Source: Veillonella magna DSM 19857
GTDB taxonomy: Bacteria; Bacillota; Negativicutes; Veillonellales; Veillonellaceae
Direction of reading: 5' to 3'
NCBI RefSeq assembly: GCF_000428745.1
Contig: NZ_AUAN01000011.1
Location: 1 to 56,757 of the forward strand
Length of the DNA: 56,757 nt
Shown: positions 1 through 56,757 of the stretch, piece by piece
Layout: every line of letters starts with the position of its first letter
How positions within the stretch are numbered: the stretch's first letter is position 1
The notes under the pieces: generated by a model
What the model saw: only the letters and a program-made list of their open reading frames with translations
What the model was told of the DNA's origin: nothing
The model's database searches: none
Translations under genes and position numbers: made by a program

Positions 1-40
1 GGATTTCCTGTCTAACTTCTCAGCTGTTCATTATTCTACG

Positions 41-113
41 CTCAGTGCTAGTATGTACTCTCAGTGCTAGTGAGTACTCTCAGTGCTAGTGAGTACTCTC
101 AGTGTTAGTTTTT
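41..113. repeat. 19-bp tandem repeat, about 3.8 copies
   Basis: Units start at 41, 60, 79 and 98 (last one partial). The unit is CTCAGTGCTAGTGAGTACT, and the first copy differs by two bases. Each junction makes a dyad (AGTACTC ... GAGTACT), so adjacent units can fold as hairpins. There are no unique spacers, so this is not a CRISPR array. Function unknown; it lies in a 700-bp gene-free stretch. Confidence 0.85.
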
Positions 114-164
114 AGAAGCGATGTCCATATATCTCAGAGGTCAGGTCTAGCGAATGAATATATA

Positions 165-239
165 AAAGAAGGAGACTATCAGCAGCGAAAGCTCGGTCTA
201 TCGAAGAGCGTTTCTTATGCTGATAGTCTCCTTTCTTTT
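165..239 (+). repeat. Long hairpin 1 with GGTCTATCGAA apical loop
   Basis: The outer stem pairs 171-184 with 218-231 (14 perfect pairs) and extends through A/T-rich flanks. The inner stem GCTC (191-194)/GAGC (206-209) carries an 11-nt loop GGTCTATCGAA (195-205). A T-rich run follows, so it could terminate transcription. The loop recurs in the hairpins at 253-327 and 34262-34330 although the stems differ. A weaker relative, GGTCTAGCGAA at 144-154, sits between TCA and TGA. Confidence 0.85.
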
Positions 240-252
240 TCTCGCTGGAAGA

Positions 253-327
253 AAAAGTATCCTACGATAGCTATGCAGAATGCCCTTCGTAAGACCGGGC
301 TTCAAAGAGCTATCGTAGGATACTTTT
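253..327 (-). repeat. Long hairpin 2, same loop in opposite orientation
   Basis: A perfect 20-bp outer stem pairs 253-272 with 308-327. The inner stem GCCC (282-285)/GGGC (297-300) closes the loop TTCGTAAGACC (286-296), which reads GGTCTTACGAA on the minus strand. Together with hairpin 1 it forms a head-to-head pair, an arrangement like that of paired REP elements. Confidence 0.85.
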
Positions 328-330
328 ATA

Positions 331-702
331 TTTATATATTTATTTTCCAGATGTGACCGATCAATCTATATGTGGGACTTTTTAGCTTTTGTGTCATTGA
401 TTACACGTTGGATAGTAGTAATTACATATTTGATAGTATGAATTAAATGTTCGAAAGTAGAAATTGCTTTTATTTGTACATATCCATCGATTGGAGCAGT
501 ACGCATAGAGTTTTTATAATTTTTATTTCTTGATGAAAGAAGCGTTCAACGCAGATATATGCTGGATTTATTAGTTTTAATGCAAAATTAAAATAATAGT
601 ATGATAAAAAAGTATGGAAATTATGTTTAAAAAAGGGGTCGTTTTTGCCTGTTATAAGTGAAGGGGTAATTTTCCCCGGTAGATTTTAGGGAGGTACAAC
701 TC
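331..702. other. AT-rich gene-free region with iteron-like repeats
   Basis: No supported gene. Three degenerate 21-bp direct repeats lie at 408-428, 429-449 and 450-470, sharing a TTnGATAGTA core followed by AATT. The rest is AT-rich. A GGGG/CCCC mini-hairpin and an AGGGAGGT ribosome site precede the gene at 703. Iteron-like repeats next to a DNA-binding protein gene would suit a decayed replication module, but this is inference. Confidence 0.5.
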
Positions 703-1740
703 ATGAATTACATCGAAGAAATGAACGCATTTAATGTTTGGATCACATTGCATCCGGAGGTGTCGACATCGGCGCAAGTGCTCTGGTATGTGTTGATGCA
801 TTATAACAATACATGTTCTTGGAAAAAACAATTTTCCGTTCCCATGTCGATGCTGATGACAAGTACGCGATTGAGCGAATCCTCAGTGAAACGAGCAAGG
901 CTTGCGTTACAGAAAGCGGGGCGCATTCGATACAGTGTACGTCCGGGTAAGAAAGCGACAGTCTATGAAATGATTTCCATGGAAGAGGAAGGAATTGTTA
1001 CCACCTTTTTATCAGGCAACAGTGCTGCGATTGCTACGGACATAAGTGATGGCGAAGAAATTGTTAGCGAAGAAATTGATATTGCGGGCGTAGTTAATTT
1101 GGCTGAAGAAGATGCTAAAGGTACTGTTAGTGAAAAAGTTATTAGTGAAGAAGTTGATGTTGCGGACGCAGGTAATGCTGATCAATGTATTTTGCAAGAC
1201 AAAGATCAATGTGATTTGCAAAACAAAGATCAAAATATTTCGCAAAATGAGGGGCAGAGTATTCCGAAAACCGGAGATAAAAAAGATGGCTTAGGCGAAC
1301 TTTTACCCGAACGTCTACCCGAACGCCTACCCGAACGCCCAGCCGAACGCCCAGCCGAACGCCTACCCGAACGCATACTTAAACTAAACGAAACTAGACT
1401 AAACATCTCTAAAGAAAGTACAAAGAAAGGTAGCGAAGCTATCCTTGTAGAGCCCCAAGAAAAATGTAGCGATGAAACACAAACGCTACACACTGAAGTA
1501 GTTGAGCAACAAAAATATTGTAGCAATGAAACGCAAGCGATGAACAACAAATCATGGCAGGACATGATAGTTGCAGCCACCGATACGTTAAATATTAAGA
1601 GAACAATTCTCAATGATGTGGTATACTTAATGCAGATGTGCAACAGTAGGCAGAAAGGAGGACTCCGCTATGAAACAAGCTTGGGTACGGTGGTTATTGC
1701 CCCTAGGCATTCTTGTTCTTTGGCAAATAGCGGTGGATAG
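703..1740 (+). CDS. Helix-turn-helix DNA-binding protein, replication-initiator-like, repeat-rich
   Basis: 345 residues. The N-terminal 90 or so resemble the winged-helix N-terminus of phage replisome organisers and DnaD-like proteins (SMLMTSTRLSESSVKRARLALQKAGRI gives the recognition-helix region). The middle is acidic and low-complexity with 8-residue repeats (DQCILQDK / DQCDLQNK). Residues about 201-224 are six copies of a 4-residue LPER/PAER unit, encoded by a 12-bp tandem repeat at 1303-1374. Start is supported by AGGGAGGT. The last 24 codons overlap the next gene's start by 71 bp, which is unusual and suggests the C-terminus has shifted frame or decayed. Exact role not established. Confidence 0.6.
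   Translation: MNYIEEMNAFNVWITLHPEVSTSAQVLWYVLMHYNNTCSWKKQFSVPMSMLMTSTRLSESSVKRARLALQKAGRIRYSVRPGKKATVYEMISMEEEGIVTTFLSGNSAAIATDISDGEEIVSEEIDIAGVVNLAEEDAKGTVSEKVISEEVDVADAGNADQCILQDKDQCDLQNKDQNISQNEGQSIPKTGDKKDGLGELLPERLPERLPERPAERPAERLPERILKLNETRLNISKESTKKGSEAILVEPQEKCSDETQTLHTEVVEQQKYCSNETQAMNNKSWQDMIVAATDTLNIKRTILNDVVYLMQMCNSRQKGGLRYETSLGTVVIAPRHSCSLANSGG
1303..1374 (+). repeat. 12-bp coding tandem repeat, six copies
   Basis: Six consecutive 12-bp units (CTACCCGAACGC and CCAGCCGAACGC variants) encode LPER/PAER in the linker of the helix-turn-helix protein. The tract stays in frame and could vary in copy number by slippage without breaking the frame. Confidence 0.9.
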
Positions 1741-2437
1741 TGGTCGATGGTCATCCTATGTGTTGCCTTCACCGATGGATGTTATTGACAGTGGATGGCA
1801 GCTGCTTCGCGATGGTACGTTGCTAATACATATCGGTGTTAGTTTGGGACGAGTAGCCGTCGGTTTTTTACTTGCTGCCGCTACAGCCGTTCCCTTGGCG
1901 ATTGTTATCGGCTTATGGGAACCGGCCTATCGTGTATTGGGTGGGACTATCGAATTTTTTCGGCATGTACCGCCGTTGGCATTGCTACCGCTCCTTATTT
2001 TATGGCTGGGTATCGGGGAAGCCTCTAAAACCGCCGTTGTATTTTTGGCTACGTTCTATCCCATTTTTTTGAATGCGTTAACCGGTGTACGTTGTACGGA
2101 TGCCAAGCTTCTTGAGATGGGACGACAATACGGTTTGTCCTCATGGCAGTGTGTTCGGCGCATTCGGTTACCCTATGCAGTGCCATACATGTACACGGGA
2201 TTGCGTATAGGCCTTGGTTATAGTTGGCGTTCACTAATCGGTGCAGAGATGATTGCAGCTGCATCGGGTGTTGGTTATTTAGTACTGGATGCGCAGGCAA
2301 TGGCAAAGTCGGCCAGTGTAATTGTCGGTGTAGTGGTCATCGGTGTGTGCGGTAGTGTCATGGACTATGGGTGTCGACAGTTGGGAAGACGATTGTTGTA
2401 TCGTTACCTGGGAGGTGACAAGGATGGAGTGGCATGA
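1670..2437 (+). CDS. ABC transporter permease, SsuC/TauC family
   Basis: 255 residues, normal length for the family, with about six hydrophobic segments and the BPD_transp_1 cytoplasmic loop (EMGRQYGLSSWQCVRRIRLPYAVP, the EAA-like motif near residue 150). An AAAGGAGG site precedes the ATG. It is the membrane subunit of a three-gene importer: the ATPase gene overlaps its end by 14 bp and the binding lipoprotein follows. The family imports aliphatic sulfonates, taurine, nitrate or thiamine precursors; the substrate cannot be told from this sequence. Confidence 0.88.
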   Translation: MKQAWVRWLLPLGILVLWQIAVDSGRWSSYVLPSPMDVIDSGWQLLRDGTLLIHIGVSLGRVAVGFLLAAATAVPLAIVIGLWEPAYRVLGGTIEFFRHVPPLALLPLLILWLGIGEASKTAVVFLATFYPIFLNALTGVRCTDAKLLEMGRQYGLSSWQCVRRIRLPYAVPYMYTGLRIGLGYSWRSLIGAEMIAAASGVGYLVLDAQAMAKSASVIVGVVVIGVCGSVMDYGCRQLGRRLLYRYLGGDKDGVA

Positions 2438-3161
2438 ACAAAGGCCGGTGATTAGCATACAAGGATTGGGTAAAACCTATGCCGGATGCTTGCAGCCGGC
2501 ATTGGCACCGTTGACGGCGGCTATGCCTTTGGGGACGATTACGACAGTTGTTGGCAAGAGCGGATGTGGTAAGACGACATTGCTCCGATTATTGGCTCGG
2601 CTAGAGGTACCTTCGATGGGAGATATCGAGTGGCCCGAAGGTTGGGAAGAGACAACGATGGCGATGGTTTTTCAGGAACCGCGTTTATTGCCATGGCTGA
2701 CGGTACGTGAGAACATATCGTTCGCACAGTATGGCGATCATCCGGTTCGAGCGAATACGATAGAACGACTATTGCAGGAGCTGGGGTTATCATCGGCAGC
2801 GGAGCGGTTACCGGCAGAGCTATCCGGTGGCATGGCACAGCGAGTGGCCATCGGTAGAGCATTGTGTGCAGATACGCCGATGCTTCTCATGGATGAGCCT
2901 TTCAGCGCATTGGACTATTTTACCAGGCGCGAGTTACAGGAGGAGTTGCATCGTTGGCAAACACAGATGGAGAAGACGGTATTGTTTGTTACGCATGATG
3001 TGGATGAGGCCCTATTGTTAGGGGACAGCATCATCTGCTTGCGACCCGATGGTAAGCACAAGCAAATACAAAATCCATTGTCTTGGGGTAAACGGCGTGA
3101 TACATCGTGTACGGAACCGTTAAAGAGAGATATATTGCAGCATATAGGAGGCTTGTTATGA
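2424..3161 (+). CDS. ABC transporter ATP-binding protein, SsuB/TauB family
   Basis: 245 residues from the ATG at 2424, which has GGAGGTGA upstream; an earlier in-frame Met lies inside the permease gene and lacks a site. Walker A is GKSGCGKTT, Q-loop FQEPRLLPW, signature LSGGMAQR, Walker B MLLMDEPFSALD, and the switch histidine is in VTHDVDEA. FQEPRLLPW is typical of the nitrate/sulfonate/taurine group. It energises import with the permease and the lipoprotein, and overlaps both neighbours, so translation is coupled. Confidence 0.9.
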   Translation: MEWHEQRPVISIQGLGKTYAGCLQPALAPLTAAMPLGTITTVVGKSGCGKTTLLRLLARLEVPSMGDIEWPEGWEETTMAMVFQEPRLLPWLTVRENISFAQYGDHPVRANTIERLLQELGLSSAAERLPAELSGGMAQRVAIGRALCADTPMLLMDEPFSALDYFTRRELQEELHRWQTQMEKTVLFVTHDVDEALLLGDSIICLRPDGKHKQIQNPLSWGKRRDTSCTEPLKRDILQHIGGLL

Positions 3162-4132
3162 AACAGGGAATACGAAAACTGATGGCGTTAGTATGTGTAA
3201 CCGGAGCTCTTATTATTTCCGGTTGCGGTAGTGATACGGCGGGAACACAGACGGCTAAGCCGGCAGAGGTGCACCTTACCTATGTGAAAGCGCCGTTGAA
3301 TATTCCATCCATTGTGGAAAAGCAGGAAGGTTTGTTTGAAAAGGCCTTTGCCGAGGATGCGGTGAAGGTGGGCTACTCAACGATTACGGAAGGACCGAAA
3401 CAGACAGAAGCGATGGCAGCCGGCGATATTGACATTGCTAATGCGTTGGGCGGTACTTCGGCTATATTGGCGAAGGCAAATGGTGTGGATTTGCGCATTG
3501 TTAGCATGTATAGCCGTGCGCCGAAGGCATTTGTCATTGTTGCGAAGGATCCGTCTATTACATCGGTGGCCGATTTGAAAGGGAAAACCGTAATGGGACC
3601 GAAGGGGACTAACTTGCATCAGTTGCTGTTGATGGCATTAGCCGAACAGGGAATGCAGGCTAGCGATGTCAACTTTGTGTCCGGCGGTATTCCGCAAGCC
3701 GCGGCTGCTATGGAAAACGGCAGTGCCGATGCAGCTTTGTTGGCAGGACCGATGGCGCTGAAAGCATTGCAAAGCGGTGCCCATGTGGTGCGCGATGCCC
3801 AAGGACTGCTTAATGCGACAATTGTTATTGCCGTGCGCGGTGATTTTCTCGACAAGCATCCGGAGTTAGTAAAACGATTTTTGGCGACTCATTATGGCGT
3901 AGTGGATGCATACAAAAAGGATCCGACACAGGCTTATGCGCTAGCGGCGAAAGAAACGGGGCTTACCGAAAAAGAGGTAGCTACCATGGCACCATGGTAT
4001 GATTTTAATCCTCAGGTAACGGAAGAAGATATTAAAGATTTGGAAAAAGCGCAAGACTTTTTAGTACAAGCCGGCCTATTGGATGCCAATAAAAAAGTAG
4101 ATGTAAAATCTATGTTTGTGGCTGTACAGTAG
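3158..4132 (+). CDS. ABC transporter substrate-binding lipoprotein, SsuA/NMT1 family
   Basis: 324 residues from the ATG at 3158, which overlaps the ATPase stop as ATGA; GGAGG lies just upstream. The signal peptide ends in a lipobox (IISGC), so the mature protein should be lipid-anchored outside the cytoplasmic membrane. The rest is a periplasmic-binding fold of the SsuA/NrtA type (about residues 35-310) with the IANALGGTSAILAKANG segment typical of the group. Ligand unknown. No cysteine or methionine genes are adjacent to suggest sulfonates specifically. Confidence 0.88.
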   Translation: MKQGIRKLMALVCVTGALIISGCGSDTAGTQTAKPAEVHLTYVKAPLNIPSIVEKQEGLFEKAFAEDAVKVGYSTITEGPKQTEAMAAGDIDIANALGGTSAILAKANGVDLRIVSMYSRAPKAFVIVAKDPSITSVADLKGKTVMGPKGTNLHQLLLMALAEQGMQASDVNFVSGGIPQAAAAMENGSADAALLAGPMALKALQSGAHVVRDAQGLLNATIVIAVRGDFLDKHPELVKRFLATHYGVVDAYKKDPTQAYALAAKETGLTEKEVATMAPWYDFNPQVTEEDIKDLEKAQDFLVQAGLLDANKKVDVKSMFVAVQ

Positions 4133-4249
4133 CTGTTTTCAAATGCAACTTGCATCGTCTTGCGTGGGCAGTGTACAATAATTCTATATAGCAATGAGTA
4201 GAGTGAGAAACGATAGAACAATTGACAGAACGATAAAGGCGGGAGATAT

Positions 4250-4693
4250 ATGGAGTATAACAGTATTGCAATCGGTCGGGCGGCGCTTCGCCTAGCCATT
4301 ACCGAATCGCGTGAGGCAGAGCAAGAATTGCGAAAACAATTGCATGAGCAGGGCATTCGATCGGTAGCCGTTGATTTTGGCGGACAATTTGTACCGTCCA
4401 TCCCTAAAATTATTGAGCACGCCGTAGTGGCGGCTCAGAGGCAGCGCGTTGTTGCAGACAATCACATTGGGGAAGGCGCTGTAATCGGTGCTACACAAGA
4501 AGCTTTGGAACAATTAAAGCGAAAAGCCATCGGTCTTAATGTGGGCGGTAAGATTGGGGTAGCTCGCTATCGTGAGCATCTAAGCGTAGCCATCTACGCC
4601 GGCGTAGGTATTTTGCATCTTAATGAAATTGCCGTTGCCATAGCCCATCGGTCGTTACCGGCGCATGAGGAAGAAAGCAAACACGAAGGTTAA
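4250..4693 (+). CDS. hutP: HutP-family RNA-binding regulator homologue
   Basis: 147 residues, the usual HutP length. The pattern matches HutP end to end: the N-terminal helix with ITESREAEQELRKQLHEQGI, the ATQEAL helix (81-86), and a C-terminal strand where VAIAH (129-133) replaces GINHI. HutP binds histidine and Mg2+ and antiterminates hut mRNA. By comparison with the Bacillus protein as I recall it, metal ligands His73 and His77 correspond to Gly76 and Gly80 here, while His138 is kept (His133). A GGCGGGAG site precedes the start. It lies 30 kb from the hut genes, so either it acts in trans or it has a changed role. Confidence 0.75.
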   Translation: MEYNSIAIGRAALRLAITESREAEQELRKQLHEQGIRSVAVDFGGQFVPSIPKIIEHAVVAAQRQRVVADNHIGEGAVIGATQEALEQLKRKAIGLNVGGKIGVARYREHLSVAIYAGVGILHLNEIAVAIAHRSLPAHEEESKHEG

Positions 4694-4713
4694 ACAACGT
4701 AGAGGTATTGCCA

Positions 4714-4830
4714 CTGTCGGTCCGGTAGATTGGATGGTATCGTAGAACCGACAGATAGATTGGACTTTACTGCGAAAGAGAGTAGGAACACCCGTCGACA
4801 ATTAGGCAGATTATATGTCGACGGGTGTTC
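4714..4830 (+). terminator. Two successive hairpins between hutP-like and znuA-like genes
   Basis: Hairpin one pairs CTGTCGGT (4714-4721) with ACCGACAG (4747-4754). Hairpin two is a perfect 15-bp stem (4786-4800 with 4816-4830) with a 15-nt loop. Neither has a clear T-run, so they may be weak terminators or mRNA-stabilising structures. A TATAAT at 4862-4867 follows and may serve the next gene. Confidence 0.5.
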
Positions 4831-4908
4831 ATGTGTTCAAACACGTTTTGGGGAAATCGTGTATAATACATATCGTGTTGTATGTCTGTAAAAAGTAGGA
4901 GGGAACAT

Positions 4909-5907
4909 ATGAAGACGTGTAATACTTCGTGGTGGCGACGCGTAGCGATAGGTGTAATGAGTGTGGCCATGGGAATAGTCATTGGTGGCTGCGGGAGTTC
5001 AGCGCCGACGAATGAAGGAAAGCTCCCCGTAGTGGCATCGGTGTATCCCGTATATGATGTGGCAAAGCAAGTGGGTGGCGATAAAATAGCGCTTACCTTG
5101 TTAGTACCGCCGGGCAGTGAGCCTCATGATTGGGAGCCGTCGTCCAGTGATTTGATGGCCATCGGTAAGGCCAAGCTATTCTTGTATAACGGAGCAGGTT
5201 TAGAGCCTACGGAAAAGATAGTGACAAAGGATGTATTGCGCGATGCCAAAGCGATTGAGTTTTCAAAGGCGACCCGCGTATTGCCGATGCCGGATGAATC
5301 TTTCGAAGAAGAGAGGGCGAAGGAGAGCGCGTCCCCGGCAGTCGAAAAGAGCACGGATGGGCATGAGCATGAGCATGATCACGGTGGCAACGATCCGCAT
5401 GTATGGCTGGACCCAACAAATGTCATGTTAGAAACCGATGCGGTGGTAAAGGCTTTCAGCGAGGCTGATCCGGCAAATGCGGAGTACTATAAAAAGAATG
5501 GCGAAGCCTATAAAGAAAAACTGGCTAAGCTGGATGCGCAGTATCAGGACTGGGCACAAGGGGTACAGCAAAAAAATCTTGTTGTTACGCATGAGGCCTT
5601 TGGTTACCTTGCGCATCGCTACGGACTGCACCAGCTGGGAATCATGGGTATCTCACCGGATGCGGAGCCAACTCCCGAAAAAATGGCACGCATCGTAGCT
5701 TTTGTTAAGGCTAATGGAGTGAAGGCAATTTTCAGTGAAGAATTGGTAAATCCCAAATTGGCAGAAGCGATTGCCAAGGAGGCCGGCGTTACGGTGTACA
5801 TGCTCAATCCGGTAGAAGGCTTGACGAAGGAACAGATGGACAAGGGTGCAACGTACCTGTCGGTAATGGAAGAAAATTTGGCTACCTTGAAGAAGGCTAT
5901 GCCGTAA
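4909..5907 (+). CDS. znuA: Metal ABC transporter substrate-binding lipoprotein, ZnuA/AdcA-like
   Basis: 332 residues from the ATG at 4909 with TAGGAGGG upstream; the earlier in-frame start lacks a site. Lipobox VIGGC. Cluster A-1 features are visible: VYPVYDVAKQVGG, PPGSEPHDWEPSS (metal His), a histidine-rich loop GHEHEHDHGGNDPHVW near residue 145, VTHEAFGYLAHRYGL and the FSEELVNPKLAEAIAKEAG segment. The His-rich loop points to zinc. No permease or ATPase partner lies next to it, so it must work with components encoded elsewhere. Confidence 0.88.
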   Translation: MKTCNTSWWRRVAIGVMSVAMGIVIGGCGSSAPTNEGKLPVVASVYPVYDVAKQVGGDKIALTLLVPPGSEPHDWEPSSSDLMAIGKAKLFLYNGAGLEPTEKIVTKDVLRDAKAIEFSKATRVLPMPDESFEEERAKESASPAVEKSTDGHEHEHDHGGNDPHVWLDPTNVMLETDAVVKAFSEADPANAEYYKKNGEAYKEKLAKLDAQYQDWAQGVQQKNLVVTHEAFGYLAHRYGLHQLGIMGISPDAEPTPEKMARIVAFVKANGVKAIFSEELVNPKLAEAIAKEAGVTVYMLNPVEGLTKEQMDKGATYLSVMEENLATLKKAMP

Positions 5908-5993
5908 GGTGTCGGGGACAGGTCTACAACTTTCTTCGGCATTCGTGTCTTGAAAATTGTAGAGCAGCGTGCATGGTTTGCCACGAAAGACGC

Positions 5994-6023
5994 TTGCCTA
6001 AGTTTACTTTGGTATGCTAAAAT
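5994..6023 (+). promoter_or_regulatory. Promoter for SCIFF peptide gene
   Basis: TTGCCT (5994-5999), 18-bp spacer, TAAAAT (6018-6023) with an upstream TG (extended -10). It sits 39 bp before the peptide gene start. Confidence 0.6.
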
Positions 6024-6061
6024 GTAGAAAAAGGTAGTAGTGTATGAAGGAGGACTTTATC

Positions 6062-6202
6062 ATGAAACATATCCGCACTATCAATACAGAATCTTTACAG
6101 AAAACGGCTAAAACCGGTGGTTGTGGCGAATGCCAGACTTCCTGCCAGTCCGCTTGCAAAACAAGCTGCACTGTAGGCAACCAGGTTTGCAAACAGAAAT
6201 AA
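6062..6202 (+). CDS. scfA: SCIFF peptide (six-cysteine thioether peptide precursor)
   Basis: 46 residues starting MKHIRTINTESL, with cysteines at 21, 24, 28, 32, 36 and 43: the 'six cysteines in forty-five' family, a ribosomal precursor of a thioether (ranthipeptide) product. AAGGAGG precedes the start. The maturase follows after a hairpin. The family is widespread in Clostridia; its role is not settled. It is short and easily missed in annotation. Confidence 0.95.
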   Translation: MKHIRTINTESLQKTAKTGGCGECQTSCQSACKTSCTVGNQVCKQK

Positions 6203-6212
6203 GATAACGGCG

Positions 6213-6256
6213 AAAGGCTATAACATGATGCGATGCATTGTGTTATAGCCTTTTTT
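6213..6256 (+). terminator. Terminator or attenuator between SCIFF and maturase
   Basis: A 13-bp stem (6213-6225 with 6241-6253) followed by T residues. Placed inside the two-gene unit it should let the small peptide mRNA exceed that of the enzyme. Confidence 0.85.
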
Positions 6257-6373
6257 CATTAGAATGAACGAATATTTTCATGATAAACTTATATCAGATA
6301 TGTGTCCCGGAGGACTAAATGTGATAGAATAAGTATAGATGTTTATAAGTTTGATGGAGGTCTATTGTTACAT

Positions 6374-7771
6374 ATGCTAGAACTACAACCGATGATTCAT
6401 AAATTCAAGATGAAGGATAAGTATTTCTGTCTTGATGTTAATAGCGGTATTATTCACGTCATCGACGAATTGACGGACCGTGTACTCGATATTTACGATG
6501 GGTCCAATCGCGAAGCTGTGCACGAAGCGTTGGATGCTACGGAAAACGCGTCGGAGCTTGATGAGTTGATGGATGAAATTGATGAACTCATCAAAGAAGA
6601 AATGCTGTATGCGCCGATGTCCGAAGAGTTTAAACTGGTAGTGGAAGAAAAGCCTATTGTCAAGGCATTGTGTCTTAACATTGCTCACGACTGCAACTTG
6701 GCTTGTAAATATTGCTTTGCCAGTCAAGGCGATTACGGCGGAGTAAAACGTGAATTGATGAGTTTTGATGTAGCAAAGCGGGCCGTTGATTTTTTGATCG
6801 CCATGAGTGGTACGCGGCAACATTGCGAAATCGATTTCTTCGGTGGTGAACCGCTGTTGAATTGGGATGTAGTTAAACAGACGGTTGAATATGTGGAATC
6901 CATTCAGGCGGCGCACAATAAAATTTTTAAATTGACGTTGACTACGAACGGTGTATTGTTGACGCAGGATAAAATTGATTATGTAAACGAACACAACATT
7001 AGTTTGGTACTGTCTATCGACGGTCGTGAAGAAGTTCATAACCGCATGCGCCCCAGTGCCGGCGGTACAGATACATACAAGACGGTGGCCAAGAATTTGG
7101 TAAATGCCGTAAAACAGCGTGACGGTCGCGAATATTATGTACGCGGTACGTATACGCATAACAATTTGGACTTCACCAAGGATGTTATTGCCATGTCCGA
7201 CTTGGGCTTTGAACACTTATCCATGGAACCGGTAGTGGGCAAAGAAGGGGAATATGTGCTTCGCGATGAAGATTTACCGATTTTGGAAAAGGAATATGAA
7301 AAATTAGCCGATTTGTATTTGCAGCGTCAAAAAGACGGCTGGGGCGAAAAGTTTAATTTCTTCCATTTCCGCATGGATTTGTATCGCGGACCATGCATGG
7401 CAAAGCGCTTGCGCGGTTGCGGTGCCGGTCATGAATATATGGCGATTGTGCCGAACGGTGATATTTATCCGTGTCATCAGTTTGTCGGCCGTGACGGCTA
7501 TGTATTGGGGAACGTGTTTGAAGGCTTGAAGAATTTTGATATTCCTCGAGAATTTAGAAATACCCATGTATTTACGAAACCGACCTGTGCAAAATGTTGG
7601 GCGAAGTTCTTCTGCTCCGGTGGGTGTCATGCGAATAATGAAACCTTTGGCGGCAGCATTAAGGAGCCCTATGAATTAGGCTGTAAATTGCAGAAAAAAC
7701 GCATTGAGTGTGCCATTATGATTCAGGCCGAGCTTGATGAAATGAATCAGGATACGGCGGTTCAGGCGTAA
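6374..7771 (+). CDS. scfB: SCIFF radical SAM maturase
   Basis: 465 residues from the ATG at 6374, chosen because TGGAGGT lies 14 bp upstream and because MIHKFKMKDKYFCLDVNSG is the family's N-terminus. Residues 1-95 form the peptide-recognition domain. The radical SAM motif is C107-xxx-C111-xx-C114 (CNLACKYC). FFGGEPLLNW and a C-terminal SPASM domain with CGAGHEYMAIVPNGDIYPCHQFVG and CAKCWAKFFCSGGCH follow, binding two auxiliary Fe-S clusters. It should form Cys thioethers on the peptide encoded just upstream. Confidence 0.95.
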   Translation: MLELQPMIHKFKMKDKYFCLDVNSGIIHVIDELTDRVLDIYDGSNREAVHEALDATENASELDELMDEIDELIKEEMLYAPMSEEFKLVVEEKPIVKALCLNIAHDCNLACKYCFASQGDYGGVKRELMSFDVAKRAVDFLIAMSGTRQHCEIDFFGGEPLLNWDVVKQTVEYVESIQAAHNKIFKLTLTTNGVLLTQDKIDYVNEHNISLVLSIDGREEVHNRMRPSAGGTDTYKTVAKNLVNAVKQRDGREYYVRGTYTHNNLDFTKDVIAMSDLGFEHLSMEPVVGKEGEYVLRDEDLPILEKEYEKLADLYLQRQKDGWGEKFNFFHFRMDLYRGPCMAKRLRGCGAGHEYMAIVPNGDIYPCHQFVGRDGYVLGNVFEGLKNFDIPREFRNTHVFTKPTCAKCWAKFFCSGGCHANNETFGGSIKEPYELGCKLQKKRIECAIMIQAELDEMNQDTAVQA

Positions 7772-7827
7772 ATACGTTACTAAGTGAGTCGACAGAAGTA
7801 AGGTTTTGCTGATAATAAGGAGAATAT

Positions 7828-10341
7828 ATGGAACGTAAACCGGTAGAAACAACGGGACAGGCTCGATGGGGCATACGGTTTACGGGCGTGGTACAGGGGG
7901 TCGGTTTTCGCCCCCTTGTTTCCGTTATAGCCCATGAACTGGGTCTTACAGGTTTTGTGTATAACGATGCTGCCGGCGTGTACGTAGAGGTACAAGGGGA
8001 TGAAACATTGCTCCGTGGCTTTGTAGAGTCAGTGCAGGCACGCAAGGCTCCGACGGCACGCATTGATGATACGGTGATTACCGTACATCCCGTGGCGAAC
8101 GAAACGGCATTTCTCATTTTACCTTCACCGGCCGATGATACAATGAGTACGTTTATCGGTGCCGATACGGCTCCGTGCGAGGCATGCCTAAAGGAGCTTA
8201 CCGATCCGGAGGATAGACGTTACGGTTACAGTTTTATTAATTGTACTCACTGCGGGCCGCGGTATACGATCATTGAGAAAGCTCCGTATGATAGGCAGTT
8301 TACCACAATGGCTCCGTTTACTATGTGCTCTCCCTGTCAGGCGGAGTACGATGATTTACATGGACGGCGCTACCATGCGGAACCTACGGCGTGCGGTGTA
8401 TGCGGACCGCGGTATTCATTGCTCGATGCACAGGGCAACGCTGTGGAATGTGGTCTTGATAATGCGGAAGAAGATGTGTTTGCTGTAGTGCGTAATCATA
8501 TTGCCAACGGTGATATTGTGGCCGTTAAGGGAATCGGCGGTTATCATTTGGTGTGCGATGCACGCAATGCGAAGGCAATAGATAGGCTGCGCCAGAGAAA
8601 ACGACGGCCCGATAAACCGCTGGCGGTTATGGCAGGATCGTTGGCTACGGCAAAGACAGTGGCTTGCATCAGCGAGGCGGAAGAAGCGGTATTGACCGGT
8701 CCGGAGCGCCCGATTGTATTGTTGGAAACGCTGCATGCTTCCAAGGCAGCCTGTCGTCGTCGACCGGAACGAATGCGAGCCGGTGAAGAAACCATTATGG
8801 ATGCGATAGGTCCCGGCGGGATAGCTTGGGAAGCAGTGGCGCCGGGGAATCATTATATCGGTGTTATGTTGCCCTATGCACCGGTGCATCATTTACTGGT
8901 GCCGAAGGATGCCCTGTGGGTAATGACCAGCGGAAACTACAGCGGTGATACGGTTATTTATGAGGATGAGGCGGCGCTGAGAACATTAACCGGCGTAGCC
9001 GATTGGTTCTTGGTTCACAATCGGCGCATTGTTTCGCCCGTGGACGATTCGGTCGTTGCCGTAGTGAATGATGAACCGTTATTATTCCGACGCAGTCGCG
9101 GTTATGTGCCGTTATCTCTTACGATGGCAGTAGGCGGACAAGCCCCTTCGTCAGAAAAAGAAACTGTGAAGCATAATGGCACAGAGAATAATGCAGCAGA
9201 GAGTATGATGCCGGAGAAGCGGACGAGCAGTGCTATCAAGTGTGATGCGCAGCCATACAGGATGCCCACTATATTGGCTATGGGCGGTGACTTGAAGCAT
9301 GTCTTTGCTATTAATAAAGGGCGCGAAGTATTGCCGGGACCGCATATTGGAGATCTTGCCAATGAAGCGACAAACGAGGCCATGGAGCGTGCGATTGCTC
9401 GTTATGAACAGCTGTTTACGTTAACACCGGATGCGGTAGTAGCCGATAAAAACCCACAGTATTATTCATCGCGCTACGGCAGAGCGTATGCGTCGGACAA
9501 GGGCATTCCTTATCTTGAGGTACAACATCATCATGCACATATTGCTGCTGTTATGGCCGAACATCAATTGGAAGGCCCGGTGTTAGGTGTTGCTTTTGAC
9601 GGTACCGGCTATGGTGATGACGGCGATATTTGGGGCGGCGAGTTTATGCTTTGTGAAGGCAGTCGTTATGAACGCCTGGTGCATTTGGCAAGGACGCCCT
9701 TGCCCGGCGGCGAACGTGCGGTGGAAGAGCCGTGGCGGCAAGCGTTGTGGTATTTACGGCGCACCTGCGGCGAAACATTGTCCGGCCCGTACGAAGCTTG
9801 GCGCGAAGATCTCCCCTATGGTTGGGAACTGGTAGACCAATTATTTAAGAGCAAAATGCCGCAGTTGTGGACGACCAGTGCAGGGCGCTTGTTTGATGCC
9901 GTAGGGTCTTTATTGGGCCTGGGCTATCGTCATAGCTATGACAGCCAGATTGCTATGGCACTGGAACAGCTGGCGTATAGCAAACGAGGCAATTTATACG
10001 ATTTTTATTATGACGGCTCGGTGTTGGATTTTTATCCATTGGTGCGTCAGATTATCGAAGGACGCATCAAGGGTGTGGCACGGAGTACATTGGCGGCTTC
10101 CTTCCATCGCACCCTAGCCTATGGGATTACGGAAGTAGCCGAAGATTTGTGTAGCCGATACGGGATACAGACGATTGTTCTCGGCGGCGGTGTATTTCAG
10201 AACAGGCGGCTATTAGCGGAAATGGCGCGTATGGAGCCGACCTATCGAGTCGTATTACCTAAAAAAATTCCCGTAAACGACGGGGGACTTGCTGTCGGTC
10301 AATGGTGGCTGGCTATGAAGCAGTTGACGGAAAAGGAGTGA
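7828..10341 (+). CDS. hypF: Carbamoyltransferase HypF
   Basis: 837 residues. Order of domains: acylphosphatase (VQGVGFRP, 22-29), two zinc fingers from Cys116 to about 195 (CEAC, CTHCGPRY, CSPC, CGVCGPRY), YrdC-like (about 205-420) and a Kae1-like carbamoyltransferase with HHHAHIAAV near 567. It makes the thiocarboxamide on HypE from carbamoyl phosphate for the cyanide ligands of [NiFe]-hydrogenase. It is longer than usual (about 750) because of a low-complexity insert near 433-480 between YrdC and Kae1 parts. First gene of hypFCDE, 4 bp before hypC. Confidence 0.96.
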   Translation: MERKPVETTGQARWGIRFTGVVQGVGFRPLVSVIAHELGLTGFVYNDAAGVYVEVQGDETLLRGFVESVQARKAPTARIDDTVITVHPVANETAFLILPSPADDTMSTFIGADTAPCEACLKELTDPEDRRYGYSFINCTHCGPRYTIIEKAPYDRQFTTMAPFTMCSPCQAEYDDLHGRRYHAEPTACGVCGPRYSLLDAQGNAVECGLDNAEEDVFAVVRNHIANGDIVAVKGIGGYHLVCDARNAKAIDRLRQRKRRPDKPLAVMAGSLATAKTVACISEAEEAVLTGPERPIVLLETLHASKAACRRRPERMRAGEETIMDAIGPGGIAWEAVAPGNHYIGVMLPYAPVHHLLVPKDALWVMTSGNYSGDTVIYEDEAALRTLTGVADWFLVHNRRIVSPVDDSVVAVVNDEPLLFRRSRGYVPLSLTMAVGGQAPSSEKETVKHNGTENNAAESMMPEKRTSSAIKCDAQPYRMPTILAMGGDLKHVFAINKGREVLPGPHIGDLANEATNEAMERAIARYEQLFTLTPDAVVADKNPQYYSSRYGRAYASDKGIPYLEVQHHHAHIAAVMAEHQLEGPVLGVAFDGTGYGDDGDIWGGEFMLCEGSRYERLVHLARTPLPGGERAVEEPWRQALWYLRRTCGETLSGPYEAWREDLPYGWELVDQLFKSKMPQLWTTSAGRLFDAVGSLLGLGYRHSYDSQIAMALEQLAYSKRGNLYDFYYDGSVLDFYPLVRQIIEGRIKGVARSTLAASFHRTLAYGITEVAEDLCSRYGIQTIVLGGGVFQNRRLLAEMARMEPTYRVVLPKKIPVNDGGLAVGQWWLAMKQLTEKE

Positions 10342-10345
10342 TCAT

Positions 10346-10597
10346 ATGTGTTTAGCGGTGCCTGCACAGTTAGTACAGGTTAATGAATTTGTCGGGACCA
10401 TTGCCCTTACCGGTGTTACCCGTGATGTGAATCTCATGTTGGTGCCGGAAGCCAAAGTCGGCGATTGGGTATTGGTTCATGCAGGTTGTGCGGTTCAGAT
10501 TGTAGACGAAGAGGAAGCGAAGGCGACTATGGACGCTTTCCGGGAGTTGGAAGAACGTGAAGAAGCTTACTTTAGAGAACAAACTACAAGCCGCTAA
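10346..10597 (+). CDS. hypC: Hydrogenase assembly chaperone HypC
   Basis: 83 residues, normal length, starting MCLAVPAQL with the essential Cys2. It carries the Fe(CN)2CO group with HypD to the hydrogenase large subunit. AAAAGGAG lies upstream. The 3' end overlaps hypD by 41 bp, an unusually long overlap. Confidence 0.96.
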   Translation: MCLAVPAQLVQVNEFVGTIALTGVTRDVNLMLVPEAKVGDWVLVHAGCAVQIVDEEEAKATMDAFRELEEREEAYFREQTTSR

Positions 10598-11675
10598 GGC
10601 GTTATTGGAGGATATAAAATCCCTTTACACTCCGGGGGAAACGGTGCGGATTATGGAGGTGTGCGGTACGCATACGGTAGCTATTTTCCGCGAAGGTATC
10701 CGTCAGATGTTACCGGAGGGTATCGAACTTATCAGCGGACCGGGGTGTCCTGTGTGCGTTACCGATCAGTCGTATATGGATAAGGCATTGGCCTATGCGG
10801 CGCGGGAAGATGTTATTATCGCTACCTTCGGCGACATGCTCAAGGTGCCCGGCACGGACGGCAATTTATGGGAAGCTAAAAGTGAAGGTGCGCAGATTCA
10901 TATCATATATAGTCCGATGGAAATCGTTGCCTTAGGTCGTCAGCATCCGGATAAGAAAATTGTATTTTTGGCGATTGGTTTTGAAACGACGGTAGCGGTT
11001 ATTGCAGCCACGGTTAAAATGGTGGCGCAAGCGGGCCTGGACAATGTATTCTTCCTGGTGTCGCATAAGCTGGTGCCGCCGGCGTTGCGGGCGTTGTTGG
11101 ATCGTAAGGAACGGCAGCTTGATGGATTTTTGTTGCCCGGTCATGTCAGCGTTATCATCGGCGAAGAGCCGTACCGTTTCTTGGCAGAAGAGTATGGCAT
11201 TCCGTCTTGTATCGCCGGCTTTGATGGCTTGGAAATTTTAGCGGCTGTACGCGATATTCTGTGGCAACGTAAGTCCGGCACTTATTACGTGGGTAATCAG
11301 TATAAGTCGGTAGTAGCTAAAACGGGTAATCCGGTGGCGATACAATTAATGAAGGAGTTGTATGAACCGGCTGACGATGTATGGCGCGGTATGGGTGTCA
11401 TTCCAAAGTCGGGCTTGCGCTTGGCCGGAGAGTATGCGCGATTTGATGCAGAACGCATGTTACTGCTGGGTGACATGGGAGAAGCCACGCCGCCGAAAGG
11501 TTGCCAATGCGATAAGGTATTGCAAGGTTTGATTCGCCCCGATGAATGTGCGCTGTTTGGCAAGGAATGTACCGCCGATCATCCGGTCGGGGCTTGCATG
11601 GTGTCGGTAGAAGGCAGCTGTGCGGCATGGTATAAGTATAGACGGACCAGCGGCGGCCAGTTGTGGGAGGATTGA
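10557..11675 (+). CDS. hypD: Hydrogenase formation protein HypD
   Basis: 372 residues using a GTG start inside hypC; the next Met (IMEVCGTHT) falls within the first conserved motif, so an upstream start is needed. Key features: EVCGTHT, SGPGCPVCVT, GFETT, FLLPGHVSVIIG and the C-terminal cysteines for the 4Fe-4S cluster (CQCDKVLQGLIRPDEC, ECTADHPVGACMVSVEGSCAAW). Scaffold on which the Fe-ligand centre is built. Long overlap with hypC implies coupled translation. Confidence 0.95.
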   Translation: MKKLTLENKLQAAKALLEDIKSLYTPGETVRIMEVCGTHTVAIFREGIRQMLPEGIELISGPGCPVCVTDQSYMDKALAYAAREDVIIATFGDMLKVPGTDGNLWEAKSEGAQIHIIYSPMEIVALGRQHPDKKIVFLAIGFETTVAVIAATVKMVAQAGLDNVFFLVSHKLVPPALRALLDRKERQLDGFLLPGHVSVIIGEEPYRFLAEEYGIPSCIAGFDGLEILAAVRDILWQRKSGTYYVGNQYKSVVAKTGNPVAIQLMKELYEPADDVWRGMGVIPKSGLRLAGEYARFDAERMLLLGDMGEATPPKGCQCDKVLQGLIRPDECALFGKECTADHPVGACMVSVEGSCAAWYKYRRTSGGQLWED

Positions 11676-11677
11676 AT

Positions 11678-12688
11678 ATGGGTGAAGTAATTCGATTAGT
11701 ACATGGTAATGGCGGACGATTTAGCCATGAATTGATGGAGCGTTATATTCTGCCCCATTTTACCAACTCGCTGCTGGCACCATTGCATGATGGCGCACAA
11801 TTTACGGTAAAAGCGGGACGGATGGCGTTTACTACCGATTCGTATGTAGTGACGCCTCAGTTCTTCCCCGGCGGCAATATCGGCAAATTGGCCGTATGCG
11901 GTACGGTTAACGATTTGACGATGAACGGGGCCGTACCACAGTATTTGAGTTGTGGATTTATTTTAGAAGAAGGTCTGGACAGCGATGTATTGGAGTCCGT
12001 CGTTACGACGATGGCGGCCATGGCCAAAGAAGCAGGCGTACAGATTGTCACCGGTGATACGAAGGTCGTGGAAAAAGGGGCCGTAGACGGAATTTATATT
12101 AATACGGCCGGCGTAGGGTATATCCCCGAAGGCATTGTCATCGGACCGGATCGTGTAACGGCGGATATGGACGTAATCCTCACTGGTTCCTTAGGTGATC
12201 ATGCAGTGGCTGTTATGGGGACGCGGTACGGGTTTACTTTGCCTGATAGTATTGTTACCGATTGCGCACCGCTTAACGGTATGTTGACACCGGTGCTTTT
12301 AGAATTCGGCGATGCGGTGGCACTGATGCGTGATCCCACGCGAGGTGGGGTGGCAACGGTGCTACAAGAAATTGCTACACAGGCGCAGGTGGGGATTCGC
12401 GTGCGTGAAGCGGCCGTTCCCGTACACGAAGATGTGGCGGCGGTTTGTCATATGTTAGGCTATGATCCGTTGTATTTGGCTAATGAAGGCAAGGCGATTC
12501 TCTTTGTAAAAAAAGAGGCAACCGAAGAAATTTTACAGCGATTGCATCAGCATCCGTACGGTCGTGAGGCGGTGTGCATCGGTGAAACTATGGCGAAGAA
12601 TGCTGGTAAGGTAGGACTTGAAACGGCCTTGGGTGGTGTTCGTCTCTTAGATATGCTCGGTGAAGATCAGGTGCCGCGTATTTGCTAG
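11678..12688 (+). CDS. hypE: Hydrogenase maturation protein HypE
   Basis: 336 residues from the ATG at 11678, 2 bp after the hypD stop, with GGGAGG upstream; an upstream GTG would put the ribosome site inside the gene. PurM-like ATP-binding protein (HGNGGRFSHELMERYI, DPTRGGVATVLQEI) ending in PRIC, the C-terminal cysteine that receives the carbamoyl group and becomes a thiocyanate. hypA, hypB and hydrogenase structural genes are not in the window. Confidence 0.96.
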   Translation: MGEVIRLVHGNGGRFSHELMERYILPHFTNSLLAPLHDGAQFTVKAGRMAFTTDSYVVTPQFFPGGNIGKLAVCGTVNDLTMNGAVPQYLSCGFILEEGLDSDVLESVVTTMAAMAKEAGVQIVTGDTKVVEKGAVDGIYINTAGVGYIPEGIVIGPDRVTADMDVILTGSLGDHAVAVMGTRYGFTLPDSIVTDCAPLNGMLTPVLLEFGDAVALMRDPTRGGVATVLQEIATQAQVGIRVREAAVPVHEDVAAVCHMLGYDPLYLANEGKAILFVKKEATEEILQRLHQHPYGREAVCIGETMAKNAGKVGLETALGGVRLLDMLGEDQVPRIC

Positions 12689-12801
12689 CGACGCATAGAC
12701 CTTTGTGGCAGCTATCCGTATATCTTCACGGTGTCTATTCGTAGATTTTTATTTGAAATTTTGGTAAAATGTATAATAATAATTAATGAGGAGGGTGACG
12801 T

Positions 12802-13245
12802 ATGAAAAAGAAAATTGCAGCTGCTATTATGGCAGTTACTATGTCCGTAGCCTCTACCGGCTTATTTATGACAACACAGGCGTTTAGTCTCGGTGATTTG
12901 GGCGGTATTGTTAAGGTAGCCGGTGTAGGGTTCCTCGTAGATAAATACGGCGAGCAGATTAACAGCTTTTTGAACTCCGTATTAAAACAAAATAACTTAA
13001 GTACAACGTACACGACAAAGGTGGTTCCTATCGTCAGTGTAGGCAATAAAGGCTATATTGGGGCTGCGCAGGTTACGGGACCGGCATCCGAGGTAGAACG
13101 CGTACAGGCGGTTGCTCAAATTGAGGCCAGCTTTAACAGTGTAGCACGTATTAAAGGTTTGGTGCCGATTGATAGTAAAAATCCGACCAACGCTTCCCGT
13201 ATTCAAGGCGTAGGTGTATCGGCTATCATTGATTTGCGTATTTAA
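12802..13245 (+). CDS. Secreted protein of unknown function
   Basis: 147 residues with a clear signal peptide (MKKKIAAAIMAVTMSVASTGLFMTTQAF, cleavage near 28). The mature part is glycine- and valine-rich with predicted strands (TKVVPIVSVGNKGYIGAAQVTGP, RIQGVGVSAIIDLRI). GAGGAGGGTGA gives a strong start, and a TATAAT at 12772-12777 may be its -10. It ends in its own terminator, so it is probably a single-gene unit. No family recognised; its place before envelope genes suggests a periplasmic role. Confidence 0.8.
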   Translation: MKKKIAAAIMAVTMSVASTGLFMTTQAFSLGDLGGIVKVAGVGFLVDKYGEQINSFLNSVLKQNNLSTTYTTKVVPIVSVGNKGYIGAAQVTGPASEVERVQAVAQIEASFNSVARIKGLVPIDSKNPTNASRIQGVGVSAIIDLRI

Positions 13246-13251
13246 CGGCGT

Positions 13252-13285
13252 AAAAGCATAGATCGGTACCGGTCTATGCTTTTAT
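13252..13285 (+). terminator. Rho-independent terminator
   Basis: 11-bp stem (13252-13262 with 13273-13283), 10-nt loop, T tail; just after the secreted-protein gene. Confidence 0.85.
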
Positions 13286-13322
13286 TATGATTGGGAAGTC
13301 ACATATCCAGTAGGAGGGCTCT

Positions 13323-14507
13323 ATGAAAAAACAGCTTTTGACATTGGTAACGGCCGCGCTGATGACAGGTAGCGTATGGGCGGCCCCGGATACCGTATTA
13401 GAAAAGACAAATAGTTTGGAAACAACTGTATACGGAGACGTTCAGATTGGTGCATTGGTGGATCGTGTAAACCAGTTGGACCAGACCGTGTATGGTGCTA
13501 CGCGTTCGGGTACGCTTAACAGCAAGGTGGATGAGTTGTACCGTTCGGTAGCCGGGTCGGACAGCGGTGTGTCCATTACACAGGAAGTGGATGTATTAGA
13601 ATGGAGCTATCAAGGAGCTGTAACGCAGGGTTCCCTCTTGGAACGACTCAATCGGTTGGAACGCAGTGTAACGGGACAGGTTGGTACCGGTTCGGTGCAG
13701 AGCCGAATTACGGCGCTAAAGAAGGCCATTGACGGTAAAGATGTTAAGCTGACACCGCAAATCGGTACCGTAGCGGCCGATCATGTGTTTAAGGTGACAT
13801 TAAATGACCCGATTAGCACTAAAACCAATGAATTGGGCGATGCGTTCACCTTTACTGTGGCAGAAGATGTTATGGACGGCGATGTTCTTATCGTGCCGGC
13901 CGGTACGGTGGGAACCGGTCATATTTCAGAATTGAAACGGGCCTCCTCCTTTGGTCGCAACGGTAAATTAGATCTTCGTTTCGATACAATCCCTACCATT
14001 GACGGTACAACCTTTGCCGCGTTACAAGGTGAAGATGCAAAGAAAAAGACCGAACAAGAGCTTAAAGCGGCCGGTGCATCGGTGGCCGGAGCGGTTCTCT
14101 TGGGACCGGTAGGTCTGGTGGGCGGTTTCTTTGTCAAAGGGAAAAACATAGAGCTTTCCGATGGAGCCGCTATCTATGTACAGCCGGAAGATATGGTGAC
14201 CGTACAGGGAATTGTTATCGGCGGTGACGGACTTAATCATGCGAACGATACGTTGTCCATTACGCCGGTGACGGCACCGGTAGAAGAAACCACAACGGAA
14301 ACGGGTGGTACGGTGTATGTGCCGGACGATAACGGTACGGTAGTCGGTGAGGTAGAAGAAGCAGAACCGGTGGATACCGCAGCGGAGGATACGGCTGCTT
14401 CGTCATCCGATGCGGAGGAAGTAAAGGCAGAGACTACGCATGTCACCGAAGATAGCCAGTCGGCGACAGCACCGTCTAAGCCTATCGTAGTAGTTAAGCG
14501 CAGCTAA
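13323..14507 (+). CDS. Periplasmic repeat protein with acidic C-terminus
   Basis: 394 residues with a signal peptide (cleavage after VWAA, about 21). Residues 26-135 hold four repeats of about 28-30 residues of the form LE-TVYG....G.L..RV..LE, alternating amphipathic helices and turns. A strand-rich domain follows (about 145-290) with a glycine-rich hydrophobic stretch (AGASVAGAVLLGPVGLVGGFFV). The last 90 residues are acidic and Thr/Ala-rich. It lies 18 bp before the LptD-like gene and probably shares its mRNA, so a cell-envelope role is likely. Family not recognised. Confidence 0.8.
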   Translation: MKKQLLTLVTAALMTGSVWAAPDTVLEKTNSLETTVYGDVQIGALVDRVNQLDQTVYGATRSGTLNSKVDELYRSVAGSDSGVSITQEVDVLEWSYQGAVTQGSLLERLNRLERSVTGQVGTGSVQSRITALKKAIDGKDVKLTPQIGTVAADHVFKVTLNDPISTKTNELGDAFTFTVAEDVMDGDVLIVPAGTVGTGHISELKRASSFGRNGKLDLRFDTIPTIDGTTFAALQGEDAKKKTEQELKAAGASVAGAVLLGPVGLVGGFFVKGKNIELSDGAAIYVQPEDMVTVQGIVIGGDGLNHANDTLSITPVTAPVEETTTETGGTVYVPDDNGTVVGEVEEAEPVDTAAEDTAASSSDAEEVKAETTHVTEDSQSATAPSKPIVVVKRS

Positions 14508-14525
14508 AGGAGAGAAGAGACACAA

Positions 14526-16076
14526 ATGATAGGTAAAAAGTGGCGGTATGCGATGTTAGCCGGGCTGATAACGGGAGCCTTGGTTCCTGCCGTGCAGGCA
14601 GCTGACAGTAACGGCCTGGTGTATGAAGATGCGACGGAGATAACCGGTGAAGTACGCCCGGAAGCGCTGGCAGCACAGGAGGGTGCGGATGGTGCGCTGA
14701 TTCGCGTAGTGCGGCGGGGTAATCCGACCGAGACGGTACTGAGCACATCGGAACAGCCGATTAAGGTAGATGCGGATAGCATGTACTATGGGGATACAAG
14801 CGGCAATGTGATTGCCGTGGGCAAGGTTGACATGGTGCAAGGCAATCGCGAGATTCACAGCGATCGCATTGTAGGCAATGTAAAGACGCAGGATTATACG
14901 ACGGACGGACCCTTTCACTATTTAGAAGATAAAGGGGCTACTAAGGATTTGACCGGTGAAAATTTATCCTTCAATACCGGAACAAATGCAGGTAGTGCTC
15001 CTAATGTGATGGGCTTTACGGCGCCGTATTTTATCAAAGGCGAGCATGTTACCTTTGACGGTGACATGGCAATTATTAAAAACGGTTGGGTAACGACTAA
15101 GCATGCTATGGCCTATAAGGGCGTACCTGATTATCGAATGGAAGGCTCTCTTATTGAAGTGTATCCCGGCGATAAGGCTATCATTCACAATGCCCGTCTG
15201 TTTATCAAAAACGGTGAGGTTCTCAGTCGGTCGCGCTATGTGGTGTCACTGCGCGGTGACCGCAAGAGTAAGGTGAATATCTTTTCGTTGATTCCCCGTC
15301 CTATGTACGACAGTACCGATGGATTTGGTTTTAAAGGTAATATTGAATATCCTATTGGGGCGACGGACGAAGCCTTTTTCCGCTACGAATGGTATACCAA
15401 GGGAGGCTTTAAGCCGAGTATCGGTTATCGTCACTTCCTGCCTTGGGGGACGGCTCAATTGGCCTATAGTCGAGAGTCGGCTACCTTGAATGCACAGCAG
15501 GTATGGGTAGAAAAGAGACCGGAATTGTCCGTGGATACCCATGTGTACCATATCGGCGATACGCCGTTTACTATCCGCGGTGGTGCCAGCATCGGCTACT
15601 GGAAAGAAGATTATATCAAGGGTACTCACCGCAAATTGTATGCAGAAGTGAGTCATGATACATGGCATCCTTGGAAGGATATGGATGTACGTGTTTATGG
15701 AGGGTATCAGAAAGACCATTATGGTTATAATGACTACACTCGTAATGCACCGTATTGGGGTGTATCGGCCAGTCAACGCGTAACGGATTGGCTTACATTC
15801 TTCGGCGGTTACAAACAATACAATATGCCGCAATTTAAAGATTCGCCGTATCCGTTTGATACGATTGATGTACATCGAAATGCCGTTTTGGGTTTTACCG
15901 TACGCTTGTCGCGACTTGATTCCTTTACGGTTTCGACGCAGCGCGATGTACAGTCCGGTGAATTGCGGTATGTAGACTACACATGGTATCGCGATATGCA
16001 TTCCTTTGAAGGCTGGCTTACATATCAGTCGAAGCAGAAGGAATGGAAATATATGGTGGTAGCTAAAGACTTCTAG
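14526..16076 (+). CDS. LptD/OstA-like outer-membrane assembly protein
   Basis: 516 residues, shorter than LptD of Proteobacteria (about 780). Signal peptide ends near VQAA (26). Residues about 75-215 form an OstA/LptA-like domain (IKVDADSMYYGDTSGNVIAVGKVDMVQGNREIHSDRIVGN). The remainder is strand-rich with alternating aromatic residues, and the protein ends in Phe, as outer-membrane barrels do. It would place lipopolysaccharide or related lipid in the outer membrane. It is the strongest sign that the host is diderm. Confidence 0.82.
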   Translation: MIGKKWRYAMLAGLITGALVPAVQAADSNGLVYEDATEITGEVRPEALAAQEGADGALIRVVRRGNPTETVLSTSEQPIKVDADSMYYGDTSGNVIAVGKVDMVQGNREIHSDRIVGNVKTQDYTTDGPFHYLEDKGATKDLTGENLSFNTGTNAGSAPNVMGFTAPYFIKGEHVTFDGDMAIIKNGWVTTKHAMAYKGVPDYRMEGSLIEVYPGDKAIIHNARLFIKNGEVLSRSRYVVSLRGDRKSKVNIFSLIPRPMYDSTDGFGFKGNIEYPIGATDEAFFRYEWYTKGGFKPSIGYRHFLPWGTAQLAYSRESATLNAQQVWVEKRPELSVDTHVYHIGDTPFTIRGGASIGYWKEDYIKGTHRKLYAEVSHDTWHPWKDMDVRVYGGYQKDHYGYNDYTRNAPYWGVSASQRVTDWLTFFGGYKQYNMPQFKDSPYPFDTIDVHRNAVLGFTVRLSRLDSFTVSTQRDVQSGELRYVDYTWYRDMHSFEGWLTYQSKQKEWKYMVVAKDF

Positions 16077-16178
16077 ATCCACGCGGTTATAGGGCAAGAT
16101 TGAAGACTACCGTATATTCGATTACTATACGTTGATGAGTAAATAATAATTTTGCAGGAAAGGTTTGGGGAGACACGT

Positions 16179-17048
16179 ATGAAACGAATTCGTAAAGCGG
16201 TTATCCCGGCAGCCGGATTTGGTACACGTTTTTTACCGGCTACCAAGGCACAGCCGAAAGAAATGTTACCGATTGTCGACACGCCGACAATTCAATATAT
16301 TGTACAGGAAGCATTGGATTCGGGAATCGAAGAAATTCTTATTATTACCGGTCGCAATAAACGGGCTATTGAAGATCATTTTGACACCAGTGTAGAATTG
16401 GAACAGCTGTTGCAGCAGCAGGGCAAGAAAAAACAGCTGGACATGGTTCGTGAATTAGCGGACGTACGGGTTCATTTTATTCGCCAAAAGGCACCGCGCG
16501 GGCTAGGTGATGCAGTGCTGTGTGCCAAGGCATTTATCGGTGATGAACCGTTTGCGGTTTTGCTCGGTGATGACGTAGTATACAATCCGGAATATCCTTG
16601 CTTAAAGCAGTTGATTGATTGCTATAATATGCATGGCGGTACGATTTTAGGTGCTCAATTTGTACCGGAAGAAAAGGTAAGCTCCTACGGTATTGTATCC
16701 GGGACACCTATAGAGGAAAATTTGTATCGTGTGGAAGGATTGGTAGAAAAACCGAGCCGTAATATGGCCCCGTCTAATTTAGCTGTATTGGGACGTTACA
16801 TTTTGCCGCCGGAAATTTTCGATTTATTGGAAAAAACACCGCAAGGGGCAGGGAATGAGATACAGTTAACCGATGCATTGGCCAGCTTAGAAACACCGGT
16901 ATATGCATTGGCGTATGATGGTGTTCGCTATGACATCGGCGACCGTTTGGGATATCTTAAAGCTACCGTGGAATATGCATTGCGTAATCCTATCGTAGCC
17001 GATGGCTTCAAAGAGTATTTAAAAGCATTGAATATAGATGAAATATAA
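16179..17048 (+). CDS. galU: UTP-glucose-1-phosphate uridylyltransferase
   Basis: 289 residues from the ATG at 16179 (GGGGAG upstream); an upstream TTG start lacks support. Nucleotidyltransferase motif AAGFGTRFLPATKAQPKEMLPIVD, then GLGDAVLCAKAFIGDEPFAVLLGDD, VEKPS and the GDRLGYLKATVEYAL end. It makes UDP-glucose for envelope polysaccharide, which fits its place after outer-membrane genes. Confidence 0.95.
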   Translation: MKRIRKAVIPAAGFGTRFLPATKAQPKEMLPIVDTPTIQYIVQEALDSGIEEILIITGRNKRAIEDHFDTSVELEQLLQQQGKKKQLDMVRELADVRVHFIRQKAPRGLGDAVLCAKAFIGDEPFAVLLGDDVVYNPEYPCLKQLIDCYNMHGGTILGAQFVPEEKVSSYGIVSGTPIEENLYRVEGLVEKPSRNMAPSNLAVLGRYILPPEIFDLLEKTPQGAGNEIQLTDALASLETPVYALAYDGVRYDIGDRLGYLKATVEYALRNPIVADGFKEYLKALNIDEI

Positions 17049-17106
17049 CGGCTGTAACATGTAGATGGCATGTGATACTACATGCTCTGTGTTGATGGCT
17101 TTAATG

Positions 17107-17147
17107 AAAGGCTTTTACACTTTTTTGTGTGAAAGTCTTTTGTTTTT
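17107..17147 (+). terminator. Terminator after galU
   Basis: Stem 17107-17120 with 17127-17140 (one G-T pair, one gap), six-T loop, T-rich tail. Confidence 0.75.
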
Positions 17148-17203
17148 ATACGCTGTGTAATATAATGGAAGAAACTGTATGTAGTGTTACATGGGAGGCA
17201 GTT

Positions 17204-17500
17204 ATGAGCGTAAATGAAAAATTGCGTAATCCGATGAATGATCAGCTGTTTCGAGCTGTACTGACTTTGAAAAGTCTGGAAGAGTGCTATGAATTTTTTG
17301 AAGATATTTGCACCGTTAACGAATTGAAAGCGTTATCACAACGTTTGCAGGTAGCACGCATGTTAGAGGATGGCGAAAGCTATGACACGATTGTGGAAAC
17401 TACCGGGGCCAGTACGGCTACCATTAGTCGTGTAAAGCGATGCCTTGTTTATGGCGCCGATGGATATAAGACCGTCTTGGCCAGAATGAAGGATCAATAG
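17204..17500 (+). CDS. TrpR/YerC-family DNA-binding protein
   Basis: 98 residues from the ATG at 17204, with GGGAGG upstream; the longer frame runs back through the promoter (TATAAT at 17161-17166). The TrpR-like helix-turn-helix is ELKALSQRLQVARMLEDGESYDTIVETTGASTATISRVKRCL (about 40-80). YerC/YecD proteins are small cytoplasmic regulators of the TrpR superfamily with unknown targets. It appears to be a single gene. Confidence 0.88.
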   Translation: MSVNEKLRNPMNDQLFRAVLTLKSLEECYEFFEDICTVNELKALSQRLQVARMLEDGESYDTIVETTGASTATISRVKRCLVYGADGYKTVLARMKDQ

Positions 17501-17594
17501 ATTATAACCGGTGTGGGGTTAGCTATTAGAGAGTACTTACACTGTAGTATGAATAGCGAGGCGAGATAGTTTATACGTGTAGAGGAGAGAGTAC

Positions 17595-18377
17595 ATGTTT
17601 GAATGGATGGTCTTGGATTCGGTATTGGTAGTGCCGTTGCTATTATTTTTAGCCGGTGCTATTGCTGGATTTGTAGATTCTATTGTCGGTGGAGGCGGAT
17701 TGATTTCGGTACCGGCGATGCTGCTTACGAATTTGCCACCCGGCGTGGCCTTGGGCAGTAATAAGTTAGCCAGTGTGTTTGGAGCCTTTTCGGCTATGAT
17801 TAATTTTATTCGACAAAAGAAAGCAGATATAGGGTTAGTAAAGCGGTTGCTACCGTTTACCTTTGTCGGATCCATAGCCGGTACAATACTGGTTATTAGT
17901 ATTCCACCGCTATACCTTAAACCGATTATTATTTTTCTGCTTATTGCGGTACTCCTTTTTGTCTTATTCAAAAAGGACTGGGGCGAGGTAAGTACGTATA
18001 CGAAGGCAACGGGACGACGGTTTGTGTTATTGGTAATGATGGCACTAAGCATTGGTTTTTATGATGGTTTCATTGGTCCCGGTACAGGTACGTTTTTGAT
18101 TTTCGGATTCATTTTTGCCGGTTTTGATTTTTTATTGGCATCGGGGAATGCAAAGGTGTTAAACTTTGCCAGTAATCTAGGGTCTCTCCTTATTTTTATC
18201 GCCATGGATCATGTCAATTATGTATATGGTTTGTCGGCGGCGGTTGGACAAATCATAGGTGCTACTATAGGGTCCCGAATGGCGATTCGGAAGGGAACCG
18301 GTTTTGTGCGCCTGGTGTTTATCGTCATGACGGTATCGATGCTGGCTAAGTTGATGTATGATTATTTTGTAGGATGA
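17595..18377 (+). CDS. TSUP-family (TauE/SafE) membrane transporter
   Basis: 260 residues with about eight membrane segments and the two TSUP repeats: AGFVDSIVGGGGLISVPAML near 23 and FYDGFIGPGTGTFLIF near 155. The family exports sulfite or sulfoacetate-type organosulfur anions; substrate unknown here. GAGGAGAG lies upstream. A few bases separate its stop from the SDR gene. Confidence 0.9.
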   Translation: MFEWMVLDSVLVVPLLLFLAGAIAGFVDSIVGGGGLISVPAMLLTNLPPGVALGSNKLASVFGAFSAMINFIRQKKADIGLVKRLLPFTFVGSIAGTILVISIPPLYLKPIIIFLLIAVLLFVLFKKDWGEVSTYTKATGRRFVLLVMMALSIGFYDGFIGPGTGTFLIFGFIFAGFDFLLASGNAKVLNFASNLGSLLIFIAMDHVNYVYGLSAAVGQIIGATIGSRMAIRKGTGFVRLVFIVMTVSMLAKLMYDYFVG

Positions 18378-18391
18378 TGGGAAGGATACGC

Positions 18392-19159
18392 ATGCCAAGT
18401 ATGAGTGATAACCAAGTTGCTTTAATCAGCGGCGGCACATCGGGCATCGGCTTTGCAACGGCGCAGCTACTGCTCAAGGAAGGCTGGAGCGTAGCGATTA
18501 ACGGACGCAATGAGCGCGACGGCCAAGAAGCGGTGGTTAAGCTTCGTCGTTTATCATCGCGCGTACGATTCGTGCAAGGCGATGTAAGTAAGGTCATGAA
18601 CTGTCGGCGCATCGTGGAAGAAACCGTTCGCTTGTTCGGTACGGTAAGTGCGTTGGTAACGGCTGCCGGATTTTATGAAGAAGAATTATTGGACAATGTA
18701 ACGGAACAGGCTTTTGATGAAATGATTGGTACCAATGTAAAGGGGACGGTGTTTTTATGCCAAGCGGCAGCCCCGTATTTACGGCGCAATCACGGCAGTA
18801 TTGTTACTATATCCAGTGATGCCGGCTTGCAGGGGAATGTTGCTTGTTCGGTATACGGTGCTTCGAAGGGGGCCATTGTAAGTTTTACGAAGTCGTTGGC
18901 CTTGGAAATGGCACCGCATAGTGTGCGCGTCAATTGTGTATGCCCCGGTGATGTGGAAACATCATTGGTGGCAAAGCAGTTGGCACACAGTGAACAGCCT
19001 TTTGAGGAGGCGATGGAAGAGATGGCCATGCACTATCCGCTGGGGCGTATTGCTAAGCCTCATGAAATCGGTGAGGTGATTGCTTTCCTGCTTAGCGAAA
19101 AGGCGTCGTTTGTTACCGGTGCGGCGTGGACCATTGATGGTGGATTGACGAGTTGGTAA
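18392..19159 (+). CDS. Short-chain dehydrogenase/reductase, FabG-like
   Basis: 255 residues from the ATG at 18392 (GGAAGGA 6 bp upstream); the ATGs at 18374/18377 overlap the TSUP stop and lack a site. Rossmann motif SGGTSGIGFATA, NNAG region replaced by TAAGFYEEE, catalytic Ser in VTISSDAG, and YGASK. C-terminal GAAWTIDGG is typical of FabG-like SDRs. Probably NADPH-dependent; no fatty-acid genes adjoin it, so a dedicated FabG role is not supported. Confidence 0.87.
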   Translation: MPSMSDNQVALISGGTSGIGFATAQLLLKEGWSVAINGRNERDGQEAVVKLRRLSSRVRFVQGDVSKVMNCRRIVEETVRLFGTVSALVTAAGFYEEELLDNVTEQAFDEMIGTNVKGTVFLCQAAAPYLRRNHGSIVTISSDAGLQGNVACSVYGASKGAIVSFTKSLALEMAPHSVRVNCVCPGDVETSLVAKQLAHSEQPFEEAMEEMAMHYPLGRIAKPHEIGEVIAFLLSEKASFVTGAAWTIDGGLTSW

Positions 19160-19173
19160 TCGACTTGATAATG

Positions 19174-19202
19174 TAGACAAATTGCAGTAGGCGTACTACA
19201 AT
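19174..19202 (+). promoter_or_regulatory. Promoter
   Basis: TAGACA (19174-19179), 17-bp spacer, TACAAT (19197-19202), ahead of the membrane-protein gene at 19262. Confidence 0.6.
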
Positions 19203-19261
19203 AGATATATATACACACTGCAACAACAATGTGAAGATAGGTACAAGTGTCGGAGGAGAAG

Positions 19262-20086
19262 ATGCAGATGGAAGAAATGAAAGGCATGATGATGGAAGAA
19301 ACGGCCATGACGGCAGAAGAAAGAAATAAAGAAGTAGAAAGCATTTGCCGTTGGGCAGCCGCCAGAGCCGGCGTATTAGCTATGGCACCTAAGTTCAGTA
19401 CAACCGCATTAATTGCTAATGATACGTACATGGTAACGCGTATTGCACAGGCCTATGGTCATTCTCTGACCTCCGGCGCTATTGTAGGGTTTTTAGGTGC
19501 CTTAGGCGGGAGCGTAGTAACAGCGCTGTTAACGTCGCTGTTGAAAAATCCGAAGGTAAAAATTCCTGTAGCGGTATGTATGTCCTATGCGATTGGCAAG
19601 GTGGCGGAAAAGTGGATTGGCGACGGTATGCCGATGCCGGCTGATTTTTCTGAATACCAAGATAGATTGGCACAGATTTTTGATCATATTAAAACGACTG
19701 TGGAATCGTTGATGTCGAATCCGATGAAGGATACGCCGTTAGGTGACGAACAGCGGGATATGCTCGGCGAAGCCGGTGTGAAAAGTGATGAATTCTTAGG
19801 GTTAAATGTGAATTCCTTGACGGATATGGTAGGCAGTACTATCGGTGCTGTAGCAGGCTTGTTCGGCGGACGTTCCGGTTTGGCTGCGCTGATATCTCAG
19901 CTTGGTGACTCGGCCACCGCTTTTGGCAATACAAAGCATGCATTGCGCGGTATCGGTGCGTTGCTTTTATCTATTTCCGAATCCGCCGCTTATTTTGTAA
20001 ACAGCGCTACCGTGTCCTCCATAACGGCGGCCAAGTCCGTAGTGTTTGATGCAGCCGGTAAAGTGGGCCTTAAAAAGGAAGACTGA
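19262..20086 (+). CDS. Membrane-associated protein of unknown function
   Basis: 274 residues from the ATG at 19262 with GGAGGAG 5 bp upstream; a GTG five codons earlier would place that site inside the gene. The N-terminus is Met/Glu-rich. Glycine/alanine-rich hydrophobic stretches lie near 70-120 (GAIVGFLGALGGSVVTALLTSLL, IPVAVCMSYAIGKVAEKWI) and 190-260. Somewhat like DUF697-type proteins, but I cannot assign a family. Probably cotranscribed with the YkvA-like gene 38 bp downstream. Confidence 0.7.
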   Translation: MQMEEMKGMMMEETAMTAEERNKEVESICRWAAARAGVLAMAPKFSTTALIANDTYMVTRIAQAYGHSLTSGAIVGFLGALGGSVVTALLTSLLKNPKVKIPVAVCMSYAIGKVAEKWIGDGMPMPADFSEYQDRLAQIFDHIKTTVESLMSNPMKDTPLGDEQRDMLGEAGVKSDEFLGLNVNSLTDMVGSTIGAVAGLFGGRSGLAALISQLGDSATAFGNTKHALRGIGALLLSISESAAYFVNSATVSSITAAKSVVFDAAGKVGLKKED

Positions 20087-20124
20087 ATAAGCAGTGAGTG
20101 GACGCGGAATAGGAGTTGACGCAA

Positions 20125-20472
20125 ATGAATCCGTTAAAACTGGTTAAGTATGTAAAGTTTTTTTCGTCGGCCAAGTTTTTAGATTTTGTGGGTAAGATGG
20201 GGAAAAATGTAGTGTTCCTTCGCAAGGCGATGGTATTGTTTTTCTGCTTTAAGGATCAGGATACCCCGAAATATGTAAAAGCTATTATTGCCGGCGCATT
20301 GGGCTATTTGATTTTACCCGTTGACGGGATTCCCGATCGAATTCCCGGTTTGGGTTGGGTTGATGATGCGGCGGTTATCGCTTTGGCATTTAAGGCGGCC
20401 AGTCGTTATATCAAAGCATCGCATCACGAACAGGCTAAAAAATATATGCCGTTCGGCGAGGATACGCTGTAA
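20125..20472 (+). CDS. YkvA-family (DUF1232) small membrane protein
   Basis: 115 residues from the ATG at 20125 with AGGAG 9 bp upstream. The DUF1232 core is PKYVKAIIAGALGYLILPVDGIPDRIPGLGWVDDAAVIALAFKAA (about 50-95), including the hallmark LILPVDGIPD. Function of the family unknown. A terminator follows. Confidence 0.9.
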   Translation: MNPLKLVKYVKFFSSAKFLDFVGKMGKNVVFLRKAMVLFFCFKDQDTPKYVKAIIAGALGYLILPVDGIPDRIPGLGWVDDAAVIALAFKAASRYIKASHHEQAKKYMPFGEDTL

Positions 20473-20486
20473 TATAGACGGTACAT

Positions 20487-20528
20487 ATGCTGAAGTAATT
20501 CTCTGGAGTTGCTTCAGCATTTCTTTTG
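20487..20528 (+). terminator. Rho-independent terminator
   Basis: Stem ATGCTGAAG (20487-20495) with CTTCAGCAT (20512-20520), then TTTCTTTT. Confidence 0.85.
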
Positions 20529-20556
20529 TCGGTATGCCGAGATATGGACTGCTTTA

Positions 20557-20585
20557 TTGACAGTCTATATAGAGTGCAGTAAAAT
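20557..20585 (+). promoter_or_regulatory. Strong sigma-A promoter for the thioesterase-murI unit
   Basis: TTGACA (20557-20562), exactly 17 bp, TAAAAT (20580-20585): near-consensus. Drives the tightly packed genes 20635-23087. Confidence 0.85.
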
Positions 20586-20634
20586 GAACGTTGAATTATT
20601 TGTGTTTTAGAGAAGATGAAGAAAGGCAGGCAGT

Positions 20635-21075
20635 ATGTTTACCACATCGTTACAAGTTCGGTTTTATGAGACGGATATGATGGAGGTAGCTCATCATACG
20701 AACCATTTGCGTTGGTTTGAAATGGGGCGTGTTGAATTCTTCCGCAGTTGCGGCATTAGTCTCTGGGACATGATGAATGAGGGAATCGTATTTCCTATTA
20801 CAAAAGTCAGCTGTGAATATAAGGAACCGGCCCGCTTTGATGATATAATTACGGTGGAAGTGACGGTAGCAAAGCTAACGCGGGCACAATGTGTGTTTAC
20901 TTATCGACTGGTACGTGAAGCAGACGGCGCACTTATCGCTACGGGGGAAACGCAGAACGTATTTACCGATAAGGAAACAGGCAAAATCATACGGTTGCCG
21001 GACGTGTTCTACAAGGCCATGGTAGCTAAGGCAGCGAAGAAGGAGGAGGCCCATGAACAAGGAGAAACAGATTGA
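20635..21075 (+). CDS. Acyl-CoA thioesterase, YbgC/FadM family (hot-dog fold)
   Basis: 146 residues. The 4HBT motif YETDMMEVAHHTNHLRWFEMGRVEFFRS near 11-38 carries the catalytic Asp. AAAGGCAGG precedes the start. It hydrolyses acyl-CoA thioesters; substrate not known. The end overlaps murI by 23 bp. Confidence 0.9.
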   Translation: MFTTSLQVRFYETDMMEVAHHTNHLRWFEMGRVEFFRSCGISLWDMMNEGIVFPITKVSCEYKEPARFDDIITVEVTVAKLTRAQCVFTYRLVREADGALIATGETQNVFTDKETGKIIRLPDVFYKAMVAKAAKKEEAHEQGETD

Positions 21076-21871
21076 GAGAAGCCGTTTGCCTATCGGCGTG
21101 TTTGACTCCGGTGTAGGCGGACTTACGGTGATGACTGTTATGCGTACCGTATTTCCCCATGAAGATTTTGTATATGTAGGAGATAACGCCAATAATCCGG
21201 TGGGCAATAAACCTAATGAAGAAATCACCGATATTGCCGTTCGGATTGGTCGTTTTCTGGAACAGGTACCGGTTAAGCTAGCCGTGGTGGCTTGTAATAC
21301 GTTTACAGTTGTCGCGTTGGATGAATTGCGTCGCCAATTGTCGTATCCGATTGTAGGTGTTTGCAAGGGCGTACATACGGCAATTGATATCAGCCCTCGC
21401 AAGTCCATTGCTATTATGGCTACCAAGGCGACTATTGATAGTCATAAGCACAAGGAATCAGCGCTGAAGTTTAATCCGAATGTGTCGGTATGGGAACAAT
21501 CCTGCCCTGATTTAGCGCATATTATTGAAGAGGGGCATTTGACGGACGACATAGCGCGGGCGAAGGCTGAAGAGTATATTCAACCTATTTTGGAGGCCGG
21601 TGCGGATACGATTGTACTAGGCTGTACTCATTTCCCGTTTATTAAACGATTGCTGGAGCGCATTACCGGTAATGATGTAGTGTACGTGGATCCGTCCTAT
21701 GAAACGGCAACGGAAGTAAAACGTGTGCTAACGGAACAGCAGTTGTTAAACCCTAAGCATACAACAGGCAAAATGGATTTATGTTTTACGAAGGATGTAG
21801 AGTTGGCATCGAAGATGGCATCTTGCTTGATTCCTCCGAAGGATTTTACGATTCGCAGTATTAAATTATAA
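21053..21871 (+). CDS. murI: Glutamate racemase
   Basis: 272 residues. GVFDSGVGGLTV holds the first catalytic region, ACNTFT the first cysteine and GCTHFP the second; both catalytic Cys are present. Makes D-glutamate for peptidoglycan. AAGGAGGAGG lies upstream within the thioesterase gene, so translation is coupled. Confidence 0.95.
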   Translation: MNKEKQIERSRLPIGVFDSGVGGLTVMTVMRTVFPHEDFVYVGDNANNPVGNKPNEEITDIAVRIGRFLEQVPVKLAVVACNTFTVVALDELRRQLSYPIVGVCKGVHTAIDISPRKSIAIMATKATIDSHKHKESALKFNPNVSVWEQSCPDLAHIIEEGHLTDDIARAKAEEYIQPILEAGADTIVLGCTHFPFIKRLLERITGNDVVYVDPSYETATEVKRVLTEQQLLNPKHTTGKMDLCFTKDVELASKMASCLIPPKDFTIRSIKL

Positions 21872-21883
21872 GGAAGTGTTGCT

Positions 21884-22423
21884 ATGTTTTTCTACACCTT
21901 AATCAATGTAGTCGTAACTATCGTCGTAATTATTGCGGCTCTCTACTTAGCGTTTCGCTTTTATGCGTGGCGCCAAGGCAACGAACGAATTGTTCTTATT
22001 ACCAAACGCCGTACACCGTTTCAGGTAGAGGACTTGACCTTTAAAACGGTTACCTTAGTGTGCGATATTCCTTTTGTTAATCGCGGAAAGCAGAACGGGA
22101 CGATTATGGATGTGTATCCGCGTCATCTGCTTCCTCAGGAACAGTTTGACAATGTGTCTATCGTGTCTTGGACGACGGATGCCAATCGCGAACGTCATGA
22201 TGGTTATTGGGAATCTGTTATTATTGAACCTCGTAAAGGTGGTACTATTCGTTTGCGCGTCATCTTGGAAGGTAAGACCGGTAACATTCGCAAGGATGTA
22301 GTAGGCTTCCCGGATATGAGCATTGACATCGTATACCAGGTAGTGGGACGCAGTGATTGGCATATTAGTAAGCAACGAATTGTGTTGACTGCAGAAGAGT
22401 TGGCACAGGCTATGCGTCAGTAG
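21884..22423 (+). CDS. Membrane-anchored protein of unknown function
   Basis: 179 residues: one N-terminal transmembrane helix (FYTLINVVVTIVVIIAALYLAF) and then a strand-rich domain (about 45-165), facing outward or inward. AAGGAAGT upstream. It lies 12 bp after murI and 13 bp before the CofE-like gene, so all are likely one operon. No family recognised. Confidence 0.75.
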   Translation: MFFYTLINVVVTIVVIIAALYLAFRFYAWRQGNERIVLITKRRTPFQVEDLTFKTVTLVCDIPFVNRGKQNGTIMDVYPRHLLPQEQFDNVSIVSWTTDANRERHDGYWESVIIEPRKGGTIRLRVILEGKTGNIRKDVVGFPDMSIDIVYQVVGRSDWHISKQRIVLTAEELAQAMRQ

Positions 22424-22436
22424 AGGAGGAAAGATT

Positions 22437-23087
22437 ATGGCAAATTTGGAATTAGTACCGATACATACTCGTATACTGACAGATAAGGACGATATTGTAG
22501 AAGCAATTGCTCATTATGCGAAGGATATTATCGGACCGGAAGATATTGTGTGTGTAGCTGAATCGGTAGTGGCCATTACGCAGGGGCACTTTACGCGACC
22601 GGAAGAATTAAAACCTACATGGCAGGCACGTTTCTTATGTCGTTTTGTACCGGCAGAAGGATCGATGAGCTCCGTGTATGGCATGCAGGCCGCTATGGAA
22701 CTAGAAGGTAAGTGGAAGGTGATGGGTGCCTTTTTCATAGGTGCTATTGCTAAGCTGTTCCGAAAAAACGGTGTGTTTTATCAGTTGGCACGTCAAGCCT
22801 CTCTTACCGATGATGTAACGGGCACAATGCCTCCGTTCGATAAACATATCGTATACGGACCAAAGGAACCGAATCAGGTTGCCGAACGCATTGTACGGCG
22901 CACGGGATGCTATGGTGCCGTGGTAGCCGACGTAAATGATTTAAAACGTTCGGCGGTCCTTGGACATAGTCGCGGGATGGATCCGAAGAAGATAGCTCGT
23001 ATTTTGATTGATAATCCGTTTGGTAACGATAGTCAGATGACACCGATTGTTGTCATTAAAAACTTTGCTGCCGTACAAGCGAAATAA
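22437..23087 (+). CDS. F420-0:gamma-glutamyl ligase (CofE)-like protein
   Basis: 216 residues matching the F420_ligase domain (VCVAESVVAITQGHF near 38, MDPKKIARILIDNPFGNDSQMTPIVVI near the end). True CofE adds glutamates to coenzyme F420, but no other F420 genes are here, and this group of bacteria is not known for F420, so it may ligate a different acceptor. AGAGGAGGA upstream; overlapping terminator downstream. Confidence 0.82.
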   Translation: MANLELVPIHTRILTDKDDIVEAIAHYAKDIIGPEDIVCVAESVVAITQGHFTRPEELKPTWQARFLCRFVPAEGSMSSVYGMQAAMELEGKWKVMGAFFIGAIAKLFRKNGVFYQLARQASLTDDVTGTMPPFDKHIVYGPKEPNQVAERIVRRTGCYGAVVADVNDLKRSAVLGHSRGMDPKKIARILIDNPFGNDSQMTPIVVIKNFAAVQAK

Positions 23088-23110
23088 AAGAGGCCCTATG
23101 GCCTCTTTTT
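23086..23110 (+). terminator. Terminator after CofE-like gene
   Basis: Stem AAAAGAGGCC (23086-23095) with GGCCTCTTTT (23100-23109), 4-nt loop; it overlaps the stop codon. Confidence 0.85.
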
Positions 23111-23146
23111 GCGTAAGAAGAGAGTATATGAAACGAGGAGGCGCCA

Positions 23147-24820
23147 ATGAAAGGACAACGAATCGGTATAGATGTGGGCGGTACCTTTACAGATGCCGTT
23201 ATTTTGGAAGGCACACGGATTGTGGCATCCGCTAAACGTCGCACAACCAAACCGCGTTTTATGGACGGAGTACTGGCGGCGTTAGATGCAGTGATGGTGG
23301 GACGTAAGACAGAACATATAGAACGCGTTACCTTATCGACGACGGTCATTACCAATGCGGTGGTGGAACATAAGGAAGAAGCGACAGACTTATATATTAT
23401 TCCCGGTCCGGGGCGTAATATGTTGCATGCGTTTCCCGTAACACCGATTATTTGGAGCGGCTATACAGATCACCGCGGTGTGATGACGGCACCGACGATA
23501 CCGAAGATAGAAAATCCGTGTGGTACTCGACGGGCTGCTATATCTGCAAAGTTTGCGGTAAGGAATCCGCAGAGTGAAGAGAACGGTGCTAAGGTATTAC
23601 GTGAAGCCGGCTACGAACAGGTGACGCAGGCGTCATCGCTCAGTGGCCGCCTTAATTTTCCGCGTCGCACGGTAAGTGCGTATTTCAATAGTGCCGTATA
23701 TGGTGTGTTCGGTCAATTTATTGATAGTATCCAACAGGCACTTAAGGACAGGGACATTACGGCACCGCTATATATTTTAAAAGCCGATGGTGGTGCATTA
23801 CCGGTGATGCAATTGAAAGAGCGTCCGGTTGAAACTGTTTTTACCGGGCCGGCAGCCAGTGTGCTCGGCATGGAAGCGTTGGAAACAATACCGCAGGAAC
23901 AAGCCGTTGCTCTTGATATCGGCGGGACGACTACGGATATTTCCTTGTGGGAAAACAGCCGACCGCTAATGGCACATGGTGGCGTGGCCATTCGCGAATA
24001 CCCCAGTGCGGTACGCTCTTTTATGGTGCGTTCCGTAGGTATCGGCGGTGAATCGGCGGTACGTATTAGCCAAGACGGTTTGTTGACGGTGGGCCCGTTG
24101 CGATTGGGGCCTTCGGTGGCGTTAGGCGGCAGTGTTCCTACTTTGGGGGATGCGCTCATAGTGTTGGGCTATGCAAGTTACGGTGACGTAACCGCAGCTA
24201 AGACAGCCATAGGCGAGTTAGCGGCCGAATGGAATGCGTCGCATCAAGCGGATAGCGTATCGCCGGAAGCAATCGCACGTCGTATTGTAAAACAGGCGGT
24301 GCAAACAATAAGAGACGGAATTATAGCCGCCGTGGACGAACAAAATAAGCGACCTATTTATGTCGTCAAGGATATTGTAGAAGCAAAAACATTTACGCCG
24401 ACAGTGGGGATTGCCGTCGGCGGTACGGCCCCTTCTTTGGCAAAGGCTCTTGAAGAGGGACTCGGTATTCCGGTTCAAATACCGTCAGCGGCAGCGGTAG
24501 CCAATGCAGTAGGTGCGGCGGTAGCTAAGGAAATTGTGGATATTACCGTACGAGTGGCTACGGAGACACACACGATGGTAATTCCCGAACTAGGAATACA
24601 AAGTCGTACTAGTTGTCGTAATTTAGAAGAGGTTCGGCAGCGGGCCGTGGAACATTTACTGGCTTATGCTAACACGTTGGGAATCGCAGATACATCGTAT
24701 GAGATTACCTATGAAGAAGAAGTACCTGTGGTGAAAGGTTGGCAGGATGTATTTTATAGTATTACAGTATGTTTGCAGTTACAGGCGGGGGTGACGGTTC
24801 ATGTACAAGCCGAAGACTGA
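23147..24820 (+). CDS. Hydantoinase/oxoprolinase (HyuA-like) family protein
   Basis: 557 residues. N-terminal ribokinase/actin-like phosphate site GIDVGGTFTDAVIL (7-20), then LSTTVITNAVVEHKE and a second site ALDIGGTTTDISLW near 255. Only the HyuA-N and HyuA domains are present; no HyuB subunit is nearby. ATP-dependent ring opening of hydantoins or oxoproline is known for the family, but substrate is unknown here. GGAGGC precedes the start; the 3' end overlaps the next gene by 20 bp. Confidence 0.82.
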   Translation: MKGQRIGIDVGGTFTDAVILEGTRIVASAKRRTTKPRFMDGVLAALDAVMVGRKTEHIERVTLSTTVITNAVVEHKEEATDLYIIPGPGRNMLHAFPVTPIIWSGYTDHRGVMTAPTIPKIENPCGTRRAAISAKFAVRNPQSEENGAKVLREAGYEQVTQASSLSGRLNFPRRTVSAYFNSAVYGVFGQFIDSIQQALKDRDITAPLYILKADGGALPVMQLKERPVETVFTGPAASVLGMEALETIPQEQAVALDIGGTTTDISLWENSRPLMAHGGVAIREYPSAVRSFMVRSVGIGGESAVRISQDGLLTVGPLRLGPSVALGGSVPTLGDALIVLGYASYGDVTAAKTAIGELAAEWNASHQADSVSPEAIARRIVKQAVQTIRDGIIAAVDEQNKRPIYVVKDIVEAKTFTPTVGIAVGGTAPSLAKALEEGLGIPVQIPSAAAVANAVGAAVAKEIVDITVRVATETHTMVIPELGIQSRTSCRNLEEVRQRAVEHLLAYANTLGIADTSYEITYEEEVPVVKGWQDVFYSITVCLQLQAGVTVHVQAED

Positions 24821-26210
24821 AGATATGCAATGCAATCAAGTGGACAATGAGAGACATCCATTGATGATGGCAAGAGAAACCGGCGGGAATGAGAACGTGC
24901 CATTGGGATTGGTATTTTTTCCCGCCTTTGATTGGAAAATTTCTACCACGCATCCGGAACGACCGGAGCGATTATTATATACAAGGGATCAATTATTAGA
25001 GGAAGGCCTGCTCGATCATCCGGCTATTCGCGAATACAATCCTTTGGTTGCTTCGTGGCGATCCATTGAACGTGTGCATGTCGGTGCCCCATCGTTGGCT
25101 GCGTGGGTTACCGAAGCACATCGCGTATCGGCAGGTGGCGCTATTGCCGCAGCCGAAGCAGTGATGAGCGGTGAGGTAAAGAGGGCGTTTGCATTGGTTC
25201 GTCCGCCGGGGCATCATGCGATGACTATGGTCCATGGGATACGCGGATTTTGTACGATCAATATTGAAGCTGTTATGTTGGCGCATATTCGTCGTCATTA
25301 TAGTATTCGAAAAATTGCCGTCGTCGATACAGATGTACATCATGGTGACGGTTCGCAGGATGTGTTCTATCACGATCCGGACACATTGTATATTTCCTTT
25401 CACCAAGATGGTCGTACACTGTACCCGGGAACAGGATTCATGAGCGAGTACGGTGGTCCGCAGGCCATCGGCAGTACAGTCAATATTCCGCTACCGCCGG
25501 GAACGGGAGACGAAGGTCTGCAAAAGGTATTGGAAGAATTGGTCATGCCTATATTGGAAGATTTTGAACCGGAATTAGTGATTAACTCAGCCGGACAGGA
25601 TAACCACTTTAGCGACCCGTTGGCCAATATGCAAATAACAGCGAAAGGCTATGCCAAATTAGCGGATACATTGCAAGCGGATATTGCCGTACTGGAAGGT
25701 GGCTACTCTGTACAGGAAGCGTTGCCCTACGTAAATACCGGTATCATTTTAGCTATGGCCGGTCTCGATTACAGCGGTGTGGTGGAACCGGCTTTCGATG
25801 CGCAGCGGTATCGTCAAAAAGCAGATGTAACGGCATATATTGATGACTTGATTAAGCAGTGGCAACGCCAATGGCAGCAGCGTCGACAGATGCAGGCGGA
25901 TTATCTTGTAGGTATGGGCGATTATTGGCATGAAACCCGACATCTCTATTATGATGAAACGGGTATTACGGAGCATCGGGAAGAGAAGATACGCCTATAT
26001 CCGCAGCGCCTAGGGTGGCACAGTATATATTCATCCAGTCAAAGCGGTCCTTTCGGGAGTCAGCGCGTATATGCGATGTTTATTCCTTGGCAAGCAGATG
26101 AGATATGTCGAAGAGACGCTTATGATGAAGCGTTGCGTGCTAAAAAAGAGGGCAAGGCGACACGCTATGTAGTGGTAGACCCGATGAAGGATATACAGGA
26201 AGATATCTAG
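24801..26210 (+). CDS. Histone-deacetylase family amidohydrolase with C-terminal extension
   Basis: 469 residues. The HDAC/AcuC fold (about 30-330) keeps the active site: HPERPER, VRPPGHHA (charge-relay His), DTDVHHGDG (zinc ligands), SAGQDNHFSDPLA (third zinc Asp) and EGGYS. Bacterial members deacetylate small amides or acetyl-lysine. Residues about 340-469 are an extra domain rich in Gln, Arg and Tyr, not part of the enzyme family. No good ribosome site precedes the ATG, consistent with coupling to the overlapping hydantoinase-like gene. Confidence 0.85.
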   Translation: MYKPKTEDMQCNQVDNERHPLMMARETGGNENVPLGLVFFPAFDWKISTTHPERPERLLYTRDQLLEEGLLDHPAIREYNPLVASWRSIERVHVGAPSLAAWVTEAHRVSAGGAIAAAEAVMSGEVKRAFALVRPPGHHAMTMVHGIRGFCTINIEAVMLAHIRRHYSIRKIAVVDTDVHHGDGSQDVFYHDPDTLYISFHQDGRTLYPGTGFMSEYGGPQAIGSTVNIPLPPGTGDEGLQKVLEELVMPILEDFEPELVINSAGQDNHFSDPLANMQITAKGYAKLADTLQADIAVLEGGYSVQEALPYVNTGIILAMAGLDYSGVVEPAFDAQRYRQKADVTAYIDDLIKQWQRQWQQRRQMQADYLVGMGDYWHETRHLYYDETGITEHREEKIRLYPQRLGWHSIYSSSQSGPFGSQRVYAMFIPWQADEICRRDAYDEALRAKKEGKATRYVVVDPMKDIQEDI

Positions 26211-26213
26211 CTG

Positions 26214-26222
26214 TGGTATAAT
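26214..26222 (+). promoter_or_regulatory. Extended -10 promoter for rph-rdgB fusion
   Basis: TGGTATAAT just after the HDAC-family stop codon; no good -35, as expected for extended -10 sites. Confidence 0.55.
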
Positions 26223-26259
26223 AAGAATGAAATAAGAAAAGATAGTAGGAGTGACATAC

Positions 26260-27597
26260 ATGCGCGTTGACGGTAGAGCACAGGCGGACATGCGTCCTGT
26301 AAAAATAACGAGACATTATACGATGCATGCGGAAGGGTCTGTCTTGGTAGAGTTTGGTAATACCAAGGTACTCTGCACGGCATCGGTAGAAAATAAAGTC
26401 CCTCGCTTTTTGAAGGGGGAAGGTAAAGGATGGATTACTGCGGAGTATTCCTTATTACCAAGGGCAACGGCTACTCGTACCAATCGAGAAGCGACGAAAG
26501 GGCGGCAGACGGGGCGAACCGTTGAAATACAGCGCTTAATCGGACGGGCTTTGCGGGCTGTCGTGGATATGGAGGCAATCGGCGAACGTACCATTACCTT
26601 GGATTGCGATGTATTGCAGGCTGACGGTGGTACGCGTACGGCGGCTATTACCGGTGCGTTTGTAGCCCTGGTTGATGCAGTAGATAGCATTTACGGTGGC
26701 GTCGGTAAGTTCCCGGTAGAAGATTTTTGTGCCGCTGTATCCGTGGGAATCGGAGAGCAAGGACCGATTACGGATTTGTGTTACGCGGAAGACAGTGAAG
26801 CCGTTGTAGATATGAATGTCGTGCGCACCGGTCGCGGCAACCTAATCGAAGTACAGGGGACGGGCGAGCACGGCACATTTACACGAAGCGAATTAGATAC
26901 ATTGATGGACATGGCTGAACAGGCAACAGAGGTGCTGTTTAAAGCACAGAAAGAGGCCTTGGGAATAACGGCTGACAAAATCGGTGCCGTATGTAATAAA
27001 GTAGTCTTGGCTACGCATAATCAAGGAAAAATTCGCGAGTTTAAAGCTGCACTGTCCGAACTGGGCTTAGAGGCGGTTAGTATCGGTGAGTTATGCCAAG
27101 TCAATGAACCGGAAGAGACGGGTAAGACCTTTATGGAAAATGCCTTATTAAAAGCGCGCTATTATATGGAATTTTGTCGTCTTCCTTGTTTGGCAGATGA
27201 TTCGGGTTTGGCCGTGGAACCTTTACATGGAGCGCCCGGCGTGTACTCGGCGCGCTATGCCGGAGAAAATGCAACCGATGAGGAAAACAATGAAAAGCTG
27301 CTCCGGGAGTTGGCCGATGTGCCTTTTGAAAAAAGTAAGGCTAAGTATATTTGTGCGTTAGCCTTGGTATATCCTGACGGTCGTTATATGACGGCAAAAG
27401 GTGCCTGTGAAGGATTAATCCAAAAGGAAGCTAACGGCGAAGGCGGCTTTGGTTATGATCCGTATTTCTATGTTCCGGAGTTAGGTACGACGATGGCGGA
27501 TATTTCTTTGGAAGAAAAGAATAAACGAAGTCATCGGGCATTGGCTCTGCGACTATTGGTGGATAAGCTACGTGCGGAGGATGCGACACATGAGTGA
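26260..27597 (+). CDS. rph: Fused RNase PH and RdgB/HAM1 dITP/XTP pyrophosphatase
   Basis: 445 residues from the ATG at 26260 (AGGAG 8 bp upstream). Residues 1-240 are RNase PH ([73 protein letters not shown]), trimming tRNA 3' ends. Residues about 247-440 are the RdgB/HAM1 NTPase ([47 protein letters not shown]), removing non-canonical purine triphosphates. The two are adjacent genes in many Firmicutes and here are one polypeptide. Confidence 0.94.
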
Positions 27598-28096
27598 GGT
27601 GGTGCATCGTATCGGTATTATCAGCGATACCCACGGATATTTAAATCGAATTGACGAAGTGTTAGCTCATACGCGTTCTATGGGATTACGATTGTGGTTG
27701 CACGCCGGTGACTACGGTGATGATGCACGGTATATGATGGAACGAACCCGCGTTCCCGTCGTTGCAGTACGTGGCAATAATGATAGAGTACAGCCGTTGG
27801 AGCCGCGAGAACAATTGATTCCTTTTGAGGATACCTATATTTATATGACGCATGGTGACAGAATCAGACCGTATAACAGGGTACAAGAAATGATTACGTT
27901 AGCGCGCGGCATGGGAGCGACTCTAGCCATAGCCGGTCACAGTCATCATCACGGTTCATTTGATGCGGGGGATTGTTTATTTATAAATCCCGGTAGTCCG
28001 TCGTTACCGCGTGATGGATCGGGCGGAACATTTGCCGTTGCTGAATATGTAGACGGGCATTTTAAAGTAAAGTTTTATTATTTGCGCGATTTATGA
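27590..28096 (+). CDS. YfcE/MJ0936-family phosphodiesterase
   Basis: 168 residues from the ATG at 27590 (GCGGAGG 9 bp upstream; 8-bp overlap with the fusion gene). Metallophosphoesterase motifs: [34 protein letters not shown]. Two-metal phosphodiesterase of unknown natural substrate. This gene follows rph-rdgB in many Firmicutes. Confidence 0.92.
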
Positions 28097-28240
28097 GTAG
28101 GTAGGTCAAATAGATATAAGACCATGCTGTCAGGCAAAGAAGATAGTTAATATAGGATAGCATGTTGTTTTACAGAGATAGGGATTTATAATGACTGCCT
28201 GTCGTTTTATGAGTATATATAATTTTATAAATCGAAACTC

Positions 28241-28269
28241 TTGAATATATCGAAGAATTTCGCTATAAT
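28241..28269 (+). promoter_or_regulatory. Promoter for speD-malic enzyme unit
   Basis: TTGAAT (28241-28246), 17-bp spacer, TATAAT (28264-28269); 37 bp before the speD start. Confidence 0.8.
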
Positions 28270-28305
28270 GAGTTTGGTATTGATAAGGAAGGTGTACATT
28301 ACATC

Positions 28306-29088
28306 ATGGAAACATCCGTTAAGCCTATAAAGAAAATGAAGCTCTATGGATTTAACAATTTGACAAAAACTTTAAGCTTTAATATTTATGACATTTGTTA
28401 CACGCGAACAGAAGAAGAAAAGCGCCAATATATCGAGTATATTGACGAAGTGTATAATGCCCAGCGCTTGACGGATATCTTAACCGAAGTATCTCATATC
28501 ATCGGTGCCAATATCTTAAATGTGGCCAAGCAGGATTACGATCCGCAAGGGGCGAGTGTTACGATTCTGATTTCCGAAGAAGAAGTACATAAGGAAGATG
28601 TTGTATGTCATTTGGATAAAAGTCATTTGACGGTTCATACCTACCCGGAAAGTCATCCGTATCGAGGTATCAGTACATTCCGTGCCGATATCGACGTATC
28701 TACATGCGGTCAGATTTCCCCGTTGAATGCGCTTAATTATTTAATTGACAGCTTTGATTCTGATATTATCAGTCTCGATTACCGCGTACGCGGTTTTACG
28801 CGAGATGTAGCAGGTAAGAAAATTTACATCGATCACCGCATCAATTCCATTCAGAATTATATTAATGCTAAAACAAAGAACCTTTATAATATGATTGATG
28901 TTAACGTATATCAGGAAAATATCTTCCATACGAAGATGATGCTTAAAGAGTACGACCTGAATAACTACTTGTTCGGCATTACCGAAGACGATTTATCCGC
29001 ACGGGAACGCAAACATATTAAGCAATTGTTGAAGCAAGAGATGACAGAGATTTTTTATGGGAGGAATTTACCGACCTTAAAGCAATAA
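28306..29088 (+). CDS. speD: S-adenosylmethionine decarboxylase proenzyme (long bacterial type)
   Basis: 260 residues, the Escherichia coli-type SpeD (about 264), not the short Bacillus type. Self-cleavage should occur at Lys-Ser in [18 protein letters not shown] (Ser near 107), giving the pyruvoyl cofactor. It supplies aminopropyl groups for spermidine, but no spermidine synthase (speE) is adjacent. The malic-enzyme gene starts 19 bp later, so the two should be cotranscribed. Confidence 0.95.
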
Positions 29089-29107
29089 GCGATAGGAGGA
29101 ATCAAAC

Positions 29108-30313
29108 ATGGACGTACGAGAAGAAGCAGTACAAAAGAAATTGGAATTGGGTGGCTTTTTAACCACGGGAACGAAGTATCCGCTAAAGGATTCTCATGAT
29201 TTATCCGTTGCCTACACTCCGGGGGTTGCAGAACCGTGCTTGCGCATTAAAGAAAATGAAGAATTATCCTTTGATTTGACATGCCGCAGCAATATGGTTG
29301 CCGTAATTTCCGACGGTACCCGCGTACTCGGTCTTGGCGATATCGGTGCGGCAGCGGCTATGCCGGTTATGGAAGGGAAAGCGCTGTTATTCAAACGATT
29401 TGGTAATGTTGACTGCGTTCCTCTCGTTATCGACACCAAAGATCCGGAAGAATTCATTCATACCGTTAAATTGGTACAGAAAAACTATGCCGGTATCAAT
29501 TTGGAAGATATTTCGTCCCCGAAATGCTATGAAATTGAAAACCGCTTAAAGGAAGAATTGGAAATTCCTGTATTCCATGATGATCAGCATGGTACTGCCA
29601 TCGCTTGCTTGGCAGGTGTTAAAGCGGCACTTCGTTTTGTAAAGAAGGATTTGGCCAAGGTTAAAATCGTAGTTAACGGTGCCGGGGCAGCCGGTGCTAA
29701 TATTGCACGTCTTCTTTACTTAGCTGGTGCCCGTGATATTACCTTAATGGTAAGCTCTGGTGTACTTAATAAAAACTACAAACGCCTCGACTCCCTGCAG
29801 GCAGAAATGATTAAATTGTTAGGTCAGGAAGAAAAAACAGGTACGCTTGCGGAAGTGGCTAAAGGCGCTGACGTATTGTTAGGTGTATCGGCAGCCGGTG
29901 TATTCACCGAAGATATTCTTAAGAGTCTGGCTAAGGATGCTATCGTATTTGCTATGGCTAATCCCGTACCGGAAGCTATGTATGATGTTGCTAAGGCTTG
30001 TGGTGTGCGTGTTGCCGGTACCGGTCGCAGCGATGCTCCGAACCAGATTAACAATGTAAACGTATTTCCGGGCTTGTTCCGTGGTGCTATTGATGTACAT
30101 GCGTCCAAGATTAACGATGAAATGAAATTGGCCGCTGCTGACGCATTAGCAGATTTGGTGGCTGATGAAGATCTTCGTGAAGACTATGTAGTAGCCAATG
30201 CATTTGACGAACGCGTTCCGTTGGCAGTAGCAAAGGCTGTTGCCGAAATGGCTATCAAAACAGGGGTAGCTCGTAAAGCACTCCCTGCCGAAGATGGCAA
30301 CTATGGTAATTAA
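29108..30313 (+). CDS. Malic enzyme, short bacterial form
   Basis: 401 residues. N-terminal malic domain with YTPGVAEPCLRI and ISDGTRVLGLGDIGAAAAMPVMEGK, metal-binding DDQHGTAIA, and Rossmann motif VNGAGAAGANIARLL near 195. It lacks the phosphotransacetylase domain of the MaeB type. Converts malate to pyruvate and CO2; in Veillonella-like anaerobes this fits lactate/malate metabolism. NAD versus NADP preference not readable. Ends at a strong terminator. Confidence 0.94.
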   Translation: MDVREEAVQKKLELGGFLTTGTKYPLKDSHDLSVAYTPGVAEPCLRIKENEELSFDLTCRSNMVAVISDGTRVLGLGDIGAAAAMPVMEGKALLFKRFGNVDCVPLVIDTKDPEEFIHTVKLVQKNYAGINLEDISSPKCYEIENRLKEELEIPVFHDDQHGTAIACLAGVKAALRFVKKDLAKVKIVVNGAGAAGANIARLLYLAGARDITLMVSSGVLNKNYKRLDSLQAEMIKLLGQEEKTGTLAEVAKGADVLLGVSAAGVFTEDILKSLAKDAIVFAMANPVPEAMYDVAKACGVRVAGTGRSDAPNQINNVNVFPGLFRGAIDVHASKINDEMKLAAADALADLVADEDLREDYVVANAFDERVPLAVAKAVAEMAIKTGVARKALPAEDGNYGN

Positions 30314-30350
30314 TTGCTATAAAATATAAACCATAAAATATAAAATAGTG

Positions 30351-30391
30351 AAAGGCCACCGTGCAATCAATGATTACACGGTGGCCTTTTT
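30351..30391 (+). terminator. Terminator after malic enzyme
   Basis: 13-bp stem (30351-30363 with 30377-30389), T tail. It lies between converging genes and may also stop the alcohol dehydrogenase transcript from the other side. Confidence 0.9.
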
Positions 30392-30459
30392 GTATGCTTA
30401 TAGGCTTGTATCACCATGCGGTGTACAGGCGCATGGGAACGGCTATATCAACTACGGAC

Positions 30460-31614
30460 TTAGAAGTTTACATCTTTGCCGTAGTAAGCAGCTTTATAAA
30501 TGTTCTTAATATCTTCTACCGATGGTTTGCGCGGATTCGTCAAGGTGCAAGCATCTGCTTCGGCGCGTTCACTCATGCGATCGAGGACTGCAAGAAAATC
30601 GTTTTCTTTAATGACGGTATTCGTACCTTCCTGAATTGTTTTCGTTAAACCAATGCGAGCATTGAGGTTCCAAATGGCATGCTCTAGGTTGTCGATACCG
30701 AGGATACCTTCCAAGCGAGCATATTTGCTGGTGGCTTTCTTATTGAATTGAATGATATAAGGAAGCATTAATGCATTGGCTTCTCCGTGAGTAAGATGGA
30801 ACTCGCCGCCGATTTTATGAGCCATGCTGTGAACAATACCGAGTGAGCAGTTACTAAATGCCATGCCTGCCATAGTGGAGGCATCGTGCATTTTCTGACG
30901 AGCTACCATGTTGGTCGGTTCTTTCACAGCTGTTTCCAAATATTCGAAAACTAATTGAATGGCGTGAAGAGCTAACGGGTCGGTATAATCATCGGCTGCG
31001 GTTGATACGTAAGCTTCGATAGCATGTGTCATAACATCCATACCGGTCTGTGCTGTAATAAGCGGAGGCATCTTTGCCGGAATACGATCGTCCAAAATGG
31101 CTACATCCGGTACAATTTGCGGGCTGACCAACGGATATTTGATGTGATTGTCCGTATCGGTGATTACACTGAAGGCCGTGATTTCCGAAGCAGTACCGCT
31201 AGTAGAAGGAATGCAAATCAGTTTAGCCTTCGTCCGAAGCGGTGGGAAATTAAAGCGAACAAGCTCCATGAAATCATATCCCGGATGCTCGTAGTATACC
31301 CACATTACCTTAGCGGCATCCATAGGAGAACCGCCACCTAAGGCGATAATCCAATCCGGTTGGAATTCGGCCATCTTAGCACCGCCGGCTTTACAGGTAG
31401 TTATAGAAGGATCCGGTTCGACACCGTCGATAATTTGTACTTCCATACCGGCCTTTTCCAATTGGGTTTTCGCTTCATCAAGAAAACCAAAACGCTTCAT
31501 GGAATGACCGCCCGTAACAATACTGGCACGTTTCCCTTCTAAGGTGGATAAAAACTCCAATGCATTGTTGCCATGGATTACCTGTTTAGGGATACTAAAA
31601 GTAGAGTAAGCCAT
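30460..31614 (-). CDS. Iron-containing alcohol dehydrogenase
   Basis: 384 residues from the minus-strand ATG at 31614 (AGGAGG upstream); an upstream in-frame extension lacks a site. NAD-binding GGGSPMDAAK near 94, STSGTASEITAFSVI, and metal-ligand regions DVMTHAIEAYVS and HSMAHKIGGEFHLTHGEANA. Type III (Fe-ADH) family, probably reducing aldehydes to alcohols with NADH. Monocistronic, with a catabolite-control-like operator inside its promoter. Confidence 0.92.
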   Translation of the reverse strand: MAYSTFSIPKQVIHGNNALEFLSTLEGKRASIVTGGHSMKRFGFLDEAKTQLEKAGMEVQIIDGVEPDPSITTCKAGGAKMAEFQPDWIIALGGGSPMDAAKVMWVYYEHPGYDFMELVRFNFPPLRTKAKLICIPSTSGTASEITAFSVITDTDNHIKYPLVSPQIVPDVAILDDRIPAKMPPLITAQTGMDVMTHAIEAYVSTAADDYTDPLALHAIQLVFEYLETAVKEPTNMVARQKMHDASTMAGMAFSNCSLGIVHSMAHKIGGEFHLTHGEANALMLPYIIQFNKKATSKYARLEGILGIDNLEHAIWNLNARIGLTKTIQEGTNTVIKENDFLAVLDRMSERAEADACTLTNPRKPSVEDIKNIYKAAYYGKDVNF

Positions 31615-31748
31615 AATAATGAAACCTCCTAACTGTAAGTAGAACAAAAATCTACCCCAAGGCGTGTCTAGTCGTATCGCTATCAAAGCCGGTACAGCCG
31701 GAATCACACGCTTATGACTGTATGAGATAGTTATTATCTTATGACATC

Positions 31749-31777
31749 ATTATAAATCAAACGCTTTCAATTATCAA
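31749..31777 (-). promoter_or_regulatory. Alcohol dehydrogenase promoter with cre-like operator
   Basis: On the minus strand TTGATA (31772-31777), 17 bp, TATAAT (31749-31754). The spacer is almost filled by TGAAAGCGTTTGAT (31756-31769), which fits the CcpA cre consensus TGnAAnCGnWnnCA at all but the last two fixed positions. CcpA or another LacI-family protein bound here would block the promoter. Confidence 0.6.
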
Positions 31778-31800
31778 GAAGAATTATGAGCAAATATCAT

Positions 31801-31829
31801 TTTAATTATTCTTAAATGTGTTGTACAAT
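31801..31829 (+). promoter_or_regulatory. Promoter for the NfnAB-like fusion
   Basis: TTTAAT (31801-31806), 17 bp, TACAAT (31824-31829). The rest of the 320-bp divergent region holds a short TTAGGGACCCTA palindrome and no gene. Confidence 0.45.
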
Positions 31830-31934
31830 GAGTTTGATTAATAACGGATGACGTTTGTTGTGTCAGAGGTAGAGGTTAGGGATGCAGCGAACATATTAGG
31901 GACCCTATCGGGCTGTACAAAGGAGTGAGTTCTC

Positions 31935-34226
31935 TTGTTTAAAATTATAACGAAACGACAGCTTCATACCAATATGTATCAATTCGATATTTTGGCACCA
32001 AGATTGGCAGAGTCGGCTTTACCGGGACAATTTGTTATTGTCAAACACGGTGAATACGGTGAACGTGTACCGCTGACGATTACTGATTATGATCGTCGTA
32101 AGGGAACGGTAAGTATTGTATTTCAGACCTTAGGTGATTCCACACAGAAGTTAGCAAAATTGGAAGCAGGCGATTTTGTTACCGACTTTGTAGGACCGTT
32201 AGGGAATCCTACAGACTTAACCGAATTGAATGATGAAGAATTGGGAAAGAAAAAAATTCTTTTCTTGTGCGGCGGTGTAGGCACGGCACCGGTATACCCG
32301 CAGGTTAAATATTTGAAGTCGCGCGGCATAGGAGCCGATGTAATTATCGGCGCACGGACAAAGGATATCATTATTTATGAAGATGAAATGCGGTCGGTGG
32401 CAGAGAATTTATATTTGGCAACTGATGATGGGAGCTATGGCTTTCATGGTAATGTTGTTCAATGTATGAAACAGCTTATTGCAGATGGCAAAGAGTACAA
32501 TCACATCGTAGCGATTGGTCCGATGATTATGATGAAGTTTGCCACCTTGGCAGCTAAAGAGCTGGGCATACCTATCGTGGTATCTCTTAACTCTATCATG
32601 GTTGATGGTACAGGGATGTGCGGGGCTTGTCGCGTTACTATTGGCAATGAAGTGAAATTTACCTGTGTAGACGGACCGGAGTTTGATGGATATTTAGTTG
32701 ACTTTGATAATGCTATGCAGCGACAAAGTATGTATAAGACGGAAGAAGGCCGTAAGCTGGTACGTGAAATGGATGCCCTCCATCCGAATCCGAATTGTAC
32801 TTGTGAGGCCGATGTTCCTGTAGAGTCATTGGTACCCGGTGACAAAAGTAAACGCGTACCGGTGCGAGAGCAGGATCCCGCGGTCCGCGCCGGCAATTTT
32901 GAAGAAGTATGCTATGGATATAATGAACGAGAAGCCATTTTAGAGGCCAATCGTTGTCTAAATTGTAAAATTCCTCGTTGTGTTCAGGCCTGTCCGGTAC
33001 ATATTAATATACCGGGGTTTATAAGTGCCTTGAAGGAGGGCAATATAAAAGAAGCCGGTCGTATTATTTCTAAGCAAAGTGCGTTGCCGGCCATTTGTGG
33101 GCGCGTGTGTCCGCAAGAAGAGCAGTGCGAAGGTGCCTGTGTAATGGGAATTAAATTTGAGCCGGTAGCAATCGGGAAGCTTGAACGTTTTGTGGCGGAT
33201 ACAAATCTACAAAATGGGGTGGTCTTTGGTGAAAAAGAAGCATCTAAGGGAATTAAAGTAGCCGTTATCGGTTCCGGCCCGGCCGGTCTTACCTGCGCAG
33301 GAGATTTAGCGAAAAAAGGGTATGATGTAACCGTTTTCGAATCCTTGCATAAATTAGGCGGTGTATTGGCTTATGGTATTCCGGAGTTCCGCCTGCCGAA
33401 GGACCGCATTGTAAATAAGGAAGTAGAAAATATTAAAAATTTAGGTGTGAAATTTGAAACGGACGTTATTGTAGGTCGTACGGTGACCATTGATCACTTG
33501 ATGGAAAAAGAAGGCTTTAAAGCAGTCTTTATCGGCTCCGGTGCAGGGCTGCCAAAGTTTATGCACATTCCCGGCGAGCAGTCTAACGGCGTTTTATCGG
33601 CGAATGAATTTCTAACGCGGGCGAATTTGATGCAGGCGTATGATGATACGTATGATACACCGATTGCTATCGGTAAGGTATGTGTTACCGTCGGTGCCGG
33701 CAATGTGGCGATGGATGCAGCCCGTACGGCATTGCGTCTCGGGTCCGAGTCAAAGATTGTGTATCGGCGCAGCGAGGATGAAATTCCGGCGAGAGCGGAA
33801 GAAGTCCATCATGCAAAAGAAGAAGGCGTTGAATTTAATCTTTTAACAAATCCTGTGGAAATCTTGCATGATGATAAGGGCTGGGTTACCGGTGTGAAAT
33901 GTATTAAGATGCAGCTGGGTGAAGCCGATGCATCGGGTCGTCGGCGTCCGGTGGAAATTCCGGGATCGGAATTTATCATTCCTTGCGATACGGTTATTAT
34001 GTCGTTGGGAACATCGCCTAATCCATTAATTCGCTCAACTACAAAAGGGTTAGATACACATAAATGGGGCGGTCTTATTGTAGATGAAACGACCGGAGCA
34101 ACTACGCGGGAAGGAATTTTTGCCGGTGGTGATGCAGTAACAGGTGCGGCTACAGTTATTTTAGCTATGGGTGCCGGTAAACAAGCAGCGGCAGCCATGG
34201 ATGAATATTTACAGAGAACGGTATAG
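31935..34226 (+). CDS. Fused NfnA-NfnB-like NADH-dependent reduced ferredoxin:NADP+ oxidoreductase
   Basis: 763 residues, TTG start with AGGAG 9 bp upstream; the FKIITKRQLH start agrees with NfnA. Residues 1-270 are the ferredoxin-NADP reductase-like small subunit (FAD/NAD fold, FLCGGVGTAPVYPQVK, 2Fe-2S cysteines in GTGMCGACRVTIG...FTC). Residues about 290-763 are the GltD/NfnB-like subunit with Fe-S cysteines (CLNCKIPRCVQACPVHI, CGRVCPQEEQCEGACVMG) and two Rossmann sites (VIGSGPAGLTCAG, VGAGNVAMDAAR). Known family members bifurcate electrons between NADPH, NAD and ferredoxin. Usually two genes; here one. Confidence 0.88.
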   Translation: MFKIITKRQLHTNMYQFDILAPRLAESALPGQFVIVKHGEYGERVPLTITDYDRRKGTVSIVFQTLGDSTQKLAKLEAGDFVTDFVGPLGNPTDLTELNDEELGKKKILFLCGGVGTAPVYPQVKYLKSRGIGADVIIGARTKDIIIYEDEMRSVAENLYLATDDGSYGFHGNVVQCMKQLIADGKEYNHIVAIGPMIMMKFATLAAKELGIPIVVSLNSIMVDGTGMCGACRVTIGNEVKFTCVDGPEFDGYLVDFDNAMQRQSMYKTEEGRKLVREMDALHPNPNCTCEADVPVESLVPGDKSKRVPVREQDPAVRAGNFEEVCYGYNEREAILEANRCLNCKIPRCVQACPVHINIPGFISALKEGNIKEAGRIISKQSALPAICGRVCPQEEQCEGACVMGIKFEPVAIGKLERFVADTNLQNGVVFGEKEASKGIKVAVIGSGPAGLTCAGDLAKKGYDVTVFESLHKLGGVLAYGIPEFRLPKDRIVNKEVENIKNLGVKFETDVIVGRTVTIDHLMEKEGFKAVFIGSGAGLPKFMHIPGEQSNGVLSANEFLTRANLMQAYDDTYDTPIAIGKVCVTVGAGNVAMDAARTALRLGSESKIVYRRSEDEIPARAEEVHHAKEEGVEFNLLTNPVEILHDDKGWVTGVKCIKMQLGEADASGRRRPVEIPGSEFIIPCDTVIMSLGTSPNPLIRSTTKGLDTHKWGGLIVDETTGATTREGIFAGGDAVTGAATVILAMGAGKQAAAAMDEYLQRTV

Positions 34227-34261
34227 TTGTGGTATAGTTGACAATTCTTTTGTTAAGAACA

Positions 34262-34330
34262 TATGAAGGAGCGGTTGCTCTAGGAGGCTAGGTCTTGCGA
34301 ATAGCCTCTACGAGCAACCGCTCCTTCATA
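34262..34330 (+). repeat. Long hairpin 3 with GGTCTTGCGAA apical loop
   Basis: A perfect 19-bp outer stem (34262-34280 with 34312-34330), then GAGGCTA (34284-34290)/TAGCCTC (34302-34308), closing the 11-nt loop GGTCTTGCGAA (34291-34301). No T-run follows, so it is not a classical terminator. Same architecture and loop as the hairpins at 165-327. Confidence 0.9.
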
Positions 34331-34521
34331 ATGTAATAACAAGGCGAATCGACTATAGAAGATAGGGCATGGCGAATAGCCTCTACGAGCAACTGCTCCT
34401 TCATACTGTAATAACAAGGCGAATCGACTATAGAAGATAGGGCATGGCGAATAGCCTTTACGAGCAACTGCTACTTCGTACTGTTATGACAAGGAGCATC
34501 GATTGTCAGAGATAAGTCATT
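34297..34521 (+). repeat. 75-bp tandem repeat, three copies
   Basis: Units start at 34297, 34372 and 34447. Units one and two differ at two positions; unit three is diverged. Unit one begins inside the loop of hairpin 3, so each later unit repeats its right arm but not its left arm. The left arm could pair with either of the first two right arms. Confidence 0.9.
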
Positions 34522-34683
34522 GCTAGGAAATGGGAAATAAGATGAAAAATAGCTTTAAAATTAAAAATCAAGTAAAGCTGAAAGGTATTAGACGTTTTTC
34601 AGATGAAAAGAGGATACCATAATCATAAGAAATGCCTAATGGCGCGGAATAGATGGTTTATGTAATAAAGAGCGGTGCTCCAA
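34522..34683 (+). promoter_or_regulatory. hutU upstream region
   Basis: AT-rich, no gene. AATCAAG (34566-34572, complement CTTGATT) and TTAGACG (34588-34594) resemble the heptamers before the SARP regulator and the permease gene. A possible -10 (CATAAT, 34618-34623) has no good -35, as expected for an activator-dependent promoter. Confidence 0.35.
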
Positions 34684-36732
34684 ATGAATAATGCAGCAAT
34701 TGCAGAGGCTATGACGATTAAACTTGAATTTCCTAATGGATTACCGCAACCGAAACCGTTCAAAGAGGGTATCCGTCGGGCACCGGATAGAGGGTTCCGT
34801 TTGACACAAGAACAAACGGAAATTGCATTGAAAAATGCGTTGCGCTATATTCCGGAAGAGTATCATGAGGAACTGATTCCGGAGTTTTTGGAAGAATTAA
34901 CAACTCGCGGACGAATTTACGGATATCGCTTCCGCCCGGAAGGAAATCTTCACGGCAAGCCGATTGATGAATACAAAGGCAAATGCGTAGAAGGCAAAGC
35001 ATTTCAGGTTATGATTGATAATAACCTCGATTTTGCGGTAGCGCTGTACCCGTATGAATTGGTTACCTATGGTGAAACAGGAAGTGTTTGTCACGATTGG
35101 ATGCAGTATCTATTAATTAAACGGTACTTAGAAGAGGTAACACAGGATCAGACCTTGGTAGTAGCCTCCGGTCATCCGGTGGGCTTGTTCCGTTCCAAAC
35201 CGGAAGCACCACGGGTTATCATTACCAATGGTATGATGATAGGGATGTTTGACAACCTGAGAGACTGGGAAATTGCAGAAGAAATGGGTGTAGCCAATTA
35301 TGGACAAATGACAGCCGGCGGTTGGATGTATATCGGACCGCAGGGCATTGTTCACGGTACATTCAATACGATTTTAAATGCCGGCCGCATGAAGTTAGGC
35401 ATTCCGGTAGACGGCGATTTAACGGGTAAGCTGTTCGTTACCTCCGGTCTTGGTGGTATGAGCGGAGCTCAGGGTAAGGCTGCAGAAATTGCTAACTGTG
35501 TGGCTATTATCGCTGAAGTTGATTCGTCACGAATCCAAACGCGTTTGGACCAAGGTTGGATTTCAGGTGTATCCGAATCGTTACCGGAAGTGATTGCTAT
35601 GGCACAGGCTTCTATGAAAGCCGGTGAAGGCAAAGCCTATGCATATCACGGCAATATTGTAGATTTATTGGAATACATCGCGGACAATGATATTCATGTA
35701 GATTTAATATCCGACCAGACTTCTTGCCATAATGTGTATGATGGTGGCTACTGTCCACGGGGAATTACCTTTGCAGAACGCACGCAGATGCTGGCCGATG
35801 ATCCGGTGAAGTTCAGAGAACTCGTAGATAAAACCTTACAGGCTCATTTCCGTGCATTGAAACGATTAACGGAAAAAGGTATTTACTTCTTTGACTATGG
35901 TAACTCCTTTATGAAAGCTGTATATGATGCCGGAGTTAAGGAAATCTCTAAGAATGGGATCGATGAAAAGGATGGATTCATTTGGCCAAGCTATGTAGAA
36001 GATATTATGGGGCCGCAGTTATTTGATTATGGCTATGGACCGTTCCGCTGGGTATGCCTTAGCGGTAAGCCGGAAGATCTTCATAAGACAGATATGGCGG
36101 CTATGGAATGTATTGATGTCGATCGCCGTTATCAGGATCGCGATAATTATAATTGGATTCGTGATGCGGAAAAAAATAAAATGGTCGTTGGTACACAGGC
36201 ACGTATTCTGTATCAGGATGAAGTAGGTCGTGTACGCATTGCATTGAAGTTTAACGAATTGGTGCGCAAAGGTGAAATAGGACCGGTTATGCTGGGTCGT
36301 GACCATCATGATGTATCAGGGACGGATTCGCCGTTCCGCGAAACATCCAATATTAAGGATGGATCTAATGTTATGGCGGATATGGCTATTCAAACCTATG
36401 CCGGCAATGCGGCTCGTGGTATGAGTTTGGTAGCTTTGCATAACGGAGGCGGTACCGGTATAGGTAAAGCTATTAATGGTGGTTTTGGCCTCGTCCTAGA
36501 TGGCAGCCATCGCGTTGATGAAATTATTCGTTCTGCCTTGTCGTGGGATGTTATCGGTGGTGTAGCTCGTCGTTCGTGGGCACGTAATGAACATGCTATG
36601 GAAACCGCTGTTGCTTTTAATAAAACGCGGGAAGGCATTGGTCATATTACTATTCCTTATGTAGCAGATGATGCAAAAGTTAAAGCGGCCGTAGCCAAAG
36701 TGTATCCTACGGCAAAAGTAGTAAAGGATTGA
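34684..36732 (+). CDS. hutU: Urocanate hydratase
   Basis: 682 residues from the ATG at 34684; an upstream GTG is also possible, but AIAEAMTIKL after the short Met leader matches the family N-terminus. Longer Clostridium/Fusobacterium type. NAD-binding TSGLGGMSGAQGKA near 255, DQTSCHNVYDGGYCP near 345 and the C-terminal ALHNGGGTGIGKAINGGFG are present. Converts urocanate to imidazolone propionate, second step of histidine breakdown. The ribosome site is weak (AGCGG). hutI follows after 84 bp. Confidence 0.95.
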   Translation: MNNAAIAEAMTIKLEFPNGLPQPKPFKEGIRRAPDRGFRLTQEQTEIALKNALRYIPEEYHEELIPEFLEELTTRGRIYGYRFRPEGNLHGKPIDEYKGKCVEGKAFQVMIDNNLDFAVALYPYELVTYGETGSVCHDWMQYLLIKRYLEEVTQDQTLVVASGHPVGLFRSKPEAPRVIITNGMMIGMFDNLRDWEIAEEMGVANYGQMTAGGWMYIGPQGIVHGTFNTILNAGRMKLGIPVDGDLTGKLFVTSGLGGMSGAQGKAAEIANCVAIIAEVDSSRIQTRLDQGWISGVSESLPEVIAMAQASMKAGEGKAYAYHGNIVDLLEYIADNDIHVDLISDQTSCHNVYDGGYCPRGITFAERTQMLADDPVKFRELVDKTLQAHFRALKRLTEKGIYFFDYGNSFMKAVYDAGVKEISKNGIDEKDGFIWPSYVEDIMGPQLFDYGYGPFRWVCLSGKPEDLHKTDMAAMECIDVDRRYQDRDNYNWIRDAEKNKMVVGTQARILYQDEVGRVRIALKFNELVRKGEIGPVMLGRDHHDVSGTDSPFRETSNIKDGSNVMADMAIQTYAGNAARGMSLVALHNGGGTGIGKAINGGFGLVLDGSHRVDEIIRSALSWDVIGGVARRSWARNEHAMETAVAFNKTREGIGHITIPYVADDAKVKAAVAKVYPTAKVVKD

Positions 36733-36744
36733 TTTGAAATTGAC

Positions 36745-36782
36745 GGAAGATAGTTGCGGATGGTATCTCCCGACTATCTTTC
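36745..36782 (+). terminator. Hairpin between hutU and hutI
   Basis: AAGATAGT (36747-36754) pairs with ACTATCTT (36773-36780), with an inner CGG/CCG. No T-run beyond TTTC, so it is more likely an mRNA processing or stability element than a full stop. Confidence 0.45.
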
Positions 36783-36816
36783 GTACAGTTATATCTAATG
36801 GATAAAGCGAGGATGT

Positions 36817-38061
36817 ATGACACAACGATTATTGATAAAAAACGCATCGCAAATCGTTACCCCTAAAGGACATTCAGCCGTTCGGGGGGCGGATATGAAA
36901 GATGTTGCTATCTATGAAAATCAATCGATTTTAATAGAAGATGGTACAATTGTTGCTATTGGTGATAATCCGGCATGGGAGAAAGAAATTCCTACGGAGC
37001 GACAGGTTGATGCTAAGGGAAAGACCGTTTTACCGGGATTTGTGGATTCACATACCCATTTCGTGTTCGGCAGTTATCGGGCCGATGAATTTCTATGGCG
37101 CATGGAAGGTATGAGCTATATGGACATCATGGAACGCGGTGGTGGCATTGCTAATACCATGAAAGCAACTCGAGAAGCGTCGGAAGATGAATTAATTACT
37201 CACAGTTTGGATTTCTTAAAGAAGATGTTAGCCTTCGGCATTACCACCGTAGAAGGCAAGAGTGGCTATGGCATGGATTATGATACGGAACTCAAGCAGT
37301 TGCGTGTAATGAAACGCTTGGAAGAGCTACAGCCGGTGAGTATTGTGCGGACATTTTTAGGGGCTCATGCTGTACCTCCAAGTTACAAAGATAGAAATGA
37401 TGAGTTTATCGATTTCTTACTACGCGATGTCATGCCAACGGTAGCAAAGGAAAAGTTAGCCGAATTTTGCGATGTATTCTGCGAAAAAGGTGTATTTTCC
37501 ATTGAAGAAAGTCGCAAATTGTTAACAGCTGCAAGAGAGCAGGGCTTTAAGTTAAAAATTCATGCTGATGAAATTGTTACTTTTGGTGGCTCTGAATTGG
37601 CCGGTGAGCTGAAATGTACATCGGCAGATCATTTGTTGCATGCATCGGAGGCAGGAATTAAAGCGTTGGCTGATAATGGGGTAGTGGCTACGCTGTTGCC
37701 GACGACAGCATTTTGCTTAAAAGAACCTTATGCGGCTGCGCGTAAGATGATTGATTCCGGTTGTGCGGTGGCATTAGCGACTGACTTTAATCCGGGTAGC
37801 GGCTTTACAAACTCCGTACCACTGATGATTGCTTTGGCTGTTATTTATATGGGCATGACAGCGGAAGAAGCAATTACGGCATTGACGCTTAATGGTGCGG
37901 CTGCCGTAGACAGAGCGGATAGAATCGGTTCTGTTGAAGTGGGCAAACAGGCAGATTTGGTGATTCTGCAATACCCCTCTTATAAATTCTTACCGTACCA
38001 CACGGGCGTGAATATAGTGGAAACGGTAATTAAAAACGGTGACATTGTTCATCGCGCATAA
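36817..38061 (+). CDS. hutI: Imidazolonepropionase
   Basis: 414 residues, amidohydrolase family. FVDSHTHFVFGSYRADEF carries the metal-binding HTH, then TTVEGKSGYGMDYDTELKQLRVM, KIHADEI and a catalytic Asp in ALATDFNPGS. Opens the imidazolone ring to give N-formimino-L-glutamate. GCGAGGA upstream. The following enzyme (FtcD or HutG) is not in the window. Confidence 0.96.
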   Translation: MTQRLLIKNASQIVTPKGHSAVRGADMKDVAIYENQSILIEDGTIVAIGDNPAWEKEIPTERQVDAKGKTVLPGFVDSHTHFVFGSYRADEFLWRMEGMSYMDIMERGGGIANTMKATREASEDELITHSLDFLKKMLAFGITTVEGKSGYGMDYDTELKQLRVMKRLEELQPVSIVRTFLGAHAVPPSYKDRNDEFIDFLLRDVMPTVAKEKLAEFCDVFCEKGVFSIEESRKLLTAAREQGFKLKIHADEIVTFGGSELAGELKCTSADHLLHASEAGIKALADNGVVATLLPTTAFCLKEPYAAARKMIDSGCAVALATDFNPGSGFTNSVPLMIALAVIYMGMTAEEAITALTLNGAAAVDRADRIGSVEVGKQADLVILQYPSYKFLPYHTGVNIVETVIKNGDIVHRA

Positions 38062-38075
38062 GCCATGGTAATGAG

Positions 38076-38114
38076 GCGTTCTTCTCTTATATATAAGGGA
38101 AGAACGCTTTTTTT
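38076..38114 (+). terminator. Terminator after hutI
   Basis: Stem GCGTTCTTC (38076-38084) with GAAGAACGC (38099-38107), inner CTTAT/ATAAG, then seven T. Confidence 0.9.
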
Positions 38115-38260
38115 GTTGCATAACTTTAGCATAGTAGAGAGAATTATGATAAATTGTTATAGTGATTTTTATGAAAAATGACATTAAATTATGTAATATC
38201 ATCGTATTTGTTGTTATAATAGGCGTATATGAGGGGCATAGGGAATCAAGAGAAAGATTA

Positions 38261-38306
38261 TTTGACGAAATTATTTGACGCTTTCTTTTGACGGTATAAT
38301 TTGACG
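38261..38306 (+). promoter_or_regulatory. Four TTTGACG heptamers at exact 13-bp spacing
   Basis: TTTGACG at 38261, 38274, 38287 and 38300: every copy perfect, every spacing 13 bp, each preceded by A/T. A TATAAT (38295-38300) overlaps the block. SARP-type regulators bind direct heptamer repeats, so this is a likely operator for the SARP gene 55 bp downstream (autoregulation). Confidence 0.75.
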
Positions 38307-38360
38307 ATTGGTGTAAGCGATATAAGGAAAGTATTGCTTTGTGTATAGTGAGGGATAGGT

Positions 38361-41300
38361 ATGGCATGTAAATTAGAAGCGCGCTTCTTAGGTACGCCGG
38401 TTATTATCAAGGATGGAGAAGAAGTATTCTTCTCGTATAACAAAGTAAATGCATTGGTATATTACATTTTAGTGCGCGGTACGGTTATGCGCGATGAATT
38501 AAGCGGTATATTATGGGCAGACAAGCCCGATACCGTAGCACGTAAAAATTTACGTAATGCAATTTATGAAGCAAAAAAAATGTTAGGCTCGGAAACTTTT
38601 ATTTCACCGCGCAAGGCCATTATCAAAGTGAATCCTGATGTAGAGTTTGATATTGATGTTAAGCGTTTTGAGGAGAATCCGGAAGAAAATCTTGATCTGT
38701 ATAAGGGAGATTTTTTGCAGGGCTTTTTCATTAAGGATTCGGTGGAATACGAGGACTGGTATCTGGCGGAACGTAACCGACTCAAGGGTCTGTATATGGA
38801 CACAGTGCGTGCTAAAATCGAAGAAGCGGCGGAAAAGAAAGATTTTACCGTCATCGAACGTTACGGACAGATATTACTCAACTATAATCCTTACGATGAA
38901 GGTGTATACGCTATTTTATTGCGCGCCTATTGTGAACAAGGTAAGATGCAACAGTCCATGGAATTATACGAATCCATGAAAGATATTTTTACACGTGAGT
39001 TGCACGCTTCGGTGCCGGAAGAAATTGATAGCATTATCAGGCAGGCGTTACAAAAAGATGATACACAGCCCGGATTTAGCAAGGGTGTTTCGGTGCCAAT
39101 CGGTCGTGAAACTGAGTTTGAAGAACTGAGCACGCACATGTGGTCATTTTTGCGTGGACGTACCGGTGAGGCTTTGATGATTATGGGGGATGCCGGTAGT
39201 GGCAAAACCAGTTTGAAGGATGCTGCGCTCAGCGTGTTGACTGATGAAGTGGCAGTTATACAAACTAATTGTTATCAGATGGAACGTAACTTCTTATTAC
39301 ATCCTTGGACGGGAATTATGGAAGGCTTGGTAGATTTATTGCGCTCACGAGGTACGGAGGTGCCTGATTTCGAATTGAATCGTATTTATACTTTATTCCC
39401 ACAAATGGATATGAGTATTGACCGCGATTTAGGCCTTATGGAAATTAAAGATATTTTAAAATTCGATTCTCTGTTCCATACACTTTCGTCAGTACTTGAT
39501 ATTGCGTCGGCCGAGAAGAAGTTAGTCATTGTATTTGAAGATATACAATGGATGGATCCACTCAGTTTATCGTTGTTAAATAGTTTAATTTTGCGAAAAC
39601 AGTCAGACCGTCTTATTTTCCTGTTGACCGGTAGGGATTCGCGAGAAAAGGATTTTCAGCATTTTGTTACTTCCGTGGCTATGTATAAGCGGCTGCATAT
39701 TACCGTATTGAATCCGCTTACTAAAAAGGATATTCGGCGCTTGGTAGAATCCAGACATTTATCTATGGAGGTAGATGACAATCTTATACAGCGATTGCAG
39801 CTTGAAACGGAAGGAAATCTATTTTTATTGATGGAATGTTTGCACGCACTGGAGTCTACGGGACGCTTTGATAGTTTGACGAATAATATGCAGACGATTT
39901 TTAAAGCGACCTGTTTATCATTGACAGAAGAGCAGCAAAAGATTTTAGATTTTATTTCGCTTTTCTACGGTGGTGCACCGTTAGCTATGATATCCGAATA
40001 CATGCAGATGGATAATCTCCAGTTGTTAGATCGTTTGGAGGTGCTGGAGGGCAAAAATTTAATTTCGCCGATTCCACAGCAGACAGAGGTTATCTATGAA
40101 GTAACGCAGCAGAAGCTGAAAGAATTTGTTCAAAAGCAGTTATCGCCGGAAAAATGGAAAATTTTACATGGTTATTTATCCGGGTTATGGGAAAAGCGTT
40201 TGACTCATTCTAAACAGGATATATATATTTATCAACACTTAGAATATCATTTTGAACAAGCCGGTGATCTTGTCATGATGGGTCGCTATAAATTGAAGAG
40301 TTTAATGTATTATTTGAACTTCAGTCATGAACTATTCCCTGTGCTGGGAACAGCTGAACCGATGCAGACAGGTGGTGCCAGCTACTTTACGGAAGCAGAT
40401 ACGTTGCAATATCTAGAAAGTGTTGAGGCAATGATGGAACGGATTCGGCAGACGTACGGTGCGACACCGGAGGTACGCAACTTAGAATTGGTATATTTAC
40501 ACCTTATCGGACGTTACTTTATTCGTGAAGGAAAATATGAAAAGGGCGTTCGCTATATTCTTGATCTTATTGAACAGTCCTTAGAAATGAATAATCGCGA
40601 TTATGCGCTTATGGGTTATAAGCAGATGATTTATTATGATATTCAGATTGGCAATGCCGAGGAAATGAAAAACTATTTGGAGATTGCGTTGGATTTGGCG
40701 GTGGAATGTAATTACCATAAAGAAGTTGGGATTTTGTTGCGCCTAAAAGGATTGAATATGATTATGCAAGGCGATTTTGCCGAAGCAGAACGACTTTTAA
40801 ATGAATCTATTGCTACATTCATGGTGACACAGACTGTGGCACGACGCTATGCACTTAACATTGCAGCTGCCTATAATTATATCGGTGAGATAAGGCGTGG
40901 CTCGGGACAGTTTGAAGAAGCTATTGAATATTATGATAAGGCGTTGGAGATTTGTAAAAATCAACAAGCGTACAGCTCTTGGGTGGTGTTCTCCTGTAAT
41001 GCAGGTATTGCCGCCTATAGCTTGGGGCGATACGATAAGGCTAAGGAATATTTTGAACAGGCTTATAATTTCTTTAATCGTTATGATTTTTATTGGCGCC
41101 GTCCTATCGTAGAGTCGTATATGGCTTTGCTGGCTATGAAGGAAGGGGACGAAAAGAAAGCCATCCAATTTTTAGATGATGCTATGGCTAAATTGGCCAT
41201 GATGAATAATCCGCAGGAAATAGGTTATGTGAATATGGCTATTGCGCTCATTAAGAAGGAGTATCCGTCTACGGAAATCAGTCGCCACTATCGTGGCAGT

Positions 41301-41393
41301 GCCTCTATGTACGGAGGGCGGGCATTGCGATATTTAGATGTCTACCGTGATACACATGAACGTAAAACGATAGAATCTATGGTTAATGAATAA
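38361..41393 (+). CDS. SARP/BTAD-ATPase-TPR transcriptional activator
   Basis: 1010 residues. Residues 1-90: OmpR-like winged helix (RDELSGILWADKPDTVARKNLRNAIYEAKKML); 95-235: bacterial transcriptional activator domain; Walker A GDAGSGKTS at 277-285, Walker B-like LVIVFEDIQWMD near 390; from about 650 TPR-like repeats (YNYIGEIRRGSGQFEEAIEYYDKALEIC and others). This is the large SARP/AfsR-like layout. It sits between hutUI and the permease-hutH unit, so it probably activates the hut genes, perhaps sensing histidine or urocanate. Confidence 0.85.
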   Translation: MACKLEARFLGTPVIIKDGEEVFFSYNKVNALVYYILVRGTVMRDELSGILWADKPDTVARKNLRNAIYEAKKMLGSETFISPRKAIIKVNPDVEFDIDVKRFEENPEENLDLYKGDFLQGFFIKDSVEYEDWYLAERNRLKGLYMDTVRAKIEEAAEKKDFTVIERYGQILLNYNPYDEGVYAILLRAYCEQGKMQQSMELYESMKDIFTRELHASVPEEIDSIIRQALQKDDTQPGFSKGVSVPIGRETEFEELSTHMWSFLRGRTGEALMIMGDAGSGKTSLKDAALSVLTDEVAVIQTNCYQMERNFLLHPWTGIMEGLVDLLRSRGTEVPDFELNRIYTLFPQMDMSIDRDLGLMEIKDILKFDSLFHTLSSVLDIASAEKKLVIVFEDIQWMDPLSLSLLNSLILRKQSDRLIFLLTGRDSREKDFQHFVTSVAMYKRLHITVLNPLTKKDIRRLVESRHLSMEVDDNLIQRLQLETEGNLFLLMECLHALESTGRFDSLTNNMQTIFKATCLSLTEEQQKILDFISLFYGGAPLAMISEYMQMDNLQLLDRLEVLEGKNLISPIPQQTEVIYEVTQQKLKEFVQKQLSPEKWKILHGYLSGLWEKRLTHSKQDIYIYQHLEYHFEQAGDLVMMGRYKLKSLMYYLNFSHELFPVLGTAEPMQTGGASYFTEADTLQYLESVEAMMERIRQTYGATPEVRNLELVYLHLIGRYFIREGKYEKGVRYILDLIEQSLEMNNRDYALMGYKQMIYYDIQIGNAEEMKNYLEIALDLAVECNYHKEVGILLRLKGLNMIMQGDFAEAERLLNESIATFMVTQTVARRYALNIAAAYNYIGEIRRGSGQFEEAIEYYDKALEICKNQQAYSSWVVFSCNAGIAAYSLGRYDKAKEYFEQAYNFFNRYDFYWRRPIVESYMALLAMKEGDEKKAIQFLDDAMAKLAMMNNPQEIGYVNMAIALIKKEYPSTEISRHYRGSASMYGGRALRYLDVYRDTHERKTIESMVNE

Positions 41394-41456
41394 CAAAATC
41401 GAGAGATTGGTTTTTATGTTTATTTATTTACCTCTTTAGTCAAATAAAAAACGTCC

Positions 41457-41505
41457 AAAGAAGGTCTACCATCGATGAATTATCGACAGTGAGACCTTCT
41501 TTTTA
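41457..41505 (+). terminator. Terminator after SARP gene
   Basis: AAAGAAGGTCT (41457-41467) with AGACCTTCTTT (41492-41502), inner ATCGAT/ATCGA, T tail. Confidence 0.9.
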
Positions 41506-41521
41506 TTTTTTCGTGACGAAG

Positions 41522-41563
41522 AGTCAAAAAAATCAAGCTTGAAAATCAAGTAGAATTTTGACA
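41522..41563 (+). promoter_or_regulatory. Cluster of heptamer-like sites before the permease-hutH unit
   Basis: AATCAAG at 41531 and 41544 and TTTGACA at 41557 are spaced 13 bp apart; AGTCAAA at 41522 is a further inverted relative. The TTTGACA also contains a TTGACA -35 (41558-41563) whose nearest -10, TATACT (41584-41589), is 20 bp away, long enough to need an activator. Confidence 0.45.
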
Positions 41564-41677
41564 CTTTTAAGGCTACTGCAAGCTATACTATTTACATAAT
41601 ATAAAGGATATACAGTATTCTATATATCCGCATAAGGTACTAGGTTTAGTGGTTTAGTGTAAAGGAGTTGAGCGTGT

Positions 41678-42982
41678 ATGGAAATTTTGGCGAATCCTAT
41701 AGTGATTTCGGTCATTGTTATGTCAGTGCTGTGTTTGCTGAAGATGAACGTCCTCTTAGCTATTGTGGTCGCCGGTATTGTGGCCGGACTTAGCGGCGGA
41801 ATGTCGTTGTCGGATACCATAGGATCCTTGATCAATGGTATGGGTGGTAACTCAGAAACAGCTCTCAGCTACATTTTGTTAGGTATTTTAGCGGTTGCTA
41901 TCGGACGGTCGGGACTGGCCGGCGTTGTATCGCGTAAGATTACGAAGGTAATCGGCGGAAAGAAAACAGCATTTGTATTCTTGATCGCCTTTATTGCTTG
42001 CTTCTCGCAGAACTTAATTCCGGTACATATTGCATTTATTCCGATACTTATTCCGCCACTGCTGATTTTGATGAATAAGATGAAGCTCGACCGGAGAGCC
42101 GTAGCTTGTGCGTTGACCTTTGGTTTGAAAGCACCATATGTATCGTTGCCGGTTGGTTTTGGGCTATTATTTATGACAATTATTAAAGATCAGATGGTAG
42201 CGAACGGTGTTGATGTAGGCATCAGCGATATTTCAGCGGTTATGTGGATTGGCGGTGCCTCCATGTTAGTTGGCCTTGTGTTAGCGACGATTGCGTATAG
42301 TCGTAAGCGTGACTATGAGGACTTGCCGGTAATCGGTGCCGATGAAAATCCGGAAGATACACAGATGACAAAGGAATGCTGGATGGCATTATTGGGTGCT
42401 GCCGTTGCTTTTGTAGCACAGCTTTATTTTGAATCGCTTCCTATTGGCGCTATTTGTGGCTTGGCAGTTATGCTCCTTACCGGTTGCATTCGTTGGAAAG
42501 AAATGGATACGACTGTTGACGGTGGGGTTCGCATGATGGGCTTTATAGCTTTTGTTATGCTCATTGCAGCCGGCTATGCTAATGTACTTCGTGAAACACA
42601 GTCGGTTCAGAGTTTAGTAGCAGCTACTACTTCCGTTATTGATTCTAAGTTTGCCGGAGCTTGCTTGATGTTGGCAGTAGGCTTGTTGATTACCATGGGG
42701 ATCGGTACTTCTTTTGGTACAATTCCGGTTATTGCTTCCATCTATATTCCGATGGGGATTGAAATTGGCTTCTCCGTACCGTCTATTATTCTCTTAATCG
42801 GTATTGCCGCAGCTCTTGGCGATGCTGGTTCGCCGGCATCGGACTCCACATTGGGACCAACATCCGGTCTTAATGCGGATGGACAGCATAATCATATTTG
42901 GGACACTTGTGTTCCGACATTTATATTCTACGATATCCCGCTCTTTATTGGTGGCGTTATCGGTGCCCTTTTACTAGGCTAG
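41678..42982 (+). CDS. YuiF-like Na+/H+ antiporter family transporter, probable histidine permease
   Basis: 434 residues with about ten to twelve membrane segments and conserved polar loops (FSQNLIPVHIAFIPILIPP, GTSFGTIPVIASIYIPMG, GDAGSPASDSTLGPTSGLNADGQHNHIWDT). Strong AAAGGAG upstream. The family contains amino-acid transporters; pairing with hutH 18 bp downstream makes histidine the likely substrate. Confidence 0.85.
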   Translation: MEILANPIVISVIVMSVLCLLKMNVLLAIVVAGIVAGLSGGMSLSDTIGSLINGMGGNSETALSYILLGILAVAIGRSGLAGVVSRKITKVIGGKKTAFVFLIAFIACFSQNLIPVHIAFIPILIPPLLILMNKMKLDRRAVACALTFGLKAPYVSLPVGFGLLFMTIIKDQMVANGVDVGISDISAVMWIGGASMLVGLVLATIAYSRKRDYEDLPVIGADENPEDTQMTKECWMALLGAAVAFVAQLYFESLPIGAICGLAVMLLTGCIRWKEMDTTVDGGVRMMGFIAFVMLIAAGYANVLRETQSVQSLVAATTSVIDSKFAGACLMLAVGLLITMGIGTSFGTIPVIASIYIPMGIEIGFSVPSIILLIGIAAALGDAGSPASDSTLGPTSGLNADGQHNHIWDTCVPTFIFYDIPLFIGGVIGALLLG

Positions 42983-43000
42983 GACAGATAGGAGGCAATT

Positions 43001-44554
43001 ATGACTTACAGTGTGAAAGCGATTAAAGAGGTTGTATTAACCGGACATGACTTGACGTTGGAAGAGTTAGTAGCGGTGGCACGTTACGATGCAACGGTTC
43101 GTATTAGTGAAGAAGCAGTACAGCAGATTGTAGATTCCCGTGCTATAGTGGATTCTATCGTAAATAGCGAAGCTGTAGTATATGGAATTACCACAGGCTT
43201 TGGATCGTTATGTCGCGTACATATTTCAAAGGAAGATTGCTCACAGTTGCAAGAAAACTTAATTCGCACACATTCTTGTGGATTCGGGAAACCTTTCAGT
43301 CGTGAATTAACGCGTGCCATGATGCTTATCAGAGCAAACGCACTTGTCAAAGGTTATTCCGGTATTCGCTTAGAAACACTGGAAACGTTAATTGCCATGA
43401 TTAATAAAGGTGTTCATCCGTATATTCCGGAAAAGGGTTCACTGGGGGCTTCTGGTGATTTAGCTCCGCTGTCTCATATGGTATTGCCTATGTTGGGGTT
43501 AGGCGATGCAGAATATGAAGGACAGTTATTGCCGGGAAAAGAAGCTATGGAGAGAGCAGGTATACCTGTTATTGCTTTACAAGCGAAAGAAGGCTTGGCA
43601 TTAATTAATGGTACACCGGTATTGACGGCGGTAGGCGCGTTGGCGTTGTGGGAAGGTATTTGCCTTCTCAAGTTAAGTGATGTGGCAGCAGCCTTGTCGC
43701 TGGAAGCTATGAGAGGTATCATCGATGCATTTGATGAACGTATTCATAGTATCCGTCCTCATAAAGGTCAGCTGGATACGGCACGTAACTTACGAACTTT
43801 ATTAAAGGGGAGTACATATGTAACAAAGCAAGGTGAATTGCGCGTGCAGGATCCGTATTCATTGCGCTGTGTACCGCAAATTCACGGAGCTTCTAAGGAT
43901 GCATTAGCCTTTGTTAAAGAAAAGGTTGATATTGAAATTAATTCTGTCACGGATAATCCAATAGTATTGCCGGATGGTGATGTAATTTCCGGTGGCAATT
44001 TCCACGGAGAACCGATGGCGTTACCGTTTGATTTCTTAGGAATAGGATTAGCGGAAATTGCTAATGTATCGGAACGCCGTTTGGAACGCTTGCTTAATAA
44101 CTCTCTCAGCGGATTCCCGTCATTCTTGGTTAAGCATTCCGGATTAAACTCCGGGTTTATGATTACGCAGTATGCGGCAGCAGCTTTAGTAAGTGAAAAC
44201 AAAGTACTGGCGCATCCGGCGTCGGTAGATTCTATTCCATCTTGTGAAAACCAAGAAGATTTGGTTAGTATGGGGGCTCATGCAGCTAGAAAAGCTGGTG
44301 AAATTGTGGAAAATGTACGGCGCGTAGTCGCTACAGAATTATTAGCTGCCTGTCAGGCTATTGATTTGCGGGAGGAACAGGCAACGTTAGGTAAAGGTAC
44401 TAAAGCCGCTTATGATGCCATTCGCAAGAGCAATGCATTTATCGATTACGATAAGGATATTGAAATGTTTAAGGAATTAGAAAAGATTACGGGCATTTTG
44501 GAAGACGGTACTTTGCTTGAAGCAGTAGAAAACGCTGTGACAATGGATGTATAG
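43001..44554 (+). CDS. hutH: Histidine ammonia-lyase
   Basis: 517 residues. The MIO cofactor forms from Ala-Ser-Gly in GSLGASGDLAPLSHM near 147; the catalytic Tyr lies in GITTGFGSL. Deaminates histidine to urocanate, first step of the pathway. AGATAGGAGG upstream. It is separated from hutUI by the regulator gene, an order unlike the Bacillus hut operon. Confidence 0.97.
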   Translation: MTYSVKAIKEVVLTGHDLTLEELVAVARYDATVRISEEAVQQIVDSRAIVDSIVNSEAVVYGITTGFGSLCRVHISKEDCSQLQENLIRTHSCGFGKPFSRELTRAMMLIRANALVKGYSGIRLETLETLIAMINKGVHPYIPEKGSLGASGDLAPLSHMVLPMLGLGDAEYEGQLLPGKEAMERAGIPVIALQAKEGLALINGTPVLTAVGALALWEGICLLKLSDVAAALSLEAMRGIIDAFDERIHSIRPHKGQLDTARNLRTLLKGSTYVTKQGELRVQDPYSLRCVPQIHGASKDALAFVKEKVDIEINSVTDNPIVLPDGDVISGGNFHGEPMALPFDFLGIGLAEIANVSERRLERLLNNSLSGFPSFLVKHSGLNSGFMITQYAAAALVSENKVLAHPASVDSIPSCENQEDLVSMGAHAARKAGEIVENVRRVVATELLAACQAIDLREEQATLGKGTKAAYDAIRKSNAFIDYDKDIEMFKELEKITGILEDGTLLEAVENAVTMDV

Positions 44555-44560
44555 AAATAA

Positions 44561-44610
44561 AAAAGGCTGTAACGTCATGAGGGATAACCTCAAGGCGTTA
44601 CAGCCTTTTT
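44561..44610. terminator. Bidirectional terminator between hutH and CdaR-type gene
   Basis: 14-bp stem (44561-44574 with 44595-44608), inner GAGG/CCTC, with A-rich and T-rich flanks on both sides. Confidence 0.92.
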
Positions 44611-44653
44611 ATTTTATAGTTCTTTAACAGGAAAACAAAGCACCGAATATAGA

Positions 44654-45820
44654 TTATTGCTCATCGGTATCTGAATCACTAGCTTTAGTTTCGGATACAT
44701 GTTGTGTTGTATGATGATATAACGTAAACGCTAAGCGCAGAACCATAAAATCATGGTAGTTTCGCAAGTCATAACCGGTAATGCGACGGAGCTTTTGAAT
44801 TTGGTATTGCAATGTATTTTTGTGAATAAAGAGTTCATCGGCAATACTGGAAATAGATCCGTTATGAGCTTCAAAGAGTTGTAAGATGTGGTAGAACTCT
44901 TCTAACTCTTTATCGGTTAATTGTCCGAGTACCTTTTCTTGTAGTTGTTGTTGGCGATATGTATTTTCCGGATTAAATAAAAGTTCTATCGTTAAGTCAT
45001 CATAGTTAACGATGCATGAAACTTCCGGTCGTGCTGTGTAGGTATCTTGTACTAGTTGAGCATCGCGATAAGAGGTACGGAAATCACGGTGAACGCGACT
45101 TCCGATGGCAACAACCATAGAGGGATAGTTAAACTTTAGTTCTTCGATTTGTTGCAAACAAGGCAGGAGCTGAGAGGTAGTTTTTTCTTTATAGAGAAGA
45201 ACCATCATTTGTTCGTGCTCAGTCCAAAGAATACTACTTTTTACTAATGGAGGGAGTTGTTCCGTATACTGTTCTAGGAGACGACGGACATCTTTGAGAA
45301 AGTTGAATTGCGATGTGTCAGAATGAATGAGTACGATGCGTTTGTAATCGTCATCGGACCGCCAAAAGGAAAGAGTTGCCTCGTCCCAACGTTCGGCAAA
45401 GTTTTGCGGATAGAAAATTAAATCCTCCAGTAGCATACGATTGCGATCGACTTCGCGTTGTTTGACATTTCTGAATTCTTCTTCCAAAATCAGAATTTCT
45501 GTCATTTTACGAATAATATTGCCAAAGGTAATTACTTGCTCTGGCGTTCCTGTAATGCCAATTACGGCAATGACTTCGCCATTTATATGGACGGGAAGGT
45601 TAATTCCGGGACGGGTACCTTCGTAACTATCGCTTTCGGAGATGACCAAGACACGTTTTAATTGGTATACGGTACGACCGGCTTCATGGAAAGTACCGAT
45701 ACGGTCCGGATCTGTACTGGCTATTATAGTGCCATCGGAATCGATGAAGTTGATATCTTGTTTAATAATAGACTTCATACTTTCGACGATGTTTTGTGCT
45801 AAATGTGGGGAAACCTTCAT
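44654..45820 (-). CDS. CdaR/PucR-family transcriptional regulator
   Basis: 388 residues. The N-terminal sugar-diacid recognition domain (LAQNIVESMKSIIKQDINFIDSDGTIIASTDPDRIGTFHEAG) is that of CdaR/GarR-type regulators; the C-terminal PucR helix-turn-helix is NGSISSIADELFIHKNTLQYQIQKLRRITGYDLRN (about 310-345). Ligands in the family are glycerate or sugar diacids. It converges on hutH and has its own promoter; target genes are not evident. Confidence 0.88.
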   Translation of the reverse strand: MKVSPHLAQNIVESMKSIIKQDINFIDSDGTIIASTDPDRIGTFHEAGRTVYQLKRVLVISESDSYEGTRPGINLPVHINGEVIAVIGITGTPEQVITFGNIIRKMTEILILEEEFRNVKQREVDRNRMLLEDLIFYPQNFAERWDEATLSFWRSDDDYKRIVLIHSDTSQFNFLKDVRRLLEQYTEQLPPLVKSSILWTEHEQMMVLLYKEKTTSQLLPCLQQIEELKFNYPSMVVAIGSRVHRDFRTSYRDAQLVQDTYTARPEVSCIVNYDDLTIELLFNPENTYRQQQLQEKVLGQLTDKELEEFYHILQLFEAHNGSISSIADELFIHKNTLQYQIQKLRRITGYDLRNYHDFMVLRLAFTLYHHTTQHVSETKASDSDTDEQ

Positions 45821-45902
45821 AGGTGACCCTCCTTTGCTGTAGAAAGACTTATGTAATGGAGTATGCGTTTATTTGGTACGTATACTATATATACATATAG
45901 CC

Positions 45903-45931
45903 ATTATAACCTATGCTCGTATAGACCTCAA
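45903..45931 (-). promoter_or_regulatory. Promoter of CdaR-type regulator
   Basis: On the minus strand TTGAGG (45926-45931), 17 bp, TATAAT (45903-45908). Confidence 0.65.
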
Positions 45932-45970
45932 GAAAAAAGGAATCTAAGTAGGCAGAGTAATGCATAATTG

Positions 45971-45988
45971 ATACATAGGACTATGTAT
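45971..45988. promoter_or_regulatory. 18-bp palindrome in divergent region
   Basis: ATACATAG-GA-CTATGTAT, a perfect 8-bp dyad with a 2-bp centre, 60 bp upstream of the TGGTATAAT (46046-46054) serving the flavin oxidoreductase. Looks like an operator for a dimeric repressor; regulator unknown. Confidence 0.45.
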
Positions 45989-46045
45989 GATGGGGGAGTT
46001 GCACAATCAGCAATAGCATATTTACTATATTTATCATTTTCGATA

Positions 46046-46054
46046 TGGTATAAT
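46046..46054 (+). promoter_or_regulatory. Extended -10 promoter
   Basis: TGGTATAAT, 63 bp before the oxidoreductase start; no good -35. Confidence 0.55.
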
Positions 46055-46117
46055 ATATGCGAGAAAAAGGGTGTATTACAAACGCAGACTATTATAGTTT
46101 CAAGAAAGGATGTAACT

Positions 46118-47635
46118 ATGAAGACCTATGATATTATCGTAGTAGGTACCGGCGGTGCTACTATTGTAGCTGACGCGGCTATTGCTAAAGGTAAAAAAGT
46201 AGCCATTATAGAAAAAGGAAAATTCGGTGGTACATGTCTTACTCGCGGATGCATTCCTACAAAGGTAATGGTTACCGTAGCCGATGCGGTTCGTGAGATA
46301 GAGGAATTGCCTAAAATTGGTGTAAAGGTAACTCCGGCTACCATTGATTGGGATATAATGAGTAAACGTGTATGGCATAAAATTGACGAGAGCAAAGGCG
46401 TTGAATCTTATTATGATGGTTTTGAAAATGTAGATGTGTATCGCGGCGCGGCGTCCTTCGTACGTGATAAAGTAATTATGGTAACGATGAAGGATGGTAC
46501 GGTCACTGATGAATTGACGGCACCGATTATTGTTTTGGGTGTGGGAGGACACACTAAAATCAACACTATTCCCGGTTTGGAAGAGGCCGGTTATATGAGC
46601 AGTGAAAGTTTATTCGGTGAAAAATATCCGAAGGCACCTTTTAAACGACTTATCGTTATGGGGGGCGGTCCTATCGGAACCGAGTTTGCCCATGTATTTG
46701 CTGCGGCAGGAACAGAGGTAACATTGATTCAGCATAATCGTCGATTGTTACCCAAAGAAGATGAAGAGATTTCGGCACAAATTTATAAAGACATTACTAA
46801 ATTGGGGATACGTGTTATCCTGAATCAGGAACCTGAAGAAGTGCGCGTGGAAAACGGTGAAAAAGTAGTTGTTATTCGTGATCGAGCCACCGGAGAGCTT
46901 CAGGAAATACGGGGTGAGGAAATTCTGATGGCTTCCGGTATTGTTCCGGCAACAGAAGAACTTCACTTAGAAAATACGTCAATTAAGACAAAGCGTGGCG
47001 GTTGGATTATGACCAATGAATTTTTGGAAACCTCCGTTGACGGAGTATATGCGTTAGGTGACGTCAATGGGGAAGCACCGTTCCGTCATAAGGCAAATTA
47101 TGAAGCTGATATTTTGGCCCATAATTTATATCATGCATCGTCTCCGGAGGATTTTAGATGGGCTCGTTACGATCTTGTTCCGGCCGTTACTTTTACGTAC
47201 CCCCAGGTGGGCCATGTAGGATTGACGGAAGCAGAGGCAATAGAAAAAGGTTATGATGTAGGTACGGGGAAGAATTTCTATTCCGCCTCGGCAAAAGGGT
47301 TTGCCATGGGATTTGATCCGGGTGATGACCATGATGGCTTTGTAAAAATCGTGGTGGATAAAGCGACCAATCATATTCTCGGGGTTCATGTTATCGGGCC
47401 ACAGGCATCTATTTTGTTCCAACCGTTTGTTAATTTGTTGAATAGTGGTGATACGCCATTACAGGCAATTAATGAAGAAATAGGTTCTGCGTTAACGAAG
47501 AAGTTGCGCGCTAAAGGGTTGGTACGTAAAATGGATCCGCATTCGGTTATTACTGTAGGAGAAACTATGACACCACACCCGACATTATCGGAAATCATTA
47601 TGTGGACACAGGTATACTACGAACATCGCTGGTAA
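46118..47635 (+). CDS. Class I pyridine nucleotide-disulfide oxidoreductase (lipoamide dehydrogenase-like)
   Basis: 505 residues from the ATG at 46118 (AGAAAGGA upstream); the longer frame runs back across the promoter. FAD site VVGTGGATIVADA, redox pair C40/C45 in GGTCLTRGCIPTK, second Rossmann GGGPIGTEFAHVFAAAGTEV and the C-terminal active-site His in MTPHPTLSEI. The family norm is CLNVGCIP; Thr-Arg here and the unusual GTGGAT motif recall mycothione-reductase-like relatives. No 2-oxoacid dehydrogenase genes adjoin, so a lipoamide role is uncertain. Confidence 0.87.
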   Translation: MKTYDIIVVGTGGATIVADAAIAKGKKVAIIEKGKFGGTCLTRGCIPTKVMVTVADAVREIEELPKIGVKVTPATIDWDIMSKRVWHKIDESKGVESYYDGFENVDVYRGAASFVRDKVIMVTMKDGTVTDELTAPIIVLGVGGHTKINTIPGLEEAGYMSSESLFGEKYPKAPFKRLIVMGGGPIGTEFAHVFAAAGTEVTLIQHNRRLLPKEDEEISAQIYKDITKLGIRVILNQEPEEVRVENGEKVVVIRDRATGELQEIRGEEILMASGIVPATEELHLENTSIKTKRGGWIMTNEFLETSVDGVYALGDVNGEAPFRHKANYEADILAHNLYHASSPEDFRWARYDLVPAVTFTYPQVGHVGLTEAEAIEKGYDVGTGKNFYSASAKGFAMGFDPGDDHDGFVKIVVDKATNHILGVHVIGPQASILFQPFVNLLNSGDTPLQAINEEIGSALTKKLRAKGLVRKMDPHSVITVGETMTPHPTLSEIIMWTQVYYEHRW

Positions 47636-47723
47636 GTCGTTATCTAATAGATAATTTAGGATGAATACCGGGTACGTTGTTCGTGACAGATACCTTGAAG
47701 CGGTATTGCTTATGTAAATTGAT

Positions 47724-47773
47724 ATATACGCTTACGGTTAGCGAAGGAGCTGATAGTAAGCGTATATTTTTTT
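47724..47773 (+). terminator. Terminator after oxidoreductase
   Basis: 12-bp stem (47724-47735 with 47756-47767), 20-nt loop, seven or more T. Confidence 0.9.
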
Positions 47774-47784
47774 ATTCTCACTAC

Positions 47785-47813
47785 TTGCAGTTTGTCGATA
47801 AAAAGAGTACAAT
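47785..47813 (+). promoter_or_regulatory. Promoter of CDF transporter
   Basis: TTGCAG (47785-47790), 17 bp, TACAAT (47808-47813). Confidence 0.6.
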
Positions 47814-47827
47814 AAACTAATCAATAA

Positions 47828-47846
47828 AATAATGATAATCTATTGA
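47828..47846 (+). promoter_or_regulatory. Fur-box-like sequence
   Basis: ATAATGATAATC (47829-47840) matches the left two thirds of the classical Fur box (GATAATGATAATCATTATC); the right third is poor. It lies just downstream of the promoter of a metal exporter, where a bound Fur-family protein would act. Confidence 0.4.
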
Positions 47847-47878
47847 GAACAATGAACAACAAATAGGGAGAGGTATCT

Positions 47879-49063
47879 ATGAGAGAATTTTTGATTGAGC
47901 AGTTTATAAAGAATCACGATATGATAAAGGTGCCAAGTGTTCGCACTCAGTATGGTAATGTAGCCAGTATCACCGGGGTGATTGTTAATTTATTAGTGTG
48001 CCTAGGTGAGTTGATTGTTGGCTGGCTCATTGGATCTATTGCTATGATCAGCGATGGTATTCATAATGTGGCGGATGCCGGTGGTTCGGCTATATCGTTT
48101 TTAAGCTTTCGCTTGGCTGCGAAAAAGCCGGATCAAGAGCATCCGTACGGGCATGGCAGGATGGAGTATTTATTCTCTATCGGATTTTCTATCATTCTGT
48201 TTGTATTAGCCATTCAGTTGATGATTGAAGCCGTCAATCGTATCATGCATCCGGAAATTGTTGATGTATCGGCAGTAGCCATTATTGTTATGCTTGTAGC
48301 TATGGGATTAAAAATATGGTTGGCTTCTTTTCTTAAGTATATGGGAAACAGAATTGATTCCCCAATCTTACGGGCTAATGCATTGGAATGCTTATCCGAT
48401 GTATGGGCTACAGCGGGAATTACGATCGGTTTGCTGGCAGGCAGTTTTCTAGAATATCCTATTGATGGATATCTGGGAGCTATCGTAGCATTGATGATTG
48501 GTCGTGCCGGCTATCATGTATTTAAAGAATCTACAAGTCGTTTGCTCGGTAATGAACCGACACCGGAACGAGTTCGTGAAATTGCTGATTTTGTACAAAG
48601 CTTTGATGGAGTATTAGGCGTTCATGATTTGATGATTCATGATTATGGTCCGGGGCATGAATTTGCCAGTATTCATGTAGAAGTGGATGCTAATCAAGAT
48701 ATCATTAAGAGCCATAATATGATTGATCATATAGAACGAAAGGCATTGGAAGAATTACATTTAAAATTAACTATTCATATGGATCCTCTGTTACGTGATG
48801 AACAAACTATGGCTATTTATGAACAAATTCGCAGTGTGGTGAAGGCGTATGATGATCGTATCAGTATTCATGACTTACGTGCTATTGAATCGGATGATCA
48901 TCTGAATGTGTTATTTGATATGGTTGTGCCGTATACGGAAAAGCAACGTAAGGATGAAATAAGTCAATCCATTAAGAGAATATTAGAAGCAATGAATCCG
49001 TACTATCATGTAACGATTAATGCTGAACATAGTTATATTGGCGAAGAGCGAATTCATGAGTAA
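47879..49063 (+). CDS. Cation diffusion facilitator (CDF) family metal exporter
   Basis: 394 residues. Six membrane helices in the first 220; the metal-site motif ISDGIHNVADAGGSAISF near 58-75 and a second HPYGHGRMEYL. The cytoplasmic C-terminal part (about 225-390) is longer than the usual single domain, with two stretches resembling the dimerisation domain (VLGVHDLMIHDYGPGHEFASIHVEVDAN and RISIHDLRAIESDDHLNVLFDMVVP). Exports Zn, Fe or Mn; metal not assignable. Promoter and Fur-like site lie upstream. Confidence 0.9.
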   Translation: MREFLIEQFIKNHDMIKVPSVRTQYGNVASITGVIVNLLVCLGELIVGWLIGSIAMISDGIHNVADAGGSAISFLSFRLAAKKPDQEHPYGHGRMEYLFSIGFSIILFVLAIQLMIEAVNRIMHPEIVDVSAVAIIVMLVAMGLKIWLASFLKYMGNRIDSPILRANALECLSDVWATAGITIGLLAGSFLEYPIDGYLGAIVALMIGRAGYHVFKESTSRLLGNEPTPERVREIADFVQSFDGVLGVHDLMIHDYGPGHEFASIHVEVDANQDIIKSHNMIDHIERKALEELHLKLTIHMDPLLRDEQTMAIYEQIRSVVKAYDDRISIHDLRAIESDDHLNVLFDMVVPYTEKQRKDEISQSIKRILEAMNPYYHVTINAEHSYIGEERIHE

Positions 49064-49080
49064 TAACTGAGATGTCTAAA

Positions 49081-49127
49081 AAAGAAGACCTTGTAACGAT
49101 GTGTAATTATCGTTACAAGGTCTTTTC
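49081..49127. terminator. Bidirectional terminator between CDF gene and sstT
   Basis: About 18-bp stem (49083-49100 with 49109-49126), 8-nt loop, T-rich tail, between convergent genes. Confidence 0.88.
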
Positions 49128-49210
49128 GTATGTAATATGTGAATTTTTTTGTTGTGTATTAAATCTTAAGTAGATAGTTTTGTAATGAGAGCGTATATGT
49201 TGATATACTC

Positions 49211-50461
49211 TTATGCATTACGGGATACATTCATTTTTACAGCATTGATATCTTCCGGATATCCGTTGCGAGAAAAGTCGGCAGCGGCCGTGAAGAGAAT
49301 ATCGGTGGAGGAGTTAAGTGCTGTTTCGGTAGAGTCTTGCAATACACCGATAATGAAACCAACGCCAACTACTTGCATGGCAATATCATTATTAATGCCG
49401 AATAAGCTGCAAGCGAGCGGGATTAGTAGCAAGGATCCTCCGGCGACACCGGATGCTCCGCAAGCACCGATAGTGGCAATAACGCTTAATAAAATTGCGG
49501 TGGCAATATCCACTTGGATATGTAACGTATTTACAGCAGCTAACGTCATGATCGTAATAGTAATAGCCGCGCCGCCCATATTAATCGTGGCACCCAACGG
49601 AATAGAAATAGAATACGTATCAGGGTTAACACCGAGACGTTTGGCAAGGTCCATATTTACAGGAATATTAGCAGCAGAGCTGCGAGTGAAGAAGGCGGTA
49701 ATACCGGATTCACGCAGACATTTGAATACCAGCGGATATGGATTGCGTTTTAAATACGTGAATACAATAATAGGATTTACGATTAAAGCTACAAAGAACA
49801 TACTACCTAAGAGTACACCCAACAGTTTAGCATAACCGATTAAGGCTTCAATACCATTGGTAGCAATAGATTCGGCCACGAGCCCCATAATACCAAAAGG
49901 AGCTAAACGAATTACCCATTGAACTACTTTAGTAACAGCTTCGGAAATATGGGATACCATTTCTTTAGTATCATCGGCAACACCGCGTAAAGCTAGACCA
50001 AAGAGCACGGCCCAACCGAGAATCCCGATGTAATTACCTGTCATTAAGGCATGAACCGGATTATCGACTACGTTCTTCAATACGGTTATCAATACTTCGG
50101 CAATCCCTTCCGGAGGTTTTGCATCGCCTGCTGCTTCTGCTAAATGTAATACGGTGGGGAAGGTAAAGCTTGCGATTACGGCTACAGCGGCAGATAAGAA
50201 TGTGCCTAATACATACATGAATAAAATATGTCGCATCCCCGTTTTTTGTCCGGCGCGATGTTTACTTACAGCAGCGACAACCAAGAAAAAGACTAATACA
50301 GGTGCAATCCCTTTTAAAGCACCTACAAAGATAACACCTAACAGCGATAACTCAACAGCCACCTCAGGTGCAAATAATGCGGCTGCGATACCTATGATTA
50401 AGCCGATGATAATTTGCTTAATCAAGCTCATGCGATTGAGCTTTTGTAAAAATGCTTTCAT
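49211..50461 (-). CDS. sstT: Serine/threonine:sodium symporter SstT
   Basis: 416 residues from the minus-strand ATG at 50461 (AGAGGAG upstream); a GTG three codons earlier is less likely. DAACS family: [16 protein letters not shown] start, [45 protein letters not shown] and [20 protein letters not shown] carry the substrate/sodium sites. Imports Ser and Thr. Confidence 0.95.
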
Positions 50462-50538
50462 ACTAATCACTCCTCTGTTCTACACATACTACATGAATAC
50501 AATACATTATCAAGTTCTACTCTGTGAGGACATATGTC

Positions 50539-50567
50539 ATTATAAAACGGATAAGAAATATTGGCAA
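50539..50567 (-). promoter_or_regulatory. sstT promoter
   Basis: On the minus strand TTGCCA (50562-50567), 17 bp, TATAAT (50539-50544). The transposon inserted 36 bp beyond it, so the promoter is intact. Confidence 0.75.
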
Positions 50568-50691
50568 GGGGGAATTTGAAAAAATTGAATTTTTAAAATA
50601 TAAGGCTCTGTCACAACAAATGGTTGATTTTTGACGAGAAATAGCGTATAATAATAGTAAGAAACAGTACCACCGAAGGAGGTAATTGGAT

Positions 50692-51729
50692 ATGCCTACT
50701 ATCAAAGACGCATTAGATATTATCGGTAAGTTGACTGTCGCAGAGCAGGAAAGCCTTAAAACAATGCTTTTAAGTCCTGCCTTTGTAAAGTCTTTGAATA
50801 TTGAAGATTTCGTAGCAAAGGAACGCTTTGCAAATGGTCGTGTATGCCCTCTTTGTGGCTGTATCCATGTGGTTCGCAATGGTCATCGTAAAGATGGCAC
50901 ACAGCGATATGTATGTAAGGATTGTGGCAAGTCCTTCGTGATTGCTACGAACTCCATTGTGTCTGGTACAAGAAAAGACTTGTCCGTGTGGGAGCAGTAC
51001 ATTGATTGTATGATGAATGGCTTATCCATTCGTAAGACTGCTGTTGCTTGTGGGATTCACAGAAACACCGCATTCCTTTGGAGACACAAGATTTTGGATG
51101 CACTTCAGAATATGGCAGACGATGTTACCCTTGACGGCATTATTGAGGCTGACGAAACTTTTTTCGCCATCTCGTACAAGGGCAATCATAGCAAGAGTAA
51201 GACATTTGCTATGCCACGCAAGGCTCATAAGCGTGGTCATTCTACACATATCAGAGGCTTGTCCCAAGAAAAGGTATGTGTTCCTTGTGCGGTTAATAGG
51301 AATGGCTTGTCTATCTCCAAGATTACGAATACTGGTAGAGTTTCTACAAGAGATTTACATCATATTTATGATGGTAGGATTAAGACCAATTCCACTCTTG
51401 TTACGGACAAGATGAACTCCTATGTGAGATTTACAAATGCCAATGGTATTGACCTTGTGCAGTTAAAGACTGGCAAAGCCAAGAAAGGCATTTATAATAT
51501 CCAACATATCAATAGCTACCATAGCCAGCTAAAGAGGTTTATGCGTGGCTTTAACGGTGTTTCTACCAAGTATCTGAACAACTATCTTGTGTGGAATAAC
51601 CTTGTAAATTACGCCAAAGAAAGCGACATGGAGAAAAGGAACATCTTCTTAACTTTTGTTTTGGCAACATTGAAAACTGCTAAATGCAGAGATTTATCAA
51701 ACAGACCAGCAGTTCCTCTGGTCGCCTAA
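50692..51729 (+). CDS. IS1595-family transposase (ISSag10-like)
   Basis: 345 residues from the ATG at 50692 with AAGGAGG upstream. N-terminal zinc ribbon CPLCGC...CKDCGK (about 47-70), helix-turn-helix GLSIRKTAVACGIHRNTAFLWRHKIL, then the ISXO2-like catalytic domain with IEADETFF, VTDKMNSY and NSYHSQLKRFMRGF. Full length, apparently functional. Promoter TTGATT (50624-50629), 17 bp, TATAAT (50647-50652) lies at the left end. Confidence 0.94.
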   Translation: MPTIKDALDIIGKLTVAEQESLKTMLLSPAFVKSLNIEDFVAKERFANGRVCPLCGCIHVVRNGHRKDGTQRYVCKDCGKSFVIATNSIVSGTRKDLSVWEQYIDCMMNGLSIRKTAVACGIHRNTAFLWRHKILDALQNMADDVTLDGIIEADETFFAISYKGNHSKSKTFAMPRKAHKRGHSTHIRGLSQEKVCVPCAVNRNGLSISKITNTGRVSTRDLHHIYDGRIKTNSTLVTDKMNSYVRFTNANGIDLVQLKTGKAKKGIYNIQHINSYHSQLKRFMRGFNGVSTKYLNNYLVWNNLVNYAKESDMEKRNIFLTFVLATLKTAKCRDLSNRPAVPLVA

Positions 51730-51752
51730 TTAGAATTTGTGGAGATGATAAG

Positions 51753-52247
51753 ATGGTCAATATAACAGATGTAAAACAGATTCTTCAATTTGCAATAGAT
51801 GCGGAGATTAAAGTCTTTCTTGATGGTGGCTGGGGTGTAGATGCTCTTCTTGGATATCAGTCAAGAGCCCATAATGATATTGACATTTTTGTAGAAAAGA
51901 ACGATTATCAGAACTTTATAGAAATAATGAAAGCTAATGGCTTTTATGAGATTAAGATGGAATATACAACATTGAACCATACTGTATGGGAAGATTTGAA
52001 AAACAGAATTATTGATTTGCATTGTTTTGAATATACGGACGAAGGTGAAATTCTTTATGATGGGGATTGTTTTCCGGTAGAAACTTTTTCGGGTAAAGGA
52101 AGAATTGAGGAAATAGAGGTTTCCTGTATTGAACCATATAGTCAAGTAATGTTCCATCTGGGATACGAGTTTGATGAAAATGATGCACATGATGTGAAGT
52201 TACTGTGTGAGACATTTCATATCGAAATTCCAAATGAGTATAGATAA
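51753..52247 (+). CDS. lnuC: Lincosamide nucleotidyltransferase Lnu(C)
   Basis: 164 residues, the exact length of Lnu(C), from the ATG at 51753 (GGAGATGA upstream). Nucleotidyltransferase motif DGGWGVDALLGYQSRAHNDIDIFVEK with catalytic Asp residues near 35-37. Adenylylates lincomycin and clindamycin, giving resistance. It is the passenger of the transposon, 23 bp after the transposase, and its base composition is lower in GC than the neighbours. Confidence 0.95.
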   Translation: MVNITDVKQILQFAIDAEIKVFLDGGWGVDALLGYQSRAHNDIDIFVEKNDYQNFIEIMKANGFYEIKMEYTTLNHTVWEDLKNRIIDLHCFEYTDEGEILYDGDCFPVETFSGKGRIEEIEVSCIEPYSQVMFHLGYEFDENDAHDVKLLCETFHIEIPNEYR

Positions 52248-52474
52248 CTGCAAATAACAGTTTGTAGGGGAGTTCTGATACTCCCCTATAAAAATGGCTA
52301 TTTATCAACTGTTTGTTGTGACATAGCCAAATATAAAAATTTTTTTGTATGAATACTAGCAGAAATAATAGTCATGAATTATAATATAGGGAACAGAACG
52401 AGGGACAGCTTGTCGTGAGGAAACAAGCCTGTTCTTTGTGAACATGGTTAGGTTGATTGGAAAGCAGGTTTACT

Positions 52475-53224
52475 ATGAAGGTGGAACGAGAACTATCGGC
52501 ACGTAAGTTTACTTCTTATTCGGATAAGGAAGCTTTTGTGCAGGGTGTTTTTTCAAATGTTGCGAAACATTACGATATAATGAATACAATTTTAAGTTTT
52601 CATCAAGATGCATACTGGCGCCGTTTTGCGGTGAAGCAGTTGGGGCTACAGCCGGGAAACCGCTTGCTTGATGTGGCTTGCGGAACGGGCATGTTGACCA
52701 AGGAAGCGTTGCGTCAAGAGCCGACGCTATCAGTGGAAGCACTGGATTTTAGTCCGGAAATGTTACAACATGGCGAGCAGCGTTTAGCAAAAGCAGGGCT
52801 TTTGGATCGTGTAAATTTGGTAGAAGGTGATGCGATGAGTTTGCCTTACCATAAAGATTCCTTCGATTGTGCTATGAGCGCGTTTGCTTTGCGTAATGTA
52901 CCGGATGTTATGCAGGCACTAAAGGAAATGAAACGTGTGGTTAAGCCGGGCGGGCGTGTTGTCACGTTGGAATTGGCAAAGCCAACTGCGTTTGGATTCA
53001 AGCAACTGTATTATCTATATTTTGAACATATTCTGCCTGTATTGGGTAAATTGAGTAAGGATAATTCATCGTATGCGTGGTTGCCGGAATCGTTGCGGAG
53101 ATATCCTCACCAGTCGCAGGTGTTGACTATGTTTGAAAAAGCCGGATATAAAGAAGCCACCTATTATGAACTGACCGGCGGTATTGTGGCAGTCCATGTA
53201 GGTGTTGTACCGGAAGAAGTATAG
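52475..53224 (+). CDS. ubiE: Demethylmenaquinone methyltransferase (UbiE/MenG)
   Basis: 249 residues from the ATG at 52475. VFSNVAKHYDIMNTILSFHQDAYWRR start, SAM site LLDVACGTGMLT near 62, then ALDFSPEMLQ, GDAMSLPY and FALRNVPD, all typical. Final methylation of menaquinone. Ribosome site is weak (CAGG); an upstream TATAAT (52380-52385) lies 50 bp from the transposon's right end. No other men genes nearby. Confidence 0.93.
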   Translation: MKVERELSARKFTSYSDKEAFVQGVFSNVAKHYDIMNTILSFHQDAYWRRFAVKQLGLQPGNRLLDVACGTGMLTKEALRQEPTLSVEALDFSPEMLQHGEQRLAKAGLLDRVNLVEGDAMSLPYHKDSFDCAMSAFALRNVPDVMQALKEMKRVVKPGGRVVTLELAKPTAFGFKQLYYLYFEHILPVLGKLSKDNSSYAWLPESLRRYPHQSQVLTMFEKAGYKEATYYELTGGIVAVHVGVVPEEV

Positions 53225-53232
53225 AGGTATTT

Positions 53233-53266
53233 AAGATGGTTCCTGCGATGGGAGCCATCTTTTTTA
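53233..53266 (+). terminator. ubiE terminator
   Basis: Stem 53233-53241 with 53253-53261 (one wobble), followed by six T. Confidence 0.8.
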
Positions 53267-53272
53267 TAATAA

Positions 53273-53339
53273 AAAAGGCCCCGATGTACTGAACCCCAAA
53301 TGTGTCTAACGAAAGGGATTCAGTTCGGAAGGGCCTTTT
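53273..53339 (-). terminator. Compound terminator of SIMPL-domain gene
   Basis: AAAAGGCCC (53273-53281) pairs with GGGCCTTTT (53331-53339); inside is a second dyad, ACTGAACCCC (53288-53297) with GGGATTCAGT (53315-53324). TGTACTGAACCCC resembles the terminal repeats of IS3-family (IS150-group) elements, so the inner part may be a relic of joined element ends. Confidence 0.7.
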
Positions 53340-53357
53340 GAAATTTAATTTATAGTG

Positions 53358-54098
53358 TTACTGAAGATAGAACGTAATTGATGCATTTTTGGTTACGGTC
53401 GTAGATCCGCCTTCAACAGGAGTTGCGGTACTCATCGAGGCAGCTAGTTTATACATGCGCGGAAGGTTGTCCATTTCATAGCTTTGTGTGCCACTGATAG
53501 ATACGTTTTTTACTCCACCTACAGAACGTCCAAGAGCGGCAGCAATAATTTCGGCTTGATGGTGCGCATTCTTGATGGCTTCCGTAGTAAGCTGATCGTT
53601 TAATGCTTGGGTTACATCATTTTCAAAATTGAGAGAGTTGACATTGGTAGCACCGCTAGCTACAGCGGCATCAATCACTTTGCCTACTTTGTTGATGTCC
53701 GTAATTTTTACATTTACCGTGTTGGATACAGTATAGCCGGTAATAGTATTGCGGTTACGGGTATTGTTGGCGTTATAGTCGTAATTGGGATTAATAGAAA
53801 TGTTGGAAGTTTGAATGTTATTTTTAGTAATACCCATGGCAGTTAGGCGAGAAATCAAGTCACTCATGACACGGTCGTTGGCATTTTTGGCCGTATTCAC
53901 CGAAGCGTCTTGCGAAGTAATTCCCAATGTGAGCATTGCATAGCTAGGAGCCAGCGAGCGGGTTGCTGTACCGCTCACTTGGATTTCAGGTACGTCCTGT
54001 CCGGCTGGAGCGGCGGCTAACGAAGCACCGCCAAAAGTTGTTGTAGCTAATGTGGCAACAAGAAGTGCTTTGGCTGCTAATTTTTTTGTGATTGTCAT
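53358..54098 (-). CDS. SIMPL-domain (DUF541) secreted protein
   Basis: 246 residues with a signal peptide (cleavage after SLAAAPA, about 31). The DUF541/SIMPL core begins EIQVSGTATRSLAPSYAMLTLGITSQ and ends with TKNASITFYLQ. Such proteins form periplasmic oligomers of unclear role, linked to stress. GAGGAGG upstream. Single gene with its own terminator. Confidence 0.9.
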   Translation of the reverse strand: MTITKKLAAKALLVATLATTTFGGASLAAAPAGQDVPEIQVSGTATRSLAPSYAMLTLGITSQDASVNTAKNANDRVMSDLISRLTAMGITKNNIQTSNISINPNYDYNANNTRNRNTITGYTVSNTVNVKITDINKVGKVIDAAVASGATNVNSLNFENDVTQALNDQLTTEAIKNAHHQAEIIAAALGRSVGGVKNVSISGTQSYEMDNLPRMYKLAASMSTATPVEGGSTTVTKNASITFYLQ

Positions 54099-54264
54099 TA
54101 CAATTCCTCCTCACAACTGATAGTACATTACATATTATAATAATAGCATATCATCATTCTGTGAAGGACACATGAATAATTTTTCCTTGCAGAGGAAACA
54201 AATTAATTAAAAATGCCTGTATGAATCAGAATATATAAGAAAATGTACACTTGTAGGATAACTT

Positions 54265-54292
54265 TTGCATTTATTTAGGTCTGTGTTACAAT
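54265..54292 (+). promoter_or_regulatory. Nitroreductase promoter
   Basis: TTGCAT (54265-54270), 16 bp, TACAAT (54287-54292) with upstream TG (extended -10). Confidence 0.65.
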
Positions 54293-54307
54293 ACTCTTAG
54301 ATTAAAG

Positions 54308-54340
54308 ATTGTCTATATAATTTAAAAATTGTCTATATAA
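54308..54340 (+). repeat. 13-bp direct repeat in the nitroreductase leader
   Basis: ATTGTCTATATAA at 54308-54320 and 54328-54340, 20 bp apart (about two helical turns), between promoter and ribosome site. Position suits a regulator binding site. Confidence 0.7.
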
Positions 54341-54360
54341 CAGATTTGGGAGGTCATTCT

Positions 54361-55116
54361 ATGAATCCTATTGACATTTTATTAAATCATAAAAGTATAC
54401 GTGAATTTAAGTCGAGCCCGATTCCTCCGCAGCAATTAAGTATATTGTTAGATGTGGCGAAGCGAACCGCTAGTAGCCAAGGAATGCAAAGCTTTAGCAT
54501 TATTCGCATTGTGAATCCGGAGCTTAAGGCTAAAATTGCAGAAGTTTGTACACAGCCATATGTAGCGCGTATGCCTGAATTATTCATTTTTATTATTGAC
54601 GTATATCGAAATTCATGTATTGCTCGTGAACAAGGCGTATTCAATGATGCGGAATGTGATAGTGATCGCTTTTTCCAGGGGTGGACCGATGCTTGTTTAG
54701 CGGCTCAAAATATGGTAGGTGCTGCTGAGTTGGCCGGCTTTGGTACCGTGTATTTAGGCAGTATTCTTAATGATGTGCCAAAGATGATTGAACTGTTAGA
54801 TTTGCCGGAGTTTACTTTCCCCGTAGTAGGTCTTGGTTTGGGTGTACCGGATCAAAAGCCTCAGCTTAAACCGCGTATGGCACGAGAAGCCAATGTGTTT
54901 GACGACACATATCACGTGTTTGATAATTATTTAGAATTGATGGAAGATTACGATGAAGAGATGACTGAGTATTATGATTTGCGTGATGCTAATCGTCGGA
55001 TGGATTCCTTTACATTACAAATTGCAAAGAAATTACAGAATCCGCAATTAAGCCGTCAACATCTTATCGAGCAAGCAGAAGCACAAGGTTTCAAATTTCA
55101 TTTGCCACAGAAATAG
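54361..55116 (+). CDS. Nitroreductase-family FMN oxidoreductase (NfsA-like)
   Basis: 251 residues from the ATG at 54361 (GGGAGGT upstream). NHKSIREFKSSPIPPQQLSILLDVAKRTASSQGMQSFSII binds FMN; DACLAAQNMVGAAELAGFGTVYLGSI and VVGLGLGVPDQKPQLKPRM are the NfsA-type signatures. Reduces nitro groups, quinones or flavins using NAD(P)H. Followed after 59 bp by the flavoprotein at 55176. Confidence 0.9.
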   Translation: MNPIDILLNHKSIREFKSSPIPPQQLSILLDVAKRTASSQGMQSFSIIRIVNPELKAKIAEVCTQPYVARMPELFIFIIDVYRNSCIAREQGVFNDAECDSDRFFQGWTDACLAAQNMVGAAELAGFGTVYLGSILNDVPKMIELLDLPEFTFPVVGLGLGVPDQKPQLKPRMAREANVFDDTYHVFDNYLELMEDYDEEMTEYYDLRDANRRMDSFTLQIAKKLQNPQLSRQHLIEQAEAQGFKFHLPQK

Positions 55117-55175
55117 TGTAATTTTGTAAATGTAGTTTGTAATAGTTAGAAGGTATACAAGAGTAAAAGAATTAT

Positions 55176-56138
55176 ATGATTTATGATGTAGCAATTGTAG
55201 GAGGAGGTCCGGCAGGATTGTCGGCCGCACTGACAGCCAGAGTAAGGGGGCAGTCCGTCGTCGTTTTTGAAGGAGCAAATTTTAGTGATAAATTACGGCG
55301 TGCCCCGCGCATAGATAATTATCCGGGTTTGCCAACGGTGAGCGGTGAAGTATTTATGGATAATTTACAAGCGCAGGTGTGTAATCTTGAGCCGGTGATT
55401 GTAAAGAAGCGCATTCAAAGTGTATTTCCAGGTCGTCCTTTTGTCCTGATGGCCGCTGACGAAGTGTATCAAGCAAAGTCTGTCATTTTAGCTACGGGCG
55501 TGCCGGTGAGTAGACCGATTGCTGGAGAGAGCCGGCTGTTGGGGCGCGGTGTCAGTTATTGCGCCGTTTGTGATGGTAATTTTTTTAAAGACAAAGAAAT
55601 TGCTATTCATATAAGTTCAAAAGCTGAATGGAGTAGTGTGCAATATCTATCAGAACTAGCTAGTACTATACATATATACCCTGTAGGTGAAGTGGCTGTA
55701 CTAGTTCGTAAAAAATTAGAGAATCAAAATGGAGGTACTGGAGTAGATACAAAGAAGTATACATTTGATGTAGCGACAGGACGAGCTTTGCAGGAAATCA
55801 TTATTCCGGCAAATTGTACACTTCATCTTGGCGATCCATGGCATGCTATTATAGGCGAGAAAAAAGTAGAAGCTATTGAAACAAAGAAGGGGCGTTTATC
55901 TGTTGATGGAGTATTTATTCTCCGCGAAGCAGATCCTCCTGATAAATTAGTAGAGGGCTTGGGTATGTCTAATGGAGCAGTGTCGGTAGGCCGTGGCATG
56001 GAAACAAATATTGTGGGACTGTATGCGGTAGGTGACATGACTGGACAGCCACTACAGGTAGCGAAGGCGGTAGGCGAAGGACAGATTGCAGCGCTCAGTG
56101 CGGTTCGTTACGTAGAGGAAGCATACTTAAATACGTAA
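55176..56138 (+). CDS. Thioredoxin-reductase-like flavoprotein lacking NADPH motifs
   Basis: 320 residues. FAD site VAIVGGGPAGLSAALTA (5-21), redox motif YCAVCDG near 131 and C-terminal GLYAVGDMTGQPLQVAKAVGEGQIAALSAV are those of TrxB. But the NADPH site GGGDSA is replaced by IHISSKAEWSSVQ and the IHRRxxxR phosphate-binding motif by IHIYPVGE. Thioredoxin reductases with this loss are known that take electrons from ferredoxin or a flavin instead. Electron donor here is inferred, not shown. Confidence 0.85.
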   Translation: MIYDVAIVGGGPAGLSAALTARVRGQSVVVFEGANFSDKLRRAPRIDNYPGLPTVSGEVFMDNLQAQVCNLEPVIVKKRIQSVFPGRPFVLMAADEVYQAKSVILATGVPVSRPIAGESRLLGRGVSYCAVCDGNFFKDKEIAIHISSKAEWSSVQYLSELASTIHIYPVGEVAVLVRKKLENQNGGTGVDTKKYTFDVATGRALQEIIIPANCTLHLGDPWHAIIGEKKVEAIETKKGRLSVDGVFILREADPPDKLVEGLGMSNGAVSVGRGMETNIVGLYAVGDMTGQPLQVAKAVGEGQIAALSAVRYVEEAYLNT

Positions 56139-56161
56139 AGTAGGGTTTGATAGTTAGTAAG

Positions 56162-56227
56162 CTTATAAAAAGAGCGGCTCTACTCTGAATCTGTAAAAGA
56201 TATCAGAGGGGGCCGCTGTTTTATAAG
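56162..56227 (+). terminator. Large terminator-like hairpin
   Basis: Outer CTTATAAAA (56162-56170)/TTTTATAAG (56219-56227), middle AGCGGC/GCCGCT, inner CTCTGA/TCAGAG, after the flavoprotein. The rest of 56139-56404 is AT-rich with no gene. Confidence 0.8.
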
Positions 56228-56404
56228 TATCTTAATAAAATAGCAGGGAGAAAAGGAGTTGATAGTTTATTTTTTCAAGTAGTAATTTTACGTACATGGA
56301 ACTTTACATGACAGAGAGCTTTAGAGATGGTGGAAGGTATAAGTTAATAAAATTAGAAATAAAATTCTAAATTGCAATATGAAATTGAACACTCGTTACA
56401 TCCG

Positions 56405-56746
56405 TTAGCTTTCTAATTTCGTCAAGGAATGCCTCTCGTGGTATACGGTAGCCAAGAATGCTTCAATAGCACCGGCCTTCAAGGTATTGAAAGAACCTTT
56501 TCTAGATGCTTCATAACTGCCCTGACCACGATCGGCCAAGTACATGAGTACTGATGTACCTTGCTTGATTTGTACTACGGTGCCACGTTTGATTTCAGTA
56601 TGAATCGTTGTTCTAGAACGACCAAGTGCTTTGGCAATGGCTGATTTCGGGACATTAGCCTGCAGCTGCTTTTCAATGTAGAAACGTTCTTCATACGAAA
56701 GGTGTTTGTTTGTACGCAATGATGTGTTATGATTAGTGTAGTCCAT
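56405..56746 (-). pseudogene. Truncated IS30-family transposase
   Basis: 113 residues from the minus-strand ATG at 56746. It has the IS30 helix-turn-helix (HLSYEERFYIEKQLQANVPKSAIAKALGRSRTTIHTEIKRGTV, about 14-55) and then the start of the linker (YLADRGQGSYEASRKGS), but ends after HSLTKLES with none of the DDE catalytic domain; full IS30 transposases are over 300 residues. So the element is cut off or decayed on this side. The 5' flank continues beyond the window. Confidence 0.85.
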
Positions 56747-56757
56747 AGTGATACCTC

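Follow-up and report, generated by a model that had tools for sequence, protein, structure and literature searches.

A TTTGACG array in the probable leader of an AfsR-like regulator gene, and related heptamer pairs at histidine-utilisation promoters of Veillonella

Why would four identical heptamers, spaced at a strict 13-bp period, stand just ahead of the gene for a large regulator of the SARP type? The repeats lie in a 56,757-nucleotide stretch of Veillonella magna DSM 19857 (contig NZ_AUAN01000011.1, the whole of which is called the window here) that has the gene order hutU-hutI, regulator gene, NhaC-type transporter gene, hutH (Table 1). On balance we favour the reading that the gene encodes an AfsR-like protein that activates histidine use, and that its leader holds an operator for its own repression. 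What the analysis establishes is the array and its conservation, the word shared with the hut promoters, the layout of those promoters and the predicted fold; we infer where transcription starts, that the protein binds, activates and represses, and any signal derived from histidine.

Table 1. Positions of the features in the window.
Feature	Positions	Strand	Remarks
hutU promoter, TTAGACG N4 TCAGATG N9 TACCAT	34588..34620	+	11-bp pair; box 1 to -10, 27 nt; in 7/7 genus genomes
hutU, urocanase	34675..36732	+	
hutI, imidazolonepropionase	36817..38061	+	TIGR01224 above cut-off
Terminator-like hairpin with T run, 3' of hutI	38073..38110	+	consensus match, 0.4 expected by chance; parts hutI from the regulator gene
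Probable -10 of the regulator gene, TATAAT	38215..38220	+	present in 7/7 genomes; starts 46 nt before the first heptamer
TTTGACG array, four copies, 13-bp period	38261..38306	+	within the regulator gene's probable leader; one array per genus genome
Large SARP, 1010 residues, proposed hut regulator	38361..41393	+	winged helix, BTAD 108-224, AAA_16 247-420, TPR
Second heptamer pair, 11-bp period, inverted	41450..41469	-	ends 87 bp 5' of the NhaC promoter box
NhaC-hutH promoter, TTTGACA N4 TAAGGCT N9 TATACT	41557..41589	+	box 2 degenerate in the window
NhaC-type Na+/H+ antiporter-family transporter	41678..42982	+	no NCBIfam match
hutH, histidine ammonia-lyase (aromatic amino acid lyase family)	43001..44554	+	name from family and hut context

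The array and the protein encoded downstream

The four copies of TTTGACG occupy 38261-38267, 38274-38280, 38287-38293 and 38300-38306 of the plus strand, in exact 13-bp steps. A preliminary description had held that such an arrangement is improbable by chance, and this was borne out: when the window was simulated 40 times with a first-order Markov model, not one simulation contained even three identical heptamers at a constant period, counting heptamers with at least three different letters at periods of 8-30 bp. The real window contains constant-period heptamer arrays of at least three copies at three places (near 41, near 1307 and the array at 38261). Short tandem repeats of 19 and 12 bp are located at 37-109 and 1304-1378, close to the start of the window. 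Single copies of TTTGACG are not rare in the window (15 observed, 8.7 expected). The same description had called for a genome search for the 13-bp phased motif. In the whole 2.2-Mb genome, recurrence of TTTGACG after 3-30 nt was seen only at the three adjacent pairs of the array itself.

The product of the 1010-residue open reading frame had been described as SARP-like, and we reached the same assignment from its BTAD domain and its fold. Pfam returned the BTAD, AAA_16 and TPR families at the places listed in Table 1. According to Pfam and a predicted model, an OmpR-type winged helix is followed by the BTAD domain, as in large SARPs, and an NTPase domain and a TPR region lie C-terminal to this SARP part. 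The model of residues 1-240, for which the alignment consisted of the window protein and counterparts from 32 of 41 loci, had a mean pLDDT of 92.6. Its best matches in the PDB were AfsR (8k60, 8hvr) and EmbR, with E values of 1.8e-10 to 3.7e-8 and TM scores (by query) of 0.61-0.67 over about 250-270 columns; these two proteins accounted for the only six chains with E < 0.001. A sequence profile of the N-terminal part also found EmbR and AfsR, chiefly through the BTAD half and amid many TPR/PPR matches. Searching the PDB with the full-length protein sequence gave TPR proteins, designed repeat proteins and DafA, and no SARP. The NCBIfam AfsR equivalog model scored 23.7 bits, far under its cut-off of 1430, and we therefore do not count the regulator as AfsR itself.

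The neighbourhood of the gene points to histidine breakdown. At least one of hutH, hutU, hutI and the NhaC-type gene is found near the regulator gene at 31 of 41 loci (L017-L057; Veillonella, Acidaminococcus, Clostridium, Peptoniphilus, Anaerosphaera, Vagococcus and others), where L053 and L054 are counted on a lyase of about 30% identity only. No hut gene was present in the available stretch, in some cases a short one, at the other ten (L023, L034, L036, L038, L042, L047, L049, L051, L052 and L055). Judged from this context, the NhaC-type transporter perhaps serves the uptake of histidine or urocanate. At L045 (4001-9914, Geosporobacter subterraneus) the regulator gene occurs twice in tandem, and in five genomes of a sister genus (L008-L012) a regulator gene of 41% identity directly follows a gene that by eye resembles a formiminotransferase-type cyclodeaminase. 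The gap before hutU in the window holds a 75-bp tandem repeat (34297-34502, 2.7 copies, 93% matches).

Heptamer pairs ahead of hut genes

Variants of the same heptamer are present in pairs at the promoters of the hut genes. We compared seven genomes of the genus, from the Veillonella seminalis/ratti/intestinalis group. Ahead of hutU, all seven carry TT[AG]GACG TTTT TCAGAT[GT], followed after nine nucleotides by a -10 hexamer that reads TACCAT, TAAAAT or TACAAT. Ahead of the NhaC-type gene, a TTTGAC box 1 and a TATACT that starts 27 nt after its first base are again found in all seven, and the GAC of box 2 is good in six of the seven. A pattern scan built on the hutU and NhaC sites detected a heptamer pair with the same geometry before hutD in 7/7 genomes. 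The protein would thus have what is expected of a large SARP at its putative target promoters as well, namely heptamer pairs with an 11-bp period that end 9 bp before the -10.

The exact combination of an 11-bp period and a 27-nt offset to the -10 was also observed at 17 of 33 loci outside the genus, while each of the other 62 spacing cells held at most four loci; the geometry had been fixed on the genus sites, and many of the outside regions had been viewed by eye before counting. The 33 loci were taken from L017-L057 with the five genus loci deliberately excluded. L038, L049 and L057 were also dropped because their regulator frames are under 900 codons (broken or cut) and no hut gene scored above threshold; a profile scan nevertheless found heptamer sites in L057. 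Inspection by eye showed no site immediately 5' of the NhaC-type gene in L022, and none immediately 5' of the hut genes inside the operons of L028, L035, L037, L039, L040 and L048.

Scanning the seven genus genomes with the 11/27 geometry yielded 30 matches, against 15 for a reversed control pattern. They comprise seven at hutU, six at the NhaC-type gene, seven before hutD, five before a gene for a Gate-domain membrane protein and five others (for hutD and the Gate-domain protein one copy each was family-searched and the remaining copies were matched by their N-termini). Two of the five others precede genes for an NCS1 permease and a DcuC carrier, both in the window's genome, and three have no open reading frame of at least 80 codons starting within 700 nt downstream. 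The heptamer profile, scanned with the training genus included, discriminated weakly at low scores (78 positions above 9, versus 66 in one shuffle) and better at high ones (34 versus 11 above 12). TTGACG pairs with 5-8-nt spacers occur at 22 places genus-wide, compared with nine for the reversed pattern; ten of the 22 are in the leader arrays, six are inside genes and six are intergenic, with five of these last at one orthologous place. Five genus genomes (L060, L063, L064, L070 and L071) keep TTGACGAATAATTGACG, which has an 11-bp period and is intergenic and inverted relative to a gene that by eye encodes a dehydrogenase-like protein of 385 residues. In a single genome (L069, near 1519, minus strand) TTTGACG, ATTGACG and TTTGACG are spaced by 13 and 10 bp, intergenic and inverted relative to an aspartase-like gene, named by eye.

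From these comparisons, TTTGACG, or more loosely TTNGAYG, is very probably the binding word of the SARP encoded downstream, and the promoters with 11-bp pairs are its putative targets. The inverted pair between the regulator gene and the NhaC promoter has a similar counterpart in the six relatives, as seen by eye in an alignment of the seven genomes, and may allow looping.

Conservation and position of the array

The regulator gene was searched for in 40 genomes (the organism's own and 39 relatives) and found in 13: the seven of the genus, five of the sister genus g2 with 41% identity, and G035 with a weak partial match. All seven genus genomes have the array, each at one place only and ahead of the regulator gene. 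The preliminary description had stressed an exact 13-bp period. This applies to the window's genome, with its four copies at 13/13/13, and is confined to it, because the six relatives have three copies at 12/13 bp. The middle box is TTGGACG in three of the six. The alignment of the relatives is invariant in 20 of 21 columns of the boxes, compared to 5 of 11 in the spacers and 10 of 42 in the flanks (Fisher P 8.5e-8, with rows that are not independent, since L005 and L006 are identical over the array stretch).

Outside the genus the array was not found. The array pattern matched seven of 28 family genomes, all of the genus, and none of the remaining 21; the same was seen with up to three mismatches allowed, where the reversed-pattern control gave two matches. 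Neither the five g2 genomes with the 41% homologue nor 12 family genomes without a detected gene contain the array, and none of 41 orthologue entries outside the genus has at least two copies of TTTGACG within 400 bp upstream. A lack of conservation upstream of orthologues had been named beforehand as a refuting result; the repeats are conserved there within the genus (7/7) and not beyond it, and the array is a local feature. The five g2 genomes, with a homologue and no array, are what could be expected if the heptamers belonged to another regulator that controls both the SARP gene and the hut genes. We consider this very unlikely, as the sites recur beside members of this family in a number of genera and orders at the spacing of a SARP dimer, and the 12 family genomes without a detected gene have no array either.

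Two TATAAT hexamers have to be told apart in the region upstream of the regulator gene. The preliminary description had pointed to the one that overlaps the array. It is present, at 38295-38300, but we rejected it as a promoter: it is not kept in the six relatives and lies at none of the offsets from the boxes that occur at hut promoters, and is thus probably not a promoter. The other (38215) is found in all seven genomes. In a sigma-70 consensus scan, which gave three promoter-like sites with 2.8 expected, this TATAAT was missed because it has no good -35; conservation in the seven upstream regions makes it the probable promoter of the regulator gene. From its first base to the start of the array the relatives have 65-66 nt, as against 46 nt in the window, and from the end of the array to the start codon there are 54 nt in the window and 43-44 nt in the relatives. 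In the window the array would accordingly span about +35 to +80 relative to where transcription probably starts, and in the relatives about +54 to +85. Since the conserved TATAAT lies 5' of the array, the repeats are in the probable transcript leader, outside the position of an activator. Further 5' of this TATAAT, the six relatives are also conserved around TATGCATAATTGCTATAT and TATTTTGC, where some other regulator may bind.

We also looked at the preceding gene, which is hutI in the window and a yebC-like gene (named by eye) in the relatives. It is co-directional in 6/6 relatives, and a divergent promoter can therefore not account for the array.

Given that SARPs are typically activators, the array might activate a second promoter between itself and the start codon and so serve positive autoregulation. 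In some relatives an AT-rich hexamer does follow, about 20 nt from where the last box begins. By eye, however, no -10-like hexamer is present at the 16- and 27-nt offsets known from hut promoters, and no downstream -10 keeps a constant place in all seven genomes, whereas the upstream TATAAT does. This arrangement is unlikely. The position inside the probable transcript also raised the idea that the array acts in RNA, with repeated UUUGACG motifs that bind a protein or fold into a structure; HutP, a regulator of histidine breakdown, binds hut mRNA in Bacillus. The seven leaders have different predicted minimum-energy folds, except for near-identical pairs, and Rfam gave no match, and on these grounds we rejected an RNA element. 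The same word is found upstream of the -10 at hut promoters, hence outside the transcript, and action in RNA is highly improbable. The clustering of consensus boxes at one place per genome would also suit a decoy that titrates the regulator and has no direct effect on the transcription of its gene. A decoy need not stay in the regulator's own leader, yet the array does so in 7/7 genomes, and we regard this explanation as quite unlikely.

A proposed operator for self-control and its relation to known SARPs

Autoregulation had been suggested by the preliminary description, and it is kept as the best reading of the sequence. The same word marks the promoters of histidine breakdown, and for this reason the regulator most likely uses the array copies to curb its own production. 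At hut promoters, two heptamers 11 bp apart lie just 5' of the -10, and two protomers side by side would recruit RNA polymerase there in the manner of AfsR. The layout is close to that of AfsR promoters, which makes activation by the same mechanism the natural inference. At its own unit, three or four heptamers at 12-13 bp, oriented as the gene, would be bound inside the probable leader. Because the array is downstream of the conserved TATAAT, repression fits better than activation: a protein bound there could not contact the promoter as AfsR does, and would most likely block initiation or elongation, so that the regulator would limit its own level by negative feedback. The presence of three or four consensus boxes suggests a cooperatively filled site. 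SARPs are known mainly as activators, which counts against self-repression. Also weighing against the favoured reading are the lack of the array beyond the genus, the unequal distances between TATAAT and array, the failure of the sigma-70 scan to list the conserved TATAAT, the poor box 2 of the NhaC promoter in the window, the ten loci with no hut gene in the available stretch, and the matches that the reversed control patterns gave.

The leader array is not a classical SARP operator, which would have an 11- or 22-bp period and lie upstream of the -10; it has 13/13/13 or 12/13 spacing and lies downstream of the TATAAT. At 10.5 bp per turn, simple arithmetic gives a rotation per site of about 86 degrees for 13 bp and about 51 degrees for 12 bp (about 50-86 degrees), so protomers would not share one face of the DNA. 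A more specific scheme, possible but doubtful, is that one SARP reads a single heptamer in two arrangements, with opposite effects. Pairs in phase, at 11 bp and 5' of the -10, would activate the hut operons, and out-of-phase leader arrays at 12-13 bp would let the full-length oligomer wrap DNA and repress; whether the effect is positive or negative would then depend on spacing and position and not on the word.

The proposed regulator shares with AfsR, the large SARP of Streptomyces coelicolor, a winged helix and BTAD fold followed by ATPase and TPR parts. AfsR protomers are reported to bind side by side on 11-bp direct repeats between the -10 and -35 and to contact sigma region 4, with the afs box at -40 to -19 (PMC10936776). 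The SARP rule given in the same source places the 3' repeat 8 bp from the -10, with a period of 11 or 22 bp; the hut promoters have 9 bp and an 11-bp period. The differences are that the putative targets here are histidine-utilisation genes in Firmicutes/Negativicutes and not antibiotic genes, that the heptamer is another one (in an alignment read by eye, N66 and E70 stand where AfsR has its base-contacting T88 and R92), and that an extra 12/13-bp array lies downstream of the regulator's own probable promoter.

Off-standard spacing has precedents. PimR, a SARP-LAL protein, is reported to bind heptamer direct repeats cooperatively, with three in its main operator and a secondary operator at an off-standard period of 10 bp (PMC5930380). 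It shares with the putative sites described here both the heptamer direct repeats and an unusual spacing in one operator, but its operators are in the pimM promoter and activating, whereas the off-standard array here belongs to the probable leader of the regulator itself. Spacers of 4-15 nt have been recorded at SARP sites (PMC10972967), which makes 12-13 bp uncommon and not unheard of. The preliminary description had presented the 13-bp geometry as new; the array is indeed off the classical period, but such spacers had been recorded and the putative targets use the classical 11 bp. For a SARP that lowers its own transcription, RslR2 is a precedent, reported to repress itself; the available part of that source does not describe a leader heptamer array (PMC7917814).

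With HutC, HutP and HisR the proposed regulator would share the control of histidine metabolism, whereas the protein families and the sites differ. HutC, of the GntR family, is reported to control histidine breakdown, and HisR histidine synthesis and uptake (PMC9413887). The latter source places yuiF of Peptoniphilus under HisR, and the term SARP occurs 0 times in it. If yuiF is the NhaC-type gene, some Peptoniphilus transporter promoters may therefore have two regulators. A literature search that covered mostly titles and the beginnings of abstracts, with few subscription journals, found no description of a SARP as a hut regulator, which does not prove absence.

The comparison provides a testable word, regulon and promoter layout for an AfsR-like family outside Actinobacteria, and would link this family to the breakdown of histidine in anaerobes, among them Veillonella, Acidaminococcus and Clostridium. 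The 11-bp pairs and the 12-13-bp arrays may also serve as a natural pair of operators for asking how spacing governs SARP oligomers and autoregulation.
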